IMG/VR virus record: IMGVR_UViG_3300030109_002144
Span: 1 to 32,843 of that record
DNA: 32,843 nt
DNA from: a virus
Direction: 5' to 3' (one strand)
Shown: piece by piece, positions 1 through 32,843 of the stretch
Layout: every line of letters starts with the position of its first letter
Position numbering within the stretch: the first letter of the stretch is position 1
The notes under the pieces: model-generated
Told to the model about the DNA's origin: nothing
Databases searched by the model: none
Seen by the model: the letters and a program-made list of their open reading frames with translations, nothing else
Translations under genes and position numbers: made by a program

Positions 1-98
1 CCAGTAGAAGTCACAGCAATGATTACGTCATTAAGACCAATCATATTAAGTGATTCACCAGTAAAATAAGCAGCAGTATTGACTGTTGCAATCGTATC
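1..98. repeat. Left copy of 98-base terminal direct repeat
   Basis: Bases 1-98 are identical to 32745-32842, and the final base of the window (32843, A) differs from base 99 (G). The minus-strand gene cut at base 1 continues in frame from 32744. This is the usual signature of a circular or circularly permuted genome whose contig ends overlap, rather than a functional terminal repeat as in T7, because the repeat lies inside a gene. A true short terminal repeat cannot be excluded from sequence alone. Confidence 0.9.
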
Positions 99-173
99 GG
101 TTGTCGTGTAGTGCCATAAATTAACACCAGAACCACCAGACAATCGAGTTAAATTTGCTTTATCGTAAGCCAT
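1..173 (-). CDS. Small virion-cluster protein, N-terminal part (gene crosses the contig join)
   Basis: The start codon is at 173-171, behind a good ribosome site (AGGAGAG). The frame is open to base 1 and continues at 32744 to a stop at 32645, giving 90 residues when joined. The product starts MAYDKANLTRLSGGSG and ends in a beta-rich, Thr/Ala/Val-rich, acidic segment. It sits between the capsid gene (10 bases upstream) and the tail tubular A gene, a position often filled by a small head protein in marine T7-like phages. A head decoration or head-completion role is only an inference from position. Residues 1-57 lie in this piece. Confidence 0.8.
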   Translation of the reverse strand, partial: MAYDKANLTRLSGGSGVNLWHYTTTDTIATVNTAAYFTGESLNMIGLNDVIIAVTST

Positions 174-183
174 ATCTACTCTC

Positions 184-999
184 CTATGAGTTGTTATCTA
201 AGACTTCATAGACACCATTGTCATCAATGACACAGGCGCCCATGGACATCATGGATGTTGCAAGATGAGATACCTTTTCAGGTACGTAGTTCAATTCTGT
301 TGTGACGTCGGCGCCAATGCCTAATCCAACAGCTGATGAATGATACGCTATATTCTTACCAGCTGTAACAGCTGATGTACTGTAGAACATAAAGCCTAAA
401 AAGTTTTTAGCTGTCATACCACCAGCGTAAGGCAAGTTTGCTTCACCTACATAGTCAGCACTTGCAAATTCGTTGATAGCAAATAAGTCAGCAAAACCTT
501 TTGGGTTCATGGCAACAAAACGTCCACCATCTTCAGGAACGTCAGCGACACCAAAAGTTTCAAACAATGATAACACATCGGCTTTTTCTAAAGCTGAACT
601 TGTATCATGGATTTGAGTAGAATTAGCACCAGCGTCCATAGCTGTAATAAGAAGTTCATCAGTCTTTCGCCCTAAAGCACCAGCTTCAGATTTTGCAATC
701 GCCTGACGTTCATCTATATTGGTTTTAATTTCATCGAGTTTATCGATGTATTCGGCGGCGTAATAGTCAGCCATTGTTGCTTCCACAGTTGTGTGGGTAA
801 GTTCCATCGGTGTGACAGAACCATTTCTGCTTTTAGTTGAAGCTGATCCAGAAGCTATTTTTTGAAATCGAACAACGCTTCCTCTAATATTAGATACAGT
901 ACGAACTGTGTTTCTAATTTTAGAACCCATTCTTTGATATGCTAAATGGACTTCTGATTCAAACTGTTTAATAAAAGCAGTATCTATGGAATTAGCCAT
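184..999 (-). CDS. Major capsid protein
   Basis: This 271-residue protein lies just downstream of the scaffold and gp13-like genes and upstream of the tail genes, the T7 gene 10 position. It starts with a helical N-arm (MANSIDTAFIKQFESEVHLA), followed by a basic stretch at about residues 24-60 and then a mixed alpha/beta body. The C-terminal half has the Gly-rich segments and MNPKGFADLF-type motif seen in HK97-fold coats of marine podoviruses. It would form the icosahedral shell on the scaffold encoded upstream. The start has a strong ribosome site (AGGAGATATCTT then ATG), fitting high expression. It is shorter than T7 gp10A (about 345 residues). The call rests on synteny plus family resemblance. 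Confidence 0.85.
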   Translation of the reverse strand: MANSIDTAFIKQFESEVHLAYQRMGSKIRNTVRTVSNIRGSVVRFQKIASGSASTKSRNGSVTPMELTHTTVEATMADYYAAEYIDKLDEIKTNIDERQAIAKSEAGALGRKTDELLITAMDAGANSTQIHDTSSALEKADVLSLFETFGVADVPEDGGRFVAMNPKGFADLFAINEFASADYVGEANLPYAGGMTAKNFLGFMFYSTSAVTAGKNIAYHSSAVGLGIGADVTTELNYVPEKVSHLATSMMSMGACVIDDNGVYEVLDNNS

Positions 1000-1060
1000 A
1001 AGATATCTCCTATAAAAAAAGTTTCGTTTACAGTTGGTTATCCAAAATTAGGTATCAATT

Positions 1061-1095
1061 CGATTGTCTCATACGAGGTCGATCAACCACAATCG
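1061..1095 (-). promoter_or_regulatory. Stem-loop in the capsid gene leader
   Basis: On the minus strand, CGATTGT (1095-1089) pairs with ACAATCG (1067-1061). The 21-base loop contains a smaller GGTTGATCGACC hairpin. It lies in the only sizeable gap of this part of the late operon, between the gp13-like gene and the capsid gene. A T-rich run (CTTTTTTTATAGG) follows about 45 bases later, just before the capsid ribosome site. It could be an mRNA-stabilising or processing element raising capsid output, or a weak terminator. I infer a role only from position and structure. Confidence 0.4.
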
Positions 1096-1100
1096 GGCCT

Positions 1101-1607
1101 TCATGCTGGTAGAAGTTGCACTTCTACGTTCACTTGACAACGCACAAAACGTAAACAAGCATAACTATTTATAATAACAGGCTCGGTATGGAATACAAAT
1201 CCTAACCACATAAGCCATTCAATAGTCTTGTGATGGTCAGCTGGAACAACATTTTCTATAATTGGATAATGCGTTTGCACAAGTTCAATCATTTCTTTTG
1301 ATGCTTTCAAAAAACTAACATGGTTTTTTTCAATAAGATCATTACCAAGCAACCAAACTGATCCAACATCCTGACGAATTGGAACTGTACCAAACATACA
1401 TATTGGAATATCATCAACCATAGCCGTTAATGTATGGTGTCGATTTTCTTTAAAAGGAAGATGCAACGCTTTAAATGGCGTTACACCATGTATCTGACAT
1501 TCACGAATATCAGTTGGTCTTAATGTATTTTGCAAATGTTCAGCATCTGAAGATATTGCTTCAACAATATCAATCCGACCAATACTTGCAATATGTTTAC
1601 GAACCAT
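1101..1607 (-). CDS. T7 gp13-like / GNAT-fold virion-cluster protein
   Basis: This 168-residue protein has the layout of the gp13-like (DUF2833) family. There is an N-terminal LRPTDIRECQIHG motif, a central beta-sheet with FGTVPIRQDVGSVWLLGND, and a C-terminal IEWLMWLGFVF segment, like the last strands of a GNAT acetyltransferase fold. In T7, gp13 is needed for virion maturation and is not a major structural part. Here it lies between scaffold and capsid rather than after the tail genes. Its ATG overlaps the scaffold stop by 11 bases, so translation is probably coupled. Whether it binds acetyl-CoA cannot be judged. Confidence 0.65.
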   Translation of the reverse strand: MVRKHIASIGRIDIVEAISSDAEHLQNTLRPTDIRECQIHGVTPFKALHLPFKENRHHTLTAMVDDIPICMFGTVPIRQDVGSVWLLGNDLIEKNHVSFLKASKEMIELVQTHYPIIENVVPADHHKTIEWLMWLGFVFHTEPVIINSYACLRFVRCQVNVEVQLLPA

Positions 1608-2304
1608 ACAGTTTGTTAAAGCCTGATGCTACCTTGTCAACAAATTCCTGTGAACGTTCACCAGGTTTCCAATAACGAGGGTCTTTCATCATAGCTTCAA
1701 GGTCAGCTTGAGAAATCGATGCTGGTGAAGTAGCTTCACCTGATATTGTGCTTCCACGATCCATTTCCATTATTTTTTCTAATGCTTGAATACCTTCGGC
1801 TGTTGAAGCTAAAGTTTGTATAGCTGGCATCATATTTTCTGGAAAAAACTTATTAACAAATAATGAAACAGCTTCAATACGTTGGTCAGCTGTATCACCC
1901 AACTTACCTTTTTCAGCATCAAGATCAGGCATTGTCATATTCAAAGCTTCAGCATACTGGTTGATGCCGTCGGCAAACTGATCTTGAGATAATCCTTTTT
2001 CAAAAGCATGGTCTGACCACCATTTTAAAAGCTGGTTATCTTGAGCTAGTTGTTCATCCAATGTTTCTGGTAATTGATATTCACCAACAGATGCTGGTCT
2101 GTTTTTATAAAATTCATCTTGTATTTCTTGTTGAACAGCAGAACGTATATCTTCTGTTTTCTGTCCTATTTTGCTTTCAAGTTCAGTATAACTTTTTACA
2201 AGTGCTTCAGGGTTTTCAAATTTTTCAGGAAGCCATTCATGTCTTGTCTGACTTTCCTGTTGTGGTTCGTTTGTTGTTTCTTGGCTGGTTGCTTGTTCGT
2301 CCAT
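1597..2304 (-). CDS. Capsid assembly scaffolding protein
   Basis: This 235-residue, acidic, Gln/Glu-rich protein lies directly upstream of the capsid. It has a disordered N-terminus (MDEQATSQETTNEPQQ), a WLPEKFENPEALVKSYTELE motif at about residues 24-43 typical of T7 gp9-like scaffolds, a long helical middle, and a C-terminal DPRYWKPGERSQEFVDKV segment followed by a short helix. It would co-assemble with the coat and then leave the prohead. The start lies inside the 3' end of the upstream gene (68-base overlap) but has its own GGAG site (GGAGTAAAGA then ATG). Confidence 0.85.
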   Translation of the reverse strand: MDEQATSQETTNEPQQESQTRHEWLPEKFENPEALVKSYTELESKIGQKTEDIRSAVQQEIQDEFYKNRPASVGEYQLPETLDEQLAQDNQLLKWWSDHAFEKGLSQDQFADGINQYAEALNMTMPDLDAEKGKLGDTADQRIEAVSLFVNKFFPENMMPAIQTLASTAEGIQALEKIMEMDRGSTISGEATSPASISQADLEAMMKDPRYWKPGERSQEFVDKVASGFNKLYGS

Positions 2305-2551
2305 TCTTTACTCCATGATTATGAACTATTCGTCTTTCTATTAAACCGATAATGTATCGCTGTCCTTCCAAATGACGTAATTTTTCATTGGATATATCAG
2401 GTCCAGCAACAGTTTCGATTGTTATACTGCGTAAATAACGCAATACCGATGCACCACTTGGTGATGCAAATAAGGCTCCCATATCAGCTGAAATCTTTTC
2501 GTCCTGTTCTTGAGTGCGATTATAACCATCAATACCTACTTTAACTGTCAT
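2237..2551 (-). CDS. Bbp19-like small phage protein
   Basis: I take the start at 2551 (MTVKVGIDGYN), not the longer in-frame start at 2617, because AAAGGA sits correctly in front of it and the longer form overlaps the upstream gene more. This gives 104 residues. The core LFASPSGASVLRYLRS followed by HLEGQRYIIGLIERRI matches the Bbp19-like phage domain, a short helical family of unknown function found near portal and scaffold genes. The C-terminal 25 residues are basic and polar (NQPRNNKRTTTGKSDKT) and may bind nucleic acid or be disordered. Confidence 0.7.
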   Translation of the reverse strand: MTVKVGIDGYNRTQEQDEKISADMGALFASPSGASVLRYLRSITIETVAGPDISNEKLRHLEGQRYIIGLIERRIVHNHGVKNGRTSNQPRNNKRTTTGKSDKT

Positions 2552-2561
2552 GTTTTTTCCT

Positions 2562-2867
2562 TTATGATTTTTTTTGTTTATTTCTGTTTGAAATAGCTTT
2601 TGCTTTAGCTTTTGCATCTGACTTACTCGATGCTCCCCATGCTTGTAGACTTAATAAAAGTCGTGTGGGTTTACCTTTAGAATCTCTTTCTGGTCCTCGC
2701 ATATTACCCATTCGTGCAAGAAAACTTGCTCGTCTTGGATTGTCGCCTTTTTTTACAGGAGCCTTTAATGTACCACCAGTTTGTCTTTTATAAGAAGCAC
2801 GACCTTTAGCATTTAATCCACCTTTAGGATTTTTGCCAGCTTTTCTTTGCCACAATGCTGTTGCCAT
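2562..2867 (-). CDS. Small very basic phage protein (DUF6321-like)
   Basis: This 101-residue protein is rich in Lys, Arg, Gly and Ala, with the segments RKAGKNPKGGLNAKGRASY, KKGDNPRRASFLARMGNMRG and a C-terminal Lys/Ala helix. Such proteins are common in the structural clusters of marine phages, but their role is unknown. The charge suggests a nucleic-acid contact or a packaged protein. Its start overlaps the portal stop at base 2867, so the two are probably translated together. Confidence 0.7.
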   Translation of the reverse strand: MATALWQRKAGKNPKGGLNAKGRASYKRQTGGTLKAPVKKGDNPRRASFLARMGNMRGPERDSKGKPTRLLLSLQAWGASSKSDAKAKAKAISNRNKQKKS

Positions 2868-4438
2868 TATTCTTGTGGCTCCATCATACTTTGTTGCTGT
2901 TGTTGTTGTGCCATCTGTGCTGTCATCTGAATAATCTGTTCACGAGATGTTTTATCACGGATAAGATTATCAGGAACACCAAACTTTCGTGCAAGATAGA
3001 TTGATGCTTCTTCACTATCAATAAGAAGATTCACCATCTGAGGACCAAAACGTCCACCCACCAATTCAAGAAATCGATCTACAGAAACGATATCAGCTTG
3101 TGATTGGGCTTGTGCTAAAGGCGATACAGAACGTACCTTAACTTCTCTGCCGTTAATAACAGGAAGATCAATACGTCCTTGTTTCTTTAAGATATAAACA
3201 ACTCTTTGCAATACTGGCGTAACTAACTCAGCCTGTAATCGTCCAAACGCAGAACCGATTCTTCTTGAAAGATCAGCCATTCGTTCAGCAATTTCTGTTG
3301 CGCTTGCTGGTGTTCTGTTGGGATCACCCAGCATGTCATTGTATAACGCACGTTTAATATTGTTACGTTGATCGTTTAATACGAGGTCGGCAACATCAAA
3401 ACGCCCAGCCGAGTTTATCGGTTGAAGACCAGACGAGCCAGGTGATTTCGGAATAACAGTACCAGGAACTAACGAAACATTATCAGGATTTATGACGCCG
3501 TCATCTTCCATTTGGTAGATACCAGAAATAGACATCTGAGCATTTTCCAGTATTAATTCAATTGTTAAGTTGGTAGTTTTAATTGCACTTAACGCATTTA
3601 TAAGTGGACCTCTTCCATAAATTTCGCCACTTGCTTTAGACCATCTGTATGCTATTACAGGACAAGAACCTATTCCTTCATAACTTTCTTCTAAAATTTT
3701 TTCTTTAAACTGCATATCAATAACACAATATTTATGTGCCATAACATTTGGCTTAGAGTAATCTCGATATATAACTTCTATTATTTTATGTTTTTCTTCA
3801 GGATACGTTTTAATACGTTCCATTATTTTTGGCGTGAGAATAGCTTTCGGATACGCAATAAGGAGTTGACTGCAACGGATTTGGCGCTCTCTAAAAATGT
3901 TATCAACTCGATCATCTGGCCCAACATCCAACACAACATGTGGCAAAGGGATCGCACTAAACCTAACAGGGTTGATAGCATCACCTTCTTCACAGAGAAG
4001 AACGCCAGTACCAACGGCAAGATCAAGAAATGATTCATGTACTTCTTGAGCAAAGTTAGAGTTTTGTAAAACTTCAAAAACATAATCTGTTACCTCTTGT
4101 AATTGCGCATTAACGCTCTCACGTTGTTCTTGAGGGACTTCTGAACCAGCAATAAAATCAGCCCATCTTGCAAAGTTTGGAACCAAGCCTGACTGCAATC
4201 TGGATGCAAATTCCTGAACTCCGACCACGGCAGTTTCGTCAAAGATTTTGTCGTCTCGTCTTTGACCAGGGTTTTCAGCATAGAAGCTTTCTCGTTGTGG
4301 TAGCGCATACTCATAACATTCCTCAAATAATGAAACCCAGTTTTCTCTTGTTCCTTTTGCTTTTTCATAACGCTTTAAAAGAAAATCAACAGCTTTATCT
4401 GCACCAGCATCCAAAGCAATAACTGTGTTTTCAATCAT
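2867..4438 (-). CDS. Portal (head-tail connector) protein
   Basis: This 523-residue protein is close to the T7 gp8 length (536). Typical T7-like portal motifs include NWVSLFEECYEYALPQRESF near residue 40, FDETAVVGVQEFASRLQSGL near 70-90, a YGRGPLINALSAI segment near 275 and TPASATEIAERMADLSRRIG near 375. A Gln-rich tail (QMAQQQQQQSM) ends the protein. Twelve copies would form the DNA channel at one capsid vertex and dock the terminase and tail tubular A. It overlaps the next gene upstream by four bases. Confidence 0.93.
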   Translation of the reverse strand: MIENTVIALDAGADKAVDFLLKRYEKAKGTRENWVSLFEECYEYALPQRESFYAENPGQRRDDKIFDETAVVGVQEFASRLQSGLVPNFARWADFIAGSEVPQEQRESVNAQLQEVTDYVFEVLQNSNFAQEVHESFLDLAVGTGVLLCEEGDAINPVRFSAIPLPHVVLDVGPDDRVDNIFRERQIRCSQLLIAYPKAILTPKIMERIKTYPEEKHKIIEVIYRDYSKPNVMAHKYCVIDMQFKEKILEESYEGIGSCPVIAYRWSKASGEIYGRGPLINALSAIKTTNLTIELILENAQMSISGIYQMEDDGVINPDNVSLVPGTVIPKSPGSSGLQPINSAGRFDVADLVLNDQRNNIKRALYNDMLGDPNRTPASATEIAERMADLSRRIGSAFGRLQAELVTPVLQRVVYILKKQGRIDLPVINGREVKVRSVSPLAQAQSQADIVSVDRFLELVGGRFGPQMVNLLIDSEEASIYLARKFGVPDNLIRDKTSREQIIQMTAQMAQQQQQQSMMEPQE

Positions 4439-4638
4439 TTGTAAAATCCTATTCCACCAGATTGCCCTGATATTAATGAGCGACGTCCTACTTTACCTTC
4501 GGATACTTTCTTTTTTTGAGCGTCTTGTTTTTCTTTCATCTCTTTTTGTCGAGCTTCTTCTTGAGCTTTCTGTTGAGCGATTTCAGGATCTACCTGAGGT
4601 TTAGGAACTGTCATTGGTCGTCTTGAAAAAATACACAT
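4435..4638 (-). CDS. Small Lys/Gln/Glu-rich helical protein
   Basis: This 67-residue protein, between the large terminase and portal, has a charged helix rich in Gln, Glu and Lys (residues 18-50) and a Gly-rich end (GRRSLISGQSGGIGFYK). Its stop overlaps the portal start, so translation is coupled. Similar short proteins sit upstream of portals in marine T7-like phages. No function is known to me. Confidence 0.7.
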   Translation of the reverse strand: MCIFSRRPMTVPKPQVDPEIAQQKAQEEARQKEMKEKQDAQKKKVSEGKVGRRSLISGQSGGIGFYK

Positions 4639-4670
4639 ATTGTTTCCTTATCTTATCAGTTATATATTAG

Positions 4671-4680
4671 CCACGCACAA
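4671..4680 (-). promoter_or_regulatory. GTGCGTGG motif, copy 1 (possible late promoter element)
   Basis: CCACGCACAA followed by ATTA on the plus strand (TTGTGCGTGG on minus) lies just upstream of the 67-residue gene and portal. A near-identical stretch occurs at 8610-8619, upstream of another late gene. On the minus strand, TTGTGC is followed 17 bases later by GATAAG, a loose -35/-10 arrangement. Two copies are too few to be sure. Confidence 0.3.
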
Positions 4681-4681
4681 A

Positions 4682-6199
4682 TTATAATCTCGACCAAAGA
4701 CCTTCACGTCTTTGTTTAGGACGGCGTTTAAAAACATCGAATTCAGGTTTGGCATTAAAAGATCGCAAAGGTTTGTTATTCCCTAACAAAGAACGCCCTT
4801 CACCAGCACCAAGCATTAAGTATTGTAAAGCATCATGGATGTGCGAGAACATATTTTTTTCAGGTTTATCAGTAAAGCGTTCTCCTGAAACTTGCATCCG
4901 TCTGTATTGATACCCACCTTCAAAGCCTTTAATAAGTTGCCGACATCGATAATCAATTAAGAAAGCTGGTTTACCTTCGGTCATTGCCATAAGTGATTTG
5001 TTAACAGCTTCCGTTCTTAACGTTACATCATTTGATGGTGCTGGTATTGCTTTTAATCCAGCACCCCTAAGTATTTGAAAGGGAGTTGATTCATCGGTTT
5101 GCGCACGGAAATCACCTGACGGATCACCATATATTAAAGCTTCACTGTTGTTATATTTCGTTGCTAATTCTTGACGCAGTATTTCTGAGAACCGAACAAT
5201 TCCCATGTCAATAGCAACAATCTCTGATTGTATCAACCACCGACCACGAACCTTCTGACCAAAAACACAAGCTGGTGTTAAGCCAAAGTCAATACCAACA
5301 TAGACAGGCATGCCGTCGGCAACAGCCAATTCCTCTTTTGAAATATGAGTTTCATTGGCGAACATCTGATACACTGGTTTTCCATCGGATATCTTGCCAA
5401 GTCGGTTCATAACATACACATCAATCCATGATTTTGTTTTACCTTTAACAGTATTAATGTAGTAACTGCCAAGTAAATTGTTTTGATTTTCAGCTTTCTT
5501 GTTAGGTTGATAACCAAGGACTTCACCCTTTTCATCTTTCTGTTCATTCATTCCTGAAGGCTGGACCCAGAACTTCCAGTTATCAGGACGGACAAGCATC
5601 TTGGATTCTTCACGAGGTATATGGTCAGGAACAGGAACTTCACCTGACATGATCGGCCACCAGTGATCTTCTTCTGGAGCATTAGTATCACAGATAATTC
5701 CTGACCAAGATGGACCTCCATCACGCATAGATGGGAATCTTCCACACCTCATTGTGCATGCATCAATAATGCTCTTAGGAATTTCTCGTGCTTCATTCAC
5801 CCAAATTCCTGTTAACTCTAGAGACAAAAGTTTTTTAACATCTTCAGGTCTATCAAGGGCAAGAAAGATAACTTCAAGTTCAACTTCTCCTTTATTAATA
5901 AAATGTGTATAGGGAACTTCCCAACGAAACTTTCCCCACACATCTTCAGGAAACCAATCAAGCCATGTTTTAATTGTTGTTGTTCGTAATTGTGGATTGG
6001 TATTTCGGATAATACACCAGCGAGAACGGCGTTTGCCTTGTTCGTTTTTCTTTTGAGATAATGCACGACGAAAGACTTCAACACAACACGCAACTGATTT
6101 ACCTGAACCTACTGGACCACGCAAGCCACGAAAAAAACTATTGTCTTTCATAAAGGCTTTTAAGACGTCGCCATCAGGTTTGTATTTAAATGTTGTCAA
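4682..6199 (-). CDS. Terminase large subunit (packaging ATPase and nuclease)
   Basis: This 505-residue TerL of the T7 gp19 type has a Walker A motif GPVGSGKS at residues 28-35 and a Walker B-like segment GIWVNEARE at 132-140. The C-terminal RNase H-fold nuclease has acidic residues at D305 (GIDFGLTPA), D360 (YGDPSGDF) and D457 (HIHDALQY). It would pump DNA into the prohead through the portal and cut the concatemer. Its partner small subunit is encoded about 2.5 kb upstream at the head of the operon, with eight genes between, unlike the usual adjacent pair. It overlaps the next upstream gene by 14 bases. Confidence 0.95.
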   Translation of the reverse strand: MTTFKYKPDGDVLKAFMKDNSFFRGLRGPVGSGKSVACCVEVFRRALSQKKNEQGKRRSRWCIIRNTNPQLRTTTIKTWLDWFPEDVWGKFRWEVPYTHFINKGEVELEVIFLALDRPEDVKKLLSLELTGIWVNEAREIPKSIIDACTMRCGRFPSMRDGGPSWSGIICDTNAPEEDHWWPIMSGEVPVPDHIPREESKMLVRPDNWKFWVQPSGMNEQKDEKGEVLGYQPNKKAENQNNLLGSYYINTVKGKTKSWIDVYVMNRLGKISDGKPVYQMFANETHISKEELAVADGMPVYVGIDFGLTPACVFGQKVRGRWLIQSEIVAIDMGIVRFSEILRQELATKYNNSEALIYGDPSGDFRAQTDESTPFQILRGAGLKAIPAPSNDVTLRTEAVNKSLMAMTEGKPAFLIDYRCRQLIKGFEGGYQYRRMQVSGERFTDKPEKNMFSHIHDALQYLMLGAGEGRSLLGNNKPLRSFNAKPEFDVFKRRPKQRREGLWSRL

Positions 6200-6380
6200 T
6201 GTTGTGATCTCGTCCTGTCTTAATTAAGGTAGCTACAACTTCAGGACCTAATGATGCAATAAGTTTATCAGCTTCATAGTCTGATTTATAGTCATCAGGG
6301 TAGTATTGAAAGTGAACCATCTTAACAACTTTGCGTAAAGTATCACGTTCCTGTTTGTTTAACGTATGAAGAAAACTCAT
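6186..6380 (-). CDS. Small unknown protein upstream of terminase
   Basis: I choose the start at 6380 (MSFLHTLNKQERDTLRKVV) because AAGGAGATAT precedes it. The longer frame from 6425 would read back through the preceding gene. This gives 64 residues: two charged helices around a YYPDDYKSDYEADKLIASLG centre. The start overlaps the stop of the upstream membrane protein and its stop overlaps TerL. It is conserved in style with small genes next to terminase in marine podoviruses, but the function is unknown. Confidence 0.7.
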   Translation of the reverse strand: MSFLHTLNKQERDTLRKVVKMVHFQYYPDDYKSDYEADKLIASLGPEVVATLIKTGRDHNIDNI

Positions 6381-6862
6381 TATATATCTCCTTGTTTTCT
6401 TAAATAATATAAATAAGCAATCCATACAATTAACGCACCAACGATAGTAGCTAAAAAAAGAATACCAACAACATTCATAATATTCTTGCGTAACTCCTGT
6501 TGTTTATAAATCTGTTCGGCTCGTTCCTTTCTTATTTTCGTTTGAAGGCGTAACAGTTCAGCCCATGAATCAGGACCATGAACCATATTAATCCAACTGC
6601 GAAGTTCATCTTCCATAGATTGTGCTTTCTTTTTGGCAGCAAATGCATCCATTGCTTCCTGTTCTACCGATGCACCAGCAAATATTTTTTTAAATATAGG
6701 AGGGTTCTTGGACATTTGTTCGGCATGGTTAATATCAGAAATGGCACCCATCCATCGTCCGATGTCACCATACATAGATTCCACATCACGAGACGCCTGA
6801 AAGCCTTTTTTAATTAAATTAAATGCCGTTGTTGCCGTAGCAAGAGCCGTGACAGGGTCCAT
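6380..6862 (-). CDS. Single-pass membrane protein of marine-phage type
   Basis: This 160-residue protein opens with MDPVTALATATTAFNLIKKG and has a long charged helical middle (about residues 45-122). One membrane segment near residues 125-153 (NVVGILFLATIVGALIVWIA) is followed by a short basic end. I recall the same layout from T4-like and T7-like marine phages, where it is an unnamed conserved protein. It may be a virion or lysis-timing membrane protein, but nothing in the sequence decides this. Confidence 0.7.
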   Translation of the reverse strand: MDPVTALATATTAFNLIKKGFQASRDVESMYGDIGRWMGAISDINHAEQMSKNPPIFKKIFAGASVEQEAMDAFAAKKKAQSMEDELRSWINMVHGPDSWAELLRLQTKIRKERAEQIYKQQELRKNIMNVVGILFLATIVGALIVWIAYLYYLRKQGDI

Positions 6863-6868
6863 AGATCA

Positions 6869-7015
6869 TTACTTCTTTTTCTTAGGTTTCTTATGACTTA
6901 ATACTTGAGAATTTTTTGTATGTTTAGCTCCAGTATGTAATGACCCATCAGGCATTTTATGTGTTTTGCCTTTAAAAAGTTTTCCGTCTTTTGTATAATG
7001 AGGTACGTTTTTCAT
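6869..7015 (-). CDS. 48-residue basic protein with poly-Lys end
   Basis: This gene is easy to miss by length. ATG is at 7015-7013 and the stop at 6871-6869. The product begins MKNVPHYTKDGKLFKGKTHK and ends HKKPKKKK. The start overlaps the stop of the upstream small gene (TAATG), and the next gene begins seven bases downstream. The pattern GKxFKGxxHKMPDGSxHTG resembles a short conserved protein in marine phages. It could bind DNA or capsid through its charge, which is an inference. Confidence 0.75.
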   Translation of the reverse strand: MKNVPHYTKDGKLFKGKTHKMPDGSLHTGAKHTKNSQVLSHKKPKKKK

Positions 7016-7143
7016 TACTTCTTTTTCTTTTTAGGAAACCCAGCTTTCATATTTGCATAAGCTTTCTTTGTAACAGTCGAGTTTGCTTTTGAACGTGATG
7101 TACCGGCCTTTTTACGAGCATTAATATTCTTGTATAGTGACAT
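7015..7143 (-). CDS. 42-residue basic protein with poly-Lys end
   Basis: ATG is at 7143-7141 and the stop at 7017-7015, overlapping the next start by one base. The product begins MSLYKNINARKKAGTSRSK and ends GFPKKKKK. It is Ser/Lys/Ala-rich, without a membrane segment. Codon use matches its neighbours, and the tandem arrangement with another poly-Lys-ended protein argues that both are real. The function is unknown. Such tiny basic proteins are frequent in marine phage late regions. Confidence 0.75.
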   Translation of the reverse strand: MSLYKNINARKKAGTSRSKANSTVTKKAYANMKAGFPKKKKK

Positions 7144-7159
7144 TTTGTATTCCTATCTG

Positions 7160-7972
7160 TTATTGAAGAAGTGATCGCAACATGGTTTCCCAAAAACCAC
7201 CACCACTTTGAGATCGTTTTGCTCGCCTTTTCTTTGCAAGGTCTGTTAAAAGAGTTGGTATCTTTGGAACATTAGGAAGAAGGTCAGTCTTTGTTTGTGT
7301 AGAATTACTAAGGCTTGAAAGGATGCCTTCTTGTTTTTCTTCCATTGGGTCTACTCTAAATTGCGTAATGCCTGTTTGACTGACAGGCGTAACTGGCGTT
7401 TTTGGCTTTTGACCAATAAGATCACCAGCTGAAATAGATGGAGCCTTTGCATCAAATTTCATTCCTGTTAACGATGTACCCAATAATCCTGGTCGTTCTT
7501 TTGTCGTTGGTGTAGGTACGCCTTTGCCTAACAATGTATTACTGGCTGTTGAAGCAATAATATTATAATCTTTTCCCTGTGCTATATCGGTTCGTGCCTG
7601 TTTGGTTGCAATTGTTGAACCAGTGTTAGGATCTTTATAAAGGTTAGCCTTGTTGTTTGACCCACTGCTAATCGTTGCACCGAAACCACTTTTACCTGAT
7701 GAAATTGTAAAACCTGTTTTTGCTAGTGGTGGTGACATCTTCGCCTTTAATACAGGCGTTTGTATATTGACGGCGACAGGCTTCTGAACAAGTGCTTGTT
7801 GTGTTTGTTTTATAGACTTTGCACTCGCCTGTAGTTGGTTTAGATTTGGCAGTGTAGACTTAGCTCGAGATTTAGCCAACGCTTTAGATTCCTGATCAGC
7901 TTGCTTTTCTGCTTGGGTACGACCTTGTGTTATTCTGTTTATACGTGCTTTGTTCTGTCGACGTGGTGGCAT
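7160..7972 (-). CDS. Disordered, Lys/Thr/Ser-rich protein of unknown function
   Basis: This 270-residue protein has a very basic start (MPPRRQNKARINRITQGR), a helical Gln/Ala/Lys stretch to about residue 65, and then a long low-complexity middle rich in Ser, Thr, Pro and Gly. It ends with KKRRAKRSQSGGGFWETMLRS, a basic stretch joined to a short amphipathic helix. No enzyme motif is visible. It starts two bases after the next upstream gene ends. The composition suggests a flexible virion or DNA-binding protein, but that is only a guess. Confidence 0.65.
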   Translation of the reverse strand: MPPRRQNKARINRITQGRTQAEKQADQESKALAKSRAKSTLPNLNQLQASAKSIKQTQQALVQKPVAVNIQTPVLKAKMSPPLAKTGFTISSGKSGFGATISSGSNNKANLYKDPNTGSTIATKQARTDIAQGKDYNIIASTASNTLLGKGVPTPTTKERPGLLGTSLTGMKFDAKAPSISAGDLIGQKPKTPVTPVSQTGITQFRVDPMEEKQEGILSSLSNSTQTKTDLLPNVPKIPTLLTDLAKKRRAKRSQSGGGFWETMLRSLLQ

Positions 7973-7973
7973 G

Positions 7974-8594
7974 TTAATCTCCTAGTGCTGTTAATACTGA
8001 ACTGGCAAACTGTTTCCTGGCAACTTCTTGACCATGAGGAATTTCCCAATCTATTTCAATGGCATTACTTCCATCTTCCGATAAAGCTAAACCTCCTATA
8101 GCATGCATCATGGAATAAGGCTTTGTAAGGTTGCCAACAACATCCTGTAGAAAACCTACTTGCCGTTCTTTACCCTGATCGTCGTAAAGCTGTCTACCTC
8201 TGGAATCAATGTTAGGATTAAAGTCATAGGTATCAATTACCCTGTAGCCTTGCTTTGTTCGTTCAACAGTAAATTCACCAAGAGCCATTTTAATATTTTC
8301 ACCAGGATTGTTTTTGTAAAAGCTTTTAAAGTAGTCAAAGGTATCCTTGTCATTAAAATTATCCAGACCAAAATAATCTCGCATACTTTCATAACCATTA
8401 AACTTATGCCTACTGCCGACGTCGGCATCGCCTATCTGGTGATCTAGAAATTCTGTAAAAGCTTCTTGTGTTTTAGATGAAAAGACTTGGTCAATAGACA
8501 TCTTGTCTTTTTTCATAAACTCAGGCGTTAATGAATTAGCTAGGGCGTTCTTAAATAAGGATAGTGCGTCTCTCATGCATGGAGTTATGAACAA
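7974..8594 (-). CDS. Conserved-looking soluble protein of unknown function
   Basis: This 206-residue mixed alpha/beta protein has a DTYDFNPNIDSRGRQLYDD segment near residue 122 and a PYSMMHAIGGLALSEDGS segment near 160. I do not see a signal peptide or catalytic motif that I can name. The start is uncertain: ATG at 8594 and ATG at 8576 (MRDALSLF) are both possible and neither has a clear ribosome site. It follows the small terminase gene after a 104-base gap that carries a repeated GTGCGTGG motif, so a promoter may lie there. Confidence 0.6.
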   Translation of the reverse strand: MFITPCMRDALSLFKNALANSLTPEFMKKDKMSIDQVFSSKTQEAFTEFLDHQIGDADVGSRHKFNGYESMRDYFGLDNFNDKDTFDYFKSFYKNNPGENIKMALGEFTVERTKQGYRVIDTYDFNPNIDSRGRQLYDDQGKERQVGFLQDVVGNLTKPYSMMHAIGGLALSEDGSNAIEIDWEIPHGQEVARKQFASSVLTALGD

Positions 8595-8609
8595 TCATGC
8601 TAAGAAATG

Positions 8610-8619
8610 CCACGCACAA
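8610..8619 (-). promoter_or_regulatory. GTGCGTGG motif, copy 2 (possible late promoter element)
   Basis: CCACGCACAA followed by TTA repeats the motif at 4671-4680. It lies in the gap between the small terminase gene and the next late gene, and on the minus strand TTGTGC is followed 17 bases later by GATTGT. A role as a promoter or packaging-related site is speculative. Confidence 0.3.
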
Positions 8620-8698
8620 TTACGAGCCTTGAGAGAAAAAAATCTGAGAGTGGGTGGAGTAACAGAGTGGAACTAGGCTTTTTTGACCCCTACACCCT

Positions 8699-9079
8699 TC
8701 ATCCTAGATCGATGCTAACACTAATATCTCCAGCATGAAGATGCATGTGTTTATCTGGTGCTTTAAAGCCTGCACGATCTAAGATATCCTTGCTTGCTTC
8801 AAGCTGAACGTACTCACTCTTAGCACCACGAGCGAGTTCAATAAGCTTTGCTGTAGCAGTCGTAGCGTTAAGTCCGAGGGTTTCTTGAATCCTCGTCATC
8901 ATATATGCTTGGACATGCTTCAGTCGCAAAGCTTTACTGGCTGTCACTCTCCCACTGTCTCCAGTTGCGTAGCCAGCTTCAAGACTTGCATCTTTAATCG
9001 AACATCCTTTTGCTACCAACGTATCAACCAAAGCCGTCTGTTTCGCCGTCAATGTCCGACTTGTATCTATCTTATTCAT
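8699..9079 (-). CDS. Terminase small subunit
   Basis: This 126-residue protein has the usual small-terminase layout. An N-terminal helix-turn-helix region (LTAKQTALVDTLVAKGCSIKDA then LEAGYAT, residues 10-43) is followed by a helical oligomerisation part (GRVTASKALRLKHVQAYM) and a C-terminal ASKDILDRAGFKAPDKH segment seen in many TerS proteins. It would recognise the packaging start and load TerL. It is the first gene of the late arm, next to the divergent control region, and an AGGGGG run about 11 bases before the ATG may serve as ribosome site. Confidence 0.8.
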   Translation of the reverse strand: MNKIDTSRTLTAKQTALVDTLVAKGCSIKDASLEAGYATGDSGRVTASKALRLKHVQAYMMTRIQETLGLNATTATAKLIELARGAKSEYVQLEASKDILDRAGFKAPDKHMHLHAGDISVSIDLG

Positions 9080-9186
9080 TTGGCAAACACCCCCTATATC
9101 CCCCTCTTTACAGACTAAATATGCACCCTGTCAACACACAAAAGATAATAGATGCCATTCGCAAAGGAGCGAATGGTAGCTTATCG

Positions 9187-9778
9187 TATTACCTCGACCA
9201 AATAAAGAGCCTAAGATGCCATGTCTACCAACTCTTAAGTACGGTACATTATGCTCCAATTAATGTATCGAAACTCAGAGTGGTACTAAGCACCCATGAA
9301 CTTGTTATTATAAGTCGCAGTTTCACAAGACGACAAAGTATAAATAAACATCTAAATCTGTGATGTCTAACTCCTATTTCATCCAACCCACCATGCGTGT
9401 TTTTATACGACCTCGAGTTCCTTTGCCCTATGCTAAGTGTCACTAATCACTTCCATCATTTCCAGAACAAAGAACTGACTAATTCAAGTACCCTTAATCT
9501 CAGCCAGCACAACCTAACATCCAATTGATTGCGTTGCCATAAGTTAAGCGTGCGTAAAACTCATGCCATCCAACCTCTAAGATATGCAAAGAAAGTTATC
9601 TCCTGACAAAAACCAACTAAAAGACTACTAAAACCATAACTACTGTTTTCAAAGATGAAGATCTGTAAAAGTGATTTATTCCTAGCCATTTAAACTACTC
9701 CTAAAGATTTAAATCCATGCGAATTACCTAAGAATCATGCTCCAAGTCAGCATAACTCTTTATCTGATACAATTAACT
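9187..9778 (-). repeat. Left arm of long imperfect inverted repeat
   Basis: Read on the minus strand, this stretch aligns along nearly its whole length with the plus strand at 9800-10412, at roughly 70% identity by eye with many indels. Strong blocks include 9643-9656 with 9976-9989 (14 of 14), 9592-9604 with 10009-10021 (13 of 13), 9669-9680 with 9953-9964 (12 of 12) and 9573-9587 with 10022-10036. The match covers leader, gene and terminator, and fades beyond TATTACCTCGAC (9187-9198). Confidence 0.85.
9248..9689 (-). pseudogene. Decayed inverted copy of the 137-residue early gene
   Basis: On the minus strand an ATG at 9689 begins ATGGCTAGGAATAAATCA, matching the start of the gene at 9944. 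The frame hits a stop after 42 codons, and later homology lies in shifted frames up to a CATAAT near 9248 that matches the end of the intact gene. A leader with GGAGTA and a decayed terminator-like stretch (about 9200-9232) are also matched. The copy cannot make the full protein. It faces the late arm, so transcription from a copied promoter could now read into the terminase gene. Confidence 0.8.
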
Positions 9779-9813
9779 GTGCGCTCCAAGAATCCGTAAA
9801 GTTAATGTATCAG
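9764..9813. repeat. Central inverted repeat of the control region
   Basis: CTGATACAATTAACT (9764-9778) faces AGTTAATGTATCAG (9800-9813), pairing over 14 bases with one bulged base around a 21-base loop. It is the innermost and best preserved part of the long inverted duplication. It could extrude as a cruciform or bind a dimeric protein on both sides. An origin or regulator site is possible but not shown. Confidence 0.7.
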
Positions 9814-9814
9814 A

Positions 9815-9875
9815 CTTTATATTGCTGTTCGCTAGATGCTAAGCCTTCGGCTTGGCGAACAGTAGCTTGTAGGTG
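9815..9875. other. 61-base hairpin segment present in one arm only
   Basis: In the right arm TGTATCAGA and TAAAGAG are separated by about 61 bases, whereas in the left arm they are adjacent. The extra segment contains CTGTTCGC (9825-9832) pairing with GCGAACAG (9855-9862). Inside it lies a second hairpin, AAGCC-TTC-GGCTT (9841-9853). It may be a small inserted palindromic element, or the left arm may have lost it. As RNA it would fold strongly in the early leader. Confidence 0.6.
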
Positions 9876-9888
9876 TAAAGAGTGATGC

Positions 9889-9934
9889 TTTGGTTTCCAC
9901 ATGATGGTAATTCCCATCGATTTAAACCAAGGAG
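9889..9934 (+). promoter_or_regulatory. Nested hairpin overlapping the first early ribosome site
   Basis: TTGGTTT (9890-9896) can pair with AAACCAA (9924-9930), and inside it GATGG (9903-9907) pairs with CCATC (9914-9918). The last bases of the outer stem overlap the AAGGAG ribosome site at 9929-9934. Translation of the 137-residue protein could be tuned by opening of this fold. The left arm has lost the outer pairing. Confidence 0.45.
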
Positions 9935-9943
9935 TACTAGAAA

Positions 9944-10357
9944 ATGCCTAAAAATAAATCACTTACAGATCTAACATCTTTGAAAACAGCAGTTATTAAC
10001 CACCACACAGGAGATAACTTTGCATATCTAAGAGGTCAAATGGCACGAGACGCATGCTTTACTTCTAACAACGCAATCAGTTGGAAGGTTGAGCAAATGT
10101 CAGAGGTTAAGGGTGAATTAGTCGTCCTTCGCTCTGAAAATGCTGGTAGTGAAGTGACAACTAATCAGATGTCAAAGAAACTCGACGTCTACAAAAACAT
10201 GCAAGCTGAATTAGCTGAACTAGAACTAAGACATAAAGCAGATTTAGCTGTTCATTCACACTTTGTCGGCGAAACATGGACTAAGAATAAAAAGTCCAAG
10301 GTTACTAAGAACCAACTAGCTGAGTTGGAAGAAATCGATAAATTAATTGCATCATAA
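9944..10357 (+). CDS. First early protein, unknown function
   Basis: This 137-residue hydrophilic protein has a helical core (about residues 50-95, with Glu/Leu/Lys heptad-like spacing QAELAELELRHKADL) and a Lys-rich stretch near the end (TWTKNKKSKVTKNQ). I do not recognise a family. It is the first gene of the rightward arm, has an excellent ribosome site (AAGGAG, nine bases before ATG) and its own strong terminator, which fits a highly expressed early protein such as a host-takeover factor. A decayed inverted copy lies to its left. Confidence 0.75.
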   Translation: MPKNKSLTDLTSLKTAVINHHTGDNFAYLRGQMARDACFTSNNAISWKVEQMSEVKGELVVLRSENAGSEVTTNQMSKKLDVYKNMQAELAELELRHKADLAVHSHFVGETWTKNKKSKVTKNQLAELEEIDKLIAS

Positions 10358-10369
10358 TAACCTCCCTAA

Positions 10370-10400
10370 AGAGTCGGCAGAAATGTCGGCTCTTTTTTTT
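10370..10400 (+). terminator. Intrinsic terminator after first early gene
   Basis: AGAGTCGGC (10370-10378) pairs with GTCGGCTCT (10385-10393) through nine pairs including two G-U pairs, with a six-base loop, and is followed by eight T bases (10393-10400). This is the clearest rho-independent terminator in the window. It separates the first early gene from the rest of the arm. Confidence 0.85.
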
Positions 10401-10443
10401 GTCGAGTTAATAAAGTTGGTTACGAAATAAAGGAGTGTATAAT

Positions 10444-10602
10444 ATGTATAAGGTAGTGGTAAGTGTAAGATATAACACAACGTATTGGACTGATTACACA
10501 ATCAGAGAAACCAAATACTTTTTCCATGCTGTAAAGATTATAAACAAAATAAAAAACATGGAAGATGCAAACACTCGCATAGAAATAAAACCAATCTTAT
10601 AA
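10444..10602 (+). CDS. 52-residue unknown early protein
   Basis: ATG lies at 10444 and TAA ends at 10602, with AAAGGAG placed eight bases before the start. The product begins MYKVVVSVRYNTTYWTDYTI and ends NTRIEIKPIL, giving a short beta-helix-beta pattern with a basic helix in the middle. The ribosome site and the beta-alpha-beta rhythm support a real gene. Function unknown. It is short enough to be missed by length filters. Confidence 0.7.
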   Translation: MYKVVVSVRYNTTYWTDYTIRETKYFFHAVKIINKIKNMEDANTRIEIKPIL

Positions 10603-10693
10603 AAACCAAAGACCTCGCCGTCTAGCTTGTATTAGTAGTAGTAATGACGGCGTCAGAACATCCATCAATAATTCATATTAAAGGAGTAGAGAA

Positions 10694-10882
10694 ATGAAAC
10701 TAGCATTATGGTTTGGAATCTTTATCAGCTTACAAATAATTGTAATGCTTCATCACTATCCAGAGATCATGGGTAGTTGGTCAGGCATATGGCAATTAAT
10801 ATTCATAGGAATAATTGGTAATTGTATTGTCCACTTATTCATAGTTATACCATCAATGGAGAAACATAATGAAAAGATTTGA
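10694..10882 (+). CDS. Small two-segment membrane protein
   Basis: This 62-residue protein has two likely membrane segments, at about residues 2-20 (LALWFGIFISLQIIVML) and 33-54 (WQLIFIGIIGNCIVHLFIV), with a short charged tail. It has an AAAGGAG ribosome site and overlaps the next gene by 14 bases. Early phage membrane proteins may act in superinfection exclusion or host takeover, but no family is recognised. Confidence 0.65.
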   Translation: MKLALWFGIFISLQIIVMLHHYPEIMGSWSGIWQLIFIGIIGNCIVHLFIVIPSMEKHNEKI

Positions 10883-11051
10883 TGTTAACCGTTATCTTGA
10901 ATTTCATATATATGACCATGATGAAGAGGAGTCATTTCAAATCGTTGGTAAGAGTAACTTTATGCGTTGGTTAAATGGACACGCAGACCGAACAAGATAT
11001 TCTTTCTTTTCAACATATGAAAAACTTAAAAAATATATAGGAGAAACATAA
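10869..11051 (+). CDS. 60-residue unknown early protein
   Basis: The product begins MKRFDVNRYLEFHIYDHDEE and contains an aromatic-rich, charged C-terminal half. Its start lies inside the preceding gene, behind a GGAG site, and its stop overlaps the ATG of the ArdC-like gene, so the three are probably one transcript. No family is recognised. An acidic small protein immediately before an antirestriction gene could be a partner or another anti-defence protein, which is a guess from position. Confidence 0.6.
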   Translation: MKRFDVNRYLEFHIYDHDEEESFQIVGKSNFMRWLNGHADRTRYSFFSTYEKLKKYIGET

Positions 11052-11911
11052 TGAGTAAACCTGAACGTATCCTGAAGAAAATGATTGAACGCATTGAAGA
11101 GTGCAGTCAAAGCTGGGTTATGCCTTGGCATCAGAACGATTTTAGTATGCCAATCAGCATTAAAGGACATCAGTATCAAGGATTAAATTCAATATGGCTT
11201 TGGATGTGTAAAGACATGCAAGGCTATTCATCGAATCAATGGGGAACCTATCAGCAATGGAAAGCAATCGGTGGCAATCTTGGTGGACAATCAGCATCAG
11301 CATTTGACCAATATATATTACAACCCAAATTAATAAAGGATGACGACGACAATAAATTCCTTAAAGGATTTAAAACATGGGCTGTATTTAATCGTGACCA
11401 GGTCAAAGGTCTTTCTAGTATTGAAAGCGATCAACCATTTAAAACAGTGTATTCAATAAACCCAGATAAAAGACACGCCGTTCAAACATATATATCATCA
11501 ACAAAAGCTGTCATTGTTCATAAAGAAAACAAAGCATATTACCGACCATCACAAGATTTAATTAACATGCCTGATGTCAGTAAGTTTAAAGATGAATTGT
11601 TTTATTATTCTACACTGTTCCATGAACTTTCTCATTGGACAGGTGCGAAGAATAGATTGAATAGAAACTTCTCACGCAAAAGAAAAGACTATGCATTTGA
11701 AGAACTGATTGCTGAAATGACATCAGCATTTCTTTCATCACAATTAGGTATTGCATCACAACCAACAGAAGATTGTATTACCTATATGAAATCATGGATT
11801 TCTGCTATGAAAGAACAACCAAAAATACTTTGGGATGCTATTACACATGCCAAAGATTCCATGAATTATTGCAATAATTTACAGCAATTTGAACAATTAA
11901 AGGTTGCTTAA
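11051..11911 (+). CDS. ArdC-like antirestriction protein
   Basis: This 286-residue protein has the two-part ArdC layout. Residues about 1-130 form the N-terminal ssDNA-binding domain (SWVMPWHQNDFSMPISIKGH, YQGLNSIWLW, AVFNRDQVKGL). The rest is a zinc metallopeptidase-like domain with HELSHWTG at 191-198 and the downstream acidic ligand region YAFEELIAEM at 214-223. ArdC proteins protect incoming DNA from type I restriction and some type II enzymes. An early position in the entering genome fits that job. All expected metal ligands are present. Its neighbours in the early arm include other likely anti-defence genes. Confidence 0.88.
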   Translation: MSKPERILKKMIERIEECSQSWVMPWHQNDFSMPISIKGHQYQGLNSIWLWMCKDMQGYSSNQWGTYQQWKAIGGNLGGQSASAFDQYILQPKLIKDDDDNKFLKGFKTWAVFNRDQVKGLSSIESDQPFKTVYSINPDKRHAVQTYISSTKAVIVHKENKAYYRPSQDLINMPDVSKFKDELFYYSTLFHELSHWTGAKNRLNRNFSRKRKDYAFEELIAEMTSAFLSSQLGIASQPTEDCITYMKSWISAMKEQPKILWDAITHAKDSMNYCNNLQQFEQLKVA

Positions 11912-11935
11912 TTAGGTGCATTAATGCAGTATAAT
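11904..11935 (+). promoter_or_regulatory. Promoter with TGCATTAATGCA operator (site 1)
   Basis: A perfect -10 (TATAAT, 11930-11935) follows directly after the 12-base perfect palindrome TGCATTAATGCA (11917-11928). Only a weak -35 is visible (TTGCTT at 11904-11909). The palindrome fills the spacer, as in many repressor-controlled promoters. It would drive the genes at 11965 and 12195. The same palindrome recurs at 12477-12488. Confidence 0.7.
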
Positions 11936-11964
11936 ACTATATAATTAACCAAGGAGAACTATTT

Positions 11965-12198
11965 ATGCAGTATGTAGATGAAACAAATGAAAAAGTTTTA
12001 TGCGACACAATATGTTATGCTACCGAAGATCCAATTATTGTAGCGTCATATATAAATCGTTTAAAAGAATATTTTTATCCTCTTAATCACGGACATTTAG
12101 AATCACTCGAAGCTGAAGTTAATGCAAAGCTTGATGCTATGGCTGACGAAGCTGAAACAGAAATGATTTTAGATCACGATGAAAGGAGAGTGGTATGA
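11965..12198 (+). CDS. Small acidic unknown protein
   Basis: This 77-residue acidic, mostly helical protein (begins MQYVDETNEKVLCDTICYAT, ends with a Glu/Asp-rich stretch) lies just behind a promoter and palindromic operator. It uses the AACCAAGGAG leader sequence shared by several early genes. Its stop overlaps the ATG of the next gene. I do not recognise it. Control by the same palindrome as the helix-turn-helix gene suggests a regulatory circuit. Confidence 0.65.
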   Translation: MQYVDETNEKVLCDTICYATEDPIIVASYINRLKEYFYPLNHGHLESLEAEVNAKLDAMADEAETEMILDHDERRVV

Positions 12199-12392
12199 GC
12201 AAAGTTATTAAATTTAAAAAAGCAGAACTGCAAACAGTAAATGTGACGGCGAAAGCTACTATTACTTTTCAGTTTGAAGGTGTTAGAACCAATGAACAAA
12301 TTGAAAGTGAGTTCAAATACATCTCAGAAATAATGGATGATAATTTATCAGGCTGGAAATTCTCAATAGACTTAGATAGTTATCTACCATAA
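12195..12392 (+). CDS. Small unknown protein
   Basis: This 65-residue protein begins MSKVIKFKKAELQTVNVTAK and has a beta-rich front and a helical back. It has an AAAGGAG site inside the end of the previous gene and is followed by a terminator-like hairpin, so it closes a two-gene unit. No family is recognised. Confidence 0.65.
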   Translation: MSKVIKFKKAELQTVNVTAKATITFQFEGVRTNEQIESEFKYISEIMDDNLSGWKFSIDLDSYLP

Positions 12393-12406
12393 GAAAAAAG
12401 AAAGTG

Positions 12407-12441
12407 CCGATGGGACCCCCAAATATCCCATCGGTTCTTTC
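12407..12441 (+). terminator. Terminator-like hairpin
   Basis: CCGATGGGA (12407-12415) and TCCCATCGG (12426-12434) form a perfect nine-base stem with a ten-base loop, followed by TTCTTTCG. The T tract is interrupted, so termination may be partial. It separates the two-gene unit from the next promoter. Confidence 0.65.
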
Positions 12442-12466
12442 GACTTTAGTTAATATTAAAAAATAG

Positions 12467-12495
12467 TTGTAACCACTGCATTAATGCAGTAGAGT
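12467..12495 (+). promoter_or_regulatory. Promoter with CTGCATTAATGCAG operator (site 2), probably leaderless
   Basis: TTGTAA (12467-12472) and TAGAGT (12490-12495) make a -35/-10 pair with a 17-base spacer. The spacer contains a perfect 14-base palindrome CTGCATTAATGCAG (12476-12489). A start about seven bases after the -10 would fall on the ATG at 12502, and no ribosome site precedes that ATG. The transcript therefore looks leaderless, as with lambda cI from PRM. The pattern suggests self-regulation by the downstream protein. Confidence 0.6.
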
Positions 12496-12501
12496 ATAAA
12501 T

Positions 12502-12729
12502 ATGGAACCATATATAGTAACGTTAATTAAAAAAGCACTCGAGATAAACGTGCCAATATTAGAAGCCTTTAAAGAATCAGGTGTGCCGACGTCTACTTAC
12601 TATCGTACTATGAAAGGTTCAGAGTTGAGGTATAATACAGCAAAAGAGGTTATGGATGCACTTCACTCACTACAAAGAACCAATTCAAGTAACCGAGAAT
12701 TGGGAAAAGATAATCACAAAGCTTCGTGA
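12502..12729 (+). CDS. Small helix-turn-helix protein (possible regulator)
   Basis: This 75-residue protein contains a predicted helix-turn-helix at about residues 17-52: LEAFKESGVPTSTYYRTMKG, then a RYNTAKEVMDAL helix. This is the style of small Cro/CI-like or transposon-regulator proteins of alphaproteobacterial phages. It lacks a ribosome site and starts right after a promoter whose spacer is a perfect palindrome, so autoregulation from a leaderless mRNA is likely. It probably binds TGCATTAATGCA at both sites. Its last 74 bases overlap the next gene in another frame. Confidence 0.65.
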   Translation: MEPYIVTLIKKALEINVPILEAFKESGVPTSTYYRTMKGSELRYNTAKEVMDALHSLQRTNSSNRELGKDNHKAS

Positions 12730-12898
12730 ATATCGTAATGAACAAGGTATAAGCCAAGAAAATTTAGCCTTTGACATTGGATGCGAACCAAGCCTTGTTC
12801 AAAAATGGGAGACATATGTACGAGTGCCATCAGGATTTATGTTTAGTTGCTGGCTTGATGCACTTGGACTAGGTATTACAATTGACAAGCTCAAATAA
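12656..12898 (+). CDS. XRE-family helix-turn-helix protein
   Basis: This 80-residue protein has a clear XRE-type domain at about residues 17-58: ITKLREYRNEQGISQENLAF, then DIGCEPSLVQKWETYVRVPS. It would bind operator DNA. The ATG is inside the previous helix-turn-helix gene (74-base overlap) but has a GAGG site six bases upstream, so I accept the overlap. Two DNA-binding regulators in overlapping frames is unusual, and either could bind the early palindromes. Confidence 0.75.
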   Translation: MHFTHYKEPIQVTENWEKIITKLREYRNEQGISQENLAFDIGCEPSLVQKWETYVRVPSGFMFSCWLDALGLGITIDKLK

Positions 12899-13241
12899 AA
12901 GAAAAGGAACTTACCATGAACATTGGTGGGTAAACATACTTAACCTTTGGGGATGGCAAGCAAGACGACAACCTTTATCTGGTCAGCTTGCCGACTTTCC
13001 TGGTGATGTTGAGATCACTGTTCTTAATGAACGATTAATTGTTGAATCAAAATACCAAGCCAACGGCAAAGGTTGGTCATTCATACATAAAATTCTCCAC
13101 AAAAAAACACAAGGCTATGAACGTGATGTTCTTGTAATGAAACAAAGATCAGGTGATGCCTATCTTTGTGTCAATATTAACAATGACAAAGCACTTGCAA
13201 TTTTAAGGAGAAAACTTAATGAAAGTATTGATAGGTTGTGA
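12882..13241 (+). CDS. PD-(D/E)XK nuclease, Holliday-junction resolvase-like
   Basis: This 119-residue protein has a small Hjc/RusA-replacing nuclease layout. There is an early acidic residue in an N-terminal helix (TYHEHWWVNILNLWGW), a basic RRQPLSG turn, D42 in GDVEI, and the E55-S-K57 catalytic pair in LIVESKYQ. Such enzymes cut branched DNA before packaging or trim recombination intermediates. The start is TTG at 12882, since no ATG fits. It overlaps the XRE gene by 17 bases and the methyltransferase-like gene by 23. A restriction-like role is the main alternative. Confidence 0.7.
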   Translation: MTSSNKRKGTYHEHWWVNILNLWGWQARRQPLSGQLADFPGDVEITVLNERLIVESKYQANGKGWSFIHKILHKKTQGYERDVLVMKQRSGDAYLCVNINNDKALAILRRKLNESIDRL

Positions 13242-13854
13242 AACATCAGGCGTTGTTCGAGAAGCTTTTATCGATCAAGGTCACGATGCTTGGTCATGTG
13301 ATGTCCTCCCATCAGATGTACCAACAAACAAACATATCCAAGATGATGTACTAAATGTTCTGAGGTCAGACAGCTGGGATATGCTTATGGTCGCTCATCC
13401 ACCTTGCACTCGACTTTGTAATTCTGGTGTAAGGTGGTTGAGTAAACCACCACCGAACAAAACACTTAAACAAATGTGGAACGAACTTGAAGATGGTGCT
13501 AAATTATTTTCAGAACTTCTTAATGCTGACGTACCAAGAATTGCTGTAGAAAATCCAGTAATGCACAAACATGCAAAGCAAAGGATTGAAAACTACCAGC
13601 CATTTTCTCAAAGCATACAGCCTTGGCAGTTTGCAACTGACGACGACAGTTCAGACAACGTCAAGAAAAGAACCTGTCTTTGGTTAAAAAACCTACCAAA
13701 ATTAATACCAACAGGAAATGTCGACGGCAGTACAGCCAGAGATGAATGTCATAAAGCAGCACCTTCTAAAAATAGATGGAAGATACGCAGTAAATTCTAT
13801 CATGGTATCGCAAGAGCCATGGCAATTCAATGGGGAGATATGAACTATGTCTAA
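13219..13854 (+). CDS. Small C5-cytosine methyltransferase-like protein
   Basis: This 211-residue protein resembles the catalytic half of a C5 DNA methyltransferase. The cofactor-site motif is GCETSGVVREAF (6-17), the catalytic PPC is in HPPCTRL (60-66), and ENP stands at 111-113 where the family has ENV. A KRTCLWLKNLP motif (150-160) is typical of the phage version. There is no visible target-recognition domain, so it is shorter than normal enzymes (over 300 residues). It may methylate phage DNA against restriction or act on another base. The gene lies in the anti-defence part of the early arm. Confidence 0.7.
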   Translation: MKVLIGCETSGVVREAFIDQGHDAWSCDVLPSDVPTNKHIQDDVLNVLRSDSWDMLMVAHPPCTRLCNSGVRWLSKPPPNKTLKQMWNELEDGAKLFSELLNADVPRIAVENPVMHKHAKQRIENYQPFSQSIQPWQFATDDDSSDNVKKRTCLWLKNLPKLIPTGNVDGSTARDECHKAAPSKNRWKIRSKFYHGIARAMAIQWGDMNYV

Positions 13855-14080
13855 CGTAACTATATCAAAAGAAAAAGTAACTATACCAGCAGAGAAATGG
13901 GTAGCAATGTATGCATCAATATCCCACTTCGTTTTAGAATACGCATCACTTGATCCTATTTATATGGAAGATGAAAATGGTGATGTAGTTTTTACACCTG
14001 AAAAACAAAATCAATTCAATGACATTACAGATTCTATTGAAAACATTTTATCAGTGTATCTAACTAAAGAAGAGATATAA
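13847..14080 (+). CDS. Small acidic unknown protein
   Basis: This 77-residue protein begins MSNVTISKEKVTIPAEKWVA and is acidic, with a helical end (NDITDSIENILSVYL). It overlaps the previous gene by eight bases and is followed by a hairpin, so it ends this transcription unit. No family is recognised. Confidence 0.65.
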   Translation: MSNVTISKEKVTIPAEKWVAMYASISHFVLEYASLDPIYMEDENGDVVFTPEKQNQFNDITDSIENILSVYLTKEEI

Positions 14081-14085
14081 AAAAT

Positions 14086-14115
14086 ACCCTAGCGTTGCGA
14101 CACACTAGGGTTTAA
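14086..14115 (+). terminator. Terminator-like hairpin
   Basis: ACCCTAG (14086-14092) pairs with CTAGGGT (14105-14111) around a 12-base loop and is followed only by TTAAG. It is a weak candidate without a proper T tract. It stands between the small acidic gene and the replication initiator gene. Confidence 0.5.
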
Positions 14116-14149
14116 GTAGCAGAGCAAGGTAGCTCTTGATGGGAGTCAA

Positions 14150-14189
14150 TTAAAACTTACATGATGCTTCAACGCATTACAAGTTTTAA
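14150..14189. repeat. Inverted repeat upstream of the initiator gene
   Basis: TTAAAACTT (14150-14158) and AAGTTTTAA (14181-14189) are perfect nine-base inverted copies separated by 22 bases, 21 bases before the initiator ATG. It could be a binding site, an origin element or an mRNA hairpin. Confidence 0.5.
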
Positions 14190-14209
14190 TACAAAGTAAA
14201 GGAAATCAA

Positions 14210-14881
14210 ATGAGTTTTGAAAGACATATGGCAACAATGAAACTAGAGTTAAGCGACGGCATTATGAAATGGATATTAATATGTCTTGCTGATTGTGAGA
14301 ATCAAAAAACAGGGCATTGCTTTCCATCAATAGATTATCTTGTTAAAACTTCTGGTGTATCACGATCAACAATTCATGTTAAGTTAAAGAAGCTTGAAGA
14401 CATGAAACTTATACAGCGACATGCTAATCGTGGTCGATCTAATCACTACAGTTTTTTATACGACCTTAAAGTTATACGCAAAGAACCTGTCCGACAGCTG
14501 GACACCCCTGTCCGAGAGATGGACACTAACCTAGAAGTAACCAAGAATAAAGACGTCGACAAGAGCCAGCTTGTAAGTGTGTTCGATACTTGGAATCCTT
14601 CAGAAGATCAAAAACAAATCATAGATAATGAACTACCACATTTAGGAGGTATAGATCACAATGCAGAAATTAAAAAATATAAACGTTATTGGAAAGATAA
14701 AGGCGTCGTCCACTCACCCTTTGCCTGTTACCAAAGTTGGTGTCGAAGAATCCAAGGCGTTAACATTGCTAACAAATCAAGAGAAGAACTCAGCAAGTGT
14801 AGTATTAGCAAAACAAAAGCCAAATCAAACAGAGGAAAAACTTCTCTCGCAAGTGCGTTCGGACTTAGCTTATCAGATTGA
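14210..14881 (+). CDS. Replication initiator with winged helix and DnaT-like end
   Basis: This 223-residue protein starts with a winged-helix domain (residues about 10-85): HCFPSIDYLVKTSGVSRSTI, then HVKLKKLEDMKLIQRHANRG, the helix_turn_helix_36 style of O-like initiators. After a linker, residues about 125-190 resemble the DnaT/DnaD-like second domain (FDTWNPSEDQ then YKRYWKDKGVV and YQSWCRRIQG). It would bind the phage origin and attract the host helicase with its partner encoded next. It has an AAAGGAAA ribosome site. Its last 221 bases overlap the next gene in another frame. Confidence 0.75.
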   Translation: MSFERHMATMKLELSDGIMKWILICLADCENQKTGHCFPSIDYLVKTSGVSRSTIHVKLKKLEDMKLIQRHANRGRSNHYSFLYDLKVIRKEPVRQLDTPVREMDTNLEVTKNKDVDKSQLVSVFDTWNPSEDQKQIIDNELPHLGGIDHNAEIKKYKRYWKDKGVVHSPFACYQSWCRRIQGVNIANKSREELSKCSISKTKAKSNRGKTSLASAFGLSLSD

Positions 14882-15278
14882 AATAGATGTTATGCATAAC
14901 AAAGATTTTAGTAAAGGATTTGTACGATACAATCTATTAAACCCTACAAAAGAAAACTTACTTGTAGCTTTAAAGACTGTTGAACAATCAATGGTTCCAT
15001 TGCCTGATGATAAAATGCGTGAGAATTTATTTATTATGTATAACCTTCAACAAAGACCTAATGTTACACAGGAAGATCTAGAATCAAAAATAAAAGTAAC
15101 ATTAAGTATGTGTAAAGAAATACCAGCTGATCTTTTTATTTATCAGATTGGAAAACTAGCACGGCATAATTCTTTCTGGCCGACGTATTCTGAAATTTAT
15201 GCACCTATAGAACGTGACATAGAAGTGCGTAAAAACTTGCATGAATTACTGCATTTACGCACCATAACACTTGATTAA
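14661..15278 (+). CDS. Helicase-loader-like (lambda P-like) replication protein
   Basis: The ATG at 14661 lies deep inside the initiator gene but is preceded by a perfect AGGAGG (14644-14649, 11-base spacer), so I keep the 205-residue form. A GTG at 14853 or ATG at 14892 (128 residues) are alternatives. The C-terminal half (IKVTLSMCKEIPADLFIYQI then GKLARHNSFWPTYSEIYAPI) resembles the small proteins that follow initiators in alphaproteobacterial phages and are thought to load DnaB. No ATPase motif is present. Without a phage polymerase, host replisome recruitment would depend on this pair. Confidence 0.6.
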   Translation: MQKLKNINVIGKIKASSTHPLPVTKVGVEESKALTLLTNQEKNSASVVLAKQKPNQTEEKLLSQVRSDLAYQIEIDVMHNKDFSKGFVRYNLLNPTKENLLVALKTVEQSMVPLPDDKMRENLFIMYNLQQRPNVTQEDLESKIKVTLSMCKEIPADLFIYQIGKLARHNSFWPTYSEIYAPIERDIEVRKNLHELLHLRTITLD

Positions 15279-15299
15279 CTGCATAAAATAGTGCATAAA
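15271..15299 (+). promoter_or_regulatory. Promoter-like sequence with TGCAT direct repeats
   Basis: TTGATT (15271-15276) and CATAAA (15294-15299) are 17 bases apart. Two TGCATAAA copies (15280-15287 and 15292-15299) lie between and over the -10, spaced by 12 bases. Another pair of TGCAT copies (15238 and 15250) with the same 12-base spacing lies just upstream, in the end of the previous gene. The half-site matches that in the TGCATTAATGCA palindromes. It would drive the recombination genes. Confidence 0.45.
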
Positions 15300-15323
15300 T
15301 AAACTATAACCAAGGAGATAAGT

Positions 15324-16151
15324 ATGAATAGAAAAGGTTTTATTGGTGGCTCAGACGTTGTCAAAATCATGGATAAAAATAAATGGTATGAGTTATGGGA
15401 AGTTAAGACAGGAAGAAAAGAATCTGAAGATTTATCTGACAGTATTCCTGTTCAAATAGGAATTGAAACAGAATCATTAAATCTTAAATTGTTTCAAAAT
15501 AATGTTTTACATCCTGATGATTATAATTTTAAAACAGATTATCAATCAACGTATGGAATTAAATACAGTAGTTTTGTTCCTTTAAAATGCACAGCTGATT
15601 GTGCTGTCTTTGATGATAATGGATATCTTTATATTGTTGAAGCCAAGCATACCTATGATAGAAATACTATGCGTAATGTTACTGAAACCTACATGCCACA
15701 AGTGCAAACATACATGCATGTGTTCAGTGTTGAGTATTGTTATTTGTCTGTGTTGTTTGGTAACAATAGACATGAAGCTGTTAAAATTAATTACAGTCCA
15801 AACTATTTTAAAGAGATTATGCGATCGGTTGTTGAGTTTTGGACATATGTTCATAACAATATTCCACCACAAAAAACCAGCGAACCTTTAAAAGTTGTAG
15901 CAACTGATGACATTCTTATCGATGATAAGATTGCCGTCGACAAATCTTCTAATAATGAATTTATGAACTCAGTACATACTTATCTTGATAAGAAAGAGGA
16001 TGCTGATCTGTTTGATACAGCTAAGAAAACATTATTGTCTCATGTTACAGATGACATTCACACTGCTTATTGTGATAAACTAGAAATTACTCGCTCTAAA
16101 ACAGGACGGCGATCTATAAAAGTCCTCAATAAAAAAGAGAATGTAGCGTAA
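15324..16151 (+). CDS. YqaJ-like recombination exonuclease
   Basis: This 275-residue protein fits the YqaJ/lambda-exonuclease (PD-(D/E)XK) family. Visible elements are an N-terminal GFIGGSDVVKIM motif, GIETES at 46-51 with a conserved acidic residue, D92 in CTADCAVFDD, the E106-A-K108 pair in VEAKH, and a helix YMPQVQTYMH with the conserved Gln at 126. It would resect double-strand ends 5' to 3' to make single strands for the annealing protein encoded next. It has the AACCAAGGAG leader and a stem-loop around its stop codon. Confidence 0.85.
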   Translation: MNRKGFIGGSDVVKIMDKNKWYELWEVKTGRKESEDLSDSIPVQIGIETESLNLKLFQNNVLHPDDYNFKTDYQSTYGIKYSSFVPLKCTADCAVFDDNGYLYIVEAKHTYDRNTMRNVTETYMPQVQTYMHVFSVEYCYLSVLFGNNRHEAVKINYSPNYFKEIMRSVVEFWTYVHNNIPPQKTSEPLKVVATDDILIDDKIAVDKSSNNEFMNSVHTYLDKKEDADLFDTAKKTLLSHVTDDIHTAYCDKLEITRSKTGRRSIKVLNKKENVA

Positions 16152-16163
16152 CTACACTCTCTT
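16135..16163 (+). promoter_or_regulatory. Stem-loop around the exonuclease stop codon
   Basis: AAGAGAATGTAG (16135-16146) pairs with CTACACTCTCTT (16152-16163), 11 of 12 pairs, and the loop CGTAA includes the stop codon. No T tract follows, so attenuation, mRNA processing or stabilisation between the exonuclease and ERF genes is more likely than full termination. Confidence 0.5.
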
Positions 16164-16188
16164 AATGATAACCAAGGAGTTGACCATC

Positions 16189-16698
16189 ATGTCAAAAAAT
16201 AACACAGTAACAAAAATAAAACAAGCACCAGGAAAACCACATCCAAAAGATTTACCTGAAGCTTTCTTAGCTTTTCAACGTATGGGTATTAAAGCTTTAA
16301 AAAAGAAAAACAACCCTCATTTTAAAAATGATTACGCTGATCTGGAAGAAGTATTAAGTGCATGTTCACAAGCAAATCAATTTAATATTATACATTATTT
16401 CAAATCATCTATCACAGAAGGTGGCACTCTTATCATTGAAGCTGTTATGGAATTTGTACCAACAAAAGAACGTTGGACAATATCTATACCTTGTTATTGT
16501 GCTGATAGAAACAACCCTCAAAAACTTGGATCAGCAATTACTTACGCCAAGCGATACTCCTTATCAACCTTATTTGCTCTCTCATCAGCAGATGACGACG
16601 GCAACCAAGGTTCACAACGTCCAGACAAACCATCAACAGAAAAAATTAAAGTTGAAAATGTTATGGACACAACAACAAACGAAGAGGACCCATTCTAA
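16189..16698 (+). CDS. ERF-family single-strand annealing protein
   Basis: I place the start at 16189 (MSKNNTVTK) because AAGGAG lies nine bases upstream. A longer frame from 16165 would include that ribosome site. The 169-residue product carries ERF motifs: NPHFKNDYADLEEVLSACSQ, a beta-rich centre, and LGSAITYAKRYSLSTLFALS, followed by a disordered acidic tail ending in EEDPF. ERF proteins anneal complementary strands, as P22 Erf does, and pair with the exonuclease upstream to form concatemers. The stop overlaps the next ATG. Confidence 0.88.
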   Translation: MSKNNTVTKIKQAPGKPHPKDLPEAFLAFQRMGIKALKKKNNPHFKNDYADLEEVLSACSQANQFNIIHYFKSSITEGGTLIIEAVMEFVPTKERWTISIPCYCADRNNPQKLGSAITYAKRYSLSTLFALSSADDDGNQGSQRPDKPSTEKIKVENVMDTTTNEEDPF

Positions 16699-17126
16699 TG
16701 GAAGACAATACTTACGATAACACCGATAGTGGTGTACTATGGCAACCTCATGCTGGTACAAATGTTAAAGCATTAGGAACTATTAACAATAAAGGCGTTG
16801 AATCTGATGCTTTAATGTTAGAACAAAAAACAAAAGATGGTGAAATATACAATACTATTTGGTTAAAGATGTCTAACTTTTATATCAATGATATAACAGA
16901 CAATCCAAATCAACCAAAATATGGAACCAATAAATTTGGTGAACGACGTTTAGCTGGATGGGTTAATAAAAAAACTGATGGCACTCCTTATATAAAACTT
17001 GCAGTATCAGACCGAACAGAATCAAACATCGTAGGAATGAATGGTGAAAAGCAAGAAGATAATACAGCTGAACCATTACCTAAACAAACTAATTATGATG
17101 GATCAGATGATGACATACCATTCTAA
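16698..17126 (+). CDS. Single-stranded DNA-binding-like protein
   Basis: This 142-residue protein has a beta-rich centre (IYNTIWLKMSNFYIN, RRLAGWVNKKTDGTPYIKLA) compatible with an OB fold. It ends in the acidic DDDIPF, almost identical to the C-terminal tip that SSB proteins use to bind partners. Its place right after the ERF gene supports an SSB role in recombination and replication. The OB fold is inferred. The tail is seen directly. The start overlaps the ERF stop. Confidence 0.7.
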   Translation: MEDNTYDNTDSGVLWQPHAGTNVKALGTINNKGVESDALMLEQKTKDGEIYNTIWLKMSNFYINDITDNPNQPKYGTNKFGERRLAGWVNKKTDGTPYIKLAVSDRTESNIVGMNGEKQEDNTAEPLPKQTNYDGSDDDIPF

Positions 17127-17364
17127 ATTAAACGATGCATCTAAAAGCTATGTCGAAATGTTAGATTTAACATCTTATGCTAGTCTTGCTAAAAGATTAG
17201 ACGACATGGCTGGTCCATTAGATAAAAATAAAATAACGTCTGACGCTATTAAAAGACTTATAAAAAAACATTGTATTGAAACTATAACAATATCAGGCGT
17301 TAAATTTTTATCACGTTATAATGTTGATTTATTATTGGAGAAACAAACAAGGAAAAATAAATGA
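17107..17364 (+). CDS. Small basic protein with possible helix-turn-helix
   Basis: The frame is open from 17041 but the upstream part reads through the SSB-like tail, so I favour 17107 or 17110 (MMTYHSKLNDASKSYVEML). This gives about 85 residues. The segment SDAIKRLIKKHCIETITISG then VKFLSRYNVDLLLEKQ looks like the helix-plus-wing of a MerR-like or excisionase-like DNA-binding fold. The stop overlaps the next ATG (ATGA). A DNA-binding role is likely, the family uncertain. Confidence 0.6.
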   Translation: MMTYHSKLNDASKSYVEMLDLTSYASLAKRLDDMAGPLDKNKITSDAIKRLIKKHCIETITISGVKFLSRYNVDLLLEKQTRKNK

Positions 17365-17885
17365 CAAAATATTCAGAAGATTTTAAAAAACAAGTTAAAG
17401 CATTTCATCAAAAAGGAATGTTATTAAAACGATACAAACATGATAAAATACACACTACAGAAGATGTTGCTAAAAAATTTGGACTTACTGTAGATCAAAC
17501 AAAAAACATTCTGTATCAAAAGAAACCAAACAATGCTCCAAGACAACAATCGCAATGGCATAAACCATCATGGACTTTACCAAAACATGTACCAAAGAAG
17601 AAACGTCTATCTGAGAATTGGGCGAAAGGTCAGTTTGTTGACGATCCAAGAGCCGAAGAATATGATAAGTATGGTCGTATATCTTTTAATAATACAATAG
17701 CTGTACTAACACGAAATGTTTTAGATGAGATATCTGATTATGATGGTCAAAAAAAATATCCACATACATCAAGTGGAAATAAAAAACGTCTTGTTATTGA
17801 TAATAAACTTGTTCGTAATAGGCCTGTTAATAGAGTTGATCGTTTAATGTATTTCCAAATGGTAGGATCAGATAAAAATGGCTAA
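17361..17885 (+). CDS. Basic protein with N-terminal helix-turn-helix-like part
   Basis: This 174-residue protein begins with helical segments (EDFKKQVKAFHQKGMLLKRY) and a helix-turn-helix-like TTEDVAKKFGLTVDQTKNIL at residues 32-51. A basic, Pro-rich middle (HKPSWTLPKHVPKKKRLSEN) and a polar C-terminal part follow. I do not recognise the full-length family. It could be a regulator or nucleic-acid-binding early-late switch protein. It overlaps its neighbours at both ends. Confidence 0.65.
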   Translation: MTKYSEDFKKQVKAFHQKGMLLKRYKHDKIHTTEDVAKKFGLTVDQTKNILYQKKPNNAPRQQSQWHKPSWTLPKHVPKKKRLSENWAKGQFVDDPRAEEYDKYGRISFNNTIAVLTRNVLDEISDYDGQKKYPHTSSGNKKRLVIDNKLVRNRPVNRVDRLMYFQMVGSDKNG

Positions 17886-18078
17886 CTCTGGAATAGAATG
17901 GATTGATACTTTATTTGATTGGTGTGTCCATGCTTTGTTTTGGTTCGCCTTTCTTATAGGTATATCATACGAAGAGATCAACGTGTATCTTTTTGTATTC
18001 ATGATGCCAATTATTATTATTATATCTTTTGGTTTTAATATTTATTTTTACAGGAGAATTAAACGTGAAAGCAAATGA
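17878..18078 (+). CDS. Small two-segment membrane protein
   Basis: This 66-residue protein has hydrophobic segments at about residues 13-29 (WCVHALFWFAFLIGISY) and 35-57 (VYLFVFMMPIIIIISFGFNI), ending in a basic tail. It overlaps the previous gene by eight bases and the next by 14. No family is recognised. A holin-like or exclusion role is possible but unsupported. Confidence 0.6.
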   Translation: MANSGIEWIDTLFDWCVHALFWFAFLIGISYEEINVYLFVFMMPIIIIISFGFNIYFYRRIKRESK

Positions 18079-18364
18079 CATACTTCAAAAAGCTAAAGAT
18101 GCAATTGATGATCGTGGTCCTAACTATGGACATCCAAGAGAACATTTCTTACGCATATCAAAGTTATGGTCAACTATATTAGGCGTCGACATCAGCGTTG
18201 AAGAAGTTGGAATGATGATGATGGGTGTAAAGATGGCTAGGATTATGGAAAATCCAAAACATTTAGATAACTGGATTGATATTGCTGGGTATGCTGGTGT
18301 AACAGGTCAGGCAATTATCGAAGATCAGATAGTTCCTTTCCAAAAAGACGGAATGTTTAGTTAA
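18065..18364 (+). CDS. DUF6378-like phage protein
   Basis: I take GTG at 18065 as start (VKANDILQKAKDAIDDRG), because AGGAG is placed just before it. The longer frame from 18029 would add a membrane-like stretch that belongs to the overlapping gene. The 99-residue product has the DUF6378 pattern: a GPNYGHPREHFLRISKLWST motif, an EVGMMMMGVKMARI helix and LDNWIDIAGYAGV. The fold recalls MazG-like helical bundles. The biochemical role is not established. It is the last gene of the rightward arm. Confidence 0.8.
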   Translation: MKANDILQKAKDAIDDRGPNYGHPREHFLRISKLWSTILGVDISVEEVGMMMMGVKMARIMENPKHLDNWIDIAGYAGVTGQAIIEDQIVPFQKDGMFS

Positions 18365-18380
18365 ACGTGTCCATATAAAG

Positions 18381-18394
18381 ACCCTCAGAGGGGT
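18381..18394. terminator. Weak hairpin between converging arms
   Basis: ACCC and GGGT (18381-18384, 18391-18394) can pair around a six-base loop between the ends of the two arms. On the minus strand it is followed by CTTTATAT. It is the only candidate terminator I see for either arm at the convergence, and a weak one. Confidence 0.3.
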
Positions 18395-18427
18395 AGAAAC
18401 TATAGTCTATGTATGATTGTGACCTAG

Positions 18428-18616
18428 TTATTCCTCTGCTTTCTTAGGAATACAGTAAGCCTTGATAAACACCTTATCGCCAGCGACACGCTGATGGGTG
18501 TTCTGTTCACGTATCTTGGATGAAAATTCAAGGCACAAATCCAAATCATTGAAGTAAATCTCCTCTGTTATCTCAGTGCCTTGCAGTAAAACTACTAATA
18601 CCCATATAAGTTTCAG
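18428..18616 (-). CDS. 62-residue protein with N-terminal membrane segment, CTG start
   Basis: This open frame has no ATG, GTG or TTG start. The best start is CTG at 18616, overlapping the lysozyme stop (CTGA). The product starts with a hydrophobic stretch (KLIWVLVVLLQGTE) and continues ITEEIYFNDLDLCLEFSSKI to a KVFIKAYCIPKKAEE end. I have seen similar short proteins near lysis genes in marine phages, with ATG at this position. It may be membrane-anchored or exported, with two Cys that could pair. A sequencing error at the start codon is possible. Confidence 0.6.
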   Translation of the reverse strand: MKLIWVLVVLLQGTEITEEIYFNDLDLCLEFSSKIREQNTHQRVAGDKVFIKAYCIPKKAEE

Positions 18617-19026
18617 CTGTGATTGCCTAAAAGAATATTTTGTAACTTAGGACCACGAGATTTTATTTGATCCCACCATTTAGAATCTTCCATTTGGATA
18701 GAAGCTTCGTTAATATCAATAGGATTGGATTCAATTGCTTGCCAAAACTTTACAAACTTTGAAAAACGATTCCATCCCATATTGAATTGCATTGATAAAA
18801 CAACAATTTGCACATTATCAGGTAACTGTCTCCAATGTGGTTTATGTTTATCTAATTCTTGTGAATGTTTTTCTAAGTCTCTACTAAGAATAAACTCAGC
18901 TGTTTCCTGGTCGATGCCTTCTTCCAAGTTATGACCATAACCTATTGTCCAAACACCTACTGTATCTTTATACATCTTTAACTCACAGCCTTCGTCTTCT
19001 TTAATAACATCAACAAGGTTCATCAT
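18613..19026 (-). CDS. T4-type lysozyme (endolysin, GH24)
   Basis: This 137-residue enzyme has the intact T4-lysozyme catalytic set: E12 in IKEDEG, D21 in YKDT and T27 in WTIGYGH. There is no signal peptide, so it needs the holin encoded just upstream to reach the cell wall and hydrolyse peptidoglycan. It is shorter than T4 lysozyme (164), with the rest of the fold visible (VLSMQFNMGWNRFSKF). The ATG overlaps the holin stop. A second ATG three bases later is equally possible. Confidence 0.93.
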   Translation of the reverse strand: MMNLVDVIKEDEGCELKMYKDTVGVWTIGYGHNLEEGIDQETAEFILSRDLEKHSQELDKHKPHWRQLPDNVQIVVLSMQFNMGWNRFSKFVKFWQAIESNPIDINEASIQMEDSKWWDQIKSRGPKLQNILLGNHS

Positions 19027-19400
19027 TTGGCAACCCCTTTTGTTTTCTCAAACGATCTTAAACCTCCAATACCAAGCATACCCATTAAAACAGGAAGCAT
19101 AACACTTGTATCAGCTTGGGGAATGACGACGCCAAACGGCGACATCAAAGGCGAAATAAGAAAATTCACCATAAAACCAGCAACACAGCACCATCCAGTT
19201 GCTGGACGCCAACTTGACTGAAACCAGTTTCCTTTTGCTTCTTCTCTGTTAACAGATATTTGAGCCAAGGCTAATTCTTGTGCATGTTTGTCGCCAAGAG
19301 TAGCAATCTCGTGAGCAAGCTTTGCTTTCTGATCTTTATCTTCTACAAACTTGTCAAGCAATCCTGTAACAGGACCAACTAAAGCTGATACAATACTCAT
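19023..19400 (-). CDS. Holin (GTA/3TM-type)
   Basis: This 125-residue protein has an amphipathic N-terminal part and the characteristic GNWFQSSWRPATGW motif at about residues 57-70. Two clear membrane segments follow, near 70-88 and 97-115 (SVMLPVLMGMLGIGGL). It matches the holin family of gene-transfer agents and related phages (GTA_holin_3TM). It would form the membrane lesions that release the lysozyme encoded next. It overlaps both neighbours by four bases. Confidence 0.85.
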   Translation of the reverse strand: MSIVSALVGPVTGLLDKFVEDKDQKAKLAHEIATLGDKHAQELALAQISVNREEAKGNWFQSSWRPATGWCCVAGFMVNFLISPLMSPFGVVIPQADTSVMLPVLMGMLGIGGLRSFEKTKGVAK

Positions 19401-19549
19401 TTTAATATTAATCCCAATAATAAAACGATAGTTGCACCACCACTACCTAATACCAAATGTTCAAGTCTTCTTATACGCATAATAGTTTCCTTCCATCTCT
19501 CTTCACAAACGGCTTCATGGGTATCAAGTCTTGCTGATGCTGATTTCAT
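19397..19549 (-). CDS. 50-residue membrane-anchored protein of the lysis cassette
   Basis: ATG is at 19549-19547 and TGA at 19399-19397, overlapping the holin ATG. The product begins MKSASARLDTHEAVCEERWK, forms a charged coiled-coil-like helix to about residue 32, and ends in a membrane segment (ATIVLLLGLILK). This layout resembles XhlA/haemolysin-type accessory lysis proteins. It directly abuts the upstream gene (TAAATG). It is too short for most gene callers. Confidence 0.7.
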   Translation of the reverse strand: MKSASARLDTHEAVCEERWKETIMRIRRLEHLVLGSGGATIVLLLGLILK

Positions 19550-19840
19550 TTATCTTTGACTCTCAATAAATGTTTTATATTCTGCTTTTATTGCATCAGT
19601 CCAAGCAGATTCAGCTACAGACTTTACTTGAGTTCCGTCAAAAGCTGACAAATCAGTATCTGTGTGGGTAAATTTTCCATCACTATCTTTGTCTGTATGA
19701 TACGGAACTAATGTACCTCGCTCAAAAGTTCTTGAAATTTCTTTATCATCTCTCTTAATAACGAGTGCTTTTCTCCACTCAATATTCCATTTTAATTTTA
19801 CAGTTACGATATCGTATTCTGCTGATTCACTTAAAGCCAT
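19550..19840 (-). CDS. Unknown protein between fibre and lysis genes
   Basis: This 96-residue protein begins MALSESAEYDIVTVKLKWNI and has beta strands first, then an acidic Asp/Thr-rich loop (DKDSDGKFTHTDTDLSAFDG) and a C-terminal helix. It has a strong ribosome site (AAGGAGAAA). Small proteins of this kind follow tail fibre genes in marine podoviruses, and a fibre chaperone or tip protein is one possibility. I do not recognise the family. Confidence 0.65.
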   Translation of the reverse strand: MALSESAEYDIVTVKLKWNIEWRKALVIKRDDKEISRTFERGTLVPYHTDKDSDGKFTHTDTDLSAFDGTQVKSVAESAWTDAIKAEYKTFIESQR

Positions 19841-19855
19841 TTTTTTTCTCCTTAA

Positions 19856-22800
19856 TTAATCTACAAAGTATGTGCCACTAATTATAAAATCTGTACTGCT
19901 ATCTATATTAAGCCAGTTACCACTAGTTGCTGCTATGTTTGTAGATGTCGTGTCATAAATTTGTATTACGGTGTTATTATTGATTATCCTTGCATAGACT
20001 TGAGCAGAATTAGAACGACCAGTTGTTGGGTCAGCACTTATTCCCCAAACTCTTATGTCAACTGGAGCATAATTCGTAACACCACTTCCAGATGTAAAAG
20101 GTAAATTCCCTAAAAATATAGTTCCACTTGGACTGTTCGTACTCGTTGTATAAAGATAACCACCAAAATGAACGGCTTTTCCAACCTTTCTGTAAAAGAG
20201 AGTGTTGTAAGAGGAATTAAATGCAAAGTTGCCAGAATCAGCATAAGCAGATGGTGTGAATGAACCTTCTTCGTAATCCTCCAACGTGTTTGCATCTGTG
20301 TTACTAGTCGCTCCTAGTACAATACCTTTTCCAGCAGTTGAGAAAAAAATGTCACCTGTTTGAACATCAATATCACCACCAGCCTCTATCCTCATTCTTT
20401 CTGTACTATTAGTAAAGAAAGCTTGAAGATTAGCACCAGTAGCTGTGTGATATAAATCACCACTTGATACTGCACCATCATATTTATAATCAACATAAGC
20501 ACTATTAGATGCGTGTTCTGCTCTTATAGTTCCATTGGAGCTACCACCTTTTACATGAAGAGGCATTGCTGGAGCAGAAGTTCCAATTCCTGTATCTCCG
20601 TCAGACATAATTCTCATTTTTTCTACAGCTGTTTCACTTGCACCAGTTTTAAATACTAGTGATGTTGCGTTAGAAGTATTACTAAAATCACCTTCTGCTA
20701 TTGCGTCAATGCCAGCTGAAACTAATTTATTATCACCACTTGCTGAAGCTTCATCTGGTGCTTGGAAACTAATTGTGCCTAAAACATCATTCAAAGCAAT
20801 GTCATTGTCACCAGCTTGAAAGGTCAATGTAGGATATGTATTGTCTGCTGTTCCAACCATTTTTAAAACAAGACCACTATTATGAACATGACTCAATACT
20901 ATTTCGCTATCAGCACCAAAAGCTAAAATAGCATCATCACTCTTTAATTGCACATCATGGTTAAATATTGCTGTTCCAGCATCACTTCCATCTAAAGTAA
21001 GAAAAGTTGTGTCTGAACTACCATCAGTACCTTTAAATATAATGTCCGTATCATTGCCTTGAGCATCAATAGTAATATTACCAGATGATGTAGAAAGAGT
21101 AACAGCACTATCACCAACCGTTAAATCATCACAAGCTAAACCAGATATAGTAGCCGAACCCCAAACCAAATCATTGCCATCGGATTTTAAATACTGACCG
21201 TTGGTTCCAATTGCTAAAGCTGAAGGATCTCCACTGCTATCACCTGTAATCAATTTACCTCTAGCCAAACCAGCCATCTTTGCCAAAGTTACAGCATTGT
21301 CAACAATGGAAGCTGTGACTACAGCACTGCTTGCTAATTGGTCTGCACCGACAGCATCGTCAGCAATCTTAGCTTGCGTTACATTATCATCAACAATAGA
21401 TGCTGTGACGACGGCACTTGATGCAAGTTGGTCAGCACCAATAGCATCATCAGCCATCTTTGCCTGTGTGATTTGATCGTCAGCAATATGGGCTGTATCT
21501 ATAGAACCATCAATATAATGTTCACTATCAATTTGGTCGTCAGCTATCTTTGCTCCTGTTACTGCATCAGCTACAATTGATGCTGTAACAACGGCATTAC
21601 TTGCTAACTCATCTGCACCAACTGCATCATCAGCTAACATTGAATTGACTATCGAACCAGCACCAATAACAAAATCTAAAGTATTATCACTATCCTCATA
21701 AGTTACAGCAATACCTGTTTCAGTATTAGAACCTACCATTGCTCCTACAGTGTCGGCTATAGTTTCTGATAAAGTTGTACCTCCAATAGTAATAGCATCT
21801 GCTTCTAATGTTCCATGTATATAAGCATCTTTAAATTGTAATGAAGAACTTCCTAAATCAACATCTGCATCAGTTACAGGAGATAAAACACCATCAACAA
21901 GTTTAAGTTGGTCTGCACCATTTGCTCTAAACAAAATTGTATTATCAGTAGCAAAGTCAATATCATTATCGGCATCTCTGCCTATAACCAAACCTGTATT
22001 TGTTATAGATGTAAATACAGTTTGCGATGCTTCTAATGCAAAATCTATATTGTCATTTGTTGTATCATAAGTAACAGCAATGCCAGTTTCAATATTACTT
22101 GAAAGCATATTAGTTCCAACAGTATCTCTTATAAAAGTTGCCAATGCTGTACCAGCGACAGTATAAGCATCAGCTTCAACAGTGCCATCAAAATACGCAT
22201 CCTTAAATTCAAGAGCATCAGTTCCTAAATCAAGGATTGCATTAGAACCAGGAGTTAATGCACCATCAGTAAGTATTAATTGTTTTTCATTTCCAGCATA
22301 AAAGTTAATTGTATCGGCTGTTTCAAAATCTATCTTTGTTTCGTTATCTTCTCCAATCTTAATATCGGTAGCTAACAAAGATGTAATCGTTGTCTGTGAT
22401 GCTCCTAAAGCAAAGTCGAGAGTATTATCACCATCTTCATAAGAAACTGTAATTCCTGTTTCTGTGTTTGAACTAACCATTGCGCCAACTGTATCGGCAA
22501 TCGTTTCAGCTAATGTTACTCCATCTATTGTTATAGCATCAGCTTCTAAGGTTCCATTAATGTCAGCATCACCAGAAACATCTAATGAACCAGCATCAAG
22601 TTCACCTGATAAAGTAATATTCCTAAATCCAGTAATATCTTTATTACTATCTACAAGAACATACTTGCTGGCTAATACAGTACCAGCTGTTAATCCATCT
22701 AAGGCAACAGTATTTTCATTAGTAAGATATACAAAAGATTCTGGAACTCCTGTAGAAGAATTAAATCCTAGTATCTTCCCAATACGATCAGCCTTTAACG

Positions 22801-23206
22801 GCAATGTCATTGCAACAGCACTGTCTTCATCGTCAAGACGTACCGATCTATTAATTTTATCTTCAAGTTCTTGTTGAACAGCAGTGATTGTATCAAGTTC
22901 TGTATTTAATGAACCAACCTGAAATGAACCTGAAGTTGGAAAATCAGTTGTCCTAGCAATCTCAACATCTCGAAAAATTGTAACAGTACAATTTGTAAGA
23001 CCACTACCAAAAACAACATTGCCACCAGATGTTGTACCCTCACCTGTTACACTGTAATGTGTTGTTAAAGTTTTAAGTGTTGAATCAACATAAACCTTGA
23101 GATCAGCTTCTTGAAAGATAGGAAACCCATAAGCAAAGGTTGTCGTCGACGAACTGCCTACTGTGTATTGAACTCTTGGACTTGTTGCACTAATATCTAA
23201 AGCCAT
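19856..23206 (-). CDS. T7-type tail fibre protein with repeat modules
   Basis: This is a 1116-residue fibre. Residues about 1-125 match the T7 gp17 N-terminal domain that joins fibre to tail (VQYTVGSSSTTTFAYGFPIF to TAVQQELEDKINRSVRL). Three tandem modules of about 125 residues follow, each with an (A/S)ETIADTVG-like segment near residues 222, 345 and 472. Next come short alpha-helical repeats at about 515-645 built on ADDAVGADQLASSAVVTASI. A beta-rich shaft and a C-terminal head (EDYEEGSFTPSAYADSG onward) complete it, the likely receptor-binding part. No intramolecular chaperone is seen. Confidence 0.88.
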   Translation of the reverse strand: MALDISATSPRVQYTVGSSSTTTFAYGFPIFQEADLKVYVDSTLKTLTTHYSVTGEGTTSGGNVVFGSGLTNCTVTIFRDVEIARTTDFPTSGSFQVGSLNTELDTITAVQQELEDKINRSVRLDDEDSAVAMTLPLKADRIGKILGFNSSTGVPESFVYLTNENTVALDGLTAGTVLASKYVLVDSNKDITGFRNITLSGELDAGSLDVSGDADINGTLEADAITIDGVTLAETIADTVGAMVSSNTETGITVSYEDGDNTLDFALGASQTTITSLLATDIKIGEDNETKIDFETADTINFYAGNEKQLILTDGALTPGSNAILDLGTDALEFKDAYFDGTVEADAYTVAGTALATFIRDTVGTNMLSSNIETGIAVTYDTTNDNIDFALEASQTVFTSITNTGLVIGRDADNDIDFATDNTILFRANGADQLKLVDGVLSPVTDADVDLGSSSLQFKDAYIHGTLEADAITIGGTTLSETIADTVGAMVGSNTETGIAVTYEDSDNTLDFVIGAGSIVNSMLADDAVGADELASNAVVTASIVADAVTGAKIADDQIDSEHYIDGSIDTAHIADDQITQAKMADDAIGADQLASSAVVTASIVDDNVTQAKIADDAVGADQLASSAVVTASIVDNAVTLAKMAGLARGKLITGDSSGDPSALAIGTNGQYLKSDGNDLVWGSATISGLACDDLTVGDSAVTLSTSSGNITIDAQGNDTDIIFKGTDGSSDTTFLTLDGSDAGTAIFNHDVQLKSDDAILAFGADSEIVLSHVHNSGLVLKMVGTADNTYPTLTFQAGDNDIALNDVLGTISFQAPDEASASGDNKLVSAGIDAIAEGDFSNTSNATSLVFKTGASETAVEKMRIMSDGDTGIGTSAPAMPLHVKGGSSNGTIRAEHASNSAYVDYKYDGAVSSGDLYHTATGANLQAFFTNSTERMRIEAGGDIDVQTGDIFFSTAGKGIVLGATSNTDANTLEDYEEGSFTPSAYADSGNFAFNSSYNTLFYRKVGKAVHFGGYLYTTSTNSPSGTIFLGNLPFTSGSGVTNYAPVDIRVWGISADPTTGRSNSAQVYARIINNNTVIQIYDTTSTNIAATSGNWLNIDSSTDFIISGTYFVD
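21270..21650 (-). repeat. Short tandem repeats in the fibre gene
   Basis: This stretch encodes several near-identical units of the type ADDAVGADQLASSAVVTASI alternating with DNAVTLAKMA or DDQITQAKMA variants. The DNA copies are also alike (for example around 21316 and 21412). Such repeats can shorten or lengthen by recombination and so alter fibre length. Confidence 0.8.
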
Positions 23207-23305
23207 AATCGCACCCTAATTGCTAGTTAAAATAATTTCTACACACAAAAACCTTGTTTGGTGAGGGATATCAATGGCACCCATGCTAAAAATACCCCTC
23301 ATAAA

Positions 23306-23617
23306 TTATTCAATCATTACATCTTCAGTATATAATGTAACTTTTTGTTCTAATAATTTTAATTGAATTTCAATATCTCTCATGCGAACAATACTTTCAC
23401 TTACAGATTTAGGTGGCTCCCATCCATCTATCCATGTATCATTTTCTTCTACTTCAATTGTGAGCATTTCCATTTGGTGTTCAAGAAACGTTAGTCTTTC
23501 AGTTAATCCAAAGTAAAGCCAAACCGATAAGCCAGTAAGAGCAATCATAGATATTAAATTGCGTAATGGAATATTGATATGGCTGTCATCACTGATTTTT
23601 AATTCATCTTTGCTCAT
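23306..23617 (-). CDS. Membrane-anchored coiled-coil protein
   Basis: This 103-residue protein has one membrane segment at about residues 20-40 (LRNLISMIALTGLSVWLYFG) followed by coiled-coil-like helices to the end (LTFLEHQMEMLTIEVEE, MRDIEIQLKLLEQKVTLY). It lies between the gp16-like protein and the tail fibre. Proteins of this build in related phages are unannotated. A spanin-like or lysis-helper role is plausible but there is no lipobox. Confidence 0.65.
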   Translation of the reverse strand: MSKDELKISDDSHINIPLRNLISMIALTGLSVWLYFGLTERLTFLEHQMEMLTIEVEENDTWIDGWEPPKSVSESIVRMRDIEIQLKLLEQKVTLYTEDVMIE

Positions 23618-23688
23618 TTTTTACCACTTAAATATTTTATTTCTTTATTATATTTTTTAAAAAAACTAATAAATTTTAACCAACACAT

Positions 23689-26600
23689 TTAATATCTTCC
23701 TACGCCTGTTAAATCTAAAGTTTCACCCATAAGTGTTCTCATTCCGTATAAACTTGATAAAGGTGCTGAACGTAAAGCTTGACGAATACCTTCATCTGTT
23801 TCTCCTTCAGCAAAATGATTAATCGTATCAGCAATATCAAATAAATAACTTGGTGTTGCACCAGCAAAATCAGCCGTACTTTCCAAACCAGCACCTAATG
23901 GACTAGCTTCAACACGATACTTAGGTTGAATAAACGTATCGTCACGATCCATGTCACCCATACGATGCCGTGCATGCAAACCCATATAAAACAAATCGCT
24001 GTAAATTCCTGTAATGCCTGTCTGATCAATAGATCGAGCAAGTTGATCTTCATAATCCATACGATTAAACGAACCAGGATTCTTTAAGTATAAGGTTAGA
24101 TAACCAAGTGCCATCATTGTAGTAAACCCAGCTACCTTGCCTGTTCTTTCAGCATCAAAACTGCTGGCAAGTATTTTTGTTGTTGCACCTAATGTATAGT
24201 TCCAGAATTGAAATGGCAAAGCCATCAAACCATTTTCTATACGAACCATTTCTGTATCACCAAAGCTTGATCGTTTATCAACTTTAAAACCTAATGCTCT
24301 TAATGCTGGATTCATTTTAGCATACACAACACCATCAATAATTGTTGGCTTATCTGCTGGCGTTGCATTGATAATTGTGTTGCGTGTCATAGTATTTAAA
24401 GCACCACGAAATTTACGAACAAGAGCTTGATTAACATCACCCCATGCTTCGGTGTTGGCAACAATTAAATTACCTGATTCTGATGTTTCAATGACGCCGT
24501 CATCAAACAACCTTTTAATTTTTTTAGCATCACGCATTACTAAACCATAACGTGATAACAACTCAATACCTTCCTGATCAAGTGTGCCGTTGACAAGTTT
24601 AATGCATCGATCCACTAAAGTATGCTGACCTAAAACACCTGTCATCATTTTAGTTATTTGAGTAATAGGTGCTAATCCGTTCATTGTATAGAAAGCACGT
24701 TTGCCCTGTTCATTTAATTTTGAGACACCTTTAACAAAAGGGTTTCTTAAATAATCTTCATACATTCGGTTGTGTGCCATGCCAAGAACCATATCCAAAG
24801 CTTCACCAGCTAACTGAACCTCCTTGGCACTTAACCCCAAAGCCTTTAAATCTTTTAAACCAGATAATGTGCCACCAATATTTTGCCATCCGAGTGGTCC
24901 TTGTTTACTAGCATGTTGCATAATAATCATACCAAGTTCAGGTAATGATGATAGACCAGCACGACCAAGAAAAACATAAGCTGTCCAATCAGTTAACGCT
25001 CGTGATATTCTTCTGTTTAAAGCATCAGGTCTATGAACAGCTGTGCCGACGACACGATCATACATATGTAATATTTCTGATGTAGTTTTAGCTATTGCTG
25101 TATCATCCATACCTGATTGCACCATAGCTAGTTGTTCTTCATCAATAAGATCGTTGATTGATTTTCCTTTAAAAGTATTTGCAAATTCAATTTTTGATCC
25201 TGTACGCATAATGTAATACATCGCAACATCAAGAGGGTTGGTTTCAATAAAATCAAGAATCAAATGATTAGGGATATCAAGTTCTCTATGACGTAGATGT
25301 TTTGATAAACCATGACCCATAAAGTCATCTTCCATAGTTGTCTTATTAAGAATTTTGTTAACTGTTTCATCAACAGCTTCTTCAATTCTAATTGGCATAT
25401 TTATTTCTATTTGTGTAAGTTTAATCTCATCTGCATTTATTTTTGATTCAAGTATTGGTATCTCATTCTTTAATTTTTTTAATGCATTAAGTTGTTTGTC
25501 GGTGTAAAAACTTTTGGAATCTACTCCACCAGTATTTTTAAATTTGTCTGGGTTATTTTTTCTAAATTCAGAACCATGTTTTTTTAATTCAATGTCTTTA
25601 ATAAGTTGTTGTTTTTCTAAAATTTTAATTTGATTATTTTCAATAGTAACTTTTAATTTTTCACCTTTAATCATTTCTTTTGTAAGAAAAGGATTATCTG
25701 TGTACCATTTTTTTAAAATGTCTTTAAATTCGTCTATTCTTGTAGCAATAGTATCTATTTTAAAATATCTAGGAAAATAAGTTCCTTTATATTTAGGATC
25801 AAAATCTAACTTTTCTAATACTTTGGCATCTTGTAAATTTTTTTCTGTTCTATCAAGCATTTTTCTTAACTGAATTTTTTCTCTACCATCTTTTTTTGCT
25901 TTAAATTTATTGCTTAAATCTTTAACTTTATTTTCTAAAGTTTTAATTTTTTCAATTAATGATTTTTTAGTAAGCAACATTCCATTATCAATCATCTGAA
26001 CACCATATCTTGTATAGAACAAATCCATCTCATCAATAAAACGCTCTTCGTGAACCGATAAACGAGGACGACTAGCATCAGCTTCCCTTAATATTCTTTC
26101 TCTTCCAAGACGATCAGCAAACTCTTTAAAATCTTTTGACCCCCAAGGTATTCGTTCACCAGCACCTTTTAAAAAATCATGGTATATATTTGTCATCTTA
26201 TTAGAGTGCGCTATATAATCGCCAAAATATGTTACGGATCTCTGAAAGACTGACGATATACCTTGACCAGCCATATTAAAAGCTTGTGTTAAACCACCAT
26301 CACCACCAATTTGAAGCATTAATTTTTTTACTGATTGAGGAGCCGATGATTGCATAACACGTTTGAATGGCGTCGTCACAGCTTGAAACAAAGGAGAATT
26401 AACAAAACGATTATCTTTATAATTAAAAGGTGTTGTTCGTGTTTCATCAATTGCTTTAGCAACGGCTTGTTGGTCATCACCAAAACGTTTTGCATGACGA
26501 AACGATCCTCTTACGCCTGTCAATCCACCAAGCACACCAACCAATGCTGTTGATCCAGCAATGTTTACGCCTGTTTCCATAAGACTGCTATCAGGATCGA

Positions 26601-27057
26601 AAGGCGCACGTATAGCTTCTACTCCAGCACCAATAACAAAACCTGATTTAGCACCACTAATTGCTCTGGCTGTCATTGTTACACCTTTGAACGGCAATGA
26701 AAGAAGATTAACAGGATCAAGAATACCAGCTGTAATTATAGAACCCCAACCTGTTCGTGACATAACATCACGATTGTTCTGCATTTTATCAGCATGGTTT
26801 CTTAAATAATTTAAATGATCTTTAGAACGTGCCTGTGTAAGAAACGAAGCTCTGTTACGATTTTCTAAATCACCTAAAGAAAGATGTTGAAAAATATCAA
26901 AGTTTTCATCTTCTTCAAATGTTGAACCATATAAAGCACCCATGATTGGTCGGTATTGATAACCATAAGTTGCTGACATTCCATCCCAAAAAGAAGGATC
27001 GGCTTCAGCCATAGACATACTATCATACGCTACTAAAGGTTTGCCAAGATCAGCCAT
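23689..27057 (-). CDS. Large internal virion (ejection) protein, gp16-like
   Basis: This 1122-residue protein is in the T7 gene 16 position. Hydrophobic Ala/Gly-rich stretches at about residues 105-190 (WGSIITAGILDPVNLLSLPF, then NIAGSTALVGVLGGLTGVRG) suit a protein that enters the host membrane during DNA ejection. Residues about 366-552 are a Lys/Glu-rich coiled coil encoded by clearly more AT-rich DNA. I see no transglycosylase motif at the N-terminus, unlike T7 gp16 (1318 residues). Later segments include WTAYVFLGRAGLSSLPELGM and a region like those of other marine internal proteins. It abuts the gp15-like gene. Confidence 0.75.
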   Translation of the reverse strand: MADLGKPLVAYDSMSMAEADPSFWDGMSATYGYQYRPIMGALYGSTFEEDENFDIFQHLSLGDLENRNRASFLTQARSKDHLNYLRNHADKMQNNRDVMSRTGWGSIITAGILDPVNLLSLPFKGVTMTARAISGAKSGFVIGAGVEAIRAPFDPDSSLMETGVNIAGSTALVGVLGGLTGVRGSFRHAKRFGDDQQAVAKAIDETRTTPFNYKDNRFVNSPLFQAVTTPFKRVMQSSAPQSVKKLMLQIGGDGGLTQAFNMAGQGISSVFQRSVTYFGDYIAHSNKMTNIYHDFLKGAGERIPWGSKDFKEFADRLGRERILREADASRPRLSVHEERFIDEMDLFYTRYGVQMIDNGMLLTKKSLIEKIKTLENKVKDLSNKFKAKKDGREKIQLRKMLDRTEKNLQDAKVLEKLDFDPKYKGTYFPRYFKIDTIATRIDEFKDILKKWYTDNPFLTKEMIKGEKLKVTIENNQIKILEKQQLIKDIELKKHGSEFRKNNPDKFKNTGGVDSKSFYTDKQLNALKKLKNEIPILESKINADEIKLTQIEINMPIRIEEAVDETVNKILNKTTMEDDFMGHGLSKHLRHRELDIPNHLILDFIETNPLDVAMYYIMRTGSKIEFANTFKGKSINDLIDEEQLAMVQSGMDDTAIAKTTSEILHMYDRVVGTAVHRPDALNRRISRALTDWTAYVFLGRAGLSSLPELGMIIMQHASKQGPLGWQNIGGTLSGLKDLKALGLSAKEVQLAGEALDMVLGMAHNRMYEDYLRNPFVKGVSKLNEQGKRAFYTMNGLAPITQITKMMTGVLGQHTLVDRCIKLVNGTLDQEGIELLSRYGLVMRDAKKIKRLFDDGVIETSESGNLIVANTEAWGDVNQALVRKFRGALNTMTRNTIINATPADKPTIIDGVVYAKMNPALRALGFKVDKRSSFGDTEMVRIENGLMALPFQFWNYTLGATTKILASSFDAERTGKVAGFTTMMALGYLTLYLKNPGSFNRMDYEDQLARSIDQTGITGIYSDLFYMGLHARHRMGDMDRDDTFIQPKYRVEASPLGAGLESTADFAGATPSYLFDIADTINHFAEGETDEGIRQALRSAPLSSLYGMRTLMGETLDLTGVGRY

Positions 27058-29201
27058 TAAAATGCTTTCAATTCATCAATACCATAAATTTCTTCATAAG
27101 AACCACCACCACCAATTGATGGCATAATAGGGTATTGATAATCTTCTAAGTCTTTATTTGCCTGGTAAATTAATTTTGTATAATCTAAATTTTGTTTTAA
27201 TCTTTCTTTATACGCTTTATCCATTTGATCAGCGTATTCAATTAATTCTATAGAAATCATTTCAGATTCCTGTGTTTTAGGATTCTTTTTAATAATAGGC
27301 TCAATCGATCCACCAGCTTCACCTTTCATCAAATAGTAACGCACATTGCTGTTTGCCGAATTAGGATCAACCATAACAAAAACATTTTCACCCAAAACTG
27401 CATCCTTAACACCACTTAGTTTACGAACCTCTGCTTCAAAGTTTTGCAAAACAGAAGTACCACTACCAAAAATAACTTCAGGAGAATACCTTGTTTGAAG
27501 AGCAGTACCACCTGAACGTAAATCAACAGTATATGCAGACTGCACCCATTTTTGCCGAACAGTCGCCGTCATTATCTCCAATGCATCTTCAGCACCAGTT
27601 ATATTTGCTAACATTAATGTTTCATCAACAACTTCGTTAGCAATTAAATTGTCGCCAAATTCTTTAGCTAATTCACGAAACATAAAAGCTTTAGCACCTT
27701 TAAAAGTTTCAATCGCTTGATCAGGTTTCATATCTCTATTTATTGAATCAATTGCTTTATTAACACGTAAATTTTCTGGCACATTTGCTGAATCAATAGC
27801 AAACTTCAATCCTTCAGCTGTGTTATCAAAAGTTATAAGATTGTTAATCGCTGTTAATTTACCATTTAATCCAGGCTTTAAACCAAAAGCACTTGTTATA
27901 TCACGAGGAATACCTGTACTTGACATATTGTTTTTCATGTTTTGAAACATTTCCATCATAGCAAAAGCTTCATCATTTTTTAATTGTCCAGTAGTTAAAC
28001 GTGTAAAATGATTTTCTAAAACTTTAGGTATCTTTTGTTGTTGCTCAATTATAGTATAAAATTGGTTTTTTTCATCTTTAACTAATTGAATAATTTGATC
28101 AGATGTTAAAGGCTTTGATGGATCAAACGATACTCCTGATTGATTAAAAACATAAGATGTATAAGCGTTCATAAATTTTGGTGGTATTGGTGTCTGTTGC
28201 CCTGTAGCTAACAATTTTTGAAAATTTATATTTTCAAGTTGAACAGCTTGGTCATTTTCAAGTTTCTTTTGTATTTGTTCTAAAGATGTTATGTGCCGTG
28301 CGATTGTATCATTATCAAGAACATGAGGATTGCTATCAATTAATGTTTTAATAGTATCAAATGAAACACCAGTTTTAACCATTCTTTCAGTATCTACTAA
28401 ATCAATAACACGACCTTGTGCTGTAGCACTTACAACTGCTAGTATTTCTTCACTATTAAATCCTTTTGTAGCATCTCCTAAACGTGCTTTCATAATGTTG
28501 CGTCGTAGTTCAGCAACTATATTTGTTTTCTGTGACGCTGTTGCATCTCTATTGTTGACGGCGTCAACCCACATATTTTCAATACGAGCCTGTAAGTCTT
28601 CACCTAATCTTTTGTTGCCTTGTAAAAAAGCATTAATAGATTGATTTGCCATCTGTGTTGATAGTTCAAATGTTTCTGCATAGCGTTGTTCAGATTCAAT
28701 CTGAAGTTTATTTCGTAAAGCTGTATTGGTTCCAGCTGAAATTTTAGCTGAACCATAATCCTGAATAAATCCATGGAACTCAGGATCAACCGAATCTTTT
28801 AAAGCACCAATAGCAATCGATGCTGATGTATTGAAAGATTCTGAATCAGAAGGATTATCTTGTAAGGCTATCATAACTTTGTTATCAATTGACACTTGCA
28901 ACTGGTTTTGATAACGGCTCATCATCTGTTTTTCAAAAGCACGTTTACCAATCAACCCCATACCTGAAGGCAATTCAGCTTTAATAATGTTTCCGTTATC
29001 ATCTAGAATATCAGCTGACATTGCTTTTCTTTGTCCAGCAAGATCGGCTTCTATTGCTGATTGTTTAAATACTTGTGCTGATAAAGCTTGTGATGTTTCT
29101 GATATTGTTTTCCATGTTTCAGCTTCCCCTGATAAAACTTGTGATTTTACAACGCCGATAGGTTTATTAAACATTCTACTTTTTTCACGGATGACAGCCA
29201 T
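27057..29201 (-). CDS. Internal virion core protein, gp15-like
   Basis: This 714-residue, largely helical protein is in the T7 gene 15 position (T7 gp15 is 747 residues). It shows long helical stretches such as TISETSQALSAQVFKQSAIE near residue 35 and a C-terminal region ending in SIGGGGSYEEIYGIDELKAF. With the gp14- and gp16-like proteins it would make the core under the portal and the trans-envelope channel. Assignment is mainly by order, size and composition. Both ends overlap the neighbours by one base. Confidence 0.75.
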   Translation of the reverse strand: MAVIREKSRMFNKPIGVVKSQVLSGEAETWKTISETSQALSAQVFKQSAIEADLAGQRKAMSADILDDNGNIIKAELPSGMGLIGKRAFEKQMMSRYQNQLQVSIDNKVMIALQDNPSDSESFNTSASIAIGALKDSVDPEFHGFIQDYGSAKISAGTNTALRNKLQIESEQRYAETFELSTQMANQSINAFLQGNKRLGEDLQARIENMWVDAVNNRDATASQKTNIVAELRRNIMKARLGDATKGFNSEEILAVVSATAQGRVIDLVDTERMVKTGVSFDTIKTLIDSNPHVLDNDTIARHITSLEQIQKKLENDQAVQLENINFQKLLATGQQTPIPPKFMNAYTSYVFNQSGVSFDPSKPLTSDQIIQLVKDEKNQFYTIIEQQQKIPKVLENHFTRLTTGQLKNDEAFAMMEMFQNMKNNMSSTGIPRDITSAFGLKPGLNGKLTAINNLITFDNTAEGLKFAIDSANVPENLRVNKAIDSINRDMKPDQAIETFKGAKAFMFRELAKEFGDNLIANEVVDETLMLANITGAEDALEIMTATVRQKWVQSAYTVDLRSGGTALQTRYSPEVIFGSGTSVLQNFEAEVRKLSGVKDAVLGENVFVMVDPNSANSNVRYYLMKGEAGGSIEPIIKKNPKTQESEMISIELIEYADQMDKAYKERLKQNLDYTKLIYQANKDLEDYQYPIMPSIGGGGSYEEIYGIDELKAF

Positions 29202-29689
29202 TAGTTAGATTCTCCTGTATCAAGTGATTTGTATTCAGAAATTCCTGTTCCTGTATTTGACAGTAAACTTATCAACCCTGATTTGCGAAGTGACCTTGCA
29301 CGATCTTTTGCATAAGATATTGTTTCAGTCTTTTTTAAATTATAGTTCTTTTCCATAGCATCTGATTGTATGCCAATACGTTTTATATCTGTTTCATAGG
29401 TTTCATAGTTTGATTTCTCAAAGGCTTTAAAAGAAGGATCACTTGCATCACGACCAAGATAGGCACGGAAAGCAATGTTTGATGCCATGCTTTCAGAAAA
29501 ACTTTTCATACGATCTGTTTCTTCCTGTTCAGCATTTAGCTTTGCCATTTGTTTTTCTTGATCAATACGTTCAGCTGTACGAATCGATGCATTAATCTCA
29601 GCATTTGCCATTGATTGATTTGCTTGATACGACGCCATGCTTGAAGCAATCGTTGTAAATAAATATAATTGAGGACCAGGAATACACAT
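29201..29689 (-). CDS. Internal virion protein, gp14-like
   Basis: This 162-residue protein has a short hydrophobic N-terminus (PQLYLFTTIASSMASYQANQ), a long charged helix (ERIDQEKQMAKLNAEQEETD) and a Ser/Gly-rich end. Its size and place between tail tubular B and the gp15-like gene match T7 gp14 (196 residues), which inserts in the outer membrane during ejection. Confidence 0.75.
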   Translation of the reverse strand: MCIPGPQLYLFTTIASSMASYQANQSMANAEINASIRTAERIDQEKQMAKLNAEQEETDRMKSFSESMASNIAFRAYLGRDASDPSFKAFEKSNYETYETDIKRIGIQSDAMEKNYNLKKTETISYAKDRARSLRKSGLISLLSNTGTGISEYKSLDTGESN

Positions 29690-32022
29690 TAGAACGCTAT
29701 CTCCACTATCATGCCGTTAATCTGCAAAGCCACTGGCGCCGTCTGCGTTATAAAAACTCTTGGATCACTGCTATACCCCAGCATACGAAACTCCTTTTTG
29801 CCATTAAATAATGAAAACCCATCTGAGAAATCATCAGTAACTTTTTGCAATATAAGAGGAACCGATGTTCCACCACTACCCACAGAAACTGAAAGTGAAT
29901 CAACAAGGTCAAGATTAACACGAGTAACTTGTCTTGGTTCGGCTGTCAAAGGACCACCATCAACTTGTGCATCAATAGGAAGTGTCGTCAGGATGCATGT
30001 AAAACCAAAACCAATCTCTGCCGACGATAGGGAGGAATTTACCGAAGAAACATCGATTTGGTTAGATCCTTGAGTAAACGAACCGAGATAGTTGAAGCCA
30101 TCAACAACATCTAAAACAGCGTTGTTATCAAAAATTGTATTGGTTGTAAATACACCTGACGAACCACTAAAGTCATCACTGCAATCAACAGATGCAGTAT
30201 CAAGAAATTCTTCTAGCATAAAGCGTGTTGTACCACCACCTAAATCCCTAGCAACAACAGCAAACAATCGTTCATCAACAGTACACATAGAATGATAAGA
30301 ACCTTTGGTTGTCCACAATGTCCACCCAGCTTTTTCTTCATTACGAATAGAATGAAAGACGGCGACAGTTCCATCATTGTTTACATAAAAAGCATAACTC
30401 TCTGGTCGTGCTAAAGCACCACGCATAGCTGTTAGTTGTACAGGATCAACAATTAAATGAGATGATAGCAATGATATTGGTGTCGATACATAGGCTGATT
30501 CTTTATCAGAAAAAACAAACTCACGAATAGTTTTACCTCCTTTTTGAACATACAATGTTGCACCATCAAAAGGCATAGGTCGAGCAAGCGATGTTCCAAA
30601 AGGTGTTTGTCTTCTTACCTGTGCATTGGTTGGAGTTAAAGCACTATCAGCAAAAGAAGGAATATAGAACTCTGATGTACTAGTAAAAATTTGTAAGTCT
30701 CGTGATGATGTCATGTGACGGATAGTATTAAATTCTCCAGCACTAATTGCAAACTGTATGCTGTCATCAGCTGATGCATCATCAACATCAAAATTAAAAT
30801 ACTCACTTGTCTTCGATGCAAAAATGCCGTCTGGTTGATCAGTTGTTCCTCCAAACCAAAGACGATCTTCATGGAAAGTAACAGCTGATGGGAATCCACG
30901 AACTGATGAAAAAGATTGTTCATCCCAATTTGTAGAAGCAGTTGTTGCTGATAATGTTTTACGAACTGTTCCTGTTACGACAGTTGCACTCGTATAACCA
31001 GTTATTAAAACTTCATTACCAGCATAACGAATAATCTTACCAACATGACCTGACACCCAATAAGCCGATGACGTCGTCATTGTCTTGCCTGTTCCACTTG
31101 TAGCTTGTGGAGTTAATGTTACACCACTTGCTTGAAAAGAAAAATAAGGTTGAAATGTTTCATCATCTGCAGTTGTTGTATCAAAAACATATTTACGAAC
31201 TTCAAACGCTGTTAAACTCGTTCGGACAATACGCATAGGTTGATGCGTTGAATGACAGATAAACATATTATCAGCTGATTGTGCAAAGGTTGTCGCTTCA
31301 ATCGTATCGGTTGTCCAAGGCAAAGTAGCACTGTCTGTGTCTTGTGTTAATGTTTGAATATGTGAAATAACACCAGTTGATGCAACAATACGAAAGAAGT
31401 CACATTGACCGGCACTGAAAGCAACAATGTAACGTTCGTCATCCGAAAATTTAAACGCTTCAATACGAACTTGCAATCGGTCATTTCCACTAAAATTAGT
31501 AGATGCAAGTCGTCCTGTATCTGATGCTTTTACAGTAAGATTAGAATTTCCATACGCATCTCTTTGAACAGTTACAACATTAGCTGAAGGATTGGATACA
31601 GTAAAACCACTAATAGCATTAATAGCTGTATAGAGATTATCAGCTGTTGTATCATTAGATTCATTGGCTCTTACATAATGAGTATTGCCTGAAGAAGAAC
31701 TCGGTGATGTACCACCAGCTGTTTCAAATTCTACTGTTATTAATGTGCCATCTTGCTTAAAAAATTTAATCGTTGATCCTGTTGCAATGTTTTCGTAATC
31801 AGTAACTGTAATTGTAAAAGTTGGTAAAGTTGCTGTTATAGAACTCCATTTATAAATAAACTCAGTACCAGGACGACGTTTAACTCCACCCTCTGCCATT
31901 AGGAAAAAGTTGCGTACCTTTTCAGCTGATTGAACATACACATTCAAATCAGTTCTTGATGTCATTGAAGGACTTACTTCTCCACGTTCAAAGTTGTTCA
32001 ATGGAACACGGATACGAGCCAT
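29689..32022 (-). CDS. Tail tubular protein B (gp12-like, tail nozzle)
   Basis: This 777-residue protein is near the T7 gp12 length (794). The N-terminus carries the hallmark MARIRVPLNNFERGEVSPSM, then RTDLNVYVQSAEKVRNFFLM and EGGVKRRPGTEF. A beta-rich body contains RGFPSAVTFHEDRLWFGGTT, found in this family near the middle. Six copies would form the tail nozzle where fibres attach. It overlaps tail tubular A and the gp14-like gene by one base each. Confidence 0.93.
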   Translation of the reverse strand: MARIRVPLNNFERGEVSPSMTSRTDLNVYVQSAEKVRNFFLMAEGGVKRRPGTEFIYKWSSITATLPTFTITVTDYENIATGSTIKFFKQDGTLITVEFETAGGTSPSSSSGNTHYVRANESNDTTADNLYTAINAISGFTVSNPSANVVTVQRDAYGNSNLTVKASDTGRLASTNFSGNDRLQVRIEAFKFSDDERYIVAFSAGQCDFFRIVASTGVISHIQTLTQDTDSATLPWTTDTIEATTFAQSADNMFICHSTHQPMRIVRTSLTAFEVRKYVFDTTTADDETFQPYFSFQASGVTLTPQATSGTGKTMTTSSAYWVSGHVGKIIRYAGNEVLITGYTSATVVTGTVRKTLSATTASTNWDEQSFSSVRGFPSAVTFHEDRLWFGGTTDQPDGIFASKTSEYFNFDVDDASADDSIQFAISAGEFNTIRHMTSSRDLQIFTSTSEFYIPSFADSALTPTNAQVRRQTPFGTSLARPMPFDGATLYVQKGGKTIREFVFSDKESAYVSTPISLLSSHLIVDPVQLTAMRGALARPESYAFYVNNDGTVAVFHSIRNEEKAGWTLWTTKGSYHSMCTVDERLFAVVARDLGGGTTRFMLEEFLDTASVDCSDDFSGSSGVFTTNTIFDNNAVLDVVDGFNYLGSFTQGSNQIDVSSVNSSLSSAEIGFGFTCILTTLPIDAQVDGGPLTAEPRQVTRVNLDLVDSLSVSVGSGGTSVPLILQKVTDDFSDGFSLFNGKKEFRMLGYSSDPRVFITQTAPVALQINGMIVEIAF

Positions 32023-32636
32023 TAGCTAATACTCGATATGTTACCTGTTTGACGACGTGCTGTTATGAAACGATTGGTATTGAGTTTCAAAGTCGTCTGT
32101 TGCTGGCTGTCTAAGGTTCTTGCTTTCTGCATAAAGAAACGTGCTTTGTCAAACATGTTGTTCGACATTTGATCATTCCGTGCAAGCGATAAAGCAAAAT
32201 GTCCAGCAAGTTCATAGACGACAGCCTGTGTAAAATAAGAAGGCCATCGGCTTTCATCCTGTCGAAAGTTATAATCAATAATAACTTCATCATTAACAGT
32301 AGCGTTATTAAAAATAAAATTACCATAAATTTGGTATTCAATAGATCGATCATTTATTGTTACAGTATTTACCATAAGGGAATCCGAAGGGATTTGATAA
32401 CTAGCATCCCAACGTCCTGTCGGTGCATCTGACAATCTGTTAGCGACAGCTTGATTAACAGCAAAGCGCCACCTTGTATTAACAAGTGATGCTTGGGCTG
32501 TATCCTCATAAAGATTCACAGCTACCAAAGCTTCATTTGATCCATCATCAAAAGATGTCATTGGCTGGGCGCCAATCAACACCAGCGATCTTGTGCATAC
32601 GTCAATGGGAGAAGTTGCTGATGTTGATGTAGCCAT
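32022..32636 (-). CDS. Tail tubular protein A (gp11-like, adaptor)
   Basis: This 204-residue protein (T7 gp11 is 196) has the family pattern SPIDVCTRSLVLIGAQPMTS, FDDGSNEALVAVNLYEDTAQ, and NTRWRFAV, followed by YQIPSDSLMVNTVTIND. It forms the dodecameric adaptor between portal and nozzle. It lies eight bases after the join-spanning small gene and shares one base with tail tubular B. Confidence 0.92.
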   Translation of the reverse strand: MATSTSATSPIDVCTRSLVLIGAQPMTSFDDGSNEALVAVNLYEDTAQASLVNTRWRFAVNQAVANRLSDAPTGRWDASYQIPSDSLMVNTVTINDRSIEYQIYGNFIFNNATVNDEVIIDYNFRQDESRWPSYFTQAVVYELAGHFALSLARNDQMSNNMFDKARFFMQKARTLDSQQQTTLKLNTNRFITARRQTGNISSIS

Positions 32637-32644
32637 GTTAACTC

Positions 32645-32843
32645 TTAATCTGAGTCAGTTGCAGTTACAGTTAAGCCATCCACAACGTCGATAGCTGAAC
32701 CAGTTGATGCATTTGCATAAGTCAAAGTAACCACTGGAGTACCACCAGTAGAAGTCACAGCAATGATTACGTCATTAAGACCAATCATATTAAGTGATTC
32801 ACCAGTAAAATAAGCAGCAGTATTGACTGTTGCAATCGTATCA
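32645..32843 (-). CDS. Small virion-cluster protein, C-terminal part (gene crosses the contig join)
   Basis: This is the continuation of the gene that starts at 173. From the join the frame reads GGTPVVTLTYANASTGSAID and ends VDGLTVTATDSD at a TAA (32647-32645). Bases 32745-32842 duplicate 1-98, so part of this piece is the same coding sequence counted twice. The last window base (A, where base 99 has G) should not be treated as a real variant. Confidence 0.8.
   Translation of the reverse strand, partial: DTIATVNTAAYFTGESLNMIGLNDVIIAVTSTGGTPVVTLTYANASTGSAIDVVDGLTVTATDSD
32745..32842. repeat. Right copy of 98-base terminal direct repeat
   Basis: It is identical to bases 1-98. Together the copies indicate an overlap of contig ends on a circular map of about 32,744 bases. 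Confidence 0.9.

Follow-up and report, generated by a model that had tools for sequence, protein, structure and literature searches.

Why would a tailed phage carry, between its late and its early genes, a mirror image of a whole protein-coding unit? The window, by which we mean the entire stretch of DNA analysed here, is a 32.8-kb virus record. The late genes, terS, terL and portal followed by tail genes, occupy the minus strand at left; the plus strand at right carries the early genes, among them those for an ArdC-type antirestriction protein, a methyltransferase, a lambda-O-like initiator, a YqaJ exonuclease and ERF. The mirror sits between terS, the small terminase subunit gene (8699–9079, minus strand; PHROG 2538, E = 5e-10), and gene 1, the first early gene (9944–10357, plus strand). 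The original prediction took the left half of this region for a decayed inverted copy of the gene 1 unit. Here we ask whether the mirror is a relic or is maintained, which strand carries the structure, and what such a structure may do.

The whole gene 1 unit is mirrored

Positions 9187–10412 match their own reverse complement over the full length (69%, E = 3e-116; blastn of 9100–10430 against its own record), which bears out the proposal that the unit is mirrored in its entirety on the minus strand at about 70% identity. Aligned end to end, the reverse complement of 9187–9778 and the segment 9800–10412 reach a local score of 314, well above the chance level set by 200 dinucleotide shuffles (mean 21, maximum 30). 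The gene 1 leader, ribosome site, 137-codon gene and terminator each have a counterpart in the left arm, and stretches of up to about 15 nt are identical between arms. The centre had been placed correctly: RNAfold of the terS-sense strand puts the apex loop at 9783–9795 (minus strand), closed by the pair 9783/9795. An assembly artefact, already thought unlikely, is ruled out by mirrors on many independent contigs.

Read in the terS sense, the right arm (9800–10412, minus strand) is the 5′ arm of the predicted hairpin and lies antisense to gene 1 together with its leader and terminator, an assignment drawn from self-alignment and G.U polarity. The left arm (9187–9778, minus strand) is the 3′ arm, a mimic of the gene 1 unit identified by self-alignment and by covariation with the right arm in relatives. 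The mimic is non-coding, since many of the indels between the arms shift the reading frame and the longest minus-strand open reading frame in it has 64 aa; with its reading frames broken in this way, we rejected the idea that the mirror copy is a second gene. Each arm also has an element of its own. A side stem-loop in the gene 1 leader (9825–9862, plus strand), present only in the right arm, belongs to an unpaired 61-nt insert with its own stem and lies about 65–70 nt before the gene 1 ATG (about 67 nt in the window); most long-hairpin lineages have a right-arm-only leader insert at nearly the same position, with variable sequence. The left arm alone has a bulge (9607–9626, minus strand) opposite about codon 20–21 of gene 1. 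The matching left-arm-only insert folds into its own stem in L090, L124 and L132 (the L090 clade), and the window's sequence there is similar to that of this clade.

Gene 1 itself, with its ribosome-binding site AGGAG (9930–9934, plus strand) inside the right arm and its intrinsic terminator (10368–10395, plus strand) at that arm's outer end, is, by its substitution pattern, still a translated gene, located in one arm of the structure. Its dN/dS among relatives is 0.08–0.45, and in most pairs compared the differences fall mostly at third codon positions. The coding arm is under protein constraint and the non-coding arm follows. The product is a fast-evolving, predicted helical protein, modelled as two long helices (pLDDT 87); it gave no convincing Pfam or PHROG family and no confident PDB match in a structure search, in which viral models returned unnamed phage proteins only. 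L165 (PBGS01000047.1), the one relative of gene 1 that the genome collection contains, comes from a contig assigned to a Euryarchaeota MAG, probably phage DNA that was misbinned.

The two arms change in step

If the left arm were decaying, the arms of one genome would diverge independently. Instead, by full global alignment, the arms are identical to each other at 79% of aligned columns within a genome, whereas left arms of different lineages are identical at 63%, close to the shuffled 60%. Nine comparisons on separate tree paths (L087–L094, L102–L109, L105–L106, L108–L110, L111–L122, L112–L115, L127–L135, L124–L132 and L090–L103) hold 89 double changes from one Watson–Crick pair to another, against about 9 double changes of any outcome expected under independence, the counts being taken from pairwise alignments rather than reconstructed on a tree. 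Alignment A3, of ten sequences, has 99.3% of its cells paired and 78 pairs changed on both sides; sliding the partner by 1–3 columns lowers pairing to about 40%, and the 254 double-change cells compare with at most 31 when partners are slid. Even the loop of the gene 1 terminator is compensated in the left arm. The window and L001, 97.8% identical here, are separated by an indel that is present in both arms at mirrored places.

These alignments thus appear to hold covarying pairs beyond chance, as a conserved structured RNA would. The description of the left arm as decayed was wrong, because relatives show both arms changing together: the arms co-evolve in every clade tested, and their identity is 66–75% everywhere. 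A decaying one-off duplication is rejected by compensatory changes about ten-fold above expectation and by the higher identity within genomes than between lineages.

Long and short forms in relatives

Many terS relatives have inverted repeats of about 66–75% identity in the gap between terS and gene 1. A search with gene 1 proteins yielded 80 loci. In 46 of them, a count that includes the window and some near-identical loci, a mirror with arm identity of 66–75% spans gene 1 beside terS, so that the comparison with related phages, which had been suggested as a check, finds the mirror maintained. Most of the other loci have a mirror over the gene 1 start only. Wherever the left flank was long enough, terS lies at left on the opposite strand (56/56 loci), and the gap between gene 1 and terS is about 735–1010 nt in the long form and about 390–620 nt in the short. 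Because diverged arms escape blastn, the share of loci bearing a hairpin, on contigs that are mostly metagenomic, should be read as a minimum.

Short forms have hairpins of ~300–450 nt over the leader and the first part of gene 1; their gene 1 sequences (types B–D) differ from the window's, and we group them with it by position rather than by shown homology. They covary with the same polarity as the long forms, and most fold well beyond shuffles in a test whose chosen stretch truncates some hairpins, L056's among them. Pelagibacter phage Hodr (OQ414635), the only annotated phage with a similar terS (63% aa), folds strongly at the same place, about 12116–12456 of its genome, and its two strands differ little (z −11 and −9.5). 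L080, in which the first early gene is unrelated, shows little excess folding.

The locus is also exchanged and trimmed. L046 and L067 are 90% alike on both flanks and unrelated in sequence across the intervening module; L093 is identical to L087 on the terS side and nearly identical beyond gene 1, and is without about 300 nt of outer left arm while the inner left arm is retained, which shows that the outer left arm can be lost. The gene 1 and hairpin module is swapped or cut between near-identical flanks in these pairs, much as specificity or immunity loci are.

The distribution of the long form on the gene 1 tree requires one gain and one loss, and in about 20 long-clade lineages the outer edge of the right arm falls at or near the T-run of the gene 1 terminator. 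For these two reasons, inverted duplication of the gene 1 unit is still a reasonable explanation for the origin of the long arms; this part of the earlier proposal survives, and the decay attached to it is contradicted by the compensatory change. A start-only hairpin, as in many relatives, would have had its arms extended once, in one clade, over the whole gene 1 unit.

Pairing favours the terS-sense strand

A single transition in a Watson–Crick pair that leaves G.U on one strand leaves A.C on its complement. In the nine comparisons, single transitions read on the terS-sense (minus) strand give 111 G.U against 11 A.C. Standing non-Watson–Crick pairs at 22 loci rank as G.U (392), A.G (275), U.U (123), G.G (103), C.U (80), A.C (64), A.A (61) and C.C (26), a ranking that broadly follows mismatch stability on that strand, and their G.U/A.C ratio is 6.1, compared with about 2.8 predicted from composition using like-like mismatches. 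Within the window, the G.U excess is little or none beyond base composition, so the strand polarity is a result obtained from the relatives.

Folding agrees. The terS-sense strand of the window is predicted at −566 kcal/mol (z −26) and the opposite strand at −463 kcal/mol (z −21), and no other 1.2-kb stretch goes beyond −350 kcal/mol. The predicted fold is a single unbranched chain of 466 nested pairs (432–509 in long relatives). Rfam had no family at the gathering threshold in the window or in 12 relatives; two sub-threshold matches at the gene 1 terminator were judged to be terminator look-alikes. Shaping of the rod against RNase III was considered and rejected, as the longest stacked helix is no shorter overall than in shuffles (mean 24.4 versus 26.4).

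Promoters and boundaries

No sigma-70-like minus-strand promoter upstream of the hairpin is conserved among relatives. The late promoter of terS (TTGACA-16-TGTAAA; 9107–9134, minus strand) is conserved, most terS relatives keeping the form TTGTGCGTTGACA-N16..18-TATAAA at the same place, and it adjoins terS outside the mirror, so that the suggestion of the mirror as its source finds no support. Behind it, just before terS, stand paired G-tracts (GGGGGATATAGGGGG; 9090–9104, minus strand), kept as GGGGGGGaacacaaGGGGGGG in many relatives; they could be an unusual G-rich transcript start or a site for terminase or a regulator. The left arm ends about 50 nt short of this promoter and G-tract pair, and a small stem-loop (9155–9176, minus strand) lies between the hairpin and the promoter.

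A replication origin with selected symmetry had also been proposed. That reading finds no support, since symmetry of binding sites does not lead one to expect compensated sites scattered in their hundreds, with a preference for G.U on a single strand. The lambda-O-like initiator gene at 14210–14878 also speaks against an origin at the mirror; in lambda, the replication origin lies inside O.

As to where a minus-strand RNA might come from, we found no intrinsic terminator in the interval that separates the converging early and late blocks (18365–18612 of the window), so late read-through is, speculatively, one possible source. Nearby, the predicted protein of 18029–18361 matches PHROG 474, annotated as phosphofructokinase, with under half of the profile covered; that annotation has possibly been propagated by error.

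A probable giant RNA hairpin opposite gene 1

What genome comparison establishes, at the level of sequence, is the long pairing, its conservation by selection and its strand polarity. We consider it probable, with good though not full confidence, that the minus strand of 9187–10412 specifies a selected giant unbranched RNA hairpin of about 1,200 bases and about 460–500 predicted base pairs, whose 5′ arm is antisense to gene 1. That the hairpin is transcribed, that it acts as RNA and not as single-stranded DNA, and that it has a given role are steps that we infer. Control of gene 1 would be the likeliest role of the putative RNA, and we offer it tentatively. The minus-strand RNA would fold into one rod, maintained by compensatory change, and its 5′ arm would be able to cover the gene 1 ribosome site. 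The 3′ mimic arm would compete for the same sequence as the gene 1 ribosome-site region does, so that folding would set the amount of free antisense and hence the silencing of gene 1. As in a cis-antisense RNA, the 5′ arm overlaps the gene 1 leader and start; this holds for the long form and for nearly every short form.

Several observations count against the hairpin-RNA reading: the lack of a conserved minus-strand promoter, the edge at a plus-strand terminator, the outer arm loss in L093 and, for the window by itself, a G.U frequency that composition explains. The edge is easier to reconcile with a plus-strand RNA than with a transcript of the minus strand, which does not explain it except as a relic of the duplicated unit.

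Could the symmetry be sustained without function? Template switching in replication, copying arm onto arm, would uphold a quasi-palindrome by concerted evolution, and the mirrored indel between the window and L001 is a trace that it might leave, as are a few runs of adjacent compensated sites that resemble copied tracts. But the perfect tracts in which compensated sites lie have a median of 5 nt, and 94% of them do not exceed 10 nt, which argues against long conversion tracts, and copying predicts no G.U preference, yet the ratio is 111:11. A ten-fold mutational strand bias would deplete A and C, yet the keto content of the terS-sense strand is only 0.50–0.56. Short template switches may contribute; functionless copying as the whole explanation we hold to be improbable. 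A one-off inverted duplication that supplied the late promoter and is now decaying would account for the single gain of the long form, but with arms that co-evolve at equal identity in all clades and a late promoter outside the mirror we give it almost no credence. The selected structure might also be minus-strand single-stranded DNA, for example a replication or packaging hairpin. Because G.T is favoured in DNA too, where G.T and G.A are likewise more stable mismatches, this reading keeps a small probability; the presence of genes for an exonuclease and an ERF annealing protein would suit it, and a DNA hairpin would fit the lack of a minus-strand promoter. Against it, G.U is the commonest non-Watson–Crick pair, as RNA predicts, and we know of no role of such a kind for a 1.2-kb imperfect DNA hairpin in double-stranded DNA phages.

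A further possibility, which we think unlikely but would not set aside lightly, is that the rod itself is the product and acts in trans, by occupying RNase III or an RNA-sensing defence or as a packaging-related RNA made beside terS; its match to gene 1 would then be a consequence of lying opposite that gene. The rod always adjoins terS, its length and shape are kept while its sequence turns over, and a structured terS–terL RNA of staphylococcal phages is sensed by a CBASS cyclase (PMC10686824). Weighing against action in trans are the nearly constant cover of the gene 1 start by the 5′ arm, the little excess folding of L080 with its unrelated first gene, and the stacked helices, which give no sign of shaping against RNase III.

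Comparison with known RNAs

The cis-antisense RNAs P22 sar and lambda oop, of about 70–80 nt, resemble the putative hairpin RNA in lying opposite the start of a phage gene, where they are able to block translation; here the antisense would sit in one arm of a predicted kilobase hairpin with a co-evolving mimic arm. Viroids, hepatitis delta and obelisks are circular, replicating, rod-like RNAs, likewise of about 1 kb, roughly 70–80% self-complementary and with an open reading frame on one strand, but they are autonomous circular RNA genomes, whereas the hairpin is fixed in DNA phage genomes. The phi29 pRNA is a phage non-coding RNA tied to packaging; it has about 170 nt and a defined compact fold, and only the position of the hairpin beside terS is comparable. 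GOLLD and ROOL are also large structured RNAs of bacteria and phages (Rfam; PMC12286853), but they have branched, ornate folds that form oligomers (PMC12286853), and the hairpin has no Rfam match.

By place, the closest published analogue is the cabRNA of staphylococcal phages, a structured RNA made in the terminase small-subunit region, for which structure matters while the sequence varies between phages (PMC10686824). This cabRNA comes from within terS–terL and activates CdnE03, has about 400 nt or under 50 nt, and forms several short hairpins inside the coding sequence; it is not reported to mirror an early gene (PMC10686824). The hairpin described here lies upstream of terS and outside its coding sequence. 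Searches of the open-access literature for inverted repeats in pelagiphages, long hairpins in phages and large RNAs of phages brought up nothing equivalent.

We lean, with some reserve, towards a new class: a kilobase rod-like phage RNA opposite an early gene, with a non-coding arm that co-evolves with the gene base by base. The antisense of the gene would then always be held in a hairpin, and the class would be spread across many marine phage lineages, with the whole-gene extension in one clade.

Significance

As far as the open-access literature goes, a protein gene and a 600-base non-coding mirror evolving in step have not been reported. Such a gene carries a second constraint, from the mirrored pairing, in addition to that on its protein. 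The persistence of the mirror implies some benefit of a very long duplex to phages present in many marine metagenomes. Since the cultured phage Hodr is strongly folded at the same place, experiment is feasible, and the locus would open long antisense or dsRNA-like regulation in phages to testing, along with the fate of such RNA in the face of RNase III and RNA-sensing defences.
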